From NCBI GenBank assembly GCA_943333505.2, contig CALQTN020000009.1:1-64000 (forward strand): 64,000 nt of DNA. The letters run 5' to 3'. The DNA comes from Asaia bogorensis (lineage in GTDB: Bacteria; Pseudomonadota; Alphaproteobacteria; Acetobacterales; Acetobacteraceae). The position numbers and the translations under genes were made by a program. The notes under the pieces were generated by a model that saw only the letters and a list, made by a program, of their open reading frames with translations, was not told the origin of the DNA and did not search any database. Shown here one piece after another: positions 1-64,000 of this stretch (the first letter of the stretch is position 1; each line of letters begins with the position of its first letter).

Positions 1-55
1 GGCGGCGAAGATCAGGGCCAGTGAAGTCAGATCGAAGCGCGATTGCGCGGGCCAT
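1..55 (-). CDS. IS630-type transposase, N-terminal fragment cut by the window edge
   Basis: Only the first 18 codons are inside the window, read leftward from an ATG at 53-55. The peptide begins MARAIALRSDFTGPDLRR, which resembles the start of the helix-turn-helix domain of IS630/Tc1-family transposases common in Acetobacteraceae. The sequence to the right (56 to about 155) would then be the left flank and terminal repeat of the element. The other end is outside the window, so element boundaries and integrity cannot be judged. The call rests on a short match and is tentative. Confidence 0.5.
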   Translation of the reverse strand, partial: MARAIALRSDFTGPDLRR

Positions 56-281
56 GGGCGAGCCTCCAATGCTCGCCAGGTTGAATCACATCATCGCCGC
101 GTCGGGGAATCCCCACCGTGAGTCAGAAGCCAAAGGCGTTGGTATAATTTGAGTTATGCAAATATAATGCCAGTTGATTTTGTGGCGTTATAGCTAGGGT
201 TTGGTTGGCGCGAACGCATTCATTAATGCGAATGTGTAAAAAATCCTGACAACCAACGGCTCGGCAAGATTGCGGTTTTTC
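56..281. other. Intergenic region between the IS630 edge and orf A
   Basis: No convincing gene is seen. The first 100 bases are GC-rich and probably hold the end of the IS element. From about 140 the composition turns AT-rich. A small dyad, CGCATTCATTAATGCG, lies near 213-228, and the word GAACGCATTC occurs both here (about 211) and across the start codon of orf A (about 320). Confidence 0.4.
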
Positions 282-309
282 TTGACATCTATGCCCATAT
301 TAGTTAATT
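282..309 (+). promoter_or_regulatory. Promoter of orf A, placed directly against the start codon
   Basis: A perfect TTGACA (-35) lies at 282-287, with an AT-rich -10 candidate TTAATT at 304-309 and a 16-base spacer. The ATG of orf A follows only 8 bases after the -10, so the predicted transcript would be leaderless or nearly so. The same arrangement precedes the paralogue at 51.56 kb, where the word TAGTTA sits 17 bases before the ATG in both copies. Confidence 0.55.
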
Positions 310-317
310 GTAATACC

Positions 318-905
318 ATGAACGCATTCGCTCCCATTTTTCGCGCGCTACAAGCGGCCATCGCGGCCCGGGCGGCGCGTGACCGGGGTTTGACCGTGAT
401 TTTGGTCGCACTCTGGGGGCGGATCGCGCGGATGGGGACGCGGCTGGACCGGTTGATCACACTTTGGCGGACGGGCAAGCTGCCCAAGAAGCGGGCGTGT
501 CGGGGCAGGCGGGATCGCATGCGGCGCGACGCGGCACAGAGCCAATTCCCGCGCGCGCCGGCCTGGTTGGTGGGTACGCTCGGCTATGAAGTGGCCGTGT
601 TTGGCGGCCAACTCACCCATGCCATGGACGATGCCGAATGCGCGGCGTTCCTGGCCGCCTGTCCGCAGGCCGGGCGTGTGTTGCGGCCGATGTTGCGGAT
701 GCTCGGGGTCGCGCCGCTGCCGGCGGTGCTGGGTGCGCCGGTTGCACAGGTGCGCAGCGCCGCGGTGGTGGCTGAACGCGCCAGACGCAGGACGGAAAAG
801 CGCCGCGCGGCGCGTGCGGATGTTTGGCCAGCGCAGGGATTGCCGCAATGGCCCAAAGGGGCATGGTTTGCGCCGCGCGGGCGAAATTGGGGTTCGGGGG
901 GATAG
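318..905 (+). CDS. Orphan hypothetical protein (orf A), paralogue of orf B at 51.6 kb
   Basis: A 195-residue, very arginine- and alanine-rich basic protein that I do not assign to a known family. It shares two clear blocks with the 168-residue product of 51560..52066: an N-terminal block (about residues 20-55, with LTVxLVAxWGR, probably helical and amphipathic) and a central block (about 105-135, with PQAGRVLRP and RML). The C-terminus differs and is strongly basic. There is no signal peptide and no recognisable catalytic motif. The ATG at 318 is chosen because the paralogue aligns exactly from MNAF/MKAF and because the promoter ends 8 bases upstream. There is no Shine-Dalgarno sequence. The neighbouring IS630 fragment suggests a mobile setting. 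It may belong to a lineage-restricted expanded family. Confidence 0.6.
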   Translation: MNAFAPIFRALQAAIAARAARDRGLTVILVALWGRIARMGTRLDRLITLWRTGKLPKKRACRGRRDRMRRDAAQSQFPRAPAWLVGTLGYEVAVFGGQLTHAMDDAECAAFLAACPQAGRVLRPMLRMLGVAPLPAVLGAPVAQVRSAAVVAERARRRTEKRRAARADVWPAQGLPQWPKGAWFAPRGRNWGSGG

Positions 906-919
906 GCGGTGGTGCGATG

Positions 920-944
920 TATTTGTTACGATAACGTTATAAAT
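920..944. repeat. Shared 3' box downstream of orf A
   Basis: A 25-base AT-rich segment starting 14 bases after the orf A stop, containing GTTACGATA and the perfect 10-base palindrome ATAACGTTAT (931-940). A segment identical at most positions starts 22 bases after the stop of paralogue orf B (52089..52113). The conserved position after both stops suggests a functional element such as a transcription end, a protein site or an insertion boundary. This is inference. Confidence 0.45.
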
Positions 945-1011
945 ATACCCGATCCGATTATGTCCTGCCATCACTCTTGCATCCGCCCCCCCGTTTCGGC
1001 AGGCTCCCCCC

Positions 1012-2358
1012 ATGAAAACCATCGCATCCGCTGCCGCTGCCCTTGCCACTGGCAAGACCACATCCCGCCACCTGGTTGAGGAAAGCCTGGCGCGCATCGC
1101 CGATCCGGCGGGCGAAGGGGCACGGGCGTTCATTAAAGTCCACGCAGCCGGCGCGCGCGCATCGGCGGACGCGATCGATCTGCTGCGCCGCGCTGGCCGT
1201 GCGCCTGGCCCGCTGGCCGGCATTCCGTTCGGGGTTAAGGACCTCGCCGATATTGCCGGTGACCCGACCCCGGCCGGATCGACGGTGTTGGCCGACGCCC
1301 GCCCGGCGGCCGCCAATGCCCCGGTGATCCAGCGTGCCATCGATGCCGGGCTGGTGATCATGGGGCGGACCAACATGACCGAGTTCGCCTTTTCCGGACT
1401 CGGCATCAACCCACATTACGGCACGCCGAAATCGCCATGGGACCGTGCCACCGGACGTATTCCGGGTGGATCGTCATCCGGCACTGGCGTGGCGGTTGCT
1501 GATGGCATGGTGTTTGCCGGGCTGGGCACCGATACCGGCGGGTCGTGCCGCATCCCGGCGGCGATGAACGGGGTGGTGGGCTATAAGCCGACCGCGCGTC
1601 GGGTGCCGATCACTGGGATTTTGCCGCTTTCCACAAGTTTGGACTCGGTTGGTCCGCTGGCCAATTCGGTCGCGTGCTGCGCGGCGGTTGATGCGGTGTT
1701 CGCCGGGATCGCCTTGCCGGATCTGCGCGCCATGCCGGTTGCCGGATTGCGCCTCGCGGTGCCGAGCAACTTCATGTTCGATGGGGTGGACGACATCGTT
1801 GGCGCCGCCTTCGAGCGGAGTGTGGCCGCGCTGTCGGCGGCCGGTGCGATCATTGTCCGGCGGGCATTCCCGATTTTCGATGAAATTCCGCGAGCCAATG
1901 CCGGGGGTGGTCTGGCGGCCCCTGAAGCCTGGGCCTGGCACCGGGCGTTGATTGCCCAAAAAGCCGCCGGCTATGATCCGCGGGTGCTGATCCGCATTCG
2001 GGGTGGCGAGCGCATGTCGGCGGCCGATTATATCGACTGCCTCAACGCGCGCGCCGATATCGTGGCCCGGATGGACGCCTGCACCGCGGATTATGACGCG
2101 CTGATGATGCCGACCTGCCCGCTGGTGCCGCCGGCGATTGCGGCGTTGGATGACGAGGGTGAATACGCCCGGGTGAACATGCTGCAGCTGCGCAATAATG
2201 CGGTTGGTAATTTCCTCGATCGTTGCGCGATTTCACTGCCGTGCCATCGCCACGGGGATGCGCCGGTCGGGCTGATGCTGATGGGCGAGACGCTGGGCGA
2301 CGCGCATCTGTTCCGGGGCGCGGCGGCGGTGGAGGCTACGCTTTCGGCGGGGCGGTAA
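1012..2358 (+). CDS. Amidase-signature family hydrolase
   Basis: A 448-residue cytosolic enzyme of the amidase-signature family, hydrolysing a carboxamide to acid plus ammonia. The catalytic triad is visible: Lys76 in GVKDLADIAG, the cis-serine in GGSSSG (about 153-157), and the nucleophile Ser178 in DTGGS. The glycine-rich core and the C-terminal GLMLMG strand are in place. The substrate cannot be read from sequence; the length fits stand-alone amidases rather than GatA, and no GatC or GatB lies next to it. The start at 1012 gives the normal N-terminus, but the preceding CCCCCC is a poor ribosome site. The 3' end overlaps the convergent fkbM gene by 23 bp. A second, unrelated-looking amidase lies at 34.5 kb. 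Confidence 0.85.
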   Translation: MKTIASAAAALATGKTTSRHLVEESLARIADPAGEGARAFIKVHAAGARASADAIDLLRRAGRAPGPLAGIPFGVKDLADIAGDPTPAGSTVLADARPAAANAPVIQRAIDAGLVIMGRTNMTEFAFSGLGINPHYGTPKSPWDRATGRIPGGSSSGTGVAVADGMVFAGLGTDTGGSCRIPAAMNGVVGYKPTARRVPITGILPLSTSLDSVGPLANSVACCAAVDAVFAGIALPDLRAMPVAGLRLAVPSNFMFDGVDDIVGAAFERSVAALSAAGAIIVRRAFPIFDEIPRANAGGGLAAPEAWAWHRALIAQKAAGYDPRVLIRIRGGERMSAADYIDCLNARADIVARMDACTADYDALMMPTCPLVPPAIAALDDEGEYARVNMLQLRNNAVGNFLDRCAISLPCHRHGDAPVGLMLMGETLGDAHLFRGAAAVEATLSAGR

Positions 2359-3148
2359 CTTCCTGGAGTCCTTCAACGACCAGATTGAACTCCTCTGGGA
2401 TGCACAACAGATTGCGTGACGCGATATTGCCGAAGATGTTCTGCTGCTCGCCCGCAAAATTATCGGGCGAAAAGAGCGGTGGTTCGCGGCGAAACATGTT
2501 GTAGCGGTAATCCGCCAGCAACTGGACCAGTTCTGCCGATCGTTCCGCCCGATCGTCCTCGGCATAGATCACCGGCCGGCAGCGCTCGATTGTGGCCGCC
2601 GCGCCCCGCAGGACTTCGACCTCCATCCCTTCGACGTCGATTTTGAGGAGATGGCAGGTCGGCAGGTTGAGGGTGTCCAGTGTGGTGAGCGGAACGTCCT
2701 CGCCGGCCTCGACGCCGCGCAGTGACAGGCCTCCGAAATTGTTGAGCTGCTCTGGTGGCAGGAACGGCACCTTGATGGTGCCGACATGATCGCCCACCGC
2801 GCTCTGAAATGTGTAGACATTGGCGCAGTTGTTGAGCGCGATGTTGGCGCACAGGGTCTGGAACACCACGCGCTGCGGCTCGAACGCGACGACCGTTCCG
2901 CGCCACCCGACCAGCTGCGACAGTTCGACGGTATGGGCGCCAATATTGGCGCCGACTTCGACCACCAGCATGCCAGGCTTAAGAATTTTACGGAACAGCT
3001 CGGCTTCCCCAGGCGAGAATTCGCCATAGCGGTGGAGCGATTCGCCGACATACTGGTCGTTGCGATTATAAATCATGATCCCCTGGCGACATTCGACCAG
3101 CTGATTGAACCCCTGCGCCGGCAGGGAGAATGCGGGACGTCGGGCCAT
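2336..3148 (-). CDS. FkbM-family SAM-dependent methyltransferase
   Basis: A 270-residue FkbM-type methyltransferase. The SAM motif is VEVGANIGAHT (residues 63-73), followed by FEP at the end of strand 2 and the family hallmark LLKIDVEGMEVEVL near residue 165-178. Members usually O-methylate sugars or other small hydroxyl groups in surface polysaccharides or secondary metabolites. No glycan cluster is adjacent, so the acceptor is unknown. Its 3' end overlaps the convergent amidase, and a dispersed hairpin repeat lies directly upstream, between its start and the end of rlmN. Confidence 0.85.
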   Translation of the reverse strand: MARRPAFSLPAQGFNQLVECRQGIMIYNRNDQYVGESLHRYGEFSPGEAELFRKILKPGMLVVEVGANIGAHTVELSQLVGWRGTVVAFEPQRVVFQTLCANIALNNCANVYTFQSAVGDHVGTIKVPFLPPEQLNNFGGLSLRGVEAGEDVPLTTLDTLNLPTCHLLKIDVEGMEVEVLRGAAATIERCRPVIYAEDDRAERSAELVQLLADYRYNMFRREPPLFSPDNFAGEQQNIFGNIASRNLLCIPEEFNLVVEGLQEVTAPPKA

Positions 3149-3163
3149 GAGATCATTCCCTGA

Positions 3164-3272
3164 TTAGAGCGTGATCCGTCGAAGTTGAATCAGCAGACAC
3201 GCTCTAGAGTTTTGTTTTCACGATTATCTTTATCCGTCCAATCGAAGCCGATTGAACGAATGATGATTTAAT
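3164..3272. repeat. Dispersed double-hairpin repeat, copy A
   Basis: The first hairpin has 9-base arms TAGAGCGTG (3165-3173) and CACGCTCTA (3198-3206). The second, imperfect dyad is at 3232-3261, ATCCGTCCAATCG...GATTGAACGAAT. The same unit recurs at 32631-32733 (inverted), 56947-57056 and, in part, 47322-47386. It fills the gap between the fkbM start and the rlmN end. It carries no ORF and resembles a REP or MITE-like element. Confidence 0.8.
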
Positions 3273-3404
3273 ATAGCAGCGACATTGTGTTGTGTGTCTG
3301 CATCTTTTCGTACCGTTTGTCGACTCGCGGCGCGTGGCATAGACCAATTGCCACGGCAGGTGGGTGGATTTCGGTGCGTTCCGTGTTGAGCCAAAAAGCG
3401 CCGG

Positions 3405-4565
3405 TTATCGGATCTTGGCACTTTCCGTTCGCAACTGGCCGCAAGCCGCCAGAATATCGCGGCCGCGCGGGGTGCGGACTGGCGATGAAAACCCGGCATC
3501 CATCACGATCTTGGCGAATGCATCGATTGCGGCCGGCGTGCTGGTTTCGTATTTGCTGCCTGGCCAGGGATTGAACGGGATCAAATTCACCTTGGCCGGG
3601 ATGCCGGCGATCAGGCGCACCAGTTCGTGGGCTTCGGCAGGGGTATCGTTCACACCTTTGAGCATGACGTATTCAAACGTGATCCGCCGTGCATTGCTGG
3701 CCGCCGGGTAGCGTCGGCAGGCGGCGATGAGTTCCTTGATCGGGTATTTACGGTTGAGCGGCACGATCTCGTCGCGCAATTCGTCGTTGGTGGCGTGGAG
3801 CGAGATCGCCAGATTGACCGCCAGTTCCTGCCCGCAGCGATCCATCATCGGCACGACGCCTGAGGTCGACAAGGTGATCCGCCGGCGCGACAGGCCGATG
3901 CCTTCGCCGTCCATCGCGATGCGCATCGCGCGGGCGACGTTGTCGTAATTGTAGAGCGGCTCGCCCATCCCCATCAGCACGATGGTCGATAGCAAACGCG
4001 GGGTTTCGCCGCGCGGGCTGGGCCATTCGCCGTAGCTGTCGCGGGCGGCCATGAACTGGCCGACGATTTCGGCAGCGCCCAGATTGCGCACCAAAGTCTG
4101 GGTGCCGGTATGGCAGAACTTGCACGACAAGGTGCAGCCGACCTGGGACGAGATGCAGACCGCGCCGCGATCCTGCACCGGATCGGGGATGTAGACGGTT
4201 TCGGCTTCCTGGCCGTCGCGGAAGCGGAACAGGAATTTGCGGGTTTCGTCGGTGCTGGTTTGCACCACAGCGGCTTCCGGCCGGCCGATAATAAAATGCT
4301 CGGCGAGTTTGGCCTGTAGCGGCTTGGCGATCGGGGACATGCGGGTGAAATCGGTCACGCCCTGGTGGTAGACCCAATGCCAGATCTGCTTGGTGCGAAA
4401 CGCGGGTTCGCCAATATCGGCCAGCGCGGCGGTGATTTCCTCCCGCGTCAGCCCGATCAGTTCGCGCCTGCCATCGGCGAGCACGGGCGGCGGCGGGTTG
4501 AAGCGCGCGGTCTTGGCGAGGATGCGATCGCGTTCAATCGCGGTCAGGTCGCTGAGCGCGTTCAT
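3405..4565 (-). CDS. rlmN: 23S rRNA (A2503-C2) / tRNA (A37-C2) dual methyltransferase RlmN
   Basis: A 386-residue radical-SAM methyltransferase that methylates C2 of A2503 in 23S rRNA and A37 in some tRNAs through a methyl-cysteine mechanism. The CxxxCxxC cluster motif is at Cys144, Cys148 and Cys151 (GCTLSCKFC). The downstream GMGEP motif, SLHA, and the C-terminal catalytic cysteine in [11 protein letters not shown] (about residue 375) are all present. The first ATG gives the full family length. Upstream is an IalB-like exported protein gene, stop to start within 4 bp, a pairing often seen in alphaproteobacteria; the two probably share a transcript. Confidence 0.96.
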
Positions 4566-5089
4566 TTCACGGGGCAGGCTTTGTTGATCGCATCATAGGC
4601 CTGCTTGAAGCCTTTGAGGCTGAAATTATCGACCACATCGGCGGCTTTCGCCACGGGTGATTTGGCGGTCATGGTGCTGACTTTTTGCAGGGCGGCGATC
4701 ATCGCCGCGCCGTCGCGGGCAAAAGCGTAGCGTTGGGCAGTGTAGAAATCGAGGGTGAGTTTGTCGATCTGCACGACCACGGCGGCGTTGGCAGCGTAGG
4801 TAAAGCCGGCATTGAGCGCGACGGCGTCCCGTGCCGCACCGCGCTGGGTGACAGTCAGCACCACATCGCCGCGCCCGGGCAGTTTGCGCGAGGCCGATTT
4901 GCCGCGGGTGAACGCATAGCAAACCGTCTGCCCGGCCTCGACATTGATTGCCGCCTGCCAGTCATCGAACGTGCCGATGGATTTCCGCGCGCCATTATCC
5001 GGCGCGGACGCTGGCGGTTTGGTTGGGGCGGCCGAAGCTGCAAGCGGATGCACCAGGCTGATCGCCAGCAAAAGGAGAGAAGTTCGCAT
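4562..5089 (-). CDS. Exported protein, invasion-associated-locus-B (IalB)-like
   Basis: A 175-residue protein with a clear signal peptide (start [11 protein letters not shown], cleavage after about ASA), so probably periplasmic. The mature part begins with an IalB-type FDDW motif and continues with a beta-rich region and a terminal Cys near AINKACPVK. The role is unknown; the family is named from Bartonella, but most members sit in free-living alphaproteobacteria. The start at 5089 is preferred to 5140 because it puts the signal peptide at the N-terminus. Its stop overlaps the rlmN start, indicating translational coupling. Confidence 0.7.
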
Positions 5090-5163
5090 GGACTGACAGA
5101 TACGGATGCCGACCCCGCCAAACAAGCGCTGCGTTGGCATGCCGGCTGTTCGGCGCAGCGGGC

Positions 5164-5493
5164 TCAGCGTTCCTCGTCGTTGCTTTCAACTTCAACCTCG
5201 ACGATCGCCTCGGCTTCGTCTTCAAGGTCGGAGGTATCTTCGAGCACGTCCTCATCCGCGTCGTCCTCGGCCACTTCGACCTCGACATCCGCATCTTCGA
5301 GGCCGGGCACGACGGCCGCTTTCGGGCGGCGTTTCTCGTCCATCAGATTGCCGATCGGACGGCGAATGCGCGGCTGTTCGGCCGGCTGTTCGGTGTCGCA
5401 TTTCGGGCAGACCGCGGGCTGGCGGGTCAGGTCGTAAAAGCGGGCGGCGCACGATACGCAGATGCGCTTGGTGCCGAGTTCGGGCTTGGCCAT
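5164..5493 (-). CDS. FYDLN-acid family protein (TIGR02300-type)
   Basis: A 109-residue protein. The N-terminal half has two CxxC pairs (CVSC and CPKC) flanking the FYDL signature and probably forms a zinc ribbon. The C-terminal half is a low-complexity, strongly acidic tail of Glu and Asp runs. The family is confined to alphaproteobacteria and lies beside aroA/cmk, as here. Its function has not been established. The start is set at MAKPELGT; the upstream extension in the frame has unrelated composition. It is divergent from the AroA-Cmk gene, with 155 bp between them. Confidence 0.88.
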   Translation of the reverse strand: MAKPELGTKRICVSCAARFYDLTRQPAVCPKCDTEQPAEQPRIRRPIGNLMDEKRRPKAAVVPGLEDADVEVEVAEDDADEDVLEDTSDLEDEAEAIVEVEVESNDEER

Positions 5494-5648
5494 GGATCGC
5501 CTCACGACTGGAACAAAAAAAGAGAGAGCCGACCACCAAGGCGGCGCGGGATTTGTATAGAGGGCGCGCCCCATGCCACCGCCACAGGCCGATGTCAAAT
5601 TTTATCACCGGATTTCTATCGGGCGCGGCATCATGTTAGGTGTCCCGC

Positions 5649-6962
5649 ATGCCCAAATCCGCTCCTCCGCCGCCGGTCTATCCCAATGTTGCTGCCAGTT
5701 GGGTGCTGCTCTGCGCCGGGCTCGCGATCGGGGAAAGCCGGATCAGCGGTCTTGGCACGGGTGTGGACGCGGTTGGGCTGATCGCGGCGCTCCGTTCGCT
5801 TGGCGCCAGTGCACGCCAGGAAGCGGATGGCAGCTGGGTCATCGCCGGGCAGGGCGTGGGCGCGCTCACTGAACCGGCTGGCGTGATCGCGGTCGGCGGG
5901 GATCGCTGGCAGCTTGCGGCCCTGGCTGGATTGCTGGGCAGCCATCCGGTATTCGCGGTGCTGGCAGGGTCGGCCGGTGCCGCCAATGACCTCCCACTGG
6001 TGCTGCGCGCCTTGGGCGCCCGGGTGCAGCAACCTGCGTCTGGCGGGATGCCGCTTGCCATTGCCGGGGCGCGCGATGCGGTGCCGATTGAAATATCGCT
6101 CGCCACCGGCGAGGCCGACACTGCAGTGACGGCGTTGGTCGCCGGACTGAACGCGCGCGGGATAACCCGCATCGCCTTTGCCGGGGATGACCTGCCTTGC
6201 CGATTTGCACAGGGCATCGCCGTGCTTCGCCGGTTCGGTGCCGAGATTTCCGACACGATCGAGGATGGTCACCGGATCATTCGGTTGCGGGGCCAACCTG
6301 ACCTGCGGTGCCAGGACATCGCCATCGCGGTACCGTTGGTCATCGCGGTTGATGGTCCGGCAGCAGCCGGGAAGGGCACTTTGGCCCGCCGGCTGGCGAT
6401 CGAGTTCGGGCTGCCTTATCTCGATACCGGCCTGTTGTATCGTGCGGTGGCACGACTGGTAATTGATACTGGCGGCGATCCTGCTGATCCGGCGGCGGCA
6501 ATCGCGGCGGTGCGACGTTTGCGCCCCGAAGATACTGGCCGGGGTGATTTACGCGGCCCGCCGGTCGATGGGGCGGCAAGCCGGGTTGCGGCGCATCCCG
6601 ACGTGCGGGCCGCGTTGCTCGATTTTCAGCGGGCATTCGCCCACGCCAAAGGCGGCGTGCTGGATGGCCGTGATATTGGCACGGTGATTTTCCCCGATGC
6701 GCCGATCAAGTTCTTCGTGACCGCCAGCACCGCTGCACGCGGCCGGCGGCGTTGGCTCGAACTGGTGGGGCGCGGCGTTGCCGCCGACATTGATGCAGTG
6801 ACCGACGATCTGCGGCAGCGCGATGTCGCAGATGCGGCGCGGGCGGCGGCGCCGATGGTGGCGGCCGCCGATGCGATCGCGCTTGATACGACCGATATTG
6901 ATGCCGAGGCGGCTTTCGCGGTGGCTGTCGATCGGGTGCGCGCACGCTTGGCGCAGCGCTAA
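5649..6962 (+). CDS. cmk: Degenerate AroA N-terminal domain fused to cytidylate kinase
   Basis: A 437-residue fusion. Residues about 229-437 form a complete cytidylate kinase (CMP/dCMP plus ATP): P-loop GPAAAGKGT, YLDTGLLYR, DGRDIGT, and lid region near RRRWLEL. Residues 1-228 align with the first half of 5-enolpyruvylshikimate-3-phosphate synthase (AroA), for example GVGALTEPA, LRALGA and AGLNARG, but every catalytic motif I expect is gone: no PGDKS-type start (YPNVAAS instead), no NSGT (VGGDRW instead), no SAQVKSA. The second AroA half is missing. So this part is very unlikely to be an EPSP synthase, while the kinase looks intact. ATG 5649 is chosen; a GTG at 5640 would add three residues. 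The gene sits directly before rpsA, as cmk usually does. Confidence 0.88.
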   Translation: MPKSAPPPPVYPNVAASWVLLCAGLAIGESRISGLGTGVDAVGLIAALRSLGASARQEADGSWVIAGQGVGALTEPAGVIAVGGDRWQLAALAGLLGSHPVFAVLAGSAGAANDLPLVLRALGARVQQPASGGMPLAIAGARDAVPIEISLATGEADTAVTALVAGLNARGITRIAFAGDDLPCRFAQGIAVLRRFGAEISDTIEDGHRIIRLRGQPDLRCQDIAIAVPLVIAVDGPAAAGKGTLARRLAIEFGLPYLDTGLLYRAVARLVIDTGGDPADPAAAIAAVRRLRPEDTGRGDLRGPPVDGAASRVAAHPDVRAALLDFQRAFAHAKGGVLDGRDIGTVIFPDAPIKFFVTASTAARGRRRWLELVGRGVAADIDAVTDDLRQRDVADAARAAAPMVAAADAIALDTTDIDAEAAFAVAVDRVRARLAQR

Positions 6963-6975
6963 TCCGAGGTTGTGC

Positions 6976-7003
6976 TTGACTCACAGCCCACCTTGCGTAT
7001 GTG
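6976..7003 (+). promoter_or_regulatory. Probable rpsA promoter
   Basis: TTGACT at 6976-6981 and TATGTG at 6998-7003 with a 16-base spacer, just after the cmk stop. The long GC-rich leader of about 170 bases to the rpsA start could hold autoregulatory structure, as S1 is known to control its own mRNA in other bacteria, but no known leader motif was recognised. Confidence 0.45.
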
Positions 7004-7188
7004 TCCCCCCGCGCAGCCATTCCGGCGTCGCCCCCCCGCAAGGTCCCCCGCGCGCGGTGTTCCACCCTACCGGCATGCGCCCGATCTGAAAAACGGGACG
7101 CGGGCAAGTCGTGCTTTCCGCAAGGAGATCGCGCATGCAATGCGGCCAGCGGGTCCCCCCGTCGCCGCCCAAGGACGAAATTCTCCCT

Positions 7189-8898
7189 ATGGCATCAGCC
7201 GCAGATTCCCTCGACCTCGAAAATGATTTCGCCGCCCTCCTCGATGAGACCCTCGGCCGGGATACCGGCTTTGAAGGCTCCGTCGTCACCGGGCGGGTGA
7301 TCCGCCTCACCGAAGAATTCGCCATCGTCGATGTCGGCCTGAAGAGCGAAGGGCGCGTGGCGCTCAAGGAATTCGCGCTTCCCGGCATGGCCCCGGAAGT
7401 AAAGCCCGGCGACAACGTCGAACTTTATGTTGAACGCTACGAGGATCGCGATGGCGCCATTGTGCTGTCGCGTGAAAAGGCTCGCCGCGAGGAAGCCTGG
7501 ACCGCGCTGGAAAAGGCGTTCGAAGCCCAGACACGCGTTAACGGCGTGATCTACGGTCGGGTCAAGGGCGGCTTCACCGTCGATCTCGGCGGCGCCGTGG
7601 CCTTCCTGCCAGGCAGCCAGGTCGATATCCGCCCGGTTCGCGACGTCGGCCCCCTGATGGGCCAGCCGCAGCCGTTCCAGATCCTCAAGATGGATCGCGC
7701 CCGTGGCAACATCGTGGTCTCGCGCCGCGCCGTGCTCGAAGAAACCCGCGCCGAACAGCGCAGCGAACTGATCCAGGGCCTGAAAGAAGGCATGATCCTC
7801 GACGGCGTGGTCAAGAACATCACCGATTACGGTGCGTTCGTCGATCTCGGCGGCGTGGACGGCTTGCTGCATGTCACCGACATCGCGTGGCGCCGGATCA
7901 ACCATCCGTCCGAAGCCTTGCAGATCGGCATGCCGGTCAAGGTGCAGGTCATTCGCTTCAATTCGGACACCCAGCGCATCAGCCTCGGCATGAAGCAGCT
8001 GGAAGCCGATCCCTGGGAAGGCGTGACCGCGAAATATCCGCCCGGCGCCAAGCATTCCGGCCGCGTCACCAACATCACCGATTACGGCGCCTTCGTGGAG
8101 CTGGAACCCGGCGTCGAAGGCCTGGTGCACGTCTCGGAAATGTCGTGGACCAAAAAGAACGTCCATCCCGGCAAGATCGTCGCCACCAGCCAGGAGGTCG
8201 AGGTTCTTGTGCTCGACGTCGACAGCTCGAAGCGTCGCATTTCGCTCGGCATCAAGCAGGTTCAGCGCAACCCGTGGGAAGAGTTCGTCGAGGCCCATCC
8301 GATTGGATCGGAAGTCGAAGGCGAAATCCGCAACATGACCGAATTCGGCCTGTTTATCGGCCTGTCGGACGATATCGACGGCATGGTCCACATGTCCGAT
8401 CTGTCATGGGACGAACCCGGCGAACTCGCGATGGCGAAGTTCGACAAAGCCCAGATGATCACCGCCAAGGTGCTCGATGTCGATGTCGAGAAAGAACGCA
8501 TCAGCCTCGGCATCAAGCAGCTGCGTGATGACCCGGCGGCGAGTGTGCTCGACCGGATCAAGAAGGGCGAGATCGTCACCTGTGTCGTGACCGCTGTTCA
8601 GTCCAATGGCATTGAAGTGAAGGTCGATGACGTGCTGACCGGCTTCATCCGCCGCGCTGAACTGGCGCGCGACAAGGGCGACCAGCGTCCGGATCGCTTC
8701 GCGATCGGCGAGAAAGTGGATGCGCGGGTTACCGCCATCGACCGCGCTGCCCGCAAGCTCCAGCTCACGATTAAGGGCAAGGAGATCGAGGAAGACAAGC
8801 AGGCGATCGCTGAATTCGGCACGTCCGATAGTGGCGCGTCGCTGGGCGATATCCTGGGTGCCGCGATCCGTCGCCGCAACCTGAACCTGCCGGAGTAG
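7189..8898 (+). CDS. rpsA: 30S ribosomal protein S1
   Basis: A 569-residue protein made of six S1 (OB-fold) repeats. The repeat signature ITDYGAFV/NMTEFGLF followed by a DGL(V/L)H(V/M)S(D/E)(I/M)SW-type strand recurs through the middle, and each repeat ends in RISLG(I/M)KQ. S1 binds mRNA and assists its loading on the 30S subunit. The start is uncertain: ATG 7189 (MASAADSL) gives the usual S1 N-terminus, but an in-frame ATG at 7135 has a far better ribosome site (AAGGAG, 8 bases away) and would add 18 residues. The gene lies between cmk and an S49 peptidase in the standard alphaproteobacterial order. Confidence 0.97.
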   Translation: MASAADSLDLENDFAALLDETLGRDTGFEGSVVTGRVIRLTEEFAIVDVGLKSEGRVALKEFALPGMAPEVKPGDNVELYVERYEDRDGAIVLSREKARREEAWTALEKAFEAQTRVNGVIYGRVKGGFTVDLGGAVAFLPGSQVDIRPVRDVGPLMGQPQPFQILKMDRARGNIVVSRRAVLEETRAEQRSELIQGLKEGMILDGVVKNITDYGAFVDLGGVDGLLHVTDIAWRRINHPSEALQIGMPVKVQVIRFNSDTQRISLGMKQLEADPWEGVTAKYPPGAKHSGRVTNITDYGAFVELEPGVEGLVHVSEMSWTKKNVHPGKIVATSQEVEVLVLDVDSSKRRISLGIKQVQRNPWEEFVEAHPIGSEVEGEIRNMTEFGLFIGLSDDIDGMVHMSDLSWDEPGELAMAKFDKAQMITAKVLDVDVEKERISLGIKQLRDDPAASVLDRIKKGEIVTCVVTAVQSNGIEVKVDDVLTGFIRRAELARDKGDQRPDRFAIGEKVDARVTAIDRAARKLQLTIKGKEIEEDKQAIAEFGTSDSGASLGDILGAAIRRRNLNLPE

Positions 8899-8917
8899 GA
8901 TCGGGTTGGTCGGTTAA

Positions 8918-9862
8918 ATGACCCTCGAAACTGATCTGCTGATCGACAGGCGGCGCCTCAAGCGCCGCCTGTTTGTCTGGCGGGTGATCGCGATTGTCGC
9001 GGTTATCGCCTGTGTCGGCGTGGCGTTCCGCTTGGGCGGCGGTGGGAGTATCGCCGGGATTGCCGGCGCGGGCAGCCACATCGCGCGGGTGCGGATTACC
9101 GGCGTGATCGAAGATAATCGCAAACTGATTGAGGCGATTGCGGCGGTCGGCAAGGACGATACGGTGCGTGCGCTGATCGTCGCCATCAACAGCCCCGGTG
9201 GGACGGTGGGTGGCAGTGAAGCGCTCTATATTGCGATTAGCGAGGTTGCTGCGAAGAAGCCTGTGGTCGCGGTGATGGGGAGCGTTGCCGCGTCGGGCGG
9301 CTATATGGCAGCGATTGCTGCCCCGCGGATTTTTGCGCGTGAATCGACGATTACCGGCTCGATTGGGGTGTTGCTGTCGAATTTTGAGGTTTCTGGTCTG
9401 CTCGGCAAGATTGGTATTGGGACTGAAACCCTGACTTCGGGGCCGTTGAAAGCCCAGCCGAGTTCGACCAGTCCGTTGACCGGGCCGGGCCGGACGGTGT
9501 TGCAGGCGCTGGTAATGGATATGTATGACCAGTTCGTGGAGAAAGTGGCGCTCGGCCGCAAGATGGATGTGCAGAAAATCCGCGAACTGGCGGATGGCCG
9601 GATTTATACCGGGCGGCAGGCCCTGCGTGTTGGCCTGATCGATGCCATTGGCGGCGAAACCGAAGCGCGCGCCTGGCTGGTGACCGAACGTGGTATCGCT
9701 GCTGGTTTGCCGGTTCGCGACGCTGACACGAAAAGCAAATTTGAAGCCGTGTTTGGTGAGACCGCAGACGAGTTCTTTGGTGATGTCCTGAAAACGTTGT
9801 TTTCTCAACGCGTTAAGCTTGACGGCGCCGTGGCCCTGTGGCAACCTTTCGATACAAACTAA
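8918..9862 (+). CDS. sppA: S49-family signal peptide peptidase (SppA-like), membrane anchored
   Basis: A 314-residue protein with one N-terminal transmembrane segment (about residues 19-38), leaving a periplasmic protease domain. The Ser-Lys dyad of short SppA enzymes is visible: Ser126 in VAASGGY and Lys178 in SGPLKAQPS; NSPGG (91-95) shapes the active site. It degrades cleaved signal peptides and other membrane peptides. The single-domain length matches SppA from Gram-positives and alphaproteobacteria rather than the 600-residue E. coli type. It begins 20 bp after rpsA. Confidence 0.88.
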   Translation: MTLETDLLIDRRRLKRRLFVWRVIAIVAVIACVGVAFRLGGGGSIAGIAGAGSHIARVRITGVIEDNRKLIEAIAAVGKDDTVRALIVAINSPGGTVGGSEALYIAISEVAAKKPVVAVMGSVAASGGYMAAIAAPRIFARESTITGSIGVLLSNFEVSGLLGKIGIGTETLTSGPLKAQPSSTSPLTGPGRTVLQALVMDMYDQFVEKVALGRKMDVQKIRELADGRIYTGRQALRVGLIDAIGGETEARAWLVTERGIAAGLPVRDADTKSKFEAVFGETADEFFGDVLKTLFSQRVKLDGAVALWQPFDTN

Positions 9863-9911
9863 AGCTCGACAGCGGAATGCGCCAATTCGGCGCTAAAATT
9901 GGGGCTCGCGC

Positions 9912-10202
9912 ATGACCAAGTCGGAACTGATCGCTGAATTGTCTGCGGCCAACCCGCATCTGCTGAGCCGCGATGTGGAAACAATTGTGGCCACGATCTT
10001 CAATGAAATCACCGCCGCACTTGCGCGTGGGGAACGGGTTGAACTGCGTGGCTTCGGCGCTTTTACCGTCAAGCAACGTGATGCCCGCACCGGGCGCAAT
10101 CCGCGCACAGGCGAATCCGTCCCGGTTGACGAAAAGGCTATCCCGTTTTTCAAAGCCGGCAAAGAATTGCGGGAGCGGGTTAACCGCGGCAAAGCGAGCT
10201 AA
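9912..10202 (+). CDS. ihfB: Integration host factor subunit beta
   Basis: A 96-residue DNA-bending protein of the HU/IHF family that pairs with IhfA. It starts MTKSELI and carries the beta-arm signature GRNPRTGE and FKAGKEL. It assists recombination, replication initiation and sigma-54 transcription. A small dyad (CCAATT 9882-9887 / AATTGG 9897-9902) directly precedes the GGGG ribosome site and could mask it. The gene is followed by lapA after 2 bp. Confidence 0.95.
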
Positions 10203-10204
10203 TC

Positions 10205-10522
10205 ATGCGGCTATCCTGGCTCCGGATGGTGCTGATGTTGCCGTTTCTGGCTGTGTTGGTGTCGTTCGTGCTGTCGAACCCGGATACCGTGTTGATCCGG
10301 CTATGGCCCACCGACCTGGCCCAGCCGATGCCGCTGTCGATCGCGATTCTGAGTGGAATGGCGATTGCATTCCTGCTGGGTGCGCTGCTGATCTGGTTTA
10401 ATGCTGTCGCCGCCCGCTATGCTGCCAAACGGGCGAATGTGCGGATCGTGGCACTCGAAGCCCAAGTCAAGGCGCACGAAGCCCGCCCGCCGACAAACGT
10501 CATTCTTCCAGCCCCTAACTAG
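10205..10522 (+). CDS. lapA: LapA-domain (DUF1049) inner-membrane protein
   Basis: A 105-residue protein with two hydrophobic segments (about 8-24 and 44-66) and a short charged, partly coiled C-terminus. The SNPDTVLIRLWP motif after the first segment is characteristic of LapA. In enterobacteria LapA works with LapB in lipopolysaccharide assembly; lapB is not in this window. It sits between ihfB and pyrF, as in E. coli and many proteobacteria, and is probably co-transcribed with both. Confidence 0.85.
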   Translation: MRLSWLRMVLMLPFLAVLVSFVLSNPDTVLIRLWPTDLAQPMPLSIAILSGMAIAFLLGALLIWFNAVAARYAAKRANVRIVALEAQVKAHEARPPTNVILPAPN

Positions 10523-10529
10523 AGACATT

Positions 10530-11219
10530 ATGAAAACCGGATTGATCACGGCGCTGGATACCACCGACCCCCAGCGCGCCAGGGCTTGGGCAACCGCTAT
10601 CGCGCCGCATTGCGGTATGCTGAAGCTGGGGCTTGAGTTTTACCTTGCCAATGGGGCCGCGGGCGTTCGGTTGATCGATGATCGACCAGTCTTCCTCGAT
10701 CTCAAGCTGCACGACATTCCCAATACTGTCGCCGGCGGGGTGCGCGCCATCCTCCCGCTCGCGCCGCATTTCCTGACGCTGCATGCCTCGGGCGGGGGCG
10801 CGATGATCGCCGCTGCGCGGGAAGCCGCCGAAACGGCCGGGGCGGGCCGCCCGCGTTTGCTGGCGGTCACGGTGTTGACCAGCTTCGATGCTGAAACCCT
10901 GCATTCAACCGGGGTTGCCGGCGGTCCGCGCCAGCAGGTCATGCGGCTTGCGCGCCTCGCGCTCGATGCCGGCGCCGATGGCCTGGTCTGTAGCCCACAT
11001 GAAGTCGGAATGCTGCGCGATGCGCTTGGCGATGGCCCTGAACTCGTGGTCCCCGGCATTCGCCCGGCTGGCAGCGACAAGGGCGATCAAGCCCGCACCA
11101 TGACCCCAGCTGAAGCCGCCGCCGCTGGGGCAACATGGCTGGTGGTTGGACGGCCGATCACAGGGTCCGCCAACCCCGCCGCCGCTGCGGCTGCCATTGC
11201 CGCTGAGCTTGCTGCATGA
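10530..11219 (+). CDS. pyrF: Orotidine 5'-phosphate decarboxylase
   Basis: A 229-residue enzyme that decarboxylates OMP to UMP, the last step of de novo pyrimidine synthesis. The active-site signature DLKLHDIPNT (about residues 58-67) carries the Lys and Asp pair, and the phosphate-binding VVPGIRP and VVGRPIT loops are present. The start at 10530 (MKTGLITALD) gives the normal family N-terminus. It begins 8 bp after lapA and overlaps trpF by 4 bp (ATGA). Confidence 0.97.
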   Translation: MKTGLITALDTTDPQRARAWATAIAPHCGMLKLGLEFYLANGAAGVRLIDDRPVFLDLKLHDIPNTVAGGVRAILPLAPHFLTLHASGGGAMIAAAREAAETAGAGRPRLLAVTVLTSFDAETLHSTGVAGGPRQQVMRLARLALDAGADGLVCSPHEVGMLRDALGDGPELVVPGIRPAGSDKGDQARTMTPAEAAAAGATWLVVGRPITGSANPAAAAAAIAAELAA

Positions 11220-11839
11220 CCCTGGTCAAAATTTGCGGGATTAATGACGCGGCGGGCTTCGATGAAGCCGTTTCTGCCGGGGCCGATTTCGTCGGGTTTG
11301 TGTTTTTTCCCCCATCCCCGCGCGCGATGAGCCCAGTCCAGGCGGCCGCCTTGTCAGCCCGCGCGATTGGCGGGCCGAAACGGGTCGGGTTGTTCGTCAA
11401 TCCTGACGATGCCGCCATTGCCGACGTATTGGCGGCAATACCGTTGGACGCATTGCAATTGCATGAGTGTACGATTGCCAGGACCGCGGAGATCGCCGCC
11501 CGCTTTGGGGTGCCGGTCTGGCGCGCGATCGGTGTTTCGGTGGCAACCGATCTTCCTGCCGAAGCCCACGCCGACCTGGTGATGCTCGATGCCAAGGCGC
11601 CGAAAAATGCCACCCGCCCCGGTGGCAACGCGGCGGTGTTTGACTGGTCGGTTCTGGCGGGATGGCATGCGCCCGGGCCCTGGATGCTCGCGGGCGGACT
11701 AACTGCGGACAATGTCGCCACCGCCATCAAGATGACGGCTGCCCCAGTGGTCGACGTGTCATCCGGTGTGGAAAGCGCCCCCGGGGTGAAAGACCCCGCC
11801 CGTATCCGCGCCTTCGTCCGCGCAGCGAAAGCCGCCTGA
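11216..11839 (+). CDS. trpF: Phosphoribosylanthranilate isomerase
   Basis: A 207-residue TIM-barrel isomerase for the third step of tryptophan synthesis. Visible motifs are KICGI at the start (catalytic Cys7), GFVFFPPSPR, LQLHE, AGGLTADNV (phosphate-binding) and DVSSGVES at the end. It overlaps pyrF by 4 bp. In most alphaproteobacteria trpB and trpA follow; here a DMT exporter follows after 11 bp, so the trp genes are split. Confidence 0.96.
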   Translation: MTLVKICGINDAAGFDEAVSAGADFVGFVFFPPSPRAMSPVQAAALSARAIGGPKRVGLFVNPDDAAIADVLAAIPLDALQLHECTIARTAEIAARFGVPVWRAIGVSVATDLPAEAHADLVMLDAKAPKNATRPGGNAAVFDWSVLAGWHAPGPWMLAGGLTADNVATAIKMTAAPVVDVSSGVESAPGVKDPARIRAFVRAAKAA

Positions 11840-11850
11840 TCCCCCCCGCG

Positions 11851-12747
11851 ATGAACCGTGCGGCAACCCCGCAGCAAGTGCTGATGTTCCTCTATCTCTG
11901 CGTCATGTGGGGCGGGACCTGGATCGGTATGAAGGTGGGCACCGCCACAGTGCCACCTGGGGTATTTTCCGGCCTGCGCTGGACTGTGGCGGGCGGGGCT
12001 GTGCTGGCCTATCTCGCTTTGCGCGGTCAGCCGGTCCGGTTCCCGTGGCATTTGTTTGGGCGGGTGCTGCTGGTCGCGCTGCTGATGATCACTCTTAACG
12101 TCGTGGTGATGCTGTATGGCCTGCGCCTTGTCGGCACCGGCTTAGCATCGGTGGTGAGCTCCGCACTTACCCCGGTGGCGTTGCTCGGTTTTGCCACAAT
12201 CCTGGGCCAGGAACGCTTCGATCGCCGCCAGTTCGGGGCGATTGCGCTTGGGGTTGGCGGGATCTTCCTGCTGTTTGGTCCCAAGGCGGCGTTGGGCCGC
12301 TTCGACCTCGCCGAGATGATCGGCACATTTATGATCATCGCTGGAAATCTGTCGTACTGCCTCGGGTCGGTGATGGCGCGCCCGCTGATGCGAAGCCTGA
12401 CGCCACTGCAAATGGCCGGGGTTACCAACTTCATCGGCGGCTTCACCCTGCTGATCGGATCTATCCTGTTCGAGCCCGGTGCCGTGGCGGCACTCCAACT
12501 CGATTGGGGTTGGGCGCCGTGGCTGTCCTGGTGGTTCCTGGTTGTGCCGGCGTCGCTGGGGGCCACGACCGTCTATTTCGTGCTGATGCGCGATTGGGGC
12601 GCCACCCGTACGGGGACCTATGCCTTCATTTCCCCGATCGTGACGGTTGTGCTCGGGATGCTGCTGCTGGGCGAGCAGCTTTACGCGCTTGATGCGTTTG
12701 GTATGGCACTGATGCTGGTCGCCGCCTGGGTCGCGCTGCGGAAATAG
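11851..12747 (+). CDS. EamA/DMT-superfamily exporter
   Basis: A 298-residue integral membrane protein with about ten hydrophobic segments arranged as two EamA repeats; the first repeat starts near MWGGTWIGMKVGT and the second near GNLSYCLGSV. Such proteins export amino acids, nucleobases or drugs; the substrate cannot be read from sequence. It follows trpF by 11 bp, so it may be co-transcribed with pyrF-trpF, which hints at, but does not prove, a metabolite linked to those pathways. It converges with mmcB, and the two stop codons abut. Confidence 0.82.
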   Translation: MNRAATPQQVLMFLYLCVMWGGTWIGMKVGTATVPPGVFSGLRWTVAGGAVLAYLALRGQPVRFPWHLFGRVLLVALLMITLNVVVMLYGLRLVGTGLASVVSSALTPVALLGFATILGQERFDRRQFGAIALGVGGIFLLFGPKAALGRFDLAEMIGTFMIIAGNLSYCLGSVMARPLMRSLTPLQMAGVTNFIGGFTLLIGSILFEPGAVAALQLDWGWAPWLSWWFLVVPASLGATTVYFVLMRDWGATRTGTYAFISPIVTVVLGMLLLGEQLYALDAFGMALMLVAAWVALRK

Positions 12748-13209
12748 CTATTCAGCCCGCAATGCGGCGCGCAACACCGATGCCCCCACCGGATCGGTTG
12801 CCGCCGCCAGACGGTTCGCAGCAAGGCTGGCGAACCGCAAGGTCAACGCGCGGCGCCGGGTGGGGGACATCGGATGATGGGGGCCATCGCGCAATAAGGC
12901 GGCTTCAGTCCCGGCGGTAACGATCAGTCCGGCCTCAATCGGCAGCAGGTTCTGCGGAAAATCGCTATCCACCGCGAAGTAAAGCGTGTCGGAAAAATCG
13001 CTGTAGGCGGTCCATTTGGCATCGGCGAGAAAATCCGCTGGGCCGGATTTTACCTCGATACACACAAACCCACCGTCTGGCCGGAGCGCCAGGATGTCGG
13101 CGCGACGGCCATTGGCCAAAGTCACCTCATGCAACGGCGCCCAGCCGAGTTGCAGACAGAACCGCGCGGTCGCCAGCCGGATTGCGGCGGTACGTTCAGG
13201 CGCGATCAT
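12748..13209 (-). CDS. mmcB: MmcB-family DNA repair protein
   Basis: A 153-residue protein with a restriction-endonuclease-like fold; the putative nuclease core is visible as RRADILAL followed by CIEVKSG (about residues 35-56). In Caulobacter, MmcB is induced by DNA damage and helps mitomycin C resistance. Its ATG overlaps the stop of the upstream pterin dehydratase gene (ATGA), so the two are translated together. No LexA box was recognised. Confidence 0.82.
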
Positions 13210-13583
13210 CTCACAAGGGCGTCGATTGCGGCGGCGAGTTTCACATCGCGCAAGCTTAACCCGGCAGCATCATGCGTCGTGAGCAGAATGCTGACCCGGC
13301 TAAACACGTTCGACCATTCCGGATGATGGTTCTGCTGCTCGGCAAGCAGCGCGACCCGGGCCATGAAGCCCCAGGCCTGATTAAAGTTCTGGAACTTGAA
13401 ATGCCGTTCAATCCCATCCCTGGTCGCGTGCATGGTCCAGTTTGGCAGTTGTGCCGGCATGCCTGCACGTTCGGCGTCGGTGAGTTTAGCGATCATGGCT
13501 TTGTCTGCCGCACGGGCAATCCCGACCGTTGCTGTGGCTGCCAAGCCGACGGCTGCCGTGAAGGTAATACGACGCGTAAGCAT
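13206..13583 (-). CDS. phhB: Pterin-4-alpha-carbinolamine dehydratase with a Tat-like signal peptide
   Basis: A 125-residue protein. The C-terminal 95 residues are a PCD/DCoH domain: [13 protein letters not shown], then [15 protein letters not shown] (the paired active-site histidines) and [17 protein letters not shown]. The enzyme dehydrates 4a-hydroxytetrahydrobiopterin and normally acts in the cytosol. Here, residues 1-30 look like an export signal, with TRRITF, a hydrophobic stretch and ARAAD. The start is ATG 13583; an upstream in-frame start at 13631 would bury the signal. No phenylalanine hydroxylase lies nearby. Coupled to mmcB by a 4-bp overlap. Confidence 0.85.
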
Positions 13584-13767
13584 GCGAGAGACTCCTGGGT
13601 TTGGCCTTGGCTGCGATACTGTGACATTCATCGCCGCCTCCTGACGGCAGTCTCTAGCGCTTTATTTTTAAGAAAGTCTGAACCCGATTCAATAGGCAAG
13701 CTGAACGGATGATCCGCCAGCGCCCCCCTGGTTGACCCGTTCCGGCTGGCATGCGCCATTAGCTGGC

Positions 13768-14154
13768 ATGTTCACCACCCCACCCGATGCCGCTTATATC
13801 GTAGACCTCGCCGAACGCGCGCTGGCGGAAATCCCTGCCCGGCTGCGCGACCAGATCGACGGCGTCGCTATCATCGTCGAGGAACTTGCCGAGGACGACA
13901 TCCTCGACGACATGGAAATCGAGTCTGCCTTCGATCTGCAGGGGCTTTATCGCGGCACCCCGCTCGGGGAGCGCAGCATTGGCGACGTCGCACGGCTGCC
14001 GGACCAGATATTTCTCTATCGTCAGGCGATCCTGCTGGAATGGATTGAGCTGGGGGAGGATCTCTACCGGCTGGTGCGCAACGTGCTGTGGCACGAAATT
14101 GCGCATCATTTTGGGTTTAGTGATGCGGAGATCGAGGCACTGGAGCGAGAATAA
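13768..14154 (+). CDS. Small zincin-like metallopeptidase-family protein
   Basis: A 128-residue acidic protein with an HExxH zinc motif (HEIAHHFG) near the C-terminus. It belongs to the small minimal-zincin family of alphaproteobacteria and actinobacteria (DUF1025-like). No transmembrane segment or signal peptide is visible, so it is probably cytosolic. Whether it is an active protease has not been shown. The start at MFTTPPDA is the family-like one; an upstream ATG at 13732 would add 12 residues. Confidence 0.78.
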   Translation: MFTTPPDAAYIVDLAERALAEIPARLRDQIDGVAIIVEELAEDDILDDMEIESAFDLQGLYRGTPLGERSIGDVARLPDQIFLYRQAILLEWIELGEDLYRLVRNVLWHEIAHHFGFSDAEIEALERE

Positions 14155-14181
14155 GGCGTTCTTTTTGTGAACAAAAAAAAC
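14155..14181. repeat. T-rich hairpin element
   Basis: GGCGTTCTTTTTG (14155-14167) followed by TGAA and an A-run. The 13-base word occurs in reverse complement at 38573-38585 within another hairpin. It directly follows the metallopeptidase stop and may act as a transcription terminator. Confidence 0.45.
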
Positions 14182-14202
14182 TTTCTATCCATTGCGGCCG
14201 TT

Positions 14203-14230
14203 GGCTTGGGTCCCTCCTTGGTCCCAAGCC
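14203..14230. terminator. Hairpin between convergent metallopeptidase gene and phaB
   Basis: Arms GGCTTGGG (14203-14210) and CCCAAGCC (14223-14230) with a 12-base loop that allows partial further pairing. It lies between two convergent genes and could terminate both. No long U-run follows on either strand. Confidence 0.5.
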
Positions 14231-14252
14231 TTCTGCGACAAGAGGACCTTCC

Positions 14253-14975
14253 CTAGTACATATGCTGGCCACCATTAATGCTGAGCGTGCTGCCGGTAAT
14301 GAAATCGGCATTATCGGCGGTCAAAAACACCACGCCGCGCGCAATATCGTCGGCGTGCCCCAGCCGCCCCATCGGAATGCGTGCAATGATTTTCTGCAGT
14401 ACGTCCGGTGGCACCGCGCGGACCATGTCGGTGTCGACATAGCCGGGCGCAATCGCGTTCACCGTGATGCCGAAGCGTGCGCCTTCCTGGGCGAGCGCTT
14501 TGGTGAAGCCATGGATGCCGGATTTGGCGGCGGCGTAGTTAACCTGCCCGTATTGGCCGGCCTGGCCGTTGATCGAGCCGATGTTAACCACCCGTCCGAA
14601 CTTGGCGGTGCGCATATCCTCGAATGTCAGCTTGCACAAGTTGAAGCAGGACCCGAGATTGGTATCCATCACCGCATCCCACATGTCCCGCGTCATGCGC
14701 GCCATGGTGGTGTCACGGGTGATGCCGGCGTTGTTGACCAGGATTTCGATCTTGCCGAACTCGGCATGGATGCTTTCCACCGCGGTCTGGCAGGCGGCGA
14801 AGTCGCCAGCGTCGAATTTGCGCACGGGAATGCCGGTTTCGGCGTGGAATGCCTGCGCTGCGGTATCGTTGCCGGCGTAGCTGGCGATCACGGTGCGACC
14901 GGCGGCTTTGAGCGCGCGGCTGATTTCGGCGCCAATGCCGCGCGTGCCACCGGTGACGAGTGCAATCCTGGGCAT
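14253..14975 (-). CDS. phaB: Acetoacetyl-CoA reductase (PhaB/PhbB)
   Basis: A 240-residue NADPH-dependent SDR that reduces acetoacetyl-CoA to (R)-3-hydroxybutyryl-CoA for polyhydroxybutyrate. The TGGTRGIG cofactor motif, NNAG, active Ser in NIGSINGQ, the YAAAK catalytic pair and the family-typical C-terminus GGQHMY all fit PhaB closely. The start at 14975 follows a GAGAGGG ribosome site. The thiolase and synthase genes are not nearby. The upstream neighbour on the same strand is a second, divergent SDR gene. Confidence 0.93.
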   Translation of the reverse strand: MPRIALVTGGTRGIGAEISRALKAAGRTVIASYAGNDTAAQAFHAETGIPVRKFDAGDFAACQTAVESIHAEFGKIEILVNNAGITRDTTMARMTRDMWDAVMDTNLGSCFNLCKLTFEDMRTAKFGRVVNIGSINGQAGQYGQVNYAAAKSGIHGFTKALAQEGARFGITVNAIAPGYVDTDMVRAVPPDVLQKIIARIPMGRLGHADDIARGVVFLTADNADFITGSTLSINGGQHMY

Positions 14976-15059
14976 ATTTCTGTTCCCTCTCTGCATGGTG
15001 CAGCGCCTTGTGGCGGCGCGCTTGCGGAGTTTAGCCGGGCTTGCGTGTCAGGGCACGCG

Positions 15060-15734
15060 CTAATCTCCACCCGGCAGGCAAAGGGCCACCAACCGCGGCG
15101 CCACCGATGCCGGGGTTGGATGCGTATCGGCCGGCTCGCCCGGGAAGGCGCGCAATCGCAGGCGGGTCGCCATCGGGCCGGGATCGAACAGATTGACCCG
15201 CAGGCGCGTGCTCGCGGTTTCTGCCGCCCAGGTTAGCGCCAGCGCGCGCGCGGCGGCGAGACTTGCGGCATAATGGCCCCAATAAGCGTGCGGCGCGGTG
15301 GCGGCATCGGCGGTCACGAACACCGCCCGCCCGGCTGGGGCGGCCAGCAGTAAAGGCGAGCAGCCACGGATCAACCGCAGCGGCGCCTCGACGTTGAGCG
15401 CGTGGACGCCCGCCCATTCCTTCATGTCGATATGCGGGGTCGGCGTCAGGGTGCCGATATCGCCGGCGTTGCTGACCAGGATATCCAGCCGGCCAAAACG
15501 CTGGAACAGGCTGGGCGCAATCAGATCGACCTGATCGCCGTCGCGCAAATCCATCGGCAGCAATGTTGCCGATCCGCCAGCGGCGCGGATGACGTCGTCG
15601 GTTTCCTCCAGCCCGCCCGGGGTGCGTGCGACCAGCACGACATGCGCGCCGAGGGCGGCAAGGCCGATGGCGACCGCAGCGCCCAGGCCACGACTGGCGC
15701 CGGTCACCAGCGCGATATGTCCTGCGAGCGTCAT
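15060..15734 (-). CDS. SDR-family protein lacking the catalytic lysine
   Basis: A 224-residue short-chain dehydrogenase-like protein. The cofactor motif TGASRGLG and the NAG motif (SNAGD) are normal. At the active site the YxxxK motif reads YAASL: the lysine is replaced by leucine (codon at 15258-15260, CTC). It may therefore be catalytically dead or use an altered mechanism. It begins next to the purF stop, a common arrangement in alphaproteobacteria, and the two are probably one transcript. The true substrate of the active relatives is not known to me. Confidence 0.8.
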   Translation of the reverse strand: MTLAGHIALVTGASRGLGAAVAIGLAALGAHVVLVARTPGGLEETDDVIRAAGGSATLLPMDLRDGDQVDLIAPSLFQRFGRLDILVSNAGDIGTLTPTPHIDMKEWAGVHALNVEAPLRLIRGCSPLLLAAPAGRAVFVTADAATAPHAYWGHYAASLAAARALALTWAAETASTRLRVNLFDPGPMATRLRLRAFPGEPADTHPTPASVAPRLVALCLPGGD

Positions 15735-15738
15735 CGGA

Positions 15739-17214
15739 TCAGCGGGACTCGGACAGCAGAGTCAACTGCCTTGTGTCGTTGTCGCTGATATCGGGGAGCG
15801 AAATCGGGTAGTCCCCGGTGAAGCAGGCATCGCAATACTTCGGCTGGCGCGGGTCGCGATTGGCCTGGCCGAGTGCCTGGTAAAGCCCGTCCCTGGAAAT
15901 GAAGGCGAGGCTGTCGACGCCAATCCGTGCCGCCATTTCCTCTACGGTCAGCCGATAGGCCAGCAGCTTGCTGCGCTCCGGCGTATCGATGCCGTAATAG
16001 CAGGAATGGGTCGTGGGCGGCGACGAAATGCGCATATGCACCTCGGTCGCGCCGGCGGCACGCACCATTTCGACGATCTTGCGTGACGTGGTGCCGCGCA
16101 CGATGGAATCATCGACCAGGATGACCCGTTTGCCGTGCAGCATCGCCTTGTTGGCGGAGTGCTTCAGCTTGACCCCGAGATGGCGGATATTGTCGGTGGG
16201 TTCGATGAAGGTGCGGCCGACATAGTGGTTGCGGATGATGCCAAGCTCGAACGGGATGCCGGATTCCGTCGCATAGCCCATCGCCGACGGCACCCCTGAA
16301 TCGGGCACCGGCACCACAACATCGGCGTCAACATGGCTTTCGCGCGCCAGAACCTCGCCGATCCGCTTCCGGGCTTCGTAGACCGGTACGCCTTCGACAA
16401 CCGAGTCGGGCCGGGCGAAATAGATGTATTCGAACACGCAGAACCGGCTGGGCTGAACGCCGAACGGCTTGATGCTCTGCACCCCGGTATCGGTGATGAC
16501 GACAATTTCACCGGGTTCGATGTCGCGGACGAATTCGGCGTCAACGATGTCGAGCGCACAGGTTTCACTCGCAAGCACCCAGCCATCGGTGCCGACCCGA
16601 CCGAGGATCAACGGCCGCACGCCCAATGGATCGCGGGCGCCGATCAGCGCGCTCTCGGTGAGTGCGACCAGCGAATAGGCGCCCACGACCTGGCGCAGCG
16701 CATCAGTCAGGCGGTCAATCACGGTGGCGAAGCGGCTCATTGCGATCAGGTGGATGAAAACCTCGCTGTCCGAGGTGGACTGGAACAGACAGCCCCGCCC
16801 GACCAGCGCCCGGCGCAGCATGGTCGCATTGGTGAGGTTGCCGTTATGCGCGACGGCGAGGCCGCCGAAGGCGAAGTCGGCATAAAGCGGTTGGACGTTG
16901 CGCAGCACCACCCCGCCGGTGGTGGCGTAGCGGTTGTGCCCGATCGAGCGATGCCCTTTGAGGGTTTCCATCACCGCCCGGTTCTCGAAATTCTCCCCCA
17001 CCAGGCCAAGGCCGCGATGCGAGTAGAACCTTGCGGCGTCATGGCTCACGATGCCGGCCGATGCCTGGCCGCGATGCTGGAGCGCGTGCAGGCCGAGCGC
17101 GGTGAGCGCTGCCGCGTCGCTATGGTTCCAGATCCCGAACACGCCGCATTCATCATGGGGGCGGTCGAGGTTCCAGTGCCCGTCGGCAGAGACCTGTTCT
17201 GGTGCGATGTCCAC
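15739..17214 (-). CDS. purF: Amidophosphoribosyltransferase
   Basis: A 491-residue glutamine amidotransferase that makes phosphoribosylamine from PRPP, the first step of purine synthesis. After a 22-residue propeptide, Cys23 (DECGVFGI) becomes the catalytic N-terminus. The glutaminase domain (QHRGQASAGI, GHNRYATTG) is followed by the PRTase domain with VDDSIVRGTTS. The start is taken as GTG 17214 because AGGAG lies 7 bases upstream, overlapping the cvpA stop; the longer upstream frame reads through cvpA in another frame and is not used. The cvpA-purF pair is widely conserved. Confidence 0.96.
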   Translation of the reverse strand: MDIAPEQVSADGHWNLDRPHDECGVFGIWNHSDAAALTALGLHALQHRGQASAGIVSHDAARFYSHRGLGLVGENFENRAVMETLKGHRSIGHNRYATTGGVVLRNVQPLYADFAFGGLAVAHNGNLTNATMLRRALVGRGCLFQSTSDSEVFIHLIAMSRFATVIDRLTDALRQVVGAYSLVALTESALIGARDPLGVRPLILGRVGTDGWVLASETCALDIVDAEFVRDIEPGEIVVITDTGVQSIKPFGVQPSRFCVFEYIYFARPDSVVEGVPVYEARKRIGEVLARESHVDADVVVPVPDSGVPSAMGYATESGIPFELGIIRNHYVGRTFIEPTDNIRHLGVKLKHSANKAMLHGKRVILVDDSIVRGTTSRKIVEMVRAAGATEVHMRISSPPTTHSCYYGIDTPERSKLLAYRLTVEEMAARIGVDSLAFISRDGLYQALGQANRDPRQPKYCDACFTGDYPISLPDISDNDTRQLTLLSESR

Positions 17215-17224
17215 TGGTACTCTC

Positions 17225-17821
17225 CTAAGGGGTGGTCGTCTGGGTGGGCGTGGGTGGCTTACCGGTCGCGCGCCCGATCGGGTTGGCGCGCAGGAGATCG
17301 GCCGAACTGGTTCCGGGACCTGCGGGCGGGATCGCGAGCCGTGGGCGATGCTCGGGCGGCAAATGGCTGACAATCCAGCTTGCACCATCGTAGATGCTGG
17401 GCAGCAGTCGCGCGGTCTGCACCGGTTCGGGCCATTTATCGGGCGCGGTCAGCAGGCCCGCAATAATGTAGGCCGCCATCAGCAACACCGCGCCACGGGC
17501 GGCGCCGTACAGCACGCCGAGGCTGCGATCTATGCCGCCGAGCCCAATGCTGCGCACGCCCTTGGCAATCATGTTGGTGACCAGGGAGAACACGATGAGC
17601 GCGACCACGAACAACGCAACATACGACATCGCATCGGCGATTTCGGTCGACGCAATCCATTGGCGAAACTGTGGGCGCACCTGGTCGTTGAAGGCGACGG
17701 CGGCATAGCCCGCACCACCCCAGGCGACGATACCCAGGATCTCGCGGACGAAGCCGCGCGAAAAGGCGAGCATGGCCGAGATCACCACCACGCCAACGGC
17801 GGAAAGATCAACCCAGTTCAT
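17225..17821 (-). CDS. cvpA: CvpA-family membrane protein
   Basis: A 198-residue protein with four hydrophobic segments in the first 125 residues and a proline-rich soluble tail. The FSRGFVREIL motif after the first helix is typical of CvpA, a family first known from colicin V production and now linked to envelope homeostasis. It is followed directly by purF, whose ribosome site overlaps the cvpA stop. Confidence 0.9.
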   Translation of the reverse strand: MNWVDLSAVGVVVISAMLAFSRGFVREILGIVAWGGAGYAAVAFNDQVRPQFRQWIASTEIADAMSYVALFVVALIVFSLVTNMIAKGVRSIGLGGIDRSLGVLYGAARGAVLLMAAYIIAGLLTAPDKWPEPVQTARLLPSIYDGASWIVSHLPPEHRPRLAIPPAGPGTSSADLLRANPIGRATGKPPTPTQTTTP

Positions 17822-17959
17822 GCGGTGTGGCGGTTCATGGTGGCGTCATATATCTTAGGCGGGCCGGCGGATACTACCCCGGCCTGCGGATGGCTTGTCC
17901 GCGTTCGCGCATGGTCGGTTTTGGCGGCTTAACCAAACGGTTTGAATCATGCGTGCCGA

Positions 17960-19348
17960 TTATTTTTTGGGAACAAAGCCGGCAACGAGGTCGGATAGAT
18001 GCCCGATCTCGCGCAGCAGCAGCCCATCGGGCGCGGAAAGCTTGGCATTGCCGCGTGCCACCCGGCGTGGCAGGCAGGCGGTCTCGAAGCCCAATTTCTG
18101 CGCTTCCTTCAACCGCGCATCGGCCTGGGCAACCTGACGCACCTCACCCGACAAGCCGACCTCACCGAAATAGACGCTGCCCGGATCGGTCGGCGTATCG
18201 GTGGCGGCCGAGGTCAGCGCCGCCGCCACTGCCAGATCGGCCGCCGGTTCGGTCACCCGCAACCCCCCCGCGACGTTGAGGTAGACATCCATCGTGTTGA
18301 GCCGCACCCCGCAGCGGGTTTCCAGCACCGCGAGCAACATCCCCAAACGTCCGCTATCCCAGCCGATCACTGATCGGCGCGGCGAACCGCCCGGATTGGG
18401 CGCCAGCAGGCATTGAATTTCGACCAGCACCGGCCTTGTGCCTTCGAGACCCGCAAACACCGCGCTGCCGGAAATATGCCCGCGCCGCTCGGCGAGGAAT
18501 AACGCCGACGGGTTGGTGACCTCGGCCAGGCCGCGATCGGTCATTTCGAACACGCCGATTTCGTCGGTGGCACCAAAGCGGTTCTTCACCCCGCGCAAAA
18601 TGCGGAACTGATGGCCGCGATCGCCCTCGAAATAGAGCACCGCATCGACCATGTGTTCGAGCACGCGCGGCCCGGCGATGGCGCCTTCCTTGGTGACATG
18701 CCCAACCAGCACCACCGAAAAGCCTTTGGTCTTGGCCAGCCGGATCAACTCGAAGCTGCTCGCCCGCACCTGGCTCACGGTGCCGGGGGCGCTGTCGAGG
18801 TTGTCCATCCACATGGTCTGGATCGAATCGATCACCACCATCGTGACATTGCTGGCGACTTCGAGGCTCGCCACGATTTCGCGCAGATTGATGCTGGCGG
18901 CGAGTTCGAGGGCCGCATCGGTCAGGCCCAGGCGGCGGGCGCGGAGCCGGATCTGCTCGATCGCTTCTTCGCCCGAAATATACAGCACCCGCTTGCCGGC
19001 CTTGGCGAGGCTTGCGGCCGCCTGCAACAGCAAGGTCGATTTGCCGATGCCGGGATCGCCGGCGACCAGCAATGCCGAGCCCGCAACCAGTCCGCCGCCC
19101 AGCACCCGGTCGAACTCGGCAATGCCGGTTGGCACCCGTGGCGGTGGTTCGGCGCTGCCCGCGAGATCGACGAATTGGATTTTGCTGCCACCGGATTTCA
19201 GCACACCCTTGGCGAGGCCGGGCCCAGCGGTCGGCGGCGCTTCCTCAACGATGCTGTTCCATGCGTCGCAGGTTTCACATTTGCCAGCCCATTTCGGCGT
19301 AACGGCGCCGCATTCCTGGCAGACATAGCGGGTGATCGGTTTGGCCAT
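17960..19348 (-). CDS. radA: DNA repair protein RadA
   Basis: A 462-residue RecA-like ATPase that helps branch migration in recombinational repair. The N-terminal zinc ribbon has two CxxC pairs (CQEC and CETC), the Walker A motif is GDPGIGKST, the RadA-specific KNRFG motif is present, and a Lon-like C-terminal domain follows. The length is standard. It sits between cvpA and a toxin-antitoxin pair, in the cluster dnaB-alr-mlaEF-radA-cvpA-purF. Nothing is seen in the 138-bp gap to cvpA. Confidence 0.96.
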   Translation of the reverse strand: MAKPITRYVCQECGAVTPKWAGKCETCDAWNSIVEEAPPTAGPGLAKGVLKSGGSKIQFVDLAGSAEPPPRVPTGIAEFDRVLGGGLVAGSALLVAGDPGIGKSTLLLQAAASLAKAGKRVLYISGEEAIEQIRLRARRLGLTDAALELAASINLREIVASLEVASNVTMVVIDSIQTMWMDNLDSAPGTVSQVRASSFELIRLAKTKGFSVVLVGHVTKEGAIAGPRVLEHMVDAVLYFEGDRGHQFRILRGVKNRFGATDEIGVFEMTDRGLAEVTNPSALFLAERRGHISGSAVFAGLEGTRPVLVEIQCLLAPNPGGSPRRSVIGWDSGRLGMLLAVLETRCGVRLNTMDVYLNVAGGLRVTEPAADLAVAAALTSAATDTPTDPGSVYFGEVGLSGEVRQVAQADARLKEAQKLGFETACLPRRVARGNAKLSAPDGLLLREIGHLSDLVAGFVPKK

Positions 19349-19363
19349 GGTTCTGATGCTGCC

Positions 19364-19660
19364 CTATATTCGATTGGGAATATCGGCGGTGACGTAAAAT
19401 ATCCCGGAAATGACCGGCGGCGTCGTAAGGCTATACGATATCCAATATTGACCCTCGATAATCCAGCGCCGGCCATGACGGGCGAGCGAGGGGTAGGGAC
19501 GTGGTGCGGGCAACCCAGTTTTTGGCTCGGCCGCAATACGGATTTTGGCGCGATCAAGCGCGCCCAGCAGGCTTGTAGCGGCTTCAAGCCGTTGCAATGC
19601 CGCGTAATGTGCGATGAGCCGGTCGATTTGTATTTCGGCTTCGGGACTGAGAGCGATCAC
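19364..19660 (-). CDS. ParE/RelE-family toxin
   Basis: A 98-residue toxin of the RelE/ParE superfamily. The N-terminal helices (SPEAEIQIDRL) are followed by the KTGLPAPRPYP segment and a C-terminal beta-rich part with RRWIIEGQYWISY. ParE members inhibit gyrase and RelE members cleave mRNA; the sequence alone does not decide. Its ATG overlaps the stop of the antitoxin gene by 4 bp, the normal type II order. The pair lies between radA and mlaF. Confidence 0.8.
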   Translation of the reverse strand: MIALSPEAEIQIDRLIAHYAALQRLEAATSLLGALDRAKIRIAAEPKTGLPAPRPYPSLARHGRRWIIEGQYWISYSLTTPPVISGIFYVTADIPNRI

Positions 19661-19842
19661 GCCTTGGTCTGATGACCCGAAGCAACCGGCTGCTGCCCAC
19701 CTTGCATGCGGGCAATGCTTGCACGAAGCCGATCAAGTACCGGTTCAAGCGGCACGGTTTGTCCGGCAGCAATTTGCGCCTCGCTGCGATCCAGTGAGGC
19801 GGTCATCCAAGTCGGCGCGCTTTTTTCGACGATGGCATCCAT
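19657..19842 (-). CDS. Antitoxin of the ParE-type pair
   Basis: A 61-residue protein encoded immediately before, and overlapping, the toxin gene. The C-terminal half (PLEPVLDRLRASIARM) resembles the toxin-wrapping helix of small ParD-like antitoxins. No clear DNA-binding motif is visible at the N-terminus. The start at 19842 (MDAIVEKS) is preferred; the upstream extension reads into mlaF sequence in another frame. Confidence 0.72.
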   Translation of the reverse strand: MDAIVEKSAPTWMTASLDRSEAQIAAGQTVPLEPVLDRLRASIARMQGGQQPVASGHQTKA

Positions 19843-19882
19843 GCTGTCATTATATGGCGGATGAAGGCGGTTTGCCAGCCAA

Positions 19883-20650
19883 TTACTTGCGCAATTCCAT
19901 CTGGATCGGCCCCTCGCGCCGGCCATGAGTGAACTGGTCCACCATGTCATTGCCGCTGGTCATCAGCGATTTGGCCGGTCCTTGCCAGACGATGCGGCCC
20001 TTATGGATCATCGCCGCCTGATCGCCGATGCGGGCGGCGCTGATCATGTCATGGGTGATGGCAACCGCGGTGCTGCCCAGCCGCTTCACGCAATCGACAA
20101 TCAACCCGTCGATCACCGCGCCCATGATCGGGTCCAGCCCGGTGGTCGGTTCGTCGAAGAACAATATGTCCGGCTGGGCGGCAATGGCGCGCGCCAGGGC
20201 AACCCGCTTCTGCATCCCGCCGGATAATTCCGCCGGCCACAGATCGCCGACGCTGCCGGCAAGCCCGACCTGTCCAAGCACCCCGATCGCGCGTTCCTTC
20301 GCTTCGCTGCGGGTGATCAGCTTCTGCGCCAGCAATCCGAAGGCGACGTTTTCCCAGACCGGCAGGCTGTCGAACAGCGCGCCGTTCTGGAACAGCATGC
20401 CGATATGGGCGCGGGTTGCCTCACGGTCGCTGCGGTTCATTGCCAGCAGGTTCTTGCCGTCGATTTCGATCGTGCCTTCATCGGGTGCGATCAGGCCGAG
20501 CACGCATTTCAGCAGCACCGATTTGCCGGACCCTGAGCCGCCGATCACCACCATCGAGGTTCCGGGCGCGACGTCGAGATCGACGCCATCGAGCACCAGT
20601 TTGGCGCCGAAGGACTTGCTCAGACCGCGAATGCGAATTTTGGGAATCAT
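19883..20650 (-). CDS. mlaF: ABC transporter ATPase of the Mla lipid-transport system
   Basis: A 255-residue ATP-binding subunit. Walker A GGSGSGKS (about 36-43), ABC signature LSGGMQKR and Walker B DILFFDEP are intact. MlaF powers phospholipid transport between the outer and inner membranes. It overlaps mlaE by 4 bp (ATGA). No mlaD or mlaC lies next to it, so the substrate-binding partners must be elsewhere. Confidence 0.9.
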   Translation of the reverse strand: MIPKIRIRGLSKSFGAKLVLDGVDLDVAPGTSMVVIGGSGSGKSVLLKCVLGLIAPDEGTIEIDGKNLLAMNRSDREATRAHIGMLFQNGALFDSLPVWENVAFGLLAQKLITRSEAKERAIGVLGQVGLAGSVGDLWPAELSGGMQKRVALARAIAAQPDILFFDEPTTGLDPIMGAVIDGLIVDCVKRLGSTAVAITHDMISAARIGDQAAMIHKGRIVWQGPAKSLMTSGNDMVDQFTHGRREGPIQMELRK

Positions 20651-21462
20651 CTTGCGAAGAACAATTCGGTCAGCACATAGTCGAATGCGAGGATCAGCAC
20701 GCTCGCCGTCACCACCGCGGCTGTTGTCGCTGCCCCAACGCCTTGCGCGCCGCCTTTACTGTTGTAGCCGTGATAGCAGCCCATCAGGCTGATCAGGAAC
20801 CCGAACACGGCAGCTTTCACCAGCCCGGAAATCACATCATCGGCCTGCACGAAATTGATCGTGTTGTTCAGATAGGTCGCGGCGCTGAAATTCAGCTTTA
20901 GGGTTGCGATGATGAAGCCGCCCAGCACCCCCAGAATATCGGCGACCAGCACCAGCAGCGGTAGGGCGATCAGGCCGGCAAGCAGCCTGGGCGCCACCAG
21001 ATATTTCAGCGGATTGGTCTGCAAGGTGGTCAGCGCGTCGATCTGGTCGGTGACCCGCATGGTGCCGATCTCAGCGGCCATCGCTGCACCCACCCGACCT
21101 GCCACCATCAGTGCGCCCAGCACCGGGCCCAGTTCGCGCGTGACTGACAGCACCACCAGGGACGCAATCGCGCTATCGGCGGAAAACCGCGACAGGCCGG
21201 TCGATGATTGCAGCGCCAGGACCATGCCGGTGAAGACTGCGGTCAGTGCCACGACAGGCAGGCTGAGATAGCCGATCTCCAGCATCGCCCGGCCAAAGGC
21301 GCGCGGGTAAAACGGCGGACGGACGATATGCGACAGACCAGCCAGGGCAAAAAGCGTCAGTTGCCCGGTGGCGTGGCACGCGCCCAGCACAACGCGGCCG
21401 ATCGTGGCCAGCAGATCGAGTGCCGCGGTCACGCCAGGTAGGTCCGCGTGTATCGCGACCAC
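20647..21462 (-). CDS. mlaE: MlaE-family ABC permease
   Basis: A 271-residue integral membrane protein with five or six hydrophobic segments and the family motifs RELGPVLGALMVAGRVGAA and EIGTMRV. It pairs with the downstream mlaF product. The 5' end overlaps the alr 3' end by 34 bp from the GTG at 21462; a later in-frame start is possible, but the first gives a typical N-terminus. The order dnaB-alr-mlaE-mlaF is conserved in this group of bacteria. Confidence 0.9.
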   Translation of the reverse strand: MVAIHADLPGVTAALDLLATIGRVVLGACHATGQLTLFALAGLSHIVRPPFYPRAFGRAMLEIGYLSLPVVALTAVFTGMVLALQSSTGLSRFSADSAIASLVVLSVTRELGPVLGALMVAGRVGAAMAAEIGTMRVTDQIDALTTLQTNPLKYLVAPRLLAGLIALPLLVLVADILGVLGGFIIATLKLNFSAATYLNNTINFVQADDVISGLVKAAVFGFLISLMGCYHGYNSKGGAQGVGAATTAAVVTASVLILAFDYVLTELFFAR

Positions 21463-22514
21463 AAGGATGTCAAAACCTCGTATCCATTGGTTCCAGCGTC
21501 ACGCGCAATGTCATCGGGTGTGCGATCGGGGCCGATCACATTGAGCCAGTCCCCGGGTATGATCTCGGGGAAATCCGTCACATCATAGGTGGTAAGGTCC
21601 ATGGACACACGCCCTACCAGTGGTACGGGCCGCCCGTCAAAGATTGCGTGCGAGCAACTTGCCATCGATCGCGGCCAGCCATCGGCGTAGCCGAGCGGCG
21701 CGGTGGCAATCCGGCTCGGCCGGGTTGCGTGCCAGGCGGCGTTGTAGCCAACACTGTCGCCCGGTTCGATTTCGCGGATTTGCAGAATTTCGATATCCAG
21801 CCGCACGGTCTGGCGCATCGGGTTAGGTCGGTCTGGTGTCGGGTTGATCCCGTAAAGCGCGGCGCCCGGCCGCGCGAGGTCGGACGCGAAATCCGGCCCG
21901 AGGAAAATCCCCGACGAATTGGCGAGGCTGCGCTTCATCGGTGGCAAGGCGGCGCATGCTGCGGCAAACGCGGCGTGCTGGCGCTGGTTGATCGGATCGT
22001 CCGGCAGTTCGGACGACACCAGGTGGGTCATCAGATAGAGTAGATCGAGGTTGGTCAGCATTGCAGGGTCGGCGGCAAGCCGGGCAAGCTCGTTTTCGTC
22101 CAGGCCCAGCCGGTTCATCCCGGTATCGACATGCAGCAAAGCTGGCAGCCGACGGCCAAGCCGCTGTGCCTCGGCGACCCAGCGGGCAATTTCCGGCAGT
22201 GATCCCAGCACGGCGGTGATGTCGTGGGACGCGAAAACCTCCGCCTGCCCAGGCGCCAGCCCGTTTAACACTGCCAGCATGGCCCCTGGCAGCAACGGCC
22301 GGATCGCCAGCGCCTCGGACAGATGGGCAACAAAGAAATGCCGGCATCCGGCCGCATGCAGGGCAGGGGCGACGGTTCTGGCGCCCAGGCCGTAGGCGTC
22401 GGCTTTGACCACGGCGGCGACATCGCCGGTTGGATGTCGGGCACGTAAATCCTGCCAGTTGGCGACGATCGCGCCGAGATCGATGGTCAGCCGGGACGTT
22501 TCAGCGCCCGTCAT
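21429..22514 (-). CDS. alr: Alanine racemase
   Basis: A 361-residue PLP enzyme converting L- to D-alanine for peptidoglycan. The PLP lysine lies in AVVKADAYGLG near the N-terminus, and the second catalytic base is in the conserved block that includes GYNAAWHA and PLGYADGWPR. I take ATG 22514 (MTGAETSRL), inside the dnaB end; in-frame ATGs at 22520 and 22523 and an upstream one at 22538 are alternatives that only lengthen the N-terminus. It overlaps dnaB by 14 bp and mlaE by 34 bp, so the run is tightly packed. Confidence 0.95.
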   Translation of the reverse strand: MTGAETSRLTIDLGAIVANWQDLRARHPTGDVAAVVKADAYGLGARTVAPALHAAGCRHFFVAHLSEALAIRPLLPGAMLAVLNGLAPGQAEVFASHDITAVLGSLPEIARWVAEAQRLGRRLPALLHVDTGMNRLGLDENELARLAADPAMLTNLDLLYLMTHLVSSELPDDPINQRQHAAFAAACAALPPMKRSLANSSGIFLGPDFASDLARPGAALYGINPTPDRPNPMRQTVRLDIEILQIREIEPGDSVGYNAAWHATRPSRIATAPLGYADGWPRSMASCSHAIFDGRPVPLVGRVSMDLTTYDVTDFPEIIPGDWLNVIGPDRTPDDIARDAGTNGYEVLTSLWSRYTRTYLA

Positions 22515-24006
22515 AGCCATCATGGTGCAGGTCGGCATCGGCGAAGCGGGTGAATTCGCCCTCGAAAATCAGATCGACCTTGCCGGTCGGGCCATGGCGC
22601 TGTTTTTCGATGATCAACTCGGCACGGTTATGCACCGCCTCCATGTCGGATTGCCACTTGGTCATCGCGGTGTTGTATTTTTCGGTGTTGTCGAAGGCGA
22701 TCGGTTTGGGTTCGCGTTGCTTGAGGTAATAATCGTCACGGTAGATGAACATCACCACGTCGGCGTCCTGCTCGATACTGCCGGACTCACGCAGATCCGA
22801 GAGCTGCGGCCGCTTGTCCTCGCGGCTTTCGACCGCGCGCGACAACTGCGACAGCGCCACCACCGGCACCCCCATTTCCTTGGCCAGCGCCTTCAGGCCC
22901 TGGGTGATCTGGGAGATTTCCAACACCCGGTTTTCCGGCCGTGTGCCCAGCGCCGGGCGCATCAGCTGCAAATAATCGATGCATACCAGAGCCAGACCCT
23001 GGGTCCGCTTCAAACGCCGGCAGCGCGATCGCAGCGCGGACAGGGTGATGGCGGGGGTATCATCGATCAGCAGGGGCAGGGCGCTGATTTCGCGGCTGAC
23101 CTGGACGAATTTGTCGAATTCCTTTTGCCCGATATCGCCGCGGCGGATGCGGTCGCCGGAAATCCGGGCCTCTTCCGACAGCAGGCGGGTGGCGATCTGC
23201 TCGGCGCCCATTTCGAGCGAGAAAAACGCGACCGTGGCTTTCGGTTTGGCCGCCGGATCAATCGCGCGCGCCTCCTCCAGCAATGATTTCGCTGCGCCGT
23301 AGCAGAATTTCACTGCCAGCGACGATTTGCCCATGCCGGGTCGTGCCGCCAGGATCAGCAGATCGGAGGGATGCAGCCCGCCCAGTTTGCCATCGACATC
23401 GCGCAATCCGGTGGTGAGGCCGGTGACCCCGCCCGCGCGCTTGAACGCCAGTTGGGCGATTTCGATGGCGCCCACCAGCGCGGTTTCGAAGGAGACGAAC
23501 CCACCATCATTGCCGCCGCGCGCCGCCAGATCGAACAATGCCTGCTCGGCCTGCTCCAACTGCCCGCTGCCGTCGAGGGCCGCATCCGCGCCAAAGGCAT
23601 TGTTGACCACGACTTCGCCAATATCGATCAACTGGCGCCGTAACCAGGCGTCATGAATGGCCTTGCCGTATTCGCCGGCGTTGATGATGCCGACCATGGC
23701 CGACAGCAATTGCCCGAGATAGGCGGTGCCGCCGACCTCATCCAGGACGCCGGAATGCTCGAACTCAGCCTTCAGGGTAACGGCGTCAGCGAGTTGCCCG
23801 CGTTCAACCCGGCGGCGGATCGCATCATAGATCCGGCCATGGATCGGATCGGCGAAGTGATCGGGCAGCAGAAAATCACTGACCCGCTCATAGGCTTTGT
23901 TGTTGGCCAGCAACGCGCCGAGCAAGGCCTGTTCGGCTTGCTCATTGCGCGGTGGCAGGCGTTGCGACAGGCCGAAAAGACTGGAAGCGGTGTCGATATT
24001 ATTCAT
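22501..24006 (-). CDS. dnaB: Replicative DNA helicase DnaB
   Basis: A 501-residue hexameric helicase. The N-terminal helical domain (RNEQAEQALLGALL) is followed by a RecA-type motor with Walker A ARPGMGKSSLA and Walker B CIDYLQLM, and the arginine-finger region near the C-terminus (AELIIEKQRHGPTG). No intein interrupts it. It heads the leftward cluster that continues with alr and mlaEF. Confidence 0.97.
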   Translation of the reverse strand: MNNIDTASSLFGLSQRLPPRNEQAEQALLGALLANNKAYERVSDFLLPDHFADPIHGRIYDAIRRRVERGQLADAVTLKAEFEHSGVLDEVGGTAYLGQLLSAMVGIINAGEYGKAIHDAWLRRQLIDIGEVVVNNAFGADAALDGSGQLEQAEQALFDLAARGGNDGGFVSFETALVGAIEIAQLAFKRAGGVTGLTTGLRDVDGKLGGLHPSDLLILAARPGMGKSSLAVKFCYGAAKSLLEEARAIDPAAKPKATVAFFSLEMGAEQIATRLLSEEARISGDRIRRGDIGQKEFDKFVQVSREISALPLLIDDTPAITLSALRSRCRRLKRTQGLALVCIDYLQLMRPALGTRPENRVLEISQITQGLKALAKEMGVPVVALSQLSRAVESREDKRPQLSDLRESGSIEQDADVVMFIYRDDYYLKQREPKPIAFDNTEKYNTAMTKWQSDMEAVHNRAELIIEKQRHGPTGKVDLIFEGEFTRFADADLHHDGYDGR

Positions 24007-24102
24007 GGGACTGTCTTGGTTGCGGCGGGTACCCTAGGCGCTCCCAGGTCGTGACGGCAGGTCCTGACCCCTGTGGATTGCTGTGGATAACGGGGGGAAG
24101 TC

Positions 24103-24765
24103 TTATTCCTCCACCCGTGTCAGCATTTCCCGCAGCGGTTCCGCGCCAGGATTTTGTCCCTGGCCGCTCAACACGATCTGCTGGGGCGAGAAGCCCTGGC
24201 CGTAATAAGTCTGGTTCCATTCAGTGCGCTGGGAAATCACCGAGCCTTCGAGCGAAACCCCGGCAAACAGACCGCGTGTGGCCGCAAAGGCGACAATATC
24301 GGCCCGTAAGGCGGTGGTGGTGGAGCCTTGCACCCCGACGCCGATGGTGGCGACCGCGACGGAGGCATCGCCGCCGAACTTGAACTGGCTGTTCATCAGC
24401 GCCTTCAAGCCATTATCGGTCATCACCAGGAAGATGATCTGGCTGTCCTGCACCCCGATCTGAAATCCAACACTGCCGCTGCCCATGCCGTAAAATGCCG
24501 GGCTGCTCCAGCCTTTGTCGGTGCGTCCGACCAGCACGCAACTGCCGCCCTCGCCGCCAAGGATAAAGCCGGCCTTGAACACCCTTGGGCACACCATCGC
24601 GCCTTTGGCGTGTTTCAGCAGCTTGCGGGCCTGGACGTTGCTGGTATCGGTCAGCATTTCCTGAACCGTGAGCGTGGCGCGGTCAACCAGCGCCTGCTGT
24701 TCTGTCTGGGCGTGGGCTGCGAGCGGGGTTAGGCCGAGCAGGGCCAGAATGAATAGGCGGACCAT
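24103..24765 (-). CDS. Exported SYLF/YSC84-domain lipid-binding protein
   Basis: A 220-residue protein with a signal peptide (MVRLFILALLGL, cleavage near AHA) and one SYLF domain. The glycine-rich core reads FKAGFILGGEGGSCVLVGR and GMGSGSVGFQIG. SYLF domains bind phosphoinositides in eukaryotes; the bacterial role is uncertain, probably envelope-associated. The start at 24765 has GGAG six bases upstream. It is a single gene between dnaB and an ABC exporter. Confidence 0.82.
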   Translation of the reverse strand: MVRLFILALLGLTPLAAHAQTEQQALVDRATLTVQEMLTDTSNVQARKLLKHAKGAMVCPRVFKAGFILGGEGGSCVLVGRTDKGWSSPAFYGMGSGSVGFQIGVQDSQIIFLVMTDNGLKALMNSQFKFGGDASVAVATIGVGVQGSTTTALRADIVAFAATRGLFAGVSLEGSVISQRTEWNQTYYGQGFSPQQIVLSGQGQNPGAEPLREMLTRVEE

Positions 24766-24890
24766 GGCAGTCTCCGGATGATGCGACTCGGATATCGGCG
24801 GGGGAGTCTGACCGTTCAAGGCCTTGTCAGGCAAGCTTCATGTTGCTTGCAAAGATAGCGGGACTTTGTGGCATCCCTGTGGTGACCGGA

Positions 24891-25691
24891 CTATTCGCCG
24901 ATGGACAGCAACGCCCCGCGGGTTCGGGCAACCCGAAATTGCTGGGCGAACAGCAACGACGCCGCCACCAGCCAGGCAAAATTCAACCCGGTTGCCCAGG
25001 CCATCTGCGTCCATGGCATCACCCCGGTGGCCAAGGCCGCCCGCATGCCCTCGAACACATGGGCCGCCGGCAGCGCCAGCGCGACCTCGCGAAAGCCCCA
25101 TGGCAGCACATCGACCGGGTAGAACACTGCGGCAAAGGGCGTCAGGCCGAACAGCACCGACCAAGCCAAGGCTTCAGCCCCGGCACCATGGCGCAAAATC
25201 AGGCTGACCACCCCCAGCGAGACCCACCAGCCCATCACCATCAGGTTGAGGGTGAACAGCACCAGCATCGGCCCTAGTGCAAAAATATTGAACGCATACA
25301 ATGCCCAGGCCAGCAGCGCGGCCGGCAACACGCCTGCCGCCATGCGCAGCGCCGACATCCCGATCAGGGCTGCCACCAATTCCCAAGGCCGCAAGGGGCT
25401 GACAAAGACATGGCCGAGATTGCGCGACCAGATTTCCTCCAGAAACGAAATCGCCACCCCCATCTGGCTGCGCAGTGCCACTTCCCACAGCAGTACCCCA
25501 CCCAGCAGCACCCCGATCGCCACCTGCCCGCCAACCGCCATCCGTGAGGCAATATAGGTCGAGGTGAACCCCCAGATGCACATCTGCAAAGTCGGCCAAT
25601 AGGCGAGTTCCAGCAGGCGCGGCCAGGACCGGCGATAGAGCGCGAGGTGGCGATACATCATCCCCCAGATGCGGCGGCCGGAGGCGATCAT
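24891..25691 (-). CDS. ABC-2 type exporter permease
   Basis: A 266-residue membrane protein with six hydrophobic segments, typical of ABC-2 permeases of the NodJ or drug/polysaccharide export type. It starts at ATG 25691, overlapping the ATPase stop by 4 bp (ATGA). Motifs such as WEVALRSQMGVAISFLEEIWSRN mark the intracellular loop. The exported substrate is unknown, and no substrate-specific gene is adjacent. Confidence 0.85.
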   Translation of the reverse strand: MIASGRRIWGMMYRHLALYRRSWPRLLELAYWPTLQMCIWGFTSTYIASRMAVGGQVAIGVLLGGVLLWEVALRSQMGVAISFLEEIWSRNLGHVFVSPLRPWELVAALIGMSALRMAAGVLPAALLAWALYAFNIFALGPMLVLFTLNLMVMGWWVSLGVVSLILRHGAGAEALAWSVLFGLTPFAAVFYPVDVLPWGFREVALALPAAHVFEGMRAALATGVMPWTQMAWATGLNFAWLVAASLLFAQQFRVARTRGALLSIGE

Positions 25692-26425
25692 ACCGGCATC
25701 GCCTGGCGATCGCGGGCAATATCGAGGAACACTTCCTCCAGATCGTCCCGCCCGTAGCGCGCCAGCAAGTCCGCCGGGCTGCCGCGATCGACGATCCGGC
25801 CCCGTTTCATCACCAGCACCATGTCGCAAAGCCGTTCGACCTCGGCCATGTTGTGGCTCGCCAGCAGGATCGTGGCGCCCGATTTCGCCCGATAGCGTTC
25901 GAGCCAGCCGCGCACCTGATCGCCGGTATCGGGATCGAGGCTCGAGGTCGGTTCATCCAGCAGCAGCAGGTCGGGGCGGTTGAGCAGCGATTTCGCCAGC
26001 GCCACCCGGGTTTTCTGCCCCGCGGACAAATCGCCGGCCGGGCGTTGCAGCAGATCCCCGAGATCAAGCTCGGCCGCCAGTTCGCCAATCCGGGCGCTGA
26101 TATTGGGGACGTTGTAGAGATGGCCGTAGACGCGGAAATTCTCCTCCACGCTCAGCCGATGCGGCAGCGCGATGTAGGGCGAGGAGAAATTCATCCGCGC
26201 CAAAGCCGCGAACCGGTCACGTGCCATATCGTGCCCGAGCACGGTCATCTGGCCGGCAGTCGGGATCAGCAGGCCGAGCAGCATGGCGATGGTGGTGGTC
26301 TTGCCAGCGCCGTTGCCGCCGAGCAGGCCGATCGTGGCGCCGGTCGGCACGGTGAAATCCAGCCCGTCCACGGCCAGAACATCGCCATATTTTTTGGTCA
26401 GGCCGGTAACTTCGATGGCATTCAT
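25688..26425 (-). CDS. ABC-2 type exporter ATP-binding protein
   Basis: A 245-residue ATPase with Walker A GGNGAGKTT, signature LSAGQKTR (the canonical GGQ is AGQ here) and Walker B LLLLDEPTSSLDP. It pairs with the overlapping downstream permease. Upstream of its start lies a pair of 22-bp repeats (26453-26474 and 26482-26503) that could serve as an operator for this gene, for the divergent phosphoesterase, or for both. Confidence 0.88.
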   Translation of the reverse strand: MNAIEVTGLTKKYGDVLAVDGLDFTVPTGATIGLLGGNGAGKTTTIAMLLGLLIPTAGQMTVLGHDMARDRFAALARMNFSSPYIALPHRLSVEENFRVYGHLYNVPNISARIGELAAELDLGDLLQRPAGDLSAGQKTRVALAKSLLNRPDLLLLDEPTSSLDPDTGDQVRGWLERYRAKSGATILLASHNMAEVERLCDMVLVMKRGRIVDRGSPADLLARYGRDDLEEVFLDIARDRQAMPV

Positions 26426-26440
26426 CGACGCGATTTAGGG

Positions 26441-26503
26441 TGTGGTGACCCGACTGCCAAGGGCAGTCACACCCTGTGACTACTGCCAAGGGCAGTCACA
26501 CCC
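26441..26503. repeat. Twin 22-bp repeats with internal dyad in a divergent intergenic region
   Basis: ACTGCCAAGGGCAGTCACAC plus CC occurs exactly at 26453-26474 and 26482-26503 (29-bp period). Each copy contains the dyad CTGCC-AA-GGGCAG. A GGGTGTG word just before the first copy is the reverse complement of CACACCC, so a larger fold is possible. It sits between divergent genes, a typical operator position. Confidence 0.6.
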
Positions 26504-26618
26504 CACGCGCCCGGCCCCAATCCAGCGCCGCAATGTTGTTTGCCCCGGATCCGATGTCACATATGATGTCAGATATAAAAGCCGCGACCATCGCGCAGAA
26601 CCGGATACCTATCACCGT

Positions 26619-27326
26619 ATGACGACCGAACAGTTAGCGCCGGGACGCTTGCCGGCCGGGCACCGCGTCTATGCCATTGGCGATGTGCATGGTTGCAGCG
26701 ACATGCTTGATGAGCTCCATGGCCTGATCGCCGCCGACCTGCGGCGCCGGCCCTGCGACGATGCGCTGCTGATCCATCTCGGCGACTATATCGACCGTGG
26801 ACCGGATAGCGCCGGGGTTATCGAACGGGTGATGCGCCGCCCGCTTGGCATTCCCACCATCAATCTGATGGGCAATCACGAGGAATTGTTCCTGTCCGCC
26901 TTCGATGGCGATCGCAATGCGGTCGAGGTCTGGACGCAGAATGGCGGGGTCCACGCGCTTGACAGCTGGGGCGTGCCGCCGCGGACCCGTCCGCGCGACT
27001 GGCCGAATTTCATCCCGTCCCAGCAGGTGCGCCAACTCCGCGAACTCGCCCTCCACCATACAGTCGGGTCTTATCTGTTCGTCCATGCCGGCATCCGGCC
27101 CGGGGTGCCGCTCGCCGAGCAGACGGCGCATGATCTGCGGTGGATCCGCAAACCCTTCCTCGAACATGATGGGCCACTCGACTATGTGGTGGTCCATGGC
27201 CACACGGTTGAGCGTGCCCCGGTCGTGCGTCCCAACCGGATCGGGATCGACACAGGCGCGGTTCTCGGCGGGCAATTGACCTGTGTCATGTTGCAGGATG
27301 ACCGGATGGGCTTTTTTCAGGTCTGA
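26619..27326 (+). CDS. Calcineurin-type metallophosphoesterase (Ser/Thr phosphatase-like)
   Basis: A 235-residue phosphoesterase of the PPP type. All metal-binding motifs are present: GDVHGC (about 21-26), GDYIDRGPDS, GNHEEL, and a late HGHT. Bacterial relatives include PrpA/PrpB phosphatases and Ap4A hydrolases, so the substrate is undecided. The start is ATG 26619. It is divergent from the ABC exporter, with the twin repeats between them, and is followed after 43 bp by a heptose-kinase-like gene. Confidence 0.86.
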   Translation: MTTEQLAPGRLPAGHRVYAIGDVHGCSDMLDELHGLIAADLRRRPCDDALLIHLGDYIDRGPDSAGVIERVMRRPLGIPTINLMGNHEELFLSAFDGDRNAVEVWTQNGGVHALDSWGVPPRTRPRDWPNFIPSQQVRQLRELALHHTVGSYLFVHAGIRPGVPLAEQTAHDLRWIRKPFLEHDGPLDYVVVHGHTVERAPVVRPNRIGIDTGAVLGGQLTCVMLQDDRMGFFQV

Positions 27327-27369
27327 CCCCATGCTTGTCATCGAACCGTCGTACGTTTAGGCCAACGCT

Positions 27370-28383
27370 ATGCCCACCCTTAATCCCGTGCCTTCGGCCG
27401 AACTCACCGCCGCCATCAAAAAACTCGGCCACGCCCGGGTTCTCGTCGTCGGCGACGCCATGCTCGACCGCTATATCTTTGGCCGCATCACCCGGATCAG
27501 TCCGGAAGCGCCGGTGCCGGTGATGGTGGTCGAAAAAGAACTCGCCGAGCCAGGCGGCGCCGGCAACGTTGTCCATAACCTGATCGGCCTTGGCGCTGCC
27601 TGCGCCTTCGTTTCGGTGATCGGCGACGATCGTGCCGGCACTGAGCTTACCGGCCTGATCGGCGGGCAAGCGGGTGTCGAGCCCTGGCTCCTGGTGCAAG
27701 GCGGCCGGCAAACCACGGTCAAAACCCGGTTCGTCGCCGAAAGCGCCCGGCGTGGCGGACAGCATTTGCTGCGCGCTGACCGCGAGGACACACGGCCCGT
27801 CCACCCCAAACTCGCCGAGCGGCTGCTGCGTGTTGCCAACGGCGCCATTGCCGCGACCTCGGTGGTGGTGCTGTCCGATTACCGCAAGGGCGTGCTCGCT
27901 GGTGACACCCCCGCCCAGTTGATCGCCACCGCCCAGGCCGCTGGCCGCAAGGTGGTGATCGATTTGCGATCGGAGGACTGGGCCCGCTTTGCCGGGGCTG
28001 ACGTGCTGGTGCCCCATGCCCATAACCTGCTCGGCGAGGACGTGGTCGGCACCGATAGTGAGATCGCCGAGGCCGGCGAGGCCTTGCGCCGCGCCCATGG
28101 TTTCGGCGCCCTGCTGATCAAGCGTGGCGCCGACGGCCTGTCCTTCGTCGATGCCGATGGCTGCATGCATATGCGCCTCACGACAGACGAAACCCGAGAC
28201 CTCGCCGGCGCCGGCGATGCAGCCGTTGCGGCGTTGGCGGCCTGCCTCGCCGTTGGTGTCGCCCCGCGCGTCGCCGCCGCCGTCGCCCGCGCAGCCTGCG
28301 GCCTGGTCGGGTCCAGCATCGGCAGCGGCATTGTCCGTGCCGAGGAATTGCTGGCGATGGTGTCGACTGAGCTTGGAGTGTGA
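27370..28383 (+). CDS. rfaE1: PfkB-family kinase, RfaE1/HldE heptose-7-phosphate kinase-like
   Basis: A 337-residue PfkB-type sugar kinase closest in layout to the kinase half of HldE: VVGDAMLDRY near the start, SPEAPVPV, GGAGNV, and the anion-hole AGAGDAAVA near residue 280. The nucleotidyltransferase half of HldE is absent. Two motifs deviate: the usual IDPK reads IDLRSEDW, and the TPN(xxE) motif reads VPHAHNLL. It may still phosphorylate D-glycero-D-manno-heptose 7-phosphate for LPS, or a different sugar. No other heptose gene is nearby. Confidence 0.8.
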   Translation: MPTLNPVPSAELTAAIKKLGHARVLVVGDAMLDRYIFGRITRISPEAPVPVMVVEKELAEPGGAGNVVHNLIGLGAACAFVSVIGDDRAGTELTGLIGGQAGVEPWLLVQGGRQTTVKTRFVAESARRGGQHLLRADREDTRPVHPKLAERLLRVANGAIAATSVVVLSDYRKGVLAGDTPAQLIATAQAAGRKVVIDLRSEDWARFAGADVLVPHAHNLLGEDVVGTDSEIAEAGEALRRAHGFGALLIKRGADGLSFVDADGCMHMRLTTDETRDLAGAGDAAVAALAACLAVGVAPRVAAAVARAACGLVGSSIGSGIVRAEELLAMVSTELGV

Positions 28384-28435
28384 GGAATGGGTTTTTGGTC
28401 TGTCTGATCCACTGAGTGCAAGTGGTGGCCGGCGG

Positions 28436-29866
28436 TTAACCGGCCTGCGGGGTTTCCACCGCCACGTAGCCTGCCCGCCCATCGCGCATCACCCGCAGCG
28501 CCACGTTATCGCCGGACTTCACTGCCTGCCGGATGCGGCTGGCCGCTTCCGCCGGGGTGGTGACCGCACGGCTGCCGACGCCGAGGATAATGTCCCCCTC
28601 CTTCAAGCCGGCCTGCTCCGCCGGCGATCCAGCTTCAACCCCGGCGATGATCGCCCCCTTGGCGCTGGCCGGCAGATCAAGCTGGGCACGCAGTTGCGGC
28701 GTGATCGGCGCCAGGTTCACCCCAATCCCGTCCTGCTTGTCAGCAGCCCCGGCATTGGCGACCCGATCATTCGGCATTGCGCCCAGTGCCACGGTGATGG
28801 TTTTGGTTTCCCCGTCGCGCAGCACATCAAACCGCGCCTCGCTCCCGGGCTTGAGTGCGGCGACCGCGCGGGCCAGGGCACGCGGATCAGCAAGCTTCTG
28901 GCCATCAACCGAGCGCAACACGTCCCCCGCCTGTAAGCCAGCCTTGGCGGCGGGGGAATCCGGGGCGACAGCGGCGACCAGCGCGCCCGCCGTCTCCGAA
29001 TTGCCGAGACGGAGCGCGGCTGCCAGCGCACGATCGATCTGCTGGGTTTCGACGCCGAGATAGCCGCGCGTCACATGGCCTGTGGTTTGCAGTTCCGCTA
29101 CAACTTTCTTGACCATATCGGACGGGATCGCGAAACCGATGCCGACGCTGCCGCCGCTTGGCGACAGGATGGCAGTGTTCACCCCGATGACCTGACCAGC
29201 CTGATTGAACAGCGGCCCGCCGGAATTTCCGTGATTGATCGGCGCATCGACCTGGATGAAATCGTCATACGGACCCGCACCGATATTGCGCCCGCGTGCC
29301 GAAACAATGCCCGCGGTCACCGTGCCGCCCAGCCCGAACGGATTACCCAAGGCGAGCACCCATTCGCCGGGCCGTGCCGCGACAGTTTCGGCGAGCGCCA
29401 GATAGGGCAGGTCTGCTTTCGATTCGATTTTCAGCACCGCGATATCGCTGCGCGGGTCACGACCGATCACTTTGGCGGTCAGTTCACGTCCGTCATCAAG
29501 GGTCACGCTCACCGACTGCGCATCGGCAACGACATGGTTATTGGTCACCACAATGCCGTCGGCGCTGACGATGAAGCCGGAGCCTCGGGCTTCGGACGTC
29601 CGTCCCGGCCGGCGGCCCGGCTGCATCGGGGTGCCGTCATCGCTGGCGGGCTTGGCGGTCATTTTGGTGGTCACCGAAACGACGGCCGGTTTCACCCGGG
29701 CCACGAGATCGGCAAAATCCGGGACATGCGACACAGCGGCGGCGTTCGATGACGGCGCATTGACCGGCGCTGCCGTGCTGATGCCAACCAGAGCGGTCGA
29801 GCCAAGCAGCACCGCCAGCAAGCCGGTGCGGACGATACGTGACAGGGAATGGGTGTGTGCGGTCAT
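28436..29866 (-). CDS. degP: HtrA/DegP-family periplasmic serine protease
   Basis: A 476-residue protease/chaperone with a signal peptide (cleavage near ISTAAP). The trypsin-like domain has His in TNNHVV, Asp in RSDIAVL and Ser in NSGGPL. Two PDZ domains follow (GYLGVETQQ onward and a second in the last 95 residues). It degrades misfolded envelope proteins. The start is ATG 29866. It is a single leftward gene convergent with rfaE1. Confidence 0.94.
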   Translation of the reverse strand: MTAHTHSLSRIVRTGLLAVLLGSTALVGISTAAPVNAPSSNAAAVSHVPDFADLVARVKPAVVSVTTKMTAKPASDDGTPMQPGRRPGRTSEARGSGFIVSADGIVVTNNHVVADAQSVSVTLDDGRELTAKVIGRDPRSDIAVLKIESKADLPYLALAETVAARPGEWVLALGNPFGLGGTVTAGIVSARGRNIGAGPYDDFIQVDAPINHGNSGGPLFNQAGQVIGVNTAILSPSGGSVGIGFAIPSDMVKKVVAELQTTGHVTRGYLGVETQQIDRALAAALRLGNSETAGALVAAVAPDSPAAKAGLQAGDVLRSVDGQKLADPRALARAVAALKPGSEARFDVLRDGETKTITVALGAMPNDRVANAGAADKQDGIGVNLAPITPQLRAQLDLPASAKGAIIAGVEAGSPAEQAGLKEGDIILGVGSRAVTTPAEAASRIRQAVKSGDNVALRVMRDGRAGYVAVETPQAG

Positions 29867-30121
29867 GCTGCGCTGCTTTCTAGAGTGCTGGTTTCTGGTC
29901 GCCGGCCGCGGCCGTGCTCCATGTTCGCAACATGCAACCTTCCGTACCTCAGCCCGATGTCGCCTGGGTGAAACCTGCGTTAGGCGGTAGGGTCGGCAGC
30001 AGCCCCGCGCTGGGTCGTGCGCATCCGGATGGCAATTCTCGTGCTGCTGGTCGCCGCGCATACGGCGCCCCCTGCGGCGGCGGCTTGCCCTGCGGAACCA
30101 GTGGGCCTAGATTTGGGCCGG

Positions 30122-30193
30122 GCCGGTGTAGCACAGCGGTAGTGCAGCGCATTTGTAATGCGAAGGTCGGGAGTTCAATCCTCTCCACCGGCA
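30122..30193 (+). tRNA. tRNA-Thr (anticodon TGT)
   Basis: A 72-base cloverleaf. The acceptor stem GCCGGTG (30122-30128) pairs with CACCGGC (30186-30192), with discriminator A30193; no CCA is encoded. The anticodon loop is TT-TGT-AA with anticodon 30154-30156, reading ACA codons. The T-arm carries GTTCAAT. The anticodon stem has four good pairs plus a G-A at its top. The 255 bp upstream, back to the protease gene, contain no other supported feature. Confidence 0.93.
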
Positions 30194-30223
30194 TACCCAG
30201 CAAGTGGAAAATGACTGGATAAA

Positions 30224-30310
30224 GTAACCCATTGATAAAATGGTGTTACTTGGGGTGTTGTACGCCGCAGATCGTGGGGTCAAATCCTCTCTCCTGCGCG
30301 ATGCGCCTCG
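30224..30310. other. Hairpin and tRNA 3'-end-like fragment downstream of tRNA-Thr
   Basis: A near-perfect dyad (GTAACCCATT 30224-30233 against AATGGTGTTAC 30239-30249) is followed about 25 bases later by GGGGTCAAATCCTCTCTCC, which resembles a tRNA T-arm and shares TCAA-TCCTCTC with the tRNA-Thr end. It may be a scar of integration at the tRNA. No integrase is present. Confidence 0.3.
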
Positions 30311-30342
30311 CGCCGTCGCGTGTCTTGCGTTAAGGTCGGAGC

Positions 30343-32625
30343 ATGACCGCGAACTGGTTCCGCCGCGCCACCCTCCTGCTTCCCTTGTCCGGCCTGCTGG
30401 CTGGCGCAGTTGCCTGGTTGCTGGGGGCGCCCGATATCGCGACCGCGATTTGGGCGGCCAGCGCGGTCCCCCAGGCGGTTCTCGTCGCGGTCGATTTTGT
30501 GCAAACGCTGCGTCGTGACCAGCTCGGCGTTGACCTTATTGCGCTGCTGGCAATCGCGGCGGCGGTTGCGCTGGGCGAGGGCCTCACTGCCGCGATCATC
30601 GCGATCATGGTCGCCGGTGGTGGCGCATTGGAGGAATTCGCCGCAGCCCGCGCCCGCCAGGAATTATCGGCGCTGCTGAACCGAACCCCACGTGCGGCGC
30701 ATCGTGTTGTTGGCGCTGATCTGATCGATATCGCGGTTGGTGATGTGGTGCCCGGCGACCGGTTGCTGATCAAACCCGGCGAGGGCATTCCGGTTGATGG
30801 CGTGGTCGCGACCGCATCGGCAACGCTTGATGAAGCGGCCCTGACCGGGGAACCGATGCCGGTTCACCGCGCCTTAGGGGAAAAGGTGCGCAGCGGGGTG
30901 GTCAATGCCGGCGGACCGTTCGAACTCACCGCCACCGCCACCGCCGATGCCAGCACGTTCGCCGCCGTGGTGCGCCTTGTGCAGTCGGCCGAGGCGGAGC
31001 GCCCGCCAATGGCGCGCCTTGCCGATACCTGGGCGCTGGGGTTCCTCGGCGTCACGGTGGTGGTGTCAGGGGTCGCGTGGTGGCTGGGCGGGACGCCGTT
31101 GCGGGCGCTTGCTGTGCTGGTGGTGGCAACGCCGTGTCCGCTGATTCTGGCGGCACCGGTCGCGTTGATTTGCGGGGTATCACGGGCGGCATCGCGCGGT
31201 ATTATCGTCAAAGGCGGCGGGGTGCTGGAGAAGCTGGCACGCGCGCGGACGATGCTGTTCGACAAGACCGGCACCTTGACCAGCGGCACGCCCCGGGTGA
31301 CAGCGGTCGAGCCGGTTGGCGCATATTCCGCCGATACCGTGCTGCAATTGGCGGCGTCGGTTGACCAGCATTCGCAGCATGTCATGGCGGCCGCGATTGT
31401 CGCCGCGGCACGGGCGCGGGGACTTGAATTATTCGTACCTCAGGCCGTCGTGGAAATCGACGGTGGCGGGCTCGCCGGGGTCGTGAACGGCCACGCGGTG
31501 ATCGTGGGCACAGCCGGGCTGTTGCAGTCCCAAGGCGTGCCGCCCCCCAGCAGTGGTGCCACTTTTCGCCTCGCGGCTGCGGCGGCATCGGTTTCCTGGG
31601 TCGCCATCGACGGGGTGATCGCCGGCGCGTTGCTGCTGGCCGATAGTCTGCGCCCCGAGGCGCCCCGGATGCTGCGCGATCTTCGACAGGATGTGATCGA
31701 CAGGATGGTGTTGGTCACCGGCGACCGATCGATCAGCGCCGAGGCGGTCGGCAGCGCGCTTGGGCTCGACGCGGTGTTCGCCGAGTTGGACCCTGCCGGC
31801 AAAATCGCGGTGGTCAGGGCCGAGCGCAACGCGGCGCCGACTGTGATGATCGGCGACGGCATCAATGACGCACCGTCGCTGGCCGCGGCCGATGTCGGGA
31901 TCGCGATGGGCGCGCGCGGCGCGATGGCCGCCGCCGAAGCGGCCGACATGGTGTTGCTGGTTGATCGGCTCGACCGCGTCGTCGAAGCCCGCTTGATCGC
32001 CAAGCGCACCCGCTACATCGCGCTGCAATCCGTTTTGATGGGAATGGGGCTGTCGGTGGTGGCAATGGGGTTCGCCGCCGCCGGCTATTTGCCCCCGGTC
32101 GCCGGTGCGATCCTACAGGAAGTGATCGATGTCGCGGTGATCCTCAATGCACTGCGCGCCCTCAGCGGTACCGCCAGGCCGGCGCAACTGACCGACCGCG
32201 CAGCCCTTGGCCGGGTGCTCGAAGAACATCTGCGGATGCGCGAATTGCTGTCGCGGATGCGGGTCGCCGCCGACCGAATCGGCGCGGAGGAGGTCGCCTG
32301 GGAAACGCTCACGGCAATCAATATCGAGCTGTCCGATCTGATGCTCAGCCATCAGGCGGATGAGGAACGCCATGTGTTCCCCGAACTCGCGAGCCGCCTG
32401 GGTGGCCGCGATCCGTTGGGGACGTTGCATCATATCCACACCGAAACCAGCAATCTGATCCGCCGTTTCACCGCCCTGACCGACGGGTTGCACGACGAAG
32501 CGCCGTCCCCGGCCGAAAAGCAGGAGGCCCAGCGCCTGCTCTATGTGCTCGATGCCATCATCGCGCTGCATCTGGCCGCCGAGGAGGCGGTGCTGTCAGA
32601 GGTTGAGGACCTGCCGGCGGCGTAG
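30343..32625 (+). CDS. P1B-type (P1B-5-like) metal ATPase with C-terminal hemerythrin-like domain
   Basis: A 760-residue membrane transporter. The P-type core is visible: TGEP, transmembrane TPCPLILAAP (near residue 263), phosphorylation site DKTGTLT (about 307), and GDGINDAPSL. A QEVID motif in a late membrane helix (about 591) matches the QExxD motif described for P1B-5 ATPases, a group linked to nickel, iron or cobalt. Residues about 620-760 form a hemerythrin-like bundle with several His and Glu candidates for a di-iron site (HQADEERH, LHHIH, LHLAAEEA). There is no N-terminal heavy-metal-binding domain, and the usual HP motif reads HV. The domain may sense iron or oxygen. Confidence 0.85.
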   Translation: MTANWFRRATLLLPLSGLLAGAVAWLLGAPDIATAIWAASAVPQAVLVAVDFVQTLRRDQLGVDLIALLAIAAAVALGEGLTAAIIAIMVAGGGALEEFAAARARQELSALLNRTPRAAHRVVGADLIDIAVGDVVPGDRLLIKPGEGIPVDGVVATASATLDEAALTGEPMPVHRALGEKVRSGVVNAGGPFELTATATADASTFAAVVRLVQSAEAERPPMARLADTWALGFLGVTVVVSGVAWWLGGTPLRALAVLVVATPCPLILAAPVALICGVSRAASRGIIVKGGGVLEKLARARTMLFDKTGTLTSGTPRVTAVEPVGAYSADTVLQLAASVDQHSQHVMAAAIVAAARARGLELFVPQAVVEIDGGGLAGVVNGHAVIVGTAGLLQSQGVPPPSSGATFRLAAAAASVSWVAIDGVIAGALLLADSLRPEAPRMLRDLRQDVIDRMVLVTGDRSISAEAVGSALGLDAVFAELDPAGKIAVVRAERNAAPTVMIGDGINDAPSLAAADVGIAMGARGAMAAAEAADMVLLVDRLDRVVEARLIAKRTRYIALQSVLMGMGLSVVAMGFAAAGYLPPVAGAILQEVIDVAVILNALRALSGTARPAQLTDRAALGRVLEEHLRMRELLSRMRVAADRIGAEEVAWETLTAINIELSDLMLSHQADEERHVFPELASRLGGRDPLGTLHHIHTETSNLIRRFTALTDGLHDEAPSPAEKQEAQRLLYVLDAIIALHLAAEEAVLSEVEDLPAA

Positions 32626-32630
32626 CTAGA

Positions 32631-32733
32631 TCATTATTCGTTCAATCGGCTTCGATTGGACGGATAAAAATGATCGTGAAAACAAGAATCTAGAGCGTGT
32701 CTGCTGATTCAATTTCAACGGATCACGCCCTAG
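32631..32733. repeat. Dispersed double-hairpin repeat, copy B (inverted)
   Basis: Inverted copy of the unit at 3164-3272. It fills the whole gap between the convergent P-type ATPase and formamidase genes. The TAG stop of the formamidase (32730-32732) lies inside its terminal CTAG-like end, which reads CCCTAG. Confidence 0.8.
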
Positions 32734-33686
32734 AATAGCAGCCCCTTCTTCAGCATGCCGTGAATGCCCTTTTCGCCGTTCACCGATTGGGTGACATGGA
32801 AATCCACCGCCAGCGAGCAGAACGCGTAGGCCTGCGGCTTGGACAGATTGCTGCGGGTGCAGATGAAGGCGATCATTTCGCGTAATGCGGTTTTCATCGC
32901 CTGGTCCATGTCTTCATGCATGCCCATGCTGATGAAATGGGTCGGGGTTTCGGCGCGCGGGTAACGCAGCATCGGCTCGGCGCCGTCCTGCTTGTGCAGG
33001 ATGAAAGTGAAGCGCCCGTCGAGGCACATTTCAAGCGCGGTCACGCACACTTCGCCATCGCCCTGCACCCCGTGGCCATCGCCGACCGAGAAGCAACCGC
33101 CCTCGACCCAGACCGGCAGGAACAGGGTTGATCCGGCAACAAGTTCCTTATTGTCGAGATTGCCGCCATGCAGGCGTGGTTCCTTGGACGCAATGGTGCC
33201 GAAGGCCGGTGGCGGTGCGACGCCCATCACCCCGAAGAACGGCGCCATCGGCAGTTCGGTGCCCCAGGGCAGGGTGCACACCATGCGCGCGGCATCGACC
33301 GGGATATGCATCAAATGGGCTTCGTGGAAATCCTCCGGCAGGGTGCCGACCAGGGGACGGATGACGTTATAGCCCCAATTCGTGCCAGGGGTGATCGCAT
33401 CAATGCGAATTTCCAGCATGTCGCCTGGCATTGCACCGGCGATCGCGATCGGGCCGGTCACGATGTGGCCGGGGCCCATGATAGCGGGTTGCGCCGCGAT
33501 GATCGCCCGCAACGCGTCGGGCACCAGCAGCCCGGTTTCCGGCGCGGGCAGGATTTCGGGGCGGCCGGAGACGCATTGCACATCGACCGTGTCGCCGGAT
33601 GCAATGGTCAGCACGGGCGGGAAAGTCGCGTTGAACTGGCCGATACGCACCGTTTCGGGGGCGGCTTTCAGCGTGTGATGGGCCAT
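32730..33686 (-). CDS. fmdA: Acetamidase/formamidase family hydrolase
   Basis: A 318-residue enzyme of the FmdA/AmdA family that hydrolyses formamide or short amides to ammonium and acid. The family fold is supported by GPIAIAGAMPGDMLEI, the HGGNLDNKEL block and VGDGHGVQGDGEV. The start at 33686 has a strong AAGGAG ribosome site. A repeat supplies its stop codon. Together with the amidase operon on the other side of the 34-kb intergenic region, it points to amide use as a nitrogen source. Confidence 0.9.
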   Translation of the reverse strand: MAHHTLKAAPETVRIGQFNATFPPVLTIASGDTVDVQCVSGRPEILPAPETGLLVPDALRAIIAAQPAIMGPGHIVTGPIAIAGAMPGDMLEIRIDAITPGTNWGYNVIRPLVGTLPEDFHEAHLMHIPVDAARMVCTLPWGTELPMAPFFGVMGVAPPPAFGTIASKEPRLHGGNLDNKELVAGSTLFLPVWVEGGCFSVGDGHGVQGDGEVCVTALEMCLDGRFTFILHKQDGAEPMLRYPRAETPTHFISMGMHEDMDQAMKTALREMIAFICTRSNLSKPQAYAFCSLAVDFHVTQSVNGEKGIHGMLKKGLLF

Positions 33687-34252
33687 GGATGCTCCTTAAA
33701 CAATCGTCGGGCGGTGGTTGCGATGCGGGGTTGGATGTTCGCAGGCGTGGGCGGGCGAAACACTACCGCTTCCTGGAACGGGTTGGCGATGGTCTGCAGC
33801 GCGACCGACAGTCCTTGGTAAGTTCAATCGGTGAGACCCCGCCCGCGGCCGTGGTCATGACGTTCTACGCGGCGCGCCGGCGGTGTGGGCCGGCGCGAGA
33901 GGCGGACTTGAAGCCGAATGAAAGGGATCCGGGCTTGTCGGGGTGTATCATCACGTCCTCTGATTGGTGATGCTGCACTGGGCTGCAAAGCGCATATGAG
34001 GCCGTAATGCGGGCAATCAGCGGATGAATTGAACGATAAGAGATTTATTTTTATGCAAAAGGATGATTATTGTGCATATAAATATTCTTATGGTAAAAAT
34101 TTTGGAAAACAAAACCATAAATTATGGCTAATGATGGTGCCGATCAGGCTGCGTCACGCCGCGAAAGGCAGACTGCACGAAAATCAAGCGCGGAATGGCA
34201 CCGCAAGTGCTAGGGTTGCGAGCATGATATCACTCAACACGAGGGAACACTG
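33687..34252. other. 566-bp intergenic region with an AT-rich island
   Basis: Upstream region shared by the divergent formamidase and amidase operons. No gene is supported. Bases about 34020-34140 are strikingly AT-rich compared with the surroundings. A short ORF there (from 34029) has alien codon use and overlaps the amidase leader, so it is not called. A sigma-54-type promoter sequence lies at 34196-34211. Confidence 0.5.
34196..34211 (+). promoter_or_regulatory. Candidate sigma-54 promoter of the amidase operon
   Basis: TGGCAC-CGCAA-GTGCT fits the GG-N10-GC rule exactly (GG 34197-34198, GC 34209-34210). It ends 42 bases before the ATG at 34253, which has a GAGGG ribosome site. NtrC-type nitrogen control would suit an amide-hydrolysing operon. 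The AT-rich island upstream could hold activator or IHF sites. Confidence 0.5.
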
Positions 34253-34471
34253 ATGGCAATCACGACCCGCGAAGACATGGACGCGCTGCTGCGCCGCGCC
34301 GGCCTGTCGCTGACCCCGATCCAGATCGACCAGTTGCATGAAGGCTGGACGATCATGGCCCCGCATCTTGAACGGGTGCGGATGTACGGGCGCGGCCGGG
34401 ACGCCGAACCGGGCCACATCTTCCGCCCCGATGTTTTCGGAACCAATGAGCAGGAAGGGGGGGAAGGCTAA
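34253..34471 (+). CDS. AtzG/GatC-like small amidase partner
   Basis: A 72-residue protein coupled to the amidase gene: its TAA overlaps the amidase ATG (TAATG). The sequence (DALLRRAGLSLTPIQIDQL, then PHLERVRM and AEPGHIF) resembles the small helical AtzG subunit that wraps the AtzE amidase in cyanuric-acid degradation, itself similar to GatC. The likely role is to stabilise the downstream amidase. I cannot confirm the family without a search, but position and size fit well. Confidence 0.65.
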   Translation: MAITTREDMDALLRRAGLSLTPIQIDQLHEGWTIMAPHLERVRMYGRGRDAEPGHIFRPDVFGTNEQEGGEG

Positions 34472-35940
34472 TGGACACCCCGACCATTGCCCAGGCGGCC
34501 AAGCTGTTCGCCGAACACAAATTATCGCCGGTTGAGCTGACCCAGGCCTGCATCGACAAAGTGTCCGCGCTCGACGGCACACTGCATGCCTTCATCGCCA
34601 CCACCCCGGAACGCGCGATGGCGGACGCCCGCGCCGCCGAAGTGCGGATCATGGCAGGCAAGGCGCTGGGTCCGCTCGATGGCATTCCGATCGCGCACAA
34701 GGATATTTACGGCACCAAGGGGATTGCGACGACCGCGCATTCCAAGCTGCTGCAAGGCTATGTGCCGACCGAAGATGCGGTGACCGTCGCCAAGCTGGCC
34801 GCGGCCGGCATCACCATGCTGGGCAAACTCGCCACCCATGAATTCGCCATGGGCGGGCCGAGCTTCGATCTGCCCTGGCCGCCGGCGCGCAATCCGTGGA
34901 ATCCGGATCATTTCACCTCCGGGTCATCAAGCGGCACCGGCGCTGCGGTTGCCGCCGGGATGATCCTGGGCGGCACCGGGTCTGACACTGGCGGTTCGAT
35001 CCGTGGGCCGGCATCGTTGTGCGGGATTGCCGGCATCAAGCCGACCTACGGGCTGTGTTCGCGGGTTGGCATCCAGCCGCTGTCGCAAAGCCTCGACCAT
35101 GCTGGCCCGATGGCGTGGACCGTCCAGGATTGCGCCATCATGTTGCAGGCCATGGCGGGCTACGACCCAACCGACCCTGCTAGCGCCAACCGGCCGGTGC
35201 CCGACTTTTCTGCTGGGTTGGGCAAAGACGCCAAGGGGATGAAAATCGGCGTGGTGCGCCACTGGCATGAGACCGATGCGCCGGTGTCGGATGCGGTACA
35301 GAAAGGCATCGATGACGCGCTGGCGATCTGGAAGGCGCAAGGTGCGGAGATCGTCGATGTTGTGCTGCCGTCGCTCTACGAATTTCAGGCGTGTTGTTCT
35401 GTCATCCTGACGTCTGAAGCCTATGCGGTGCACGAGCCGTGGATGAAGACCCGCTTCAATGATTACGGCGAAAGGCTGCGGATGCGGCTGGCAACCGGCG
35501 CGCTGATGACCAGCGCCGATTACGTCCAGGCGCTGCGGCGGCGGTTGGAACTGTGCACGATCGCGGCGCAGGCGACCAAGGGGATCGACATCCTGATCAC
35601 CGCCGGCGCCCAGGCCGAGGCGCCACGCATCGAGGGCATGCCGCTTTGGGTCAATGCCGACAAGCCCAGCTTCACCGCGCCGTTTAACGTGCTGGGCTGG
35701 CCGGCAATGGCAATTTGTTCCGGGTTCGGGGTCGGCGGGATGCCGGTTGCCATCCAGATCGTCGCCAAACCATTCCAGGAAGCGAAATTGTTCCAGGTCG
35801 CCGATGCGTTCGAACAGGCGACCCCGTTCCGCGCCAAACGGCCGGGGCTGAACCTGCCGGCCAGCGACGTGGCGGGTCTGGGGGATGTGGTGTCTGATCT
35901 TGCGGCCACCGCGGTTGGGCTGCAAGGCAATCAGCCCTAG
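34471..35940 (+). CDS. Amidase-signature enzyme (AtzE/GatA-like)
   Basis: A 489-residue amidase. The Lys of GIPIAHKDIYG, the cis-Ser in SGSSSGTG and the nucleophile Ser in SDTGGSIRGPA are in place, followed by the GIKPTYG strand. The length matches GatA/AtzE rather than the shorter amidase at 1.0 kb. With the coupled small subunit and no gatB, a carboxybiuret- or allophanate-like or other small-amide substrate is more likely than Glu-tRNA. In the 107 bp after the stop, the frame continues a few codons and another tiny ORF appears, possibly gene remnants. Confidence 0.86.
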   Translation: MDTPTIAQAAKLFAEHKLSPVELTQACIDKVSALDGTLHAFIATTPERAMADARAAEVRIMAGKALGPLDGIPIAHKDIYGTKGIATTAHSKLLQGYVPTEDAVTVAKLAAAGITMLGKLATHEFAMGGPSFDLPWPPARNPWNPDHFTSGSSSGTGAAVAAGMILGGTGSDTGGSIRGPASLCGIAGIKPTYGLCSRVGIQPLSQSLDHAGPMAWTVQDCAIMLQAMAGYDPTDPASANRPVPDFSAGLGKDAKGMKIGVVRHWHETDAPVSDAVQKGIDDALAIWKAQGAEIVDVVLPSLYEFQACCSVILTSEAYAVHEPWMKTRFNDYGERLRMRLATGALMTSADYVQALRRRLELCTIAAQATKGIDILITAGAQAEAPRIEGMPLWVNADKPSFTAPFNVLGWPAMAICSGFGVGGMPVAIQIVAKPFQEAKLFQVADAFEQATPFRAKRPGLNLPASDVAGLGDVVSDLAATAVGLQGNQP

Positions 35941-36047
35941 GCGCAGGAGCCGGCCAGCGTGTTCAGCCTGCAGAAAGGCAACTGAATCATGGGCAGCATC
36001 AGCAAAACCGGCACCGAAATTGGTCTGCTGACCATCGCCGGGATGGC

Positions 36048-37067
36048 CTAGGCCAGCATATCACGCACCAGCGGAATGACCTTGGTGCCGTAAAGTTCAA
36101 TGCTGTGCAGAAGCTTTTCGTGGGGGAGCGGACCGGCGCTGTATTTGAGCTGGAAGCGCGACAGGCGCAGCGCCTTCACCGTGGCCGCAATTTTGCGCGC
36201 CACGGTTTCCGGCGATCCGACATACAGCGATCCGCGCTCGGCTTCCTGGTCGAACTCCGCACGGCCCATTGGTGGCCAGCCGCGCTCCTTCCCGATGCGG
36301 TCGCGCATTTGTTTGTAGTCGGGCCATAAGTCTTCGCGGGCCTGGGCGTCGGTGTCAGCGACGTAGCCGGGAGAATGAACGCCGATCGGCTGCAAACCGG
36401 TGCCGAAATGGGCGTGGGCGCGCGCCGACAGATCGACATAGGGGGCAAAGCGGGCGGGCGCACCGCCGATGATGGCAAGCATCAGCGGCATATTGTATTT
36501 GGCCGCCCGCACCACCGATTCCTGGCTGCCGCCAACGCCGATCCAGGTGCGGAGCGGGCCATTTTCGAGCTGCGGGAACACCGGTTGATCGACCAGCGGC
36601 TTGCGGGTGCTGCCCTGCCAATTCACTCTATCGTTACGGATAAGCGCGGCGAACAGATCGAGTTTATCATCGAACAGGTCGTCGTATTGCGACAGTTCAA
36701 ACCCGAATAACGGAAAGGATTCGGTGAAGGAGCCACGGCCGAGAATGACCTCGGCGCGTCCGTTCGATGCCGCATCGAGCGTGGCAAAGCGCTGGAACAG
36801 GCGGATCGGGTCGTCCGAGCTTAGCACCGTGACCGCGGTGCCGAGCCGGATGCGGCTTGTTTGCCCGGCGATGGCGGCGAGCACGATTTCCGGGGCGGAG
36901 ACGGCGAAATCGGCGCGATGATGTTCGCCGACGCCGAAGAAATCCACGCCCACCTGATCGGCCAACAGCCCTTCGGCAATCACGTTGCGGATCACCTGGG
37001 CGTGCGGCAGCAGCGTGCCTGCGTCCGATGTCACATCACCGAAAGTGTCCAGGCCAAATTCAAGCAT
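36048..37067 (-). CDS. Luciferase-like (LLM-class) flavin monooxygenase
   Basis: A 339-residue TIM-barrel protein of the bacterial luciferase-like family. The N-terminal strand LEFGLDTFGD, GVGEHHR and the central RIRLGTAV and GRGSF stretches are typical. Members use reduced flavin to oxidise diverse substrates such as alkanesulfonates, nitrilotriacetate and aldehydes. Its partner flavin reductase is not adjacent, so the substrate is open. Confidence 0.86.
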   Translation of the reverse strand: MLEFGLDTFGDVTSDAGTLLPHAQVIRNVIAEGLLADQVGVDFFGVGEHHRADFAVSAPEIVLAAIAGQTSRIRLGTAVTVLSSDDPIRLFQRFATLDAASNGRAEVILGRGSFTESFPLFGFELSQYDDLFDDKLDLFAALIRNDRVNWQGSTRKPLVDQPVFPQLENGPLRTWIGVGGSQESVVRAAKYNMPLMLAIIGGAPARFAPYVDLSARAHAHFGTGLQPIGVHSPGYVADTDAQAREDLWPDYKQMRDRIGKERGWPPMGRAEFDQEAERGSLYVGSPETVARKIAATVKALRLSRFQLKYSAGPLPHEKLLHSIELYGTKVIPLVRDMLA

Positions 37068-37095
37068 GCGGTCAGGCTCCTAGGTCTTTCTGACA

Positions 37096-37212
37096 TTACA
37101 GACGATTGGGACGCCATAAACCATGCCTCCAACCCGGCGCGATAGGGACCCGGCTGGAACCATTGGCCGATTGGGATGTGCCGGGCGTCGAACCGGGGGC
37201 GGCAAGGTTCAT
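37096..37212 (-). CDS. Possible 38-residue peptide coupled to the holin gene
   Basis: A short frame whose ATG overlaps the holin stop (ATGA). The product would be Gly/Ser/Pro-rich and contains a WRHGLWRPN stretch. The overlap suggests translation as a third member of the lysis group, but codon use is not strong evidence and chance is possible. Confidence 0.25.
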   Translation of the reverse strand: MNLAAPGSTPGTSQSANGSSRVPIAPGWRHGLWRPNRL

Positions 37213-37814
37213 GGCGCTTTTCCTGGGGGTGAAATCGGCATGGAATTGGCCAGCAGCAGGCTTTTGCTCGCCGAGCCGCTTGAGCTGCCGAGCCAGAAAT
37301 TCGCCACTTGCGTCGCCATCGCGGCAAGCGTCCCGAGCAATACATTGGCCAGAGCAGTGGAATTTTCCGGGATGGCGCGGGTCAGCACCACGAACAGCAT
37401 GCCGCCAAACGCCAGCAGGATGATGCCCGACAGCAGCGGTGCGCCCCAGGCCAGGCTGCTATGGCTTTGCGCGAGCGCAATTTCGGCGCTGCGCGCGGAG
37501 GCGACGTCAGCCATGGCGGCTTTCATCGCGTCGAGTTCGGCCAGGCGTTGCGCCTCGGCGGCGCGATTGGCATCGACTTGGGCAGAGGCGGCGATTTCGG
37601 CGAGCTTGATCTGCAATTGCACGGCAAGCTCGGATTTGCCCTGGATTGCCAGGATAGCGGCCTCGGCGCCACCAGGGGCGGCAAGGTCGCTGCGGGTCAC
37701 CGCCGCCACTGCGCCGGCAACTGAGGCGGCGATTTCGCTCCCGCTGGTGCCGAACAGATGCTGGGCGAGTTGCGGGGCCATGCCGAGAACCAGGGGTAAC
37801 AGCGACGCCAGCAT
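37209..37814 (-). CDS. Holin of the GTA / 3-TM type
   Basis: A 201-residue protein with an N-terminal hydrophobic stretch, a long central alpha-helical region rich in Ala, Glu and Gln (about 60-115), and two C-terminal hydrophobic segments (about 123-145 and 155-175). This matches the 3-TM holin family found with gene-transfer agents and prophages. Its ATG directly abuts the stop of the endolysin gene upstream. It would permeabilise the inner membrane to let the endolysin reach the wall. Confidence 0.72.
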   Translation of the reverse strand: MLASLLPLVLGMAPQLAQHLFGTSGSEIAASVAGAVAAVTRSDLAAPGGAEAAILAIQGKSELAVQLQIKLAEIAASAQVDANRAAEAQRLAELDAMKAAMADVASARSAEIALAQSHSSLAWGAPLLSGIILLAFGGMLFVVLTRAIPENSTALANVLLGTLAAMATQVANFWLGSSSGSASKSLLLANSMPISPPGKAP

Positions 37815-38456
37815 CTAACGGCCTCCCAACACGGCCAAAGCGGCGGTGCAGGCCCGTTGGCGTTCCTCCAGCCCGATCAGGCCACCATTGATCCGCCTGG
37901 TGAGGGTGGTGAGGTCCCAGGAATCCGCGACCGGGTTCAACACTTTCCATGCCCAGAACCAGGCGGCGCTGGCGGAGGCGCCCTCGGGTGTGGTGGCCCA
38001 GGCTGCCGCGCGATCGATCTGGCAAGCCATACTGGCGGCGAAGGCGGCGTATTCGCGGCGCCCGGTCATCTGGATCAGCCCGAGCCCGCGAAACCGCCAG
38101 CCATCGCCGCTGTCCGGCGGGCCGTTGCCCATGCGGTTGGCATAGACATTATTGGCCAACGCCTCGGGGGCGTTGACGTAAGGAGCGGCGGCCTCCTCGG
38201 TCGGGAAGCGCGAGGGCCAGACTGCGCAAATCCGCGCGGCACTGCGGTAGTTGAGGTTTTCGGCGATGGTGGTGAAGCCATCGCTTTCCACCGCGCACTG
38301 GCCGATGAAACCGGCGATGCGGTGGGCGGTGGTGATGGTTGCGTCACGCATCGGGCCGGCCAGCGCTGCGGCCCAGGTGGCGGCATCGGCCGGGCGCAGT
38401 TTGGGGGCGGCGGCGCGCATTGCGCAGGCGATGTCCTGGGTTAGGGTCGGTGACAT
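37815..38456 (-). CDS. Glycoside hydrolase 19-like endolysin
   Basis: A 213-residue lysozyme/chitinase-like enzyme. The GH19-type active-site region is visible: FIGQCAVESDGFTTIAENLNY (catalytic Glu), then GRGLIQ-type FRGLGLIQMTGRREY and a late NGG (RRINGGL). There is no signal peptide, so export would need the holin. The start at 38456 has AAGGAGA nine bases upstream. It is translated with the holin gene and stands alone without other phage genes. Confidence 0.8.
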   Translation of the reverse strand: MSPTLTQDIACAMRAAAPKLRPADAATWAAALAGPMRDATITTAHRIAGFIGQCAVESDGFTTIAENLNYRSAARICAVWPSRFPTEEAAAPYVNAPEALANNVYANRMGNGPPDSGDGWRFRGLGLIQMTGRREYAAFAASMACQIDRAAAWATTPEGASASAAWFWAWKVLNPVADSWDLTTLTRRINGGLIGLEERQRACTAALAVLGGR

Positions 38457-38545
38457 GCAGGGTTCTCCTTGGGTGAAGCGACCGTGCAATAGGAAAATTT
38501 TCGCTGCAAGAAAAGTTATTTCAATTAACTATTATTTTACGGAGA

Positions 38546-38589
38546 GGAAGGAAAGCGTCTTCTTTTTGTTCGCAAAAAGAACGCCTTCC
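38546..38589. repeat. Hairpin with TTCG loop upstream of paaA
   Basis: TTCTTTTTG (38560-38568), loop TTCG, CAAAAAGAA (38573-38581), with outer GGAAG/CTTCC pairing. It is related to the T-rich hairpins at 14155 and 52227. It lies between the divergent endolysin and paaA genes and could be a terminator or repeat. Confidence 0.5.
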
Positions 38590-38636
38590 TTCGCCTCCTG
38601 TCCCTGCTAAACTACCCAGGGGAACTGAGGTGCCGC

Positions 38637-39617
38637 ATGTACACACAAGGCCTGAACCAGCGCGACGCCGCGCAAACCGACGCCAGCGCACAAGCCCAGC
38701 GTTTCCAGGCGCGCATCGATGCTGAGGACCGCATCGAGGCCAATGACTGGATGCCCGACGCCTATCGCCGCACCCTGATCCGCCAGATCAGCCAGCACGC
38801 GCACTCGGAAATCGTCGGCATGCTGCCGGAGGGCAACTGGATCACCCGTGCGCCGAGTTTGCGCCGCAAGGCGGCATTGCTGGCCAAGGTGCAGGATGAG
38901 GGCGGGCACGGGCTCTATTTATATGCCGCCGCCGAGACGTTGGGGGTGGCGCGCGAGGATTTGATTGACCAGTTGCTCGAAGGCCGGGCGAAATATTCCT
39001 CGATTTTCAATTACCCGACCCTGACCTGGGCCGATATCGGCGCGATCGGTTGGCTGGTCGATGGCGCGGCGATCATGAACCAGATCCCGTTATGCCGGTG
39101 TTCCTATGGGCCGTACGCGCGGGCGATGATCCGGGTATGCAAGGAGGAAAGTTTCCACCAGCGCCAGGGCTACGAAATTATGATCACCCTGGCCAATGGC
39201 ACGCCGGCGCAGAAGGCGATGGCGCAGGATGCGCTGGATCGCTGGTGGTGGCCGTGTCTGATGATGTTCGGGCCGCCGGATGGTGCGTCGCTGCATTCTG
39301 ATGCGTCTATGCAATGGAAAATCAAGCGCTTTTCCAATGATGGGCTGCGGCAGAAATTTGTCGATGCGACCATTCCGCAGGCGCGGTTCCTGGGGCTGAC
39401 CATTCCCGACCCGGCGCTGACCTTGGATGCGGTGACGGGGCAGTGGCGCTATGGCGAAATCGACTGGGCCGAGTTCAAGCGCGTGGTCGCCGGCGATGGG
39501 CCGTGCAACCGCGAAAGGCTGGCTGCCCGCCGGGACGCCCATGCAGACGGCGCCTGGGTGCGCGATGCCGCACTGGCTTTTGCGGAAAAGCGCGCAGCGC
39601 GAAAGCAGGCGGCATGA
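38637..39617 (+). CDS. paaA: 1,2-phenylacetyl-CoA epoxidase, subunit PaaA
   Basis: A 326-residue catalytic subunit of the multicomponent di-iron oxygenase that epoxidises the phenyl ring of phenylacetyl-CoA. The [13 protein letters not shown]-like block ([13 protein letters not shown] here) and [13 protein letters not shown] give the carboxylate/histidine di-iron ligands. It is full length and is the first gene of paaABCDE, overlapping paaB by 4 bp. No paa regulator lies next to it. Confidence 0.96.
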
Positions 39618-39901
39618 GCACGGCCAAATTTCCGCTGTGGGAGGTCTTCATCCGCAGTCGCAACGGCTTGTCGCATCGTCATGCCGGATCGTTGCATGCG
39701 GCCGACGCCACCATGGCCCTGCAGGCGGCGCGCGACGTCTACACCCGCCGCGGTGAGGGGTTGTCGATCTGGGTGGTGCCATCCAACGCCATCATCGCGT
39801 CGGACCCTGCCGACAAGGCGATGCTGTTCGAACCCGCCGAAAGCAAGATCTACCGCCACCCGACATTTTACGACATCCCCGACGAAGTGGGGCATATGTG
39901 A
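39614..39901 (+). CDS. paaB: 1,2-phenylacetyl-CoA epoxidase, subunit PaaB
   Basis: A 95-residue structural subunit ([20 protein letters not shown] at the N-terminus, GLSIWVVPS in the middle). It bridges PaaAC heterodimers. ATGA overlap with paaA. The family length is normal. Confidence 0.94.
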
Positions 39902-40010
39902 TGCCGCTTGGCATCGCGCGCCGGGTTGGCTGGCGGCGGCGCGCCAAACAAAGCCCAATCCCCATCGCCGTTGACCCATGCTTTATGGGTCAACAACTGA
40001 GGCGATTGGG

Positions 40011-40751
40011 ATGACGTTGTTCGCATTTGCGGTTCGCCGCGCCGATGACGCGCTGGTGCTCGGCCATCGGCTGTCGGAATGGACCGGGCGGGCGCCGTTG
40101 CTGGAAGAAGAACTGGCGCTGGCCAATCTGGCGCTCGATCTGATCGGGCAGGCGCGGGAGCTTTATGCCCTGGCAGGCGAAATTGCCGGCGATGGGCGGG
40201 ACGAGGATGACCTCGCCTATCTGCGTACCGATCGCGAATACTCCAACATCCTGCTGGTGGAATTGCCGCGCGGCGACTTCGCCTTCACCATCGCGCGGCA
40301 GTTTCTGTATGCGAGTTTCGTCGATCGCTGGTGGCGGGCGACGATGGCATCGACCGATCCACGGGTGGCGGCGATTGCGGCCAAGGCGGAGAAGGAAACC
40401 GCCTATCATGTGCGCCATAGTGCGGAATGGCTGATCCGGCTGGGCGATGGCACCGAGGAAAGCGGCCGGCGTTCCCAGGCGGCGCTGGATCGGCTGTGGC
40501 CGTATGTCGGCGAAATGTTTGAGGCCGAAGATGCCGCGCTGGTGGAGGCAGGCGTTTGCGCCGATCCGCCGAGCCTGCGCGCGGCCTGGGATGACGGGGT
40601 GAACGCAGTGCTGGCGCAAGCGGGCCTGGTGCGGCCGGGCGATGGCTGGATGCAAACCGGCGGGCGCGCGGGGCGCCATAGCGAACATCTCGGGCCGATG
40701 CTGGCGGAGATGCAACATTTGCAGCGTACCCATCCCGGCGCGAAATGGTAG
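40011..40751 (+). CDS. paaC: 1,2-phenylacetyl-CoA epoxidase, subunit PaaC
   Basis: A 246-residue ferritin-like subunit that stabilises PaaA. The N-terminal hydrophobic helix and the EEELALANLALDLIGQAREL and EKETAYHVRHS blocks are characteristic; it has lost the di-iron site in studied members. The start is ATG 40011, preceded by GAGG; an upstream ATG at 39978 adds 11 unusual residues. The gap to paaB is the only loose one in the operon. It overlaps paaD. Confidence 0.94.
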   Translation: MTLFAFAVRRADDALVLGHRLSEWTGRAPLLEEELALANLALDLIGQARELYALAGEIAGDGRDEDDLAYLRTDREYSNILLVELPRGDFAFTIARQFLYASFVDRWWRATMASTDPRVAAIAAKAEKETAYHVRHSAEWLIRLGDGTEESGRRSQAALDRLWPYVGEMFEAEDAALVEAGVCADPPSLRAAWDDGVNAVLAQAGLVRPGDGWMQTGGRAGRHSEHLGPMLAEMQHLQRTHPGAKW

Positions 40752-41224
40752 GGCTGCGCCAACGCGCCTGGGACGCCGCTGCAACCGTTGTCGATCCGGA
40801 AATTCCGGTGCTGACGATTGCGGATTTGGGCGTGCTGCGCGATGTCGTGGTGACCGGCGATGCAGTGGAAGTTGCGATCACCCCGACCTATTCCGGCTGT
40901 CCGGCGATGGCGATGATCGCGCTTGATGTTGAAACCGCCCTGGCGCGCGCCGGCATTGCCAATGCGCGGGTGATCACCGTGCTGTCGCCGGCCTGGACCA
41001 CCGATTGGATGTCGGCGTCCGGGCGCGAAAAGCTGGCGGCTTACGGCATTGCCCCGCCACCGGCGTCCGGGCGCGGCGGGTTGTTCGCAACCCAGATTGT
41101 TGCCTGCCCGCGCTGCGGGGCTACCGATACCGAGGAACTTGCCGAATTCGGCTCGACATCGTGCAAGGCGCTATGGCGGTGCCGGGCCTGCCGAGAACCC
41201 TTTGACCTGTTTAAGTGCCACTGA
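40745..41224 (+). CDS. paaD: Phenylacetyl-CoA epoxidase maturation factor PaaD
   Basis: A 159-residue protein with a DUF59/MIP18 domain (VVDPEIPVLTIADLG, SGCPAM) and a C-terminal zinc-ribbon-like region with CPRCG and CRAC. PaaD helps insert iron-sulfur clusters into the complex. It overlaps paaC by 7 bp and paaE follows after 2 bp. Confidence 0.93.
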   Translation: MVGLRQRAWDAAATVVDPEIPVLTIADLGVLRDVVVTGDAVEVAITPTYSGCPAMAMIALDVETALARAGIANARVITVLSPAWTTDWMSASGREKLAAYGIAPPPASGRGGLFATQIVACPRCGATDTEELAEFGSTSCKALWRCRACREPFDLFKCH

Positions 41225-41226
41225 AA

Positions 41227-42288
41227 ATGCCGTTTCATGCCCTGCGCATTGCCGATCTTGTTCGCGAAACCGCTGATTGCGTGTCGCTGGCGTTCGATAT
41301 TCCCCCGGCGCTGCGGGCGGCGTTTGCCTTTCGGCCTGGCCAATATCTGACGCTCCGCACCCATCGCGATGGGGTTGAGCTGCGCCGCGCCTATTCGATC
41401 TGCGCCGGGCTGGACGACGGGGAAATTCGGGTGGCGATCAAGCGTGCCGATCCGGGCGGGTTGTCGGACTGGGCCAATACGGCCTTGCGCGTGGGCGACG
41501 TGATTGACGTGATGCCGCCCGAGGGTGGTTTTGGCCTCATGCCTGATCCAACCGCCGCCCGCATTGTCCTGGCGGTGGCGGCAGGGTCCGGGATCACCCC
41601 GATCCTGTCCATCATTGCATCGGTGCTGACCCGTGAGCCGGCCAGCCAGGTGATCCTGCTCTATGGCAGTCGTTGCACATTCGACATCATCTTCCGCGCC
41701 GTGCTGGAGGATTTGAAGGATCGCTATGTCGGTCGGTTCACCCTGATCCATGTGCTGTCGCGGGAAGCGCAGGATATCGCTGTGCTGAACGGGCGGATCG
41801 ATGCGGACAAGCTCGCCGTAATGCTGCCGGGCCTCGCCGTGCCGGATGATATCGATGCCGCGTTCCTGTGTGGGCCGGCGGAAATGCTCGATGTGCTGCC
41901 GGCGGTGCTGCGGGCCTGGGGGGTGCCGGAGGCGCGCATTCATACCGAGCGTTTTACCCCGTCCGGGCCGCGCCGGGTTGCCGCACTGGTCGTGGTTGAC
42001 GCACCGGCCTTCGCGATGGCCACGATCATTCATGATGGCCAGACCAGGGTGGTCCCGGTGGCCGCGGGGGAAGCGGTGCTCGACGCTGCCTTGCGCGCCG
42101 GGATGGATTTGCCGTGGTCGTGCCGGGGCGGGATGTGTTCGACATGCCGGGCGCGGGTGGTTTCCGGGCGGGTGGAGATGACGCAGAATTTTTCCCTGGA
42201 GAAATGGGAAACCGATGCCGGCTTTGTGGTGTCGTGTCAGGCGCATCCGGTGACGGCGGAGATTACGCTGGATTTTGATCACGTGTAG
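41227..42288 (+). CDS. paaE: Phenylacetyl-CoA epoxidase reductase PaaE
   Basis: A 353-residue NADPH reductase. The FAD/NAD part (RPGQYLTLR, RAYSIC, AAGSGITPILS) is followed by a plant-type [2Fe-2S] ferredoxin domain with CRGGMCSTC and a last Cys in VVSCQAHP. It passes electrons to PaaA. ATG 41227 is used; a GTG start at 41215 would overlap paaD. Confidence 0.95.
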   Translation: MPFHALRIADLVRETADCVSLAFDIPPALRAAFAFRPGQYLTLRTHRDGVELRRAYSICAGLDDGEIRVAIKRADPGGLSDWANTALRVGDVIDVMPPEGGFGLMPDPTAARIVLAVAAGSGITPILSIIASVLTREPASQVILLYGSRCTFDIIFRAVLEDLKDRYVGRFTLIHVLSREAQDIAVLNGRIDADKLAVMLPGLAVPDDIDAAFLCGPAEMLDVLPAVLRAWGVPEARIHTERFTPSGPRRVAALVVVDAPAFAMATIIHDGQTRVVPVAAGEAVLDAALRAGMDLPWSCRGGMCSTCRARVVSGRVEMTQNFSLEKWETDAGFVVSCQAHPVTAEITLDFDHV

Positions 42289-42355
42289 TTGACGCTGGGA
42301 AAATACGCTGGAGCGGTTAGAGTATGCAGATTGTTTTCGTTCCAAGGACCAGCCG

Positions 42356-43819
42356 ATGATCCGCAGCAGCCTGAGCGCCGCACTTCTTGTCCTGGGCACC
42401 CTGTTTGCCCCGGCAACGTCCCGCGCCGAGGCCACCCAGGCCGAGGCCGCCGCGATGCGCGCCGGCATCAATGGCTTCATCCTGCAATTCGCCGGCCTGC
42501 CGGCGCTGGCCGATATGCTGACGCCGACGATAACGCCGGAAGGCGACCATCTGCGGCTTGCCTTTGCCTGGGACGCAATTGGGCCGATTGCCGATTTTTC
42601 GTTGAGTGCGGGCGTGATGACCGCCAATGCCCGTGGGTTGAGCGGCGGGCGTTGGGCGATCGATGATCTGCGCTACCCGGACAAGCTGGTAGCGGGGGGC
42701 GACAAGGCCGGCTACGCGATGACGATCACACTCGCTGAACAATCCGGCAGTCTGATTTTTGACCCCGCTTTGGCGACCAGCTCGACGCTTGACATGAAAT
42801 TCCGTGGATTGTCGGTCATCTCGCAAACCCCGCAAGGCGCTAGCACCCAGCGGCGCGAGACGCTCGAACTTCACGCCGTCTGGCAGCCGCGCGGCGATGG
42901 CCGGATCGATATGCGCACCGATATGATCGAGACCGGTTACGGGATCGGCATCCCGACCCAGGGTGGCACGCCGATCAACGTGATGGTCGATCGGATGACC
43001 AGCAAGTCCGAGCTTAAGAACGTCGCTTTGATTGAGTTTGGCGCGTTGCTTAAGGACGCACTGGCGCTGGCCCGGGCGCCGGAAACCATCGGGGTGATGG
43101 TTGCCGGCATGAGCAAGCCGAACAAGGAGATGCTGGCGATGGCCCGCCGTGGCTTGGGCGTGTTGGCCGGGTTGATGGATGGCATTGACGCGGAATCGAC
43201 AGCGACCGGCATCCATGTCCAGGCCGGCAACATGGATTTCGGCCTCAAGAAACTCGCCATCGCGCTGCATACCGGTGCGGCTGACGGCGCATTGGAGGCC
43301 AATATGCCGATCAGCGCTGAAGGGCTCGATCTCGGGGAGTTGGTGAAGGGCCCGTTGAAGGATGTCCTGCCGCGCCGGATCAGCCTGACGCCGACCATTG
43401 GCGGGATCGACAAGGAGGGGCTGTTCGCGCTGCTGCGCCAGGGGGTGGATGGCAAGCTGGCCGATCCGGCTGCATGGCAGGCGGCCGTGGAACAATTGCT
43501 GATCAATAACCCGGTCACCGTCGGCATAGACGATCTCTCGGCGGATTTCGGGGTTGCCAAGCTGGAAGGCGCGGGTGAGATCGAAGTGGCATCGATGACC
43601 GAGGTCACTGGCCGGGCGGAATTGCGGGCAACCGGCCTCGATGCACTGATCCGGCGGGCCAACGCGACGCCGGAACTGAAGATGGTGGCGCCGGTGCTGA
43701 TCTTCCTCAAAGGCATTGGCGAACCTGATGGTAAGGAAATGGTCTGGCGGGTCGCGTTCAGCGATGGCAAGCTGTCTGTCAACGACACCCAGCTGTCGGA
43801 CATGATGCCCGGCAAGTAG
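42356..43819 (+). CDS. Exported hypothetical protein of unknown function
   Basis: A 487-residue protein with a signal peptide (cleavage near SRAEA). The mature part has no catalytic motif I recognise; its repeated beta-strand and amphipathic pattern recalls periplasmic DUF945/DUF2125-like proteins, but the match is weak. It lies between paaE and an acyl-CoA synthetase gene on the same strand, so it may be expressed with them. Confidence 0.5.
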   Translation: MIRSSLSAALLVLGTLFAPATSRAEATQAEAAAMRAGINGFILQFAGLPALADMLTPTITPEGDHLRLAFAWDAIGPIADFSLSAGVMTANARGLSGGRWAIDDLRYPDKLVAGGDKAGYAMTITLAEQSGSLIFDPALATSSTLDMKFRGLSVISQTPQGASTQRRETLELHAVWQPRGDGRIDMRTDMIETGYGIGIPTQGGTPINVMVDRMTSKSELKNVALIEFGALLKDALALARAPETIGVMVAGMSKPNKEMLAMARRGLGVLAGLMDGIDAESTATGIHVQAGNMDFGLKKLAIALHTGAADGALEANMPISAEGLDLGELVKGPLKDVLPRRISLTPTIGGIDKEGLFALLRQGVDGKLADPAAWQAAVEQLLINNPVTVGIDDLSADFGVAKLEGAGEIEVASMTEVTGRAELRATGLDALIRRANATPELKMVAPVLIFLKGIGEPDGKEMVWRVAFSDGKLSVNDTQLSDMMPGK

Positions 43820-43837
43820 CCGGGACGAGGAGACGGC

Positions 43838-45949
43838 ATGACCACCCAGACCACTTCGCGCTTCACCAGCCTGACCGGTATGTTCCGCCCGCGTTCAGTC
43901 GCCGTGCTTGGCGCGTCGGCGGACGCCGCCCGCATTGGCGGCCGGCCGATCGATCTGATGCTGAAGCAGGGCTTCACCGGCACAATTTACCCGGTCAATC
44001 CTGGCCGTGACATGGTGCAGGGGTTGAAGTGTTATCCCAATGTATCGGCCCTGCCGGCGGTGCCGGATGTGGCGATTGTCGCGGTTTCGGCGGCGATTGC
44101 GGTGGAAGCGGTGGCCGATCTCGCCAAATTGGGGGTCAAGAACACCATCATGCTGTCGGCGGGTTTCGCCGAGGTGGATGAGGCTGGGGCGGAAGCACAG
44201 GCGCGCATGGTGGCTATGGCACGTGCGGCAGGAATGCGGCTGTTGGGGCCGAATTGCCTGGGGCTGTTCAACGCGTCGGTCAATTTTTACGCGACGTTTT
44301 CGGCCGCCTTCGATAGCGGCTGGCCGTCGCCGGGGCGGATCGGGATTGCCAGCCAGTCCGGCGCTTATGGCACCCATGTGTTTGCCGCGATGCGCGACCG
44401 CGGGATCGGCACGCCGCTGATGGTGACGACCGGGAATGAAGGTGATGTCACCATTGGCGACATTATCGGCTGGATGGCGGAAGATCCGGATACCGATGTG
44501 ATCGCGGCGTACGCGGAAGGCATTCGCGAGTCCGAAAGCTTTATCGCGGCACTGACTGCGGCACGGGCGGCGAAGAAGCCGATTGTGATGATGAAGGTCG
44601 GGCGCAGCGCGCTGGGCACGGCGGCCGCACAGTCGCACACCGCGTCTATCGCCGGGGATGACGCGGTGACCGATGCGGTGCTGCGCGAATTCGGCGTGGT
44701 GCGGGCGCGGACGACGGAAGAAATGATCGATATCGCGGTGACCGCCACCAAGAAGATTTATCCGGTCGGCAATACGCTCGGGGTGTTCACCGTGAGCGGT
44801 GGTGCGGGGGTGTTGATGAGCGATGCCGCCGAGCAGCTTGGGCTGGCGATGCCGGAAATGCCGCAGGATGCGCAGGACCGGCTGCGCGGGATCATCCCGT
44901 TCTGCGCGCCGCGCAACCCGGTGGATTGCACCGCCCAGGTGACCAACCAGCCGGGATCGCTCGGGGAGTTTGCCAAGGCGATTGTCGTCGATGGCGGTTA
45001 TAAATCGATCCTGTCATTCTGGTCCCAGGCGGGTGCGACCGAAGCCAATATCGCGCGGCTGACCACGACGATGGGGCCGTTGATGGCCGAGCACCCGGAT
45101 CGGCTGTTCATGCTGTCGGTGCTGGTGCCGCCGGCGATCAAGGCGATCTACGAAAACGCCGGCTTTGTGGTGATGGAAGACCCAAGCCGGGCGGTTGCCG
45201 CGATCCACGCGATGGGCCGGTTTGGCGATGCGTTTGCAGCCGCTACGAAATCTGCCCCGCCAGTTGTGCCGCATGTGGCGCTGCCGGCTGCGACGCCAAC
45301 CGAGGCGGAGGCGAAATCATTGCTTACCCAGGCCGGGATTGTGTCGGCGGCCGAGATGGTGGCGATGACCGCCGATGCGGCGGTGGCGGCTGCGGTGAAG
45401 ATCGGCTTCCCGGTGGTGATGAAAATCGTGTCGCCGGATATCATCCACAAATCCGAAATCGGCGGCGTTCTGCTCGATGTTGCCGACGAAGCTGCGGTGC
45501 GGGCGGGTTTTGCGACCCTGATGCAACGCGGCGGCGCGGTGGCGGGCGCGCGGCTTGAAGGCGTGCTGGTGGCGCAGCAATTGAAGGGCGGCGTGGAGTG
45601 CATTCTTGGCATCCATCGCGACCCGGTGTTTGGCCCGATCGCGATGTTCGGCCTTGGTGGGATTTTCGTCGAGATCATGAAGGACGTGGTGTTCCATCGC
45701 TGCCCGTTCGGCGAAGACGTGGCCGAAGACATGATCCGCAGTATCAAATCACTGCCGTTGCTGACCGGAGCGCGGGGGAGGAAGCCCGCCGACATCAAGG
45801 CGTTGGCGACCATGCTTGCGCGCCTGTCGGTGTTCGCGCATCAAGCAGGGGAAAATCTGGCTGGCATCGACCTGAACCCGGTCCTTGCCATGCCCGAAGG
45901 ACACGGCGCGTTCGCGGTGGACGCGGTTATCGAAGTGACACAAAGCTGA
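43838..45949 (+). CDS. ADP-forming acyl-CoA synthetase (acetate-CoA ligase-like)
   Basis: A 703-residue fused synthetase with an N-terminal CoA-binding Rossmann domain (SVAVLGASAD), a succinyl-CoA-ligase-like centre with the phosphohistidine region SHTASIAG, and a C-terminal ATP-grasp domain (IHKSEIGGV, ECILGIHRDPVFGP). It activates a carboxylic acid to its CoA ester with ATP to ADP + Pi. A GAGGAG ribosome site precedes it. Its place between paa genes and a CoA transferase suggests an aromatic or dicarboxylic acid substrate, not proven. Confidence 0.88.
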   Translation: MTTQTTSRFTSLTGMFRPRSVAVLGASADAARIGGRPIDLMLKQGFTGTIYPVNPGRDMVQGLKCYPNVSALPAVPDVAIVAVSAAIAVEAVADLAKLGVKNTIMLSAGFAEVDEAGAEAQARMVAMARAAGMRLLGPNCLGLFNASVNFYATFSAAFDSGWPSPGRIGIASQSGAYGTHVFAAMRDRGIGTPLMVTTGNEGDVTIGDIIGWMAEDPDTDVIAAYAEGIRESESFIAALTAARAAKKPIVMMKVGRSALGTAAAQSHTASIAGDDAVTDAVLREFGVVRARTTEEMIDIAVTATKKIYPVGNTLGVFTVSGGAGVLMSDAAEQLGLAMPEMPQDAQDRLRGIIPFCAPRNPVDCTAQVTNQPGSLGEFAKAIVVDGGYKSILSFWSQAGATEANIARLTTTMGPLMAEHPDRLFMLSVLVPPAIKAIYENAGFVVMEDPSRAVAAIHAMGRFGDAFAAATKSAPPVVPHVALPAATPTEAEAKSLLTQAGIVSAAEMVAMTADAAVAAAVKIGFPVVMKIVSPDIIHKSEIGGVLLDVADEAAVRAGFATLMQRGGAVAGARLEGVLVAQQLKGGVECILGIHRDPVFGPIAMFGLGGIFVEIMKDVVFHRCPFGEDVAEDMIRSIKSLPLLTGARGRKPADIKALATMLARLSVFAHQAGENLAGIDLNPVLAMPEGHGAFAVDAVIEVTQS

Positions 45950-45964
45950 AGGGACTGGGAGCGA

Positions 45965-46645
45965 ATGATCAACAAGATCGTACCCTCGATGGCGGATGCC
46001 GTCGCGGGGATCAAAGACGGGATGACGATATTGCTCGGCGGCTTCGGGTCGGTCGGGCAGCCTAATCACCTTGTGCAGGGCGTGATTGACCTTGGGGTGA
46101 AAGACCTGGTCGTGGTCGCCAACAACGCCGGCGGCGGGAAAGCGGGCCTGGCGCTGATGATGGAGCTTGGTCGGGTGCGCAAGATCATCTGCACCTTCCC
46201 GCGCAGCGCCAATTCGACAATCTTTGAGGAGCTTTATCGCGCCGGCAAGATCGAACTCGAAATCGTGCCGCAGGGGACGATGGCTGAGCGCATTCGTGCG
46301 GCCGGTGCCGGGATTGGCGGGTTCTATACCGCGACCGGGGTCGGCACCAAGATGGCCGAGGGCAAGGAAATCCGCGAAATCGACGGGCGGGTGATGATAC
46401 TGGAAAAGGCATTGCATGCCGATGTGGCGCTGGTCGAAGCCTGGGAGGCAGATCGCTGGGGCAACCTCACGTTCCGCAAATCGGGCCGCAACTTCAACCC
46501 GATCATGGCGACGGCGGCGGCGCTGACCATCGTGCAGTCGCAGCACATTGTCGAACTCGGGGCGATTCCGCCGGAGCAGGTGATGACACCGGGGATTTTT
46601 GTCGATCGCATCGTGCATGTGCCGTACGGCGACCCTGATTTTTGA
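45965..46645 (+). CDS. pcaI: 3-oxoacid CoA-transferase subunit A (PcaI-type)
   Basis: A 226-residue alpha subunit of a class I CoA transferase. GMTILLGGFGSVGQPNHL near the start is the glycine-rich CoA-binding region; AERIRAAGAGIGGFYT follows. Beta-ketoadipate transferase (PcaI) and acetoacetate transferase (ScoA) look alike, and the beta subunit favours PcaIJ. Subunit B follows after 18 bp. Confidence 0.88.
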   Translation: MINKIVPSMADAVAGIKDGMTILLGGFGSVGQPNHLVQGVIDLGVKDLVVVANNAGGGKAGLALMMELGRVRKIICTFPRSANSTIFEELYRAGKIELEIVPQGTMAERIRAAGAGIGGFYTATGVGTKMAEGKEIREIDGRVMILEKALHADVALVEAWEADRWGNLTFRKSGRNFNPIMATAAALTIVQSQHIVELGAIPPEQVMTPGIFVDRIVHVPYGDPDF

Positions 46646-46663
46646 TAGCAGAAGGATATTGTC

Positions 46664-47323
46664 ATGAGCGCGACCACAGACGCTAAACCCTGGAACCGCC
46701 TGCAAATGGCCGAACGCCTGGCCGCTGACGTGCCGGAAGGCTGGTACGTTAATCTCGGGATCGGCATGCCGACTACGGTTGCCGATTACGTGCCTTTGGA
46801 ACGCGAAGTTGTGTTCCACTCGGAAAATGGCGTGTTGGGCATGGGCCCGAAGCCCCCCGAGGCCGATCGTGACCCGTGGCTGATCAATGCTGGCAAGCAG
46901 CACGTGACGCTGCGGCCGGGTGGCAGCTACGTCCACCATGCCGACAGCTTCGCGATGATCCGCGGTGGGCATCTCGATCTTTGCGTGCTCGGCGCATTCG
47001 AAGTGGCCGAGAACGGCGATATCGCCAACTGGGCGACCAGCGAAAACGACAGCGCGCCGGCGGTTGGCGGTGCGATGGATCTCGCCGCCGGGGCCAAGCG
47101 GCTCTGGGTTGTCATGGATCACATGACCAAGGAGGGGAAATCCAAGCTGGTCAAGAAATGCGTCTACCCGTTGACCGCGCCTGGTGCGGTGAAGCGGGTT
47201 TATACCAATTACGGGGTGTTTGATGTGACGCCGGATGGGTTCGAAGTGATTGATCTTGCACCGGGTGTGACCCGCGAAATGGTGCAGGCCAAGACCGACG
47301 CGCCATTGACTTTCAAGGACTAG
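46664..47323 (+). CDS. pcaJ: 3-oxoacid CoA-transferase subunit B (PcaJ-type)
   Basis: A 219-residue beta subunit. The catalytic glutamate is in SENGVLGMGPKP. The stretches LINAGKQHVTL, HHADSFAMIRGGHLD and VMDHMTKEGKSKLV match PcaJ, which makes 3-oxoadipyl-CoA from 3-oxoadipate and succinyl-CoA. The TAG stop lies at the CTAG end of a dispersed repeat. Confidence 0.9.
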   Translation: MSATTDAKPWNRLQMAERLAADVPEGWYVNLGIGMPTTVADYVPLEREVVFHSENGVLGMGPKPPEADRDPWLINAGKQHVTLRPGGSYVHHADSFAMIRGGHLDLCVLGAFEVAENGDIANWATSENDSAPAVGGAMDLAAGAKRLWVVMDHMTKEGKSKLVKKCVYPLTAPGAVKRVYTNYGVFDVTPDGFEVIDLAPGVTREMVQAKTDAPLTFKD

Positions 47324-47386
47324 ACTCATGTTTTCACGATCATCTTTATCCGTTCAAACGAAGTCGTTTGAACGGATGATGCGCTC
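47322..47386. repeat. Dispersed repeat, copy C (second hairpin only)
   Basis: Contains the near-perfect hairpin ATCCGTTCAAACGA (47348-47361), AG, TCGTTTGAACGGAT (47364-47377), flanked by the TTTTCACGATCATCTTTATC word shared with copies A and D. The first hairpin is missing. It begins at the pcaJ stop and ends at the acyl-CoA dehydrogenase start, so it covers that gene's ribosome-site region. Confidence 0.8.
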
Positions 47387-47389
47387 TTG

Positions 47390-48439
47390 ATGGACGATGA
47401 CCGCGCGGACAGCATTCGGCTGATCCGCGATTCGGCGGCGGGCATTGCGCCACGCACCGGTGATTTGCGCCGTATTCGCGCTCTGCGCTTCCAGACTCCC
47501 GGGTTTGACCGGGAGGTTTGGGGCCAGATGTGCGAAATGGGGTGGCCAGGGTTGCTGGTCGCCGAAGACGCGGGCGGCGCCGGGCAAGGCATGGGCGCCT
47601 ATTGCGCATTGGCCGAGGAACTGGGCGCTGCGCTGGCGCCGGAACCGTTGATCGGGGCGAGCGTCAGTGCGGCGGTGCTGCGCGGGACGGATTTGTCGCG
47701 GTTGTTGGATGGCAGCGCGCTGGTGCTGCCGGCGTGGCAGGAGCGTGCCAACCGCTTTGAGGTCGGGACGGAAACGTCGATCGCCGGTGGCCGGGTGACC
47801 GGGACCAAGATGTTCATCGCTGGCGCGGGCGGGGCGGATGCTTTCCTGGTCGCTACGCGCGACGGATTGGCGTTGGTGGCGGTGGACGCGCCGGGCGTGT
47901 CATTGCGGTTGGAGAAGACCCAGGATGGTGGCGAGTTCGGCACTTTGGTGCTGGACGGGGCGGTATGTACGCCGGTTGAGGGCGATCTGTCCGAGGCCTT
48001 GGATCAGGCGGCGCTGGCGACTGCGTCCTATTTGCTTGGGGCGATGGATCGTGCGTTTGCGATGACCTTGGATTATCTGCGCACCCGCCAGCAATTTGGC
48101 AGGCCGATTGGTAGCTTCCAGGCGTTGCAGCACCGGGCTGCGGATTTGAAAATTCAGGTGGCGCTGACCCGTGCGAGCGTGGAAAGCGCGGCAGCCCTTT
48201 GGGATGCTGGCGATGCCGGGCGGGTGGCCGCGGTGTCACGCGCCAAAGCGCGCGCATCGGATGCCGGCATGCTGGTGTGCCGCCAGGCGATCCAGTTGTT
48301 TGGTGGGATTGGCTACACTGATGAGGCCGATCCTGGGCTGTTCCTGCGCAAGGCGATGGTGCTGATGAACTTGTATGGTTCGGCGGCGCTGCATCGCGCC
48401 CGGTTCGCGCGGTTGACCCCTGATGAGGACGACATCTGA
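47390..48439 (+). CDS. Acyl-CoA dehydrogenase, small-subunit (PimD-like) type
   Basis: A 349-residue acyl-CoA dehydrogenase-like flavoprotein. The middle beta-domain is short and weakly conserved, while the C-terminal four-helix part (RQQFGRPIGSFQALQH, and FGGIGYTDEADP) is clear. It may be the non-catalytic partner of the larger dehydrogenase at 49.2 kb, as in heteromeric PimCD or FadE28/29 types. Start ATG 47390; a TTG three bases earlier is also in frame. It overlaps the hydratase gene (TGATG). Confidence 0.84.
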   Translation: MDDDRADSIRLIRDSAAGIAPRTGDLRRIRALRFQTPGFDREVWGQMCEMGWPGLLVAEDAGGAGQGMGAYCALAEELGAALAPEPLIGASVSAAVLRGTDLSRLLDGSALVLPAWQERANRFEVGTETSIAGGRVTGTKMFIAGAGGADAFLVATRDGLALVAVDAPGVSLRLEKTQDGGEFGTLVLDGAVCTPVEGDLSEALDQAALATASYLLGAMDRAFAMTLDYLRTRQQFGRPIGSFQALQHRAADLKIQVALTRASVESAAALWDAGDAGRVAAVSRAKARASDAGMLVCRQAIQLFGGIGYTDEADPGLFLRKAMVLMNLYGSAALHRARFARLTPDEDDI

Positions 48440-49194
48440 TGCTGATCGAAGCGCGGCACGACGCGACCATTGTTCTGACATTGAACCAACCTTCGCGGCG
48501 CAATGCCTTGGCAATGCCGATGAGGGAGGCGCTGATTGAGGCGCTCGACCGGATCGAGGCCGATAGCAGCGTGCGCGCGGTGGTGATCAACGGCGCCGGC
48601 GGGCATTTCTGCGCTGGCGGCGACATCAGCGGGATGGATGTGACGGAATTCGGGGCGGGGCGCGAACGGTTTCGTACCACGCATCGGTTGGTGAAACTGA
48701 TACTCGAAAGCAGCAAGCCGTTTGTGGCAGCGGTCGATGGCTGGGCCGCCGGCGCGGGCGTTGGACTGGCGATATGTTGCGATACCGTGGTGGCGGCGTC
48801 GGACGCGAATTTTCTGACGCCGTTTGGGCGGATCGGGCTGATTGCTGATTTCGCGCTGCTGCACACGCTGCCGCGGCGGATTGGTGAAGGCCGGGCGCGG
48901 CAGATGTTCCTGGCGGGCGAGCCGATAGATGCGGCGACCGCGGAGCGTTGGGGGCTGGTCGATCACGTGGTGGCACCCGGTACCACGTTGGAAAAAGCGC
49001 TGGAACGGGCGGCGAAATTATCCGCGGCTGCGCCGCTGGCGACCGCGATGACCAAGTCGATCCTGGCGCGCGGGTTGGCGGAGACGTTGGACTGGGAACG
49101 CAATATCCAGTCAACGATGTTCATGACTGGCGACCATGCCGAGGGCAAAGCTGCGTTCCTCGGCAAGCGCGCGCCGTCTTTCAAGGGGATTTAA
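48439..49194 (+). CDS. Enoyl-CoA hydratase/isomerase family protein
   Basis: A 251-residue crotonase-fold protein. The oxyanion-hole motif GGHFCAGGDISGM (about 54-66) and GWAAGAGVG are clear. The usual hydratase glutamates are absent; the active-site loop reads GRIGLIADFALL with an Asp, as in isomerase-type members such as PaaG. It lies between two acyl-CoA dehydrogenases, overlapping both, and likely handles their product. Confidence 0.87.
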   Translation: MLIEARHDATIVLTLNQPSRRNALAMPMREALIEALDRIEADSSVRAVVINGAGGHFCAGGDISGMDVTEFGAGRERFRTTHRLVKLILESSKPFVAAVDGWAAGAGVGLAICCDTVVAASDANFLTPFGRIGLIADFALLHTLPRRIGEGRARQMFLAGEPIDAATAERWGLVDHVVAPGTTLEKALERAAKLSAAAPLATAMTKSILARGLAETLDWERNIQSTMFMTGDHAEGKAAFLGKRAPSFKGI

Positions 49195-50342
49195 TGATGG
49201 TCGATCTCGACGCGCTGTCCGACGATGATTTCCGCCGCACGGTGCGGGACTGGATCGAAGCGGAATACCCCGAGGAATTGCGCAACCCGCCAAAGCGGCT
49301 GCACTGGTCAGAAAACCAAGTGTGGTACTACAAGCTTGCCGCCAAGGGCTGGCTGTGCCCGGGTTGGCCGAAGCAATATGGCGGGATGGGGATTTCGGCC
49401 GGCAAGCAGATCATCATGGTGGAAGAGTTCGAACGTCACGGCGTCGGGCGCACCAATGATCACGGCATCATCATGGTCGGGCCGCTGCTGATCGCGCACG
49501 GGACGGAAGCGCAGAAAGCCGAGTTCCTGCCGAAGGTTTTGTCGGGCGAGCATATCTGGTGCCAAGGCTATTCGGAACCCGGCGCCGGATCTGACCTTGC
49601 CAGCCTGCGCACCGACGCGGTGAGCGATGGCGATGACTGGATCGTCAACGGTTCGAAAATCTGGACGACGTTGGCCAATGACGCCAACTGGATTTTCCTG
49701 CTGGTGCGGACGGATAAAACCGCGAAAAAGCAGGAGGGGATTTCGTTCCTGCTGGTGCCGATGGACACGCCGGGGATTACCGTGCGGCCGATCTGGACGA
49801 TCGATCTGCATGATGAATTCTGCGAAGTGTTCTTCGATAATGTCCGGGTGCCGAAGAAATGGACAATCGGGCAGGTGAACCAGGGCTGGACGATGGCCAA
49901 GGCGCTGCTTGGGCATGAACGGATTTATCTCGGGTCGCCAAAATTGTCGGGCTACGCGCTCGGGCGGTTGCGCGAGTTGGCTGACAAGATGGGGGTTTCC
50001 GACGATCCGGGGTTTGTGGAGACGTACACGAAACTGCGGCTGGAAATTGCCGATCTGAAGGCGCTCCATTCAACCTATGTCGATGTGGTGCGGCGCGGCG
50101 AGACGCTGGGGCCGGATGTTTCGATGCTGAAGGTGATCCAGACCGAGCTGTTCCAGAAGATTACCGATGTGATGCTGGATGTGGCTGGGGAGAATGCTGG
50201 GTTACTGGATCCGATGGAGGGCAATCGGGCGCTTAATCCGGGGGGGCTGTTTTTGCAGGCTCGGCCGAGCACGATTTATGGTGGGTCGAATGAGATCCAG
50301 CGGAATATTCTGGCGAAGAATGTTTTGGGGTTGCCGGGGTAG
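49194..50342 (+). CDS. Acyl-CoA dehydrogenase, large-subunit (PimC-like) type
   Basis: A 382-residue acyl-CoA dehydrogenase. The substrate/FAD motif CQGYSEPGAGSDLASL and C-terminal YGGSNEIQRNILAKNVLG are well conserved. It starts at ATG 49194, overlapping the hydratase stop (TAATG). Paired with the smaller dehydrogenase it may form a heteromeric enzyme for a branched, cyclic or dicarboxylic acyl-CoA. It ends the catabolic run; the next genes are accessory. Confidence 0.9.
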   Translation: MMVDLDALSDDDFRRTVRDWIEAEYPEELRNPPKRLHWSENQVWYYKLAAKGWLCPGWPKQYGGMGISAGKQIIMVEEFERHGVGRTNDHGIIMVGPLLIAHGTEAQKAEFLPKVLSGEHIWCQGYSEPGAGSDLASLRTDAVSDGDDWIVNGSKIWTTLANDANWIFLLVRTDKTAKKQEGISFLLVPMDTPGITVRPIWTIDLHDEFCEVFFDNVRVPKKWTIGQVNQGWTMAKALLGHERIYLGSPKLSGYALGRLRELADKMGVSDDPGFVETYTKLRLEIADLKALHSTYVDVVRRGETLGPDVSMLKVIQTELFQKITDVMLDVAGENAGLLDPMEGNRALNPGGLFLQARPSTIYGGSNEIQRNILAKNVLGLPG

Positions 50343-50350
50343 TTAATCGT

Positions 50351-50611
50351 TCAGCGCTTTTTGTCGGCAATCCACCCGCATTGATTGCGGGCGTGCCTCA
50401 TTTCCATATAGGCCGTGAACCTCGCGGTTGTCAGATTTGCGACAGATACTGCGAGTCCGCCAACTTTTTGGTAGTATTCTTCATAGCTCTCCGAGGACAG
50501 CATGGCGTCGTAAAAGGCGTGTCGAGGATCGTGAGTTCGACCGGCTTTTTCACGAAGAGTGGCGAGGTTGGTGCGGACATAAGGCCCGGTAAACATGATC
50601 GGCGACGGCAT
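50351..50611 (-). CDS. Small hypothetical protein
   Basis: An 86-residue protein (MPSPIMFTGPYVRTN...) that I do not recognise. It is rich in charged and aromatic residues with a probable helical C-terminal half (RFTAYMEMRHARNQ). It lies alone between the catabolic operon and higA, in the accessory patch. The start is set at 50611; longer frames upstream have a different character. Confidence 0.45.
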   Translation of the reverse strand: MPSPIMFTGPYVRTNLATLREKAGRTHDPRHAFYDAMLSSESYEEYYQKVGGLAVSVANLTTARFTAYMEMRHARNQCGWIADKKR

Positions 50612-50720
50612 TTTACTTTCCGTTCGATGGAATTTGTGTACTTCGAGTGAGGTGTTGCCTGCCAGAGTGCAATAACGGCTCTTGCAAAAGGGTTTCAATC
50701 GTTGGTTGGAATGGCTGGTA

Positions 50721-51050
50721 TCAAGCGGCTTCGGTGCGGAGCGGGGTGATTGTGGCGAGTTCGGCTGCGAGATCGATCTCGGCAACTGACAGATCATAGG
50801 CGCGCTGGAGATTGAGCCAGAATTGGGCGGTGGTGCCGAAATAGCGTGCGAGGCGTAGCGCGGTATCCGGCGTCACAGCGCGCGGCTGTTCGATCGCAAT
50901 GATGGCGGTAATCCGGTTTGGCGGCACGTGCAGTGCGCGGCCGAGCGCGTTGGCGCTGAGCGACAGAGGGATCATGAATTCTTCGCGCAGGACTTCGCCG
51001 GGGTGGGTGCGGCGGCTTGTGGTTGGGGCGATCTGTCGTACGTTACCCAT
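50721..51050 (-). CDS. higA: HigA-family antitoxin
   Basis: A 109-residue XRE-type DNA-binding antitoxin. The family signature HPGEVLREEFM is followed by a helix-turn-helix (SANALGRALHVPPNRITAI) and the RLARYFGTTAQFWLNLQ tail. It normally neutralises the HigB mRNA interferase and represses its own operon. The higB gene directly before it (11 bp) is broken, so higA appears to be an orphan. Confidence 0.9.
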   Translation of the reverse strand: MGNVRQIAPTTSRRTHPGEVLREEFMIPLSLSANALGRALHVPPNRITAIIAIEQPRAVTPDTALRLARYFGTTAQFWLNLQRAYDLSVAEIDLAAELATITPLRTEAA

Positions 51051-51061
51051 GGTCCCCTCGT

Positions 51062-51346
51062 TTAGTGATAATCCACAATCTCAACCGCCTCAGGCCCGGT
51101 TGGCGCCCATACGAAGCATAGGCGCCATTGGCCGTTGATGCGGATCGAATATTATCCAGCACGATCGCCAGATAGACGTTCGAGGCGGTTGCTGGGCGGT
51201 TCTCGCAAATCAGCAAGCTCGGTCGCTGCGTCCAACATATCGAGCTTGCGGGACGCTACGTTGGCGATTGCGGCCCCGCGCCGGGTCTGTCCGCTGTGGA
51301 ACAGGGGTTCGGTGTCACGGTCGCTGAATGAGCGGATCCCAATGCG
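51062..51346 (-). pseudogene. higB: higB toxin gene with premature stop
   Basis: Reading leftward, the frame encodes a HigB-like protein: IRSFSDRDTEPLF, then KLDMLDAATELADLREPP and NRLERLSGDRAG. It is stopped by TAA at 51152-51154. Directly beyond, the same frame continues with YSIRINGQWRLCFVW ... VEIVDYH and its natural stop at 51062-51064. Family members read GQYSIRIN here, so a single CAA-to-TAA change explains the break. No ATG stands at the expected start (GGG precedes ATC). The gene is best seen as decayed. Confidence 0.75.
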
Positions 51347-51421
51347 CCAGCCTATTACGTGCGGCGTAATGGCGCAAGTGAAATCGTTGGAATTGGTCGG
51401 CCAAGCATCGCGGGGTCGGGC

Positions 51422-51452
51422 TGGATCGCCACGCAAGGGCTCGCGATGACGA
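51422..51452. repeat. 31-bp direct repeat, left copy
   Basis: TGGATCGCC-A-CGCAAGGGCTCGCGATGACGA (given here with the variable base set apart). It matches 52152-52182 with one mismatch. The two copies flank orf B, about 730 bp apart. Each contains the dyad ATCGC/GCGAT. Confidence 0.7.
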
Positions 51453-51524
51453 TTTTCGGGGCGTGGTTGGGGAAGGGTGGCGGGTTTAAATCGGAATCCC
51501 GTAGCTACCGGTATGCGAATTTCT

Positions 51525-51552
51525 TTGACTTTCGGCGCCAAATAGTTATAAA
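51525..51552 (+). promoter_or_regulatory. Promoter of orf B, adjacent to the start codon
   Basis: TTGACT (51525-51530), 16-base spacer, TATAAA (51547-51552), then the ATG after 7 bases. The layout is the same as for orf A: 35 versus 36 bases from the -35 to the ATG, and TAGTTA 17 bases before the ATG in both. There is no Shine-Dalgarno sequence, so the mRNA is probably leaderless. Confidence 0.55.
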
Positions 51553-51559
51553 TAAAAAC

Positions 51560-52066
51560 ATGAAAGCATTTTCCGCCATCCTCACTGACCTGCGCGCCGC
51601 GATTGCGGTTGTGGCGGCGCGTGACCGGCGGTTGACGGTATTGTTGGTGGCGGTGTGGGGGCGGGTGTCTCGGGTGGCGCAGCGGATGGAGCGTCTGTTT
51701 GCGCGGTGGCAGGCTGGGACATTGCTGCTGCCTCGCACGGCGCGAGTTGGGCTGGTGGCGGCGGCGCGGGAGCGGGTGCGGTTTCCCAGTGGGCGCGGGT
51801 GGTTGATTGTGCCGGTGCGGGATGCAGGGGCGTATGGCTCGCAGCTTGCGCATTTGATTGCGCAGCCGGAGTTTGCGGCGTTTCTGGCGGCGGTGCCGCA
51901 GGCTGGGCGGGTTCTGCGGCCGCTGATGCGGATGCTCAGTGTTGAGGCGTTGCCGGAGGTTATCTGCAGGACTGTGGTGCGGGTGAAACTGGTGGCCGCC
52001 GGTGGCAGCGTGCGGTTGGAGGACGGGGTGGTGATGGGGCCGGTACGTCAAATTTCGGGAGGGTGA
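51560..52066 (+). CDS. Orphan hypothetical protein (orf B), paralogue of orf A
   Basis: A 168-residue basic protein sharing with orf A the block LTVLLVAVWGRVSR (about 25-40), the run AYGSQLAHLI, FAAFLAAVPQAGRVLRP and LMRML (about 90-130). Its C-terminus is different and shorter. No domain is recognised and no signal peptide is visible. The gene is flanked by 31-bp direct repeats and a broken toxin gene, which fits a recently rearranged or mobile locus. The start is fixed by alignment with orf A. Confidence 0.6.
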   Translation: MKAFSAILTDLRAAIAVVAARDRRLTVLLVAVWGRVSRVAQRMERLFARWQAGTLLLPRTARVGLVAAARERVRFPSGRGWLIVPVRDAGAYGSQLAHLIAQPEFAAFLAAVPQAGRVLRPLMRMLSVEALPEVICRTVVRVKLVAAGGSVRLEDGVVMGPVRQISGG

Positions 52067-52088
52067 GCGAGAGGGAATTTGCACGCTA

Positions 52089-52113
52089 TATTCGTTACGA
52101 TATCATAATTAAT
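52089..52113. repeat. Shared 3' box downstream of orf B
   Basis: TATTCGTTACGATATCATAA and five further bases, similar to the box after orf A (920-944), with GTTACGATA identical. It begins 22 bases after the orf B stop. Confidence 0.45.
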
Positions 52114-52151
52114 GTGTTGAAAAACGCTGCAAGTTCAGTGCTGAATGAAGA

Positions 52152-52182
52152 TGGATCGCCGCGCAAGGGCTCGCGATGACGA
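52152..52182. repeat. 31-bp direct repeat, right copy
   Basis: Second copy of the unit at 51422-51452 (30 of 31 bases identical). Similar GC-rich words ending in CTCGCGATGACG are common intergenic repeats in proteobacteria. Confidence 0.7.
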
Positions 52183-52226
52183 CGGGAGAGAGGCGAGGTC
52201 AACGGCAACAAGTCGGCAGTTTTTTG

Positions 52227-52248
52227 CTTCTTTTTTCCAAAAAAGAAG
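52227..52248. repeat. Perfect T-rich hairpin
   Basis: CTTCTTTTTT (52227-52236), CC, AAAAAAGAAG (52239-52248). Third member of the T-rich hairpin group (see 14155 and 38546). It may serve as a bidirectional terminator. Confidence 0.55.
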
Positions 52249-52278
52249 TCTTGCTTTGGCCCTTCCTCAGCACCCAAC

Positions 52279-52321
52279 AAAAACGCCCTCCAAGCTGGGG
52301 TATCGTCCAGCCGGGAGGGCG
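52279..52321 (-). terminator. Rho-independent terminator of the porin gene
   Basis: Read on the minus strand, CGCCCTCC...CCAGC...GGAGGGCG forms a long stem followed by TTTTTG. It lies about 20 bases past the porin stop and is the clearest classical terminator in the window. Confidence 0.85.
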
Positions 52322-52339
52322 CTTGTTACAGGCGGGCGG

Positions 52340-53554
52340 CTAGAATTGCAGGATGACGTCGGTAGCGACGGTGATGGACCCGGCGTCGCGGCCACCTTTG
52401 TAGGGTTTGGTGCCGTTGAGCGACCGGTCAAAGCGCAGTTCCGGGCGGATGATCAGGCCGGCGATCGGCGCGGGCAGGCTGGGCTTGTAGGTAGCGCCGA
52501 TGGTGAGCGCGCCATAGGTGGTGCGGGTGCCGCCGAGGATGGTCGTCGGCAGGCCCATCTGGGCGAAAAGCGGGCCGCTATTGGTCGGGTAGGCGCCGAC
52601 GAAGAAGCCCTGGCTGTCGCGGAAGACTTCAGCGCGGGCGTTCAGGGTGACGGTGTCGGTGAGCGCGTAGCCGGCGTATTGCGCGATACCCCAGGCTTCG
52701 GCACGGGCGAAATCGTCGCGGGCGTAGTTGAACTCGGTGATCAGGGTCAGCTTGTCGGTGGCTTTGTAGGTGATGGTGACGTCATTGAGGTAACGGCGGA
52801 AATTATTGGCCGCGGGGGTTACCCGGTTGGGGGTTTCCGATCCGGCGTGGCCGAGGGCGAGCACGGTGAGTTTGCCGTCCATCAGGTTCAGGCCGACGCC
52901 GTACATCACGCCGAGGCTGGAGTTATTGTCGCCGGCTTTGAAGAAGCTGGTGTTCACCCCGGTATCGACGCCGAGGTAGAAATCCACCATGTCGGTGGCG
53001 TGGACGGTTGCGTAGCCGCCGGATTGCTTGAAGGGCAGGCCGAAGTTGAAGATGTAGGAATGGCTGTAGAACGAATTGGTCGACGGATCGATCGTTTCGG
53101 CACCCATCGGGGTGGAGAACATGCCGGCTTTGACGTCAACGCCACCTTCGGTCAGCCAGGGCAAATGGAAGGTCAGGTTGGCCTCGACAAGATCGAACTG
53201 GTTGCGGGCTTTGAGGCCGGTGCCGAGAATGCCGAGAAAATGGGTGTAGCGGGCATCGGCGCCATACATGCCCTGCAGTTTGAAGCCGACATCGTAGCCG
53301 GTTTCTTTCGGGTCGATCATGCGGCCGACGGTGAACAGGCCCTGGTTCAGCAGGGGTTCGTTGGCACGGTCGGTGAGCAGCTGGCCGAAATTGAGCTTGT
53401 CACGGGGGGAGGCGAAATTGCCGGTGATGCCGGCTTGGATCTGGGCGTTCCAGGTGATGGTGCTGGCCCAGCTGCCCTTGGGGGCGTCCTCGGCCATTGC
53501 GGGGGTGGCGAACAGGCCAAGGGCTGCTGCAGCCAACAGGGAGTATTTTTTCAT
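52340..53554 (-). CDS. Outer-membrane beta-barrel porin (BBP2/OmpL-like)
   Basis: A 404-residue outer-membrane protein with a signal peptide (MKKYSLLAAAALGL, cleavage near AMA), many alternating beta-strands and a C-terminal phenylalanine (VILQF), as expected for BAM-inserted barrels. It resembles the BBP2 porin family often found beside ammonium or amino acid uptake genes. It has a strong terminator downstream and an inverted repeat in its 5' region. It probably admits small nutrients. Confidence 0.82.
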   Translation of the reverse strand: MKKYSLLAAAALGLFATPAMAEDAPKGSWASTITWNAQIQAGITGNFASPRDKLNFGQLLTDRANEPLLNQGLFTVGRMIDPKETGYDVGFKLQGMYGADARYTHFLGILGTGLKARNQFDLVEANLTFHLPWLTEGGVDVKAGMFSTPMGAETIDPSTNSFYSHSYIFNFGLPFKQSGGYATVHATDMVDFYLGVDTGVNTSFFKAGDNNSSLGVMYGVGLNLMDGKLTVLALGHAGSETPNRVTPAANNFRRYLNDVTITYKATDKLTLITEFNYARDDFARAEAWGIAQYAGYALTDTVTLNARAEVFRDSQGFFVGAYPTNSGPLFAQMGLPTTILGGTRTTYGALTIGATYKPSLPAPIAGLIIRPELRFDRSLNGTKPYKGGRDAGSITVATDVILQF

Positions 53555-53564
53555 CGTGGTCTCC

Positions 53565-53671
53565 TTAGAGCGTGATGACCGCTGATAGGCGCGATCATCA
53601 CGCTCTAACTCTTTGTTTGGTCGCGTGATTCAGACCTTCGTGTGGTTCCACCTAAGGTCATCACGCTCTAA
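53565..53671. repeat. Inverted repeat upstream of the porin gene
   Basis: TTAGAGCGTGATGACC (53565-53580) has an exact inverse, GGTCATCACGCTCTAA, at 53656-53671. A second inverse of its first 14 bases lies at 53595-53608, so two alternative hairpins can form. The word is related to the first hairpin of the dispersed repeat family (TAGAGCGTGATCC). It begins 10 bases upstream of the porin start. Confidence 0.75.
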
Positions 53672-53721
53672 AACGCAAAATCGCCGCGCCCCGGTTCCTG
53701 GGGCGCGGCGGGTTGATGGCA

Positions 53722-55077
53722 TCAGCCGAGGCGTTCGCCGTGGAGCACGACGTCGAGGCCTTCGCGTTCTTCTTCCTCGGTGACCCGCAGGCCAACGATG
53801 GCATCCACGATTTTGAGGATGATGTAGGTCATCACGCCGGACCAGATCAGGGTGACCAGGACGGTGACGACCTGGGCTTCGAATTGGGCGAGGCTGGCGA
53901 TGTAGACGCCGTTCGGATTGGCTTTGTCGGCGGTGAGCGGGCCGAAAGCGAAGACGCCGGTCAGCAGCGCGCCGACAATGCCGCCCACGCCGTGGACGCC
54001 GAAGGCATCGAGGCTGTCGTCATAGCCGAGGATCCGCTTGAGCGAGGTTGCCGCCCAGAAGCACACCACGCCGGCAACAATGCCGATGATGAGCGCCGAG
54101 CCGGGCAGGACGAAGCCGGACGCCGGGGTGATGGCAACGAGGCCGGCAACCGCGCCGGAAATCGCGCCCAATACGGACGGCTTACCTTTGTGTATCCACT
54201 CCGCGAAGGTCCAGGCGAGGGCGGCTGCTGCGGCGGCGATCTGGGTCACGGCCATCGCCATGCCGGCACGGCCGTTGGCGGCAACGGCGGACCCGGCGTT
54301 GAAGCCGAACCAGCCCACCCACAACATCGCGGCACCGATCACAGCGAGCGACAGATTGAACGGGGCCATGTTATCGTGGCCGTAACCAACCCGTTTGCCG
54401 AGCACGAGGCAGCACACCAGACCGGCGATGCCGGCATTGATGTGAACCACGGTGCCCCCAGCGAAATCGGCAGCGCCAGGCAGACCAAAAATGCCAGCCG
54501 CAAGGAAGCCGGTCGGCGCCCATACCCAATGGGCAATCGGCGAATAGACCAGCAGCGACCACGCCACCATGAAAAGGCACATCGCCGAGAACTTCATCCG
54601 GTCAGCGAAGGCGCCGGCGATCAGGCCCGGGGTGATGATGGCGAACGTCATCTGGAACATCATGAAGACGCTCTCGGGGACGGTCTGGGTAACAGCGGCT
54701 TCAGTGCCGGCACCGAGGATGAAGGGCTTGTCCCAGTTGGCGCCGAACCCTGCCAGCATCACGCGGGAGAAGTCGCCGATATAGGCGGAGCCGTTGGTGA
54801 AGGCGAGCGAGTAGCCGGCGACCATCCAGACCACGGTGATCAGGCAGGTGATCATGAAGGACTGCATCATGGTCGCCAGAATGTTCTTCTTGCGGACCAT
54901 ACCGGCATAGAACAGCGCGAGGCCTGGGATGGTCATCATCAGCACCAGGGCGGTGCTGGTGAGCATCCAGGCGGTGTCGCCGGAATCAAGTTTCGGGGCG
55001 GCGTCTTCGGCCCAGGCGGGGATAGCGAGCAGCAGTGCCGGCAGCGCGAGCGCCGTGCGGTTCAGGAGGTTCTTCAT
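53722..55077 (-). CDS. amtB: Ammonium transporter
   Basis: A 451-residue membrane protein with a cleavable signal peptide and eleven hydrophobic segments. DFAGGTVVHINAGIAGLV (first pore histidine) and the later GVHGVGGIVGALLTG (second pore histidine) are the Amt signatures. It conducts ammonium and is gated by GlnK. The start at 55077 follows GAGGGAC. It lies 14 bp after glnK and shares its transcript. Confidence 0.96.
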   Translation of the reverse strand: MKNLLNRTALALPALLLAIPAWAEDAAPKLDSGDTAWMLTSTALVLMMTIPGLALFYAGMVRKKNILATMMQSFMITCLITVVWMVAGYSLAFTNGSAYIGDFSRVMLAGFGANWDKPFILGAGTEAAVTQTVPESVFMMFQMTFAIITPGLIAGAFADRMKFSAMCLFMVAWSLLVYSPIAHWVWAPTGFLAAGIFGLPGAADFAGGTVVHINAGIAGLVCCLVLGKRVGYGHDNMAPFNLSLAVIGAAMLWVGWFGFNAGSAVAANGRAGMAMAVTQIAAAAAALAWTFAEWIHKGKPSVLGAISGAVAGLVAITPASGFVLPGSALIIGIVAGVVCFWAATSLKRILGYDDSLDAFGVHGVGGIVGALLTGVFAFGPLTADKANPNGVYIASLAQFEAQVVTVLVTLIWSGVMTYIILKIVDAIVGLRVTEEEEREGLDVVLHGERLG

Positions 55078-55091
55078 GTCGGGTCCCTCGA

Positions 55092-56814
<1,723 letters not shown>

Positions 56815-56858
56815 ACCGCCACTTGAGCTGAAGTGGCATATATGCCCGGCTTGGCCCT

Positions 56859-56907
56859 CGCCTACCCGCTTCAAGCGGTGGTCTTCACCGCTTGAAGCGG
56901 GTAGGCG
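56859..56907. repeat. Perfect 22-bp-arm hairpin after ubiH
   Basis: Arms of 22 bases at 56859-56880 and 56886-56907 are exact reverse complements, with a 5-base loop. The words CTTGGCC on both sides add a direct repeat. It lies 45 bases after the ubiH stop and probably ends transcription or is a mobile-element relic; there is no U-run. Confidence 0.75.
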
Positions 56908-56946
56908 GAACTTGGCCTCGACGGCGTCCGGGTGCGTTTTATCGGC

Positions 56947-57056
56947 TAGAGCGCGATCGGTTGAAGTCGAATCAGCAGACACGCTCTAGAGTCTTGTTTT
57001 CACGATCATCTTTATCCGTCCAATCGAAGCCGATTGAACGAATGATGATCTAATAC
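56947..57056. repeat. Dispersed double-hairpin repeat, copy D
   Basis: Full copy, the closest to copy A: both hairpins and the linker TTTTCACGATCATCTTTATC. Its right end contains the TAG stop codon of the gamma-glutamyltransferase gene (57050-57052). Confidence 0.8.
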
Positions 57057-58642
57057 GCCCCCGCCCAACCGTCGCGCCTGGGGTCGGACCCCACCATCCG
57101 CAGCCCGTTATCCAGCACCCGGATGGTTTGCATCGCGCAGGGGCCGGCGAGATGGGCGACCTTGTTGATGGCATGACCGCGGCCGGCGAGATCGGCGAGG
57201 ATGGCGTCACCGAAATCGGCCTCGATGGTGAGCTTGCCGTCGCCTTCATGCGGCCAGTTGGCACCCTGGCCGGCCTGGCTCGATGTCCAGCGCGGCGATT
57301 CGACGGCGGTTTGCGGATCGGCACCAAGGTCGATCATCGCGGTCAGCACCTGGGCGTTGACCTGGACCTGGTTGTCCGCGCCCGGCGTGCCAAGCGATGC
57401 CCAGAGCTTGCCGTCCTTAAACACCATCGCCGCATTCATCGTGTGGCGGACGCGCTTGCCGGGTTGCAGGCGGTTGGCGTGGCCTTTGGCGAGATGCCAA
57501 TAAGCCATGCGGTTATTGAGCAGCACCCCGGTATCGCCGGCCATCACGCCCGATCCAAAACCGGAATTGAGCGACTGGATGCCGGAGACGCAATTGCCAT
57601 CGGCATCGACGACGGTGAAATAGGTGGTGTCGCCCTCGGCGGCCTCGGCCACGGGCGGCAGATGATCGGCGGCGCGGCGCAGGTCGATCATGCCGGCGAG
57701 CGCGTCGGCATGGGCGTCGGACAGCAGATGATCGATCGGGACGCTGCCGAAACGCGGGTCGGTGCCGTAGCGTTCACGGTCGAGGAAGGCGCGCTTCTTG
57801 GCTTCTACCAGAATATGGATGCGCTCGGCGTCACTTGCCGCGGCAAGATCGAAACGTTCCGCGATCTTGAGGATTTGCAGCATGGTGAAGCCGGTGGAAT
57901 TGGGCGGGGTCTGCGTCACCTCAAAGCCGCGATAGGTGATGCAGACCGGGGTGGTGATCTCGGCCTGACAGGCGGCGAGGTCGGCTTCGGTGATCATCGT
58001 GCCACGTTCGGCCATCCCGGCGGCGAGGCGTTTGGCCAGTGCGCCGCGATAGAAGGTTTCGCTGCCGTCAGCGGCGATTTCTTCCAGGGTGCGGGCGAGT
58101 TCGGGCTGGACGATCAGGTCGCCGAGATCCTTGCCGACGAAGACGCGGGCCGAGAGCGGATCGCGGGACAGCACCGCACGGTAGGTCTCGGTGATCTCGG
58201 CATGGCGATGGGTGGCGCCGTAACCGTCGCGGGCGGCGGCGATCGCGGGTTGCACGAGTTGCGACCAGGGCAGTTTGCCATGGGCTGCGTGCATGGCGCC
58301 GAGGCCAGCGAGGCAGCCTGGTACCGACACGCTGCGCGGGCCAGTGATGTCGAGCCCGCCGGCGAACGCCTCGGCGGTCGCGGCAGCCGGGGCTGAGCCG
58401 GTGGCGTTAACCACGACCCGTTTGCCGTTGATCAGGATGTTGTAGAAGCCGTCGCCGCCGAGGCCCGACATCATCGGCTCGACCACGGTGTAGGCCAGGC
58501 TGATGGCGATGGCGGCATCGATCGCGTTGCCGCCGGCGCGCAAAATATCGAGGCCTGCCTGCATGGCAACGGGATGGTTGACGCCAACCGCGCCGTTGCG
58601 GCCCATGATAAGCGGGCGGTGGGTTCTTGGGATCAGGTACAT
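57050..58642 (-). CDS. ggt: Gamma-glutamyltransferase family protein
   Basis: A 530-residue Ntn-hydrolase precursor. The self-cleaving, catalytic Thr339 begins the small subunit in GDTTYFTVVDADGN. No signal peptide is visible, so it acts in the cytosol, unlike the periplasmic E. coli GGT; cephalosporin- or oligopeptide-acylase relatives are possible. It follows an S9 peptidase and peptide-transporter genes on the same strand, suggesting peptide use. Confidence 0.9.
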   Translation of the reverse strand: MYLIPRTHRPLIMGRNGAVGVNHPVAMQAGLDILRAGGNAIDAAIAISLAYTVVEPMMSGLGGDGFYNILINGKRVVVNATGSAPAAATAEAFAGGLDITGPRSVSVPGCLAGLGAMHAAHGKLPWSQLVQPAIAAARDGYGATHRHAEITETYRAVLSRDPLSARVFVGKDLGDLIVQPELARTLEEIAADGSETFYRGALAKRLAAGMAERGTMITEADLAACQAEITTPVCITYRGFEVTQTPPNSTGFTMLQILKIAERFDLAAASDAERIHILVEAKKRAFLDRERYGTDPRFGSVPIDHLLSDAHADALAGMIDLRRAADHLPPVAEAAEGDTTYFTVVDADGNCVSGIQSLNSGFGSGVMAGDTGVLLNNRMAYWHLAKGHANRLQPGKRVRHTMNAAMVFKDGKLWASLGTPGADNQVQVNAQVLTAMIDLGADPQTAVESPRWTSSQAGQGANWPHEGDGKLTIEADFGDAILADLAGRGHAINKVAHLAGPCAMQTIRVLDNGLRMVGSDPRRDGWAGAY

Positions 58643-58654
58643 GGTCGTGCGCCT

Positions 58655-60448
58655 CTACAAATATTCGTTGAAGTGCTCGGTGATGGTCGCATAAACCCGG
58701 CGGCGATGGTCGGGTCGGATGAAGCCATGGCCGGCATAGGTGAAACGTTCGTAGCGCACCTTCTTCTGGCGCAGTTCCATTGCGTCGGTGAATGTGTCGC
58801 TCTCGTTCTGCGGCACGCGCGGATCGCGGTCACCATGCAGCAGTAGCAAGGGCGCGGTGACTTTATCGACGTGACGGATCGGCGAGATTTTGTCGAATAG
58901 CGCGTCATGGGTGCCGGGAAAGCCGTATTCATGGGCGCGATGAATGGCGCGCCATGGGCCGGTGCGTTCGAGCAGCGTGACGAAATCGGCGATGCCGTAA
59001 TAATTGACCGCCGTCTTCCACAAATCGGGCTGCAAGGTCACCGCCGCCAGCACCACCCAGCCGCCATAGGACTGGCCCATGATACCGATGCGGCTGGCAT
59101 CGAGAGCGGATTGGGCCGCCACCCAGGCATGGCCGGCGGCCAGATCGGCCATCACATCGACGCGCAGTTCGAGTTCGTCGGCATCCATATAAGCGCGGCC
59201 ATAGCCGGTGCTGCCGCGCATGTTGGGCATCATCACCGCGAAACCCTGGCTCAGCAGCAACTGAATGTCGGGGCGGAAATTGCCGCGGGTTTGCGAGGAC
59301 GGGCCGCCATGGACCCAGACCACCACCGGGAAGCCGGCCGCTGGTTTCGGGGTTTTGGGCAGCAGATACCAGCCCGGAATGGTCTGGCCATCGAAGCTGG
59401 TCCAGGAAATCAGACTTGGGGTGACAAGCTCGGCCGGATCGATGCCGGCATCGGCCTTCATGTCGGCTTCGAACAAGGCGGCGGCGACACCGGCGCGCCA
59501 CGTCCAGATGCCGGATGGCCTTGTCGGGCCCTGATGGCTGAAGGCGAGGCTGGCGCTGTCGGGCGCCCAGGCGAGATCGGCGGCGATGCCGTCGGGTAGG
59601 GCAACGATCGGGCGTTCGCCGGCCACCGGCCCGACGCGCATGACCGTGTAGCCTCGGTCATTCTCGATGGTGGCGAGTTGGGTACCGTCGGGCGACAGTG
59701 ACCAGCTATCAAGATCACGATCGGGGGCGACGTAAATTTCGGTGCAGGCGCCGGTCGCCGGATCGAGCTGGCAAAGCCGCATGAAATCATGCCCGCCATG
59801 GTCGGTTAGGCCCATCAGCAATTCCGCCCCTTTCACCCAGCGCATTGCGCTGTAGCGGCTCGGTGACGGGCGGGGCATTTCGGTCAGGGCGCGGCTGGCG
59901 ATATCCAGCACATGCAGGCGTTGATCGCCGCCAGATAAATCGTGGATCACCGTCAGCCTGGTGCCATCCGGATGCCAGCCCGGCACGGTCAGAATGCCTG
60001 GGCCCTCAATCAGCCGCGTGTCGGCACCGGTCGCAAGGTCCATCACGTGGATGTCGAAATAGCGTTCATCGCGCGCGTTGGCGGCATAGGCGATCTTGTT
60101 GCCGTCGGGGGAAAACCCGCCGAGATCGTGGATCACCTCGGGGGCGGCGGTCAGGGTTTTGGTCTGGCCATTTTCCCAGAGATGGAATTGCTGGCGTTCA
60201 TCGCCACCGGCGTCGATCCCCCAGATCACCCGGTCATCATTGGGTGCGCGGCGCAGGAACGCGACTTTTTCGTCATGGTTGCTGAGCTGGGTGGCGTTGC
60301 CGCCATCGGCATCCATCAACCAGACCTGCGGCAGGCCGCTGCCGAGCGGCTGGGTGCCGCGCAAATGGAAGATGCGCGTGCCGTCCTTGGAGAATGCGGG
60401 GGAACTGGCGGTGCCGATCTTGACCCAGGCGTCGGTGGGGATGGTCAT
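58655..60448 (-). CDS. S9-family prolyl oligopeptidase-like peptidase
   Basis: A 597-residue peptidase. The N-terminal two thirds show WD/beta-propeller-like repeats (GGFSPDGNKIAYAAN, LSPDGTQLATIEN). The C-terminal alpha/beta-hydrolase has nucleophile Ser in GQSYGGW, Asp in HGDRDPRVP and His in YAGHGFI. There is no signal peptide. It probably cleaves oligopeptides inside the cell, and is followed by the GGT gene after 12 bp. Confidence 0.9.
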   Translation of the reverse strand: MTIPTDAWVKIGTASSPAFSKDGTRIFHLRGTQPLGSGLPQVWLMDADGGNATQLSNHDEKVAFLRRAPNDDRVIWGIDAGGDERQQFHLWENGQTKTLTAAPEVIHDLGGFSPDGNKIAYAANARDERYFDIHVMDLATGADTRLIEGPGILTVPGWHPDGTRLTVIHDLSGGDQRLHVLDIASRALTEMPRPSPSRYSAMRWVKGAELLMGLTDHGGHDFMRLCQLDPATGACTEIYVAPDRDLDSWSLSPDGTQLATIENDRGYTVMRVGPVAGERPIVALPDGIAADLAWAPDSASLAFSHQGPTRPSGIWTWRAGVAAALFEADMKADAGIDPAELVTPSLISWTSFDGQTIPGWYLLPKTPKPAAGFPVVVWVHGGPSSQTRGNFRPDIQLLLSQGFAVMMPNMRGSTGYGRAYMDADELELRVDVMADLAAGHAWVAAQSALDASRIGIMGQSYGGWVVLAAVTLQPDLWKTAVNYYGIADFVTLLERTGPWRAIHRAHEYGFPGTHDALFDKISPIRHVDKVTAPLLLLHGDRDPRVPQNESDTFTDAMELRQKKVRYERFTYAGHGFIRPDHRRRVYATITEHFNEYL

Positions 60449-60476
60449 TTTGTGGTCTCCGGTTCGGAATAAAATC

Positions 60477-62288
60477 TTAATACATGCCGCCAACACGATG
60501 CCGGGCGACGAAATGCTGATCGCCAACCCGCACCAGCGGCGCGACAACCGGCAGATCATCCAGTCGCCGTAGCGGGCTGGGGACCTCGCTTTCGTCGAGT
60601 TCCTCCAACGCGGCCCGTCGGCGCGGGTCGGGGACCGGGACAGCCGCCAGTAATCGGCGGGTATAGGCGTGCTGCGGATCGTTGAAGACCGCCTGACGCG
60701 GGCCGATTTCGACGATCTGGCCGAGATACATCACCGCGACCCGATGGCTGACCCGTTCGACCACCGCCATGTCGTGGCTGATGAACAGATAGGCCAGGCC
60801 GAGGCGCGACTGCAGCTCCATCAGCAAATTCACCACCTGGGCGCGGATCGAGACGTCAAGGGCGGCAACCGCTTCATCGGCGATGATCAGGCTGGGTTCG
60901 CTGGCGAGCGCCCGGGCGATGCAGACGCGCTGGCGCTGGCCGCCGGACATTTCGTGCGGGTAGCGGTTGGCGTAGTCGGCCGGTAATCCGACCTGGACCA
61001 ACAGGGATTGCACGCGGTCCTGGACGGCGGCGCCGCGGGCGAGGCCATGGGTGTGGATTGGCTCGGCGATGGAAAATCCGACGGTCAGGCGCGGGTCGAG
61101 CGAGGCGAACGGGTCCTGGAAGACAAACTGCACTGCGCGGCGGAGATGCTTTTCGTTGCCGCGGTTGAGGCGCGATACGTCCTCACCATTGACCATGATG
61201 CTGCCCGAGCGCGGCGTTTCGAGGCGGATGATGCTGCGTCCGGTGGTGGTTTTGCCGCAGCCACTTTCGCCGACCAGGGCCAGGGTTTCGCCGGGCTGCA
61301 CGGTTAGGCTGATCTGCTCGGCGGCGTGGATGCGACCGGCGAGGCGGAAACCTCGGCGGACATCGAAACGGGTGGTGAGTGCATCGAGTTGCAGCACCGG
61401 GGTTGCGTCATGCCGGACGGTATCCTGCATTTCCATGGCGGCGCCGGCGATCTGGAAGGGTGCCGGCAAGGCGTGGTCCGCGAGGGCACCCAACACCGGC
61501 ACCGCATCGAGCAGCATCTTGGTATAGGGGTGCTGCGGGGCGTGGAAGATCGGCACGATGTCGCCGGTTTCGACCACATCGCCATGCTGCATGACCACAA
61601 CGCGGTCGGCCATTTCGGCGACGACGCCCATGTCATGGGTGATGAAGATCAGCCCCATACCGAGTTCTTTTTGCAGGCTCCGCATCAGGCGCAACACCTG
61701 GGCCTGGACGGTAACGTCGAGCGCGGTGGTCGGCTCATCAGCGATCAGCAGACGCGGGCGGCAGGACAGCGCGATGGCGATCATCACCCGCTGGCGCATG
61801 CCGCCGGAAAGCTGGAACGGGTAGCGGCCCAGTTGGCGGGCGGCATCTGGGATACGCACGACTTCCAGCAGGCGGCGCGCTTCGGCGGTTGCGGCGGTCT
61901 CCGACAGGCCCTGATGGAGGATGATGCCCTCGGCGATCTGTCGTCCGACGGTGAGCACCGGGTTCAGGCTCGACATCGGTTCCTGGAACACCATGGCGAT
62001 TTCCGGGCCACGCAGGGTGCGCATGGCTTCGGCAGGTTCGCGCACCAGGTCACGCAAGCGGCCGGATTTGTCGGTGAAGTTGATCGCGCCGGCGGTAATG
62101 CGCCCACCGGCATGGTCCAGCAGGCGGGTGATGGCGAGCGCGGTGACGGATTTGCCCGATCCGGACTCGCCGACCACTGCCACGGTTTCGCCGGGTTCAA
62201 CGCTCAGGTTGAGGCCGTGGACGACTTCGACCGGGCCGTTTTCGCCAGGGAAGGCGACGCTGAGGCCGCGAATATCGAGAAGTGCCAT
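60477..62288 (-). CDS. Fused dipeptide/oligopeptide ABC transporter ATPase (DppD-DppF type)
   Basis: A 603-residue protein with two ABC domains. First: Walker A GESGSGKS, signature LSGGMRQR; second: [17 protein letters not shown]. Each has the typical Opp/Dpp C-terminal extension. It supplies energy for peptide uptake, but no permease or binding-protein gene is adjacent on this side. Its ATG overlaps the preceding msrC stop (TAATG). Confidence 0.92.
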
Positions 62289-62740
62289 TAACCTAAAGCC
62301 TTGATGAATAGGGATGCAACCGCTTCGCAGCCAATGCGGTCATCGGGTTGGAAGCGGTCGAGATTGGGGCTGTCGATGTCGAGCACGCCGATCACCACGC
62401 CATTGCGGATCAGCGGTACGACGATTTCGGAATTGGAGGCGCTGTCGCAGGCGATATGGCCGGGGAATTCGTGGACATCCGGCACCACGATGGTTTCTCG
62501 GCTGGCGGCGGCGGTGCCGCAGACCCCCTGCCCAAGCGGGATGCGCACGCAGGCAGGCTTGCCGGCGAACGGGCCGAGCACCAGCGTATCGCCCTGCATG
62601 AAATAAAACCCAGCCCAGTTGATATCGGGCAGATACTGCCACATCGCAGCGGCGGCATTGGCAGCGTTGGCGATCATGTCTGTTTCGTTATCGAATAGGC
62701 CGCGCAGGTCGCTGAGAAGATCGTCGTAAACCGTGGTCAT
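62288..62740 (-). CDS. msrC: Free methionine-(R)-sulfoxide reductase, GAF-domain type
   Basis: A 150-residue GAF-domain enzyme. The fRMsr signature is present: NWAGFYF, PACVRIPLGQGVCGTAA (two active-site cysteines) and a third Cys in HIACDSASNSEIVVPL. It reduces free methionine-R-sulfoxide. It overlaps both neighbours (regulator before it, transporter after it) so the three are one unit. Confidence 0.9.
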   Translation of the reverse strand: MTTVYDDLLSDLRGLFDNETDMIANAANAAAAMWQYLPDINWAGFYFMQGDTLVLGPFAGKPACVRIPLGQGVCGTAAASRETIVVPDVHEFPGHIACDSASNSEIVVPLIRNGVVIGVLDIDSPNLDRFQPDDRIGCEAVASLFIKALG

Positions 62741-63123
62741 TCATTGGCTCCAAGTGCCGAGGTCAAGGCGGCAAGATGCGGGGTGGCGGCGTCGGTGCTG
62801 GCAGCCTCGATCGCGCGATACTCGGCGACCAGGGCGGCGCCCGCCAGGGTCAGGCGCGCACCTCCGCCTCGCACGCCGCCGGCCGCGGTTGCGACAACGG
62901 GGGTGCCGAGATGGCGGTTGAGGTCTTCGACCAGTTCCCAGGCACGGCGGTAGGACATTTTGAGCACCCGGCCGGCGGCCGAAATCGAACCGCTACGGGC
63001 GATTTCCTCCAGCAATGCGACCTTCCCGGGGCCAATACGGGCGCCAGAGGCCAGATCGAGCCTAATGCTGATCCGGTGTGCCGGCGCTTGGGAGGGAACA
63101 GAACGGGAGGGGGTGATGGTCAT
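62737..63123 (-). CDS. ModE-like winged-helix regulator, DNA-binding domain only
   Basis: A 128-residue regulator of the ModE N-terminal type. The winged helix shows KVALLEEIARSGSISAAGRVLKMSYRRAWELV with the ModE/LysR-like helix-turn-helix, followed by GGVRGGGARLTLAG. The molybdate-binding (MOP) domains of full ModE are missing. It is divergent from a molybdopterin oxidoreductase gene (76 bp apart), a fitting target. Its stop overlaps msrC (ATGA). Confidence 0.82.
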   Translation of the reverse strand: MTITPSRSVPSQAPAHRISIRLDLASGARIGPGKVALLEEIARSGSISAAGRVLKMSYRRAWELVEDLNRHLGTPVVATAAGGVRGGGARLTLAGAALVAEYRAIEAASTDAATPHLAALTSALGANE

Positions 63124-63199
63124 ACCGGGGCAGCCAAACACGCGCGCGGTTGCGGATCAATGGGCAGTGTATCAATCTGCGCCGCTCAAACGTTCGGGG

Positions 63200-64000
63200 A
63201 TGCCTGCAGTGATCGCCATCCAGCATTCGGTTTGCCCGCATGATTGCCCGTCGACGTGCGCGCTGGAGGTCGAGGTGCATGATAGCGCACGGATCGGTGC
63301 GGTGCGCGGGGCGAAGGGCAATGACTATACCGCCGGGGTGATTTGCGGGAAGGTTTCGCGTTACGCCGAACGCGTCCATCATCCGGATCGGCTGACCCAT
63401 CCTTTGTTGCGCACCGGGCCGAAGGGAAGTGGGCAGTTTCGCCGGATTGGCTGGGACGAGGCGTTGGCGCGGATTGCCGACGCGTTCCAGCAGGCGGGGC
63501 GTGATCACGGGGCGCAAAGCGTGTGGCCCTATTATTATGCGGGGACGATGGGGCTGGTGCAGCGCGACGGGATTAACCGGCTGCGCCATGTCATGGGCTA
63601 TTCCCGGATGGGTAAGACGATTTGCACCGCCGTCTGCGAATCGGGCTGGCAAGCCGGGGTGGGGCGCTTTTCCGGGCCGGATTCGCGGGAGATGGCGCGG
63701 TCCGATCTGATTGTGGTCTGGGGCGGCAATCCGGTGGCGACCCAGGTCAACGCGATGACCCATATTACTCGGGCGCGGAAGGAACGCGGCGCCAAGCTGG
63801 TGGTAATCGATCCCTATCGCACCGGCACCGCCTTGGTCGCCGATATGCATCTGGCAATCCGGCCGGGCACTGACGCGGCCTTGGCATGCGCTGTCATGCA
63901 TATGGCGTTCCGCGATGGGCAGGCAGACCGCGCCTATATGGCAAAATACGCGGACTGCCCGGACCGGCTGGAAGCCCATCTGGCAACGCGCGGGCCTGCC
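63200..64000 (+). CDS. Molybdopterin oxidoreductase, N-terminal part (runs off the window)
   Basis: The first 267 residues of a DMSO-reductase-superfamily enzyme. A [4Fe-4S] site is given by Cys12, Cys16, Cys20 and Cys49 (CPHDCPSTC ... ICGK). The molybdopterin-binding domain continues with WDEALARIADAF and VVWGGNPVATQ. No Tat signal, so probably cytosolic. The physiological substrate is unknown. Frame open to the window end. Confidence 0.9.
   Translation, partial: MPAVIAIQHSVCPHDCPSTCALEVEVHDSARIGAVRGAKGNDYTAGVICGKVSRYAERVHHPDRLTHPLLRTGPKGSGQFRRIGWDEALARIADAFQQAGRDHGAQSVWPYYYAGTMGLVQRDGINRLRHVMGYSRMGKTICTAVCESGWQAGVGRFSGPDSREMARSDLIVVWGGNPVATQVNAMTHITRARKERGAKLVVIDPYRTGTALVADMHLAIRPGTDAALACAVMHMAFRDGQADRAYMAKYADCPDRLEAHLATRGPA

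Follow-up and report, generated by a model that had tools for sequence, protein, structure and literature searches.

A predicted dead EPSP-synthase domain fused to cytidylate kinase in Asaia bogorensis, one stage of a recurrent aroA decay in relatives with a second AroA

Introduction

According to one review, the genes for EPSP synthase, cytidylate kinase and ribosomal protein S1 stand in a uniform order, aroF-cmk-rpsA, in the alpha-proteobacteria, aroF being the name of the EPSP-synthase gene in that source (PMC1173090). In the window analysed here, a stretch of 64,000 nucleotides from Asaia bogorensis (contig CALQTN020000009.1), one open reading frame joins a piece of EPSP synthase (AroA) to a cytidylate kinase (Cmk). 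What is left of the EPSP synthase, how did it come to be joined to an essential enzyme, and in what role has it been kept? A sequence-only reading of the window had taken the locus for a fusion of genes after partial deletion of aroA. Judging by alignments and by the comparison with relatives described below, the break follows a domain boundary of EPSP synthase, and the fusion is an end point of a graded decay in relatives that carry a second AroA.

The fused gene and its parts

On the forward strand, no stop codon interrupts the 440 codons of the reading frame at 5640-6962. The likely start of the fusion is the ATG at 5649, which would give a product of 437 amino acids. Among the four N-terminal start candidates it has the strongest anti-SD duplex (-6.3 kcal/mol), with a candidate ribosome-binding site, AGGTG, at 5638..5642 (+), six bases upstream. 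The gene for ribosomal protein S1 (rpsA), recognised by its S1 domains, follows at 7189..8898 (+). The divergent neighbour at 5164..5598 (-), taken from the list of open reading frames, encodes a small acidic protein, presumably TIGR02300; relatives have a stop within the upstream part of this frame, which probably puts the true start near 5493.

The first part of the fusion product, encoded at 5649..6338 (+), is by Pfam and NCBIfam matches and by alignment a catalytically dead EPSP-synthase domain II. As the proposed partial deletion of aroA implied, only the counterpart of about residues 21-241 of E. coli AroA remains, so that the two globular domains expected of an EPSP synthase are not both present. 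Pfam EPSP_synthase matches the first 233 amino acids (E 1.7e-9; 37.3 bits, cut-off 22.8; profile positions 23-214 of 417). The aroA model TIGR01356 matches the N-terminal part over profile positions 15-222 of 415 (E 6.9e-11), with 41.6 bits against an equivalog cut-off of 287.25, which places this part outside AroA as the model defines it. The second part, encoded at 6339..6962 (+), with the core VIAVDGP... and the stop codon at 6960-6962, scores 151.4 bits with TIGR00017, above the equivalog cut-off of 135.55, and is predicted to be a complete cytidylate kinase; the earlier view of an in-frame fusion to an intact neighbouring cmk thus stands. A search at E 1e-10 found no other Cmk match in the same genome.

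Misassembly is ruled out as the origin of the fusion, which is present in four of the five genomes of the window's genus (its own, G000, together with G001, G004 and, up to the end of a contig, G003) and in one genome of another genus. A structure prediction, built on two sequences only, gave a pLDDT of 35.3 and a pTM of 0.22, too low to be of use.

Lost active site and retained domain boundary

The window domain was aligned with E. coli AroA, eight intact native AroAs, decayed copies and the second AroA (AroA2). All scores out of 21 given here refer to a list of E. coli AroA residues which we take to be those of the active site. None of these 21 catalytic or ligand-binding positions matches in the window domain, within which 13 of them fall; the loss of catalytic motifs noticed at first sight is therefore complete by this measure. 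The same E. coli positions match at 16 of 21 in each of the eight intact native AroAs and at 20 of 21 in AroA2. Measured against residues invariant in the eight native enzymes, the domain keeps one of 11 active-site positions, an alanine at E. coli position 170. The invariant positions of domain II as a whole are kept unevenly: 20 of 25 glycines and prolines, 28 of 57 hydrophobic residues and 6 of 25 charged ones.

The window domain ends at E. coli position 241, and the ends of the truncated copies fall at 237-250. Residues 25-240 of the E. coli enzyme have been solved as a separate domain of 216 residues (1p88), and the 228-residue chain of 3ti2 matches 16-242. The break at position 241, together with the domain solved alone in 1p88, suggests that the remnant amounts to about one self-folding globular domain. 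In the alignment, both fused lineages have also lost part of the short N-terminal piece of domain I. We take structures 2gg4 and 2pqb to be the CP4 (class II) enzyme.

A second AroA and the decay of the native gene

A complete aroA had been expected elsewhere in the genome, and the genome search found one on contig C53 (L005:5789-7066). Its product, AroA2, is an intact and distinct AroA with 342.7 bits, above the equivalog cut-off, and aromatic auxotrophy of the strain need not be invoked. MurA is encoded on contig C8 of the same genome. At E 1e-45, 31 of 397 genomes of the family carry AroA2, in 11 of 102 genera; in a class-wide sample at E 1e-100 it was found in 9 of 385 genomes, the window's own and eight from other families. 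A quick tree of 37 of 38 AroA2 loci (G144 was left out, and the partial AroA2 of G231 has no locus), in which several forks are weak, has members of other families interspersed among those of the family, a pattern that fits horizontal transfer. The active-site residues of AroA2 are E. coli-like, its distribution over several families is patchy, and most of the carriers show an associated loss of the native AroA. The fused genome G004 stands apart, since AroA2 was not found in its draft assembly. Five genomes of 91-98% completeness (G004, G006, G071, G033 and G143) have no match above the aroA cut-off, which may reflect either draft gaps or aromatic auxotrophs.

The 31 carriers of the family fall into a graded series by the state of the native, cmk-linked aroA. 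It is intact by its residues in two (G255, G367). In 12 it is full-length and dead by its residues, with 2 to 7 of the 21 left (G002, G021, G129, G134, G135, G185, G220, G260, G292, G384, G392, G404), and in six it is trimmed to domain II, with 0 or 1 of 21 (G000, G001, G003, G015, G264, G335). No native copy was detected in ten (G005, G101, G114, G144, G169, G215, G251, G318, G398, G410), in five of which (G005, G101, G114, G215, G318) the DNA upstream of cmk was searched additionally. The remaining one, G231, is fragmented and falls into none of these groups. In this comparison of genomes, the window fusion appears as one stage of a recurrent decay in relatives with a second AroA. A frameshift parting an intact aroA from cmk was not seen in those cmk loci of relatives that were read.

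Eight carriers belong to other families. Next to its cmk, G670 encodes an intact native AroA; at the corresponding place, G747 has a full-length copy with changed motifs (206.1 bits). These two are congeners in another family, both with AroA2, and their loci (L188 and L187) have an identical TGATG junction to cmk. In G664, also from another family, a 266-aa open frame away from cmk (G664:C13:199461-200009) matches aroA profile positions 15-203 only, with 38 bits, and is perhaps another stand-alone dead domain II.

Probable recurrence of the fusion

The whole fused protein was searched against the 397 family genomes; 244 had a match, and conclusions are drawn from the stronger matches listed. 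Among these, the matches spanning both parts are those in G000, G001, G004 and G264, and in G003 up to the contig end. Fusion to Cmk is thus found in at least two genera among the matches listed, and a very divergent fusion could escape such a search.

Within the window's genus, loci L037 (G001) and L039 (G003) are near-identical outside the fusion, with dS of 0.20 in rlmN, 0.17 in the next gene and 0.17 in AroA2. Their fused domains are strongly diverged (dS 2.15), and the Cmk of G001 groups with that of G004 (L040; support 100/94). Taken together, the similar flanks and AroA2, the divergent domain and the Cmk grouping suggest an exchange of the domain-cmk segment by recombination.

It seems that a second, separate joining to Cmk took place in the other genus. 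In a Cmk tree, built without G003 and G134 because their Cmk is cut, G264 groups with G022, which is intact (99/98), and the unfused G002 groups with the window's genus (99/99); AU tests on this tree reject monophyly both of the four fused Cmks (p 0.017) and of the six truncated loci it contains (p 0.0003). The opposing idea, that truncation and fusion happened once and were afterwards passed among genera by gene transfer, can draw on the apparent recombination among congeners and on the domain-II tree, whose branches are very long and in which one clade of seven truncated copies is not rejected (AU p 0.259). Parsimony nevertheless asks for more than one change on either tree, four on the Cmk tree and three on the domain tree, and together with the placements of G264 and the window's genus this makes a single event improbable.

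The junction with cmk

In seven of the eight intact loci of the family (the exception being G016), the aroA stop and the cmk start share four bases, ATGA. A four-base overlap, once with GTGA in place of ATGA, is retained in nine of the 12 full-length dead loci. Ancestrally, then, the two genes share four nucleotides, and cmk was probably translationally coupled to aroA. Such stop/start overlaps are reported to couple the translation of the two genes, with coupling almost lost at gaps of about 20 nt and the final 15 nt of the upstream gene sufficient for it (PMC10666635). The dead copy is separated from cmk by 66-67 nt in G129, G185 and G260, by 106 nt in G015 and by 21 nt in G335. Gaps of 66-106 nt are too long for coupling and the dead copies are still kept, so coupling can be only part of the story.

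Some fusions may retain traces of a separate Cmk start. At the junction of L040 (G004), near 9469-9486, GCATGA is kept, likely as a fossil of the former four-base overlap, with an in-frame ATG five codons 5' of the Cmk core. In G264 a GTG 21 codons before the core is a candidate, supported by a strong anti-SD duplex; in G000 a weak TTG lies immediately 5' of the core. Cmk might therefore be started inside the fusion in G004, G264 and G000.

Selection on the remnant

About 690 bp without a stop had been read as a sign of retention. The length is correct, and it is weak evidence taken alone in GC-rich DNA: in 200 neutral runs, the open frame survived in 3% to 33% for full-length copies and in 44.5% for the domain length (at 79% identity, with zero stops). 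Since open frames are this frequent under neutrality, the case is carried by conservation and dN/dS.

These measures do support retention under selection. By a codon model, dN/dS of the fused domain is 0.108-0.222 in four of six pairs, G000-G004 and G003-G004 being left out of this range since the fit hit its time bound; 40 neutral simulations in which stops were forbidden gave 0.78-1.68. G000-G003 (dN/dS 0.222, dS 0.61) is the sole fused pair with dS below 1, and the dN/dS of the other pairs is rough. A counting method applied to all six pairs gave 0.15-0.25, with 0.17 for G000-G004 and 0.15 for G003-G004. The fused domains are under purifying selection. Other genes of G000-G003 are held more tightly than the domain (AroA2 0.075, rlmN 0.036), and in G000-G001 Cmk stands at 0.132 against 0.156 for the domain.

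Constraint is graded within the domain and reaches the unfused copies. In G000-G003, core-like positions have 0.119 and the rest 0.373; of the nine pairs compared, made up of fused and of dead copies, seven have the lower value at core-like positions, and the order is reversed in G004-G001 and G021-G135. For full-length dead copies, the codon model gives 0.14-0.29 where the dS of the pair is under 2.5. A counting method that leaves codon bias uncorrected gives 0.56-0.85 for the dead copies of group g119, 0.40-0.75 for those of g17, and 0.13-0.65 for intact pairs. Constraint on the remnants is relaxed yet present.

Likeness to known fusions

The nearest parallel is the TyrA-AroF fusion of Pseudomonas syringae, in which the EPSP-synthase domain lacks about 200 N-terminal residues and a transferred stand-alone EPSP synthase is present; the authors of that account raised the possibility of the remnant turning into a regulatory domain (PMC1173090). 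As in the window, a dead EPSP-synthase part sits in a fusion, the partner is kept and a second EPSP synthase is encoded elsewhere. The likeness is one of kind only and not of common descent: P. syringae lost N-terminal residues, has TyrA as partner and had the fusion first, whereas the window fusion keeps the N-terminal domain, has Cmk as partner and seems to have formed after decay, as part of a recurrent, graded series.

Bifunctional AroA/Cmk proteins (NF008816, PRK11860) have AroA before Cmk in one chain, as here, with the difference that AroA in NF008816 is full-length and the window domain is half-length and dead; the fusion reaches 167.7 of the 943 bits set as cut-off, and nearly all of this score comes from its Cmk part. 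Cmk also shares a chain with a different protein in pantoate--beta-alanine ligase/Cmk (NF010004) and Cmk/GTPase Der (NF007071), where the partners are working enzymes going by the model names, and the window fusion is below the cut-off of both. In the open-access literature, with subscription journals mostly outside, we found neither a description of an AroA-Cmk remnant nor one of a dead EPSP synthase encoded ahead of cmk. What is known, then, is full-length AroA/Cmk fusions and the P. syringae remnant; what differs here is the opposite half of the enzyme, the Cmk partner and the recurrence in a graded series.

The living relatives form a natural series in which a redundant enzyme tied to an essential neighbour can be seen intact, dead at full length, reduced to one domain and fused. 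Such a series makes it testable whether dead domains on essential enzymes persist from the need to fold or gain a role. It also carries a warning for annotation, since the working AroA may be encoded elsewhere and the aroA next to cmk be dead.

Origin and present role of the remnant

We favour an account in which AroA2 would have made the native AroA redundant. Given that an essential gene, cmk, had its start overlapping the stop of aroA, presumably with coupling by termination and reinitiation, only in-frame decay would have been tolerated. Deletions that left one self-folding domain would have survived, some of them placing the domain in frame with Cmk; after such a fusion the domain would have to keep folding, as the essential kinase would otherwise be harmed. 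Today it would serve Cmk chiefly as a leader for structure or expression and would neither catalyse a reaction nor bind shikimate. The story of origin (replacement by AroA2, in-frame decay, trimming and fusion) is very probably right; to the whole account, including a foldable leader with no new specific function, we give a probability of roughly 0.55. Among the roles suggested at the outset, retention for folding or structure fits better, regulation is possible, and the least likely is that the remnant senses a shikimate-like ligand, because the contacts to shikimate-3-phosphate are gone. Several observations weigh against this account. Retention is not obligatory, given the 10 of 31 carriers without a detected native copy; G129, G185, G260 and G015 hold a dead copy despite their 66-106 nt gaps; and fused G004 has no detected AroA2. 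Cmk is possibly started internally in three fusions, and most dN/dS values of fused pairs are rough, with dS below 1 in G000-G003 only. Finally, there is room for a specific role, because non-core positions are constrained too, in two of the nine pairs more so than the core.

How much of the sequence itself matters separates the two other readings of the remnant's persistence. If coupling or fusion merely kept the frame open, the amino-acid sequence would be free to drift; the overlap in most full-length dead loci, the 15 nt reported to suffice for coupling (PMC10666635) and the high counting values of the dead copies would all agree with this. Those uncorrected values, however, reach 0.65 even in intact pairs, the codon model puts dead copies below 1 as well, decoupled loci retain the remnant too, and the frame-only idea is already disfavoured by fused-domain dN/dS far under the neutral simulations; we hold it to be very improbable. 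A stronger claim on the sequence is that the dead half became a dedicated N-terminal docking or control domain of Cmk, probably twice, its former active-site face rebuilt as a hydrophobic surface that would pack on the kinase and tune its activity or oligomeric state. This would make a worn-out neighbour into a working part of an essential enzyme, and we regard it as a tentative proposal, doubtful beside the foldable leader. In its favour, constraint extends beyond core-like positions, and at 33 positions the four fused congeners all have the same residue, derived with respect to the consensus of intact copies, including tryptophans at former R27 and T97; position R27 is large and hydrophobic (Trp, Phe, Leu, Phe) across the four truncated lineages. 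Against it, the change of R27 to Trp is found as well in G002, whose dead copy is full-length and unfused, and is hence older than the fusion, and the Trp at T97 is absent from G264.
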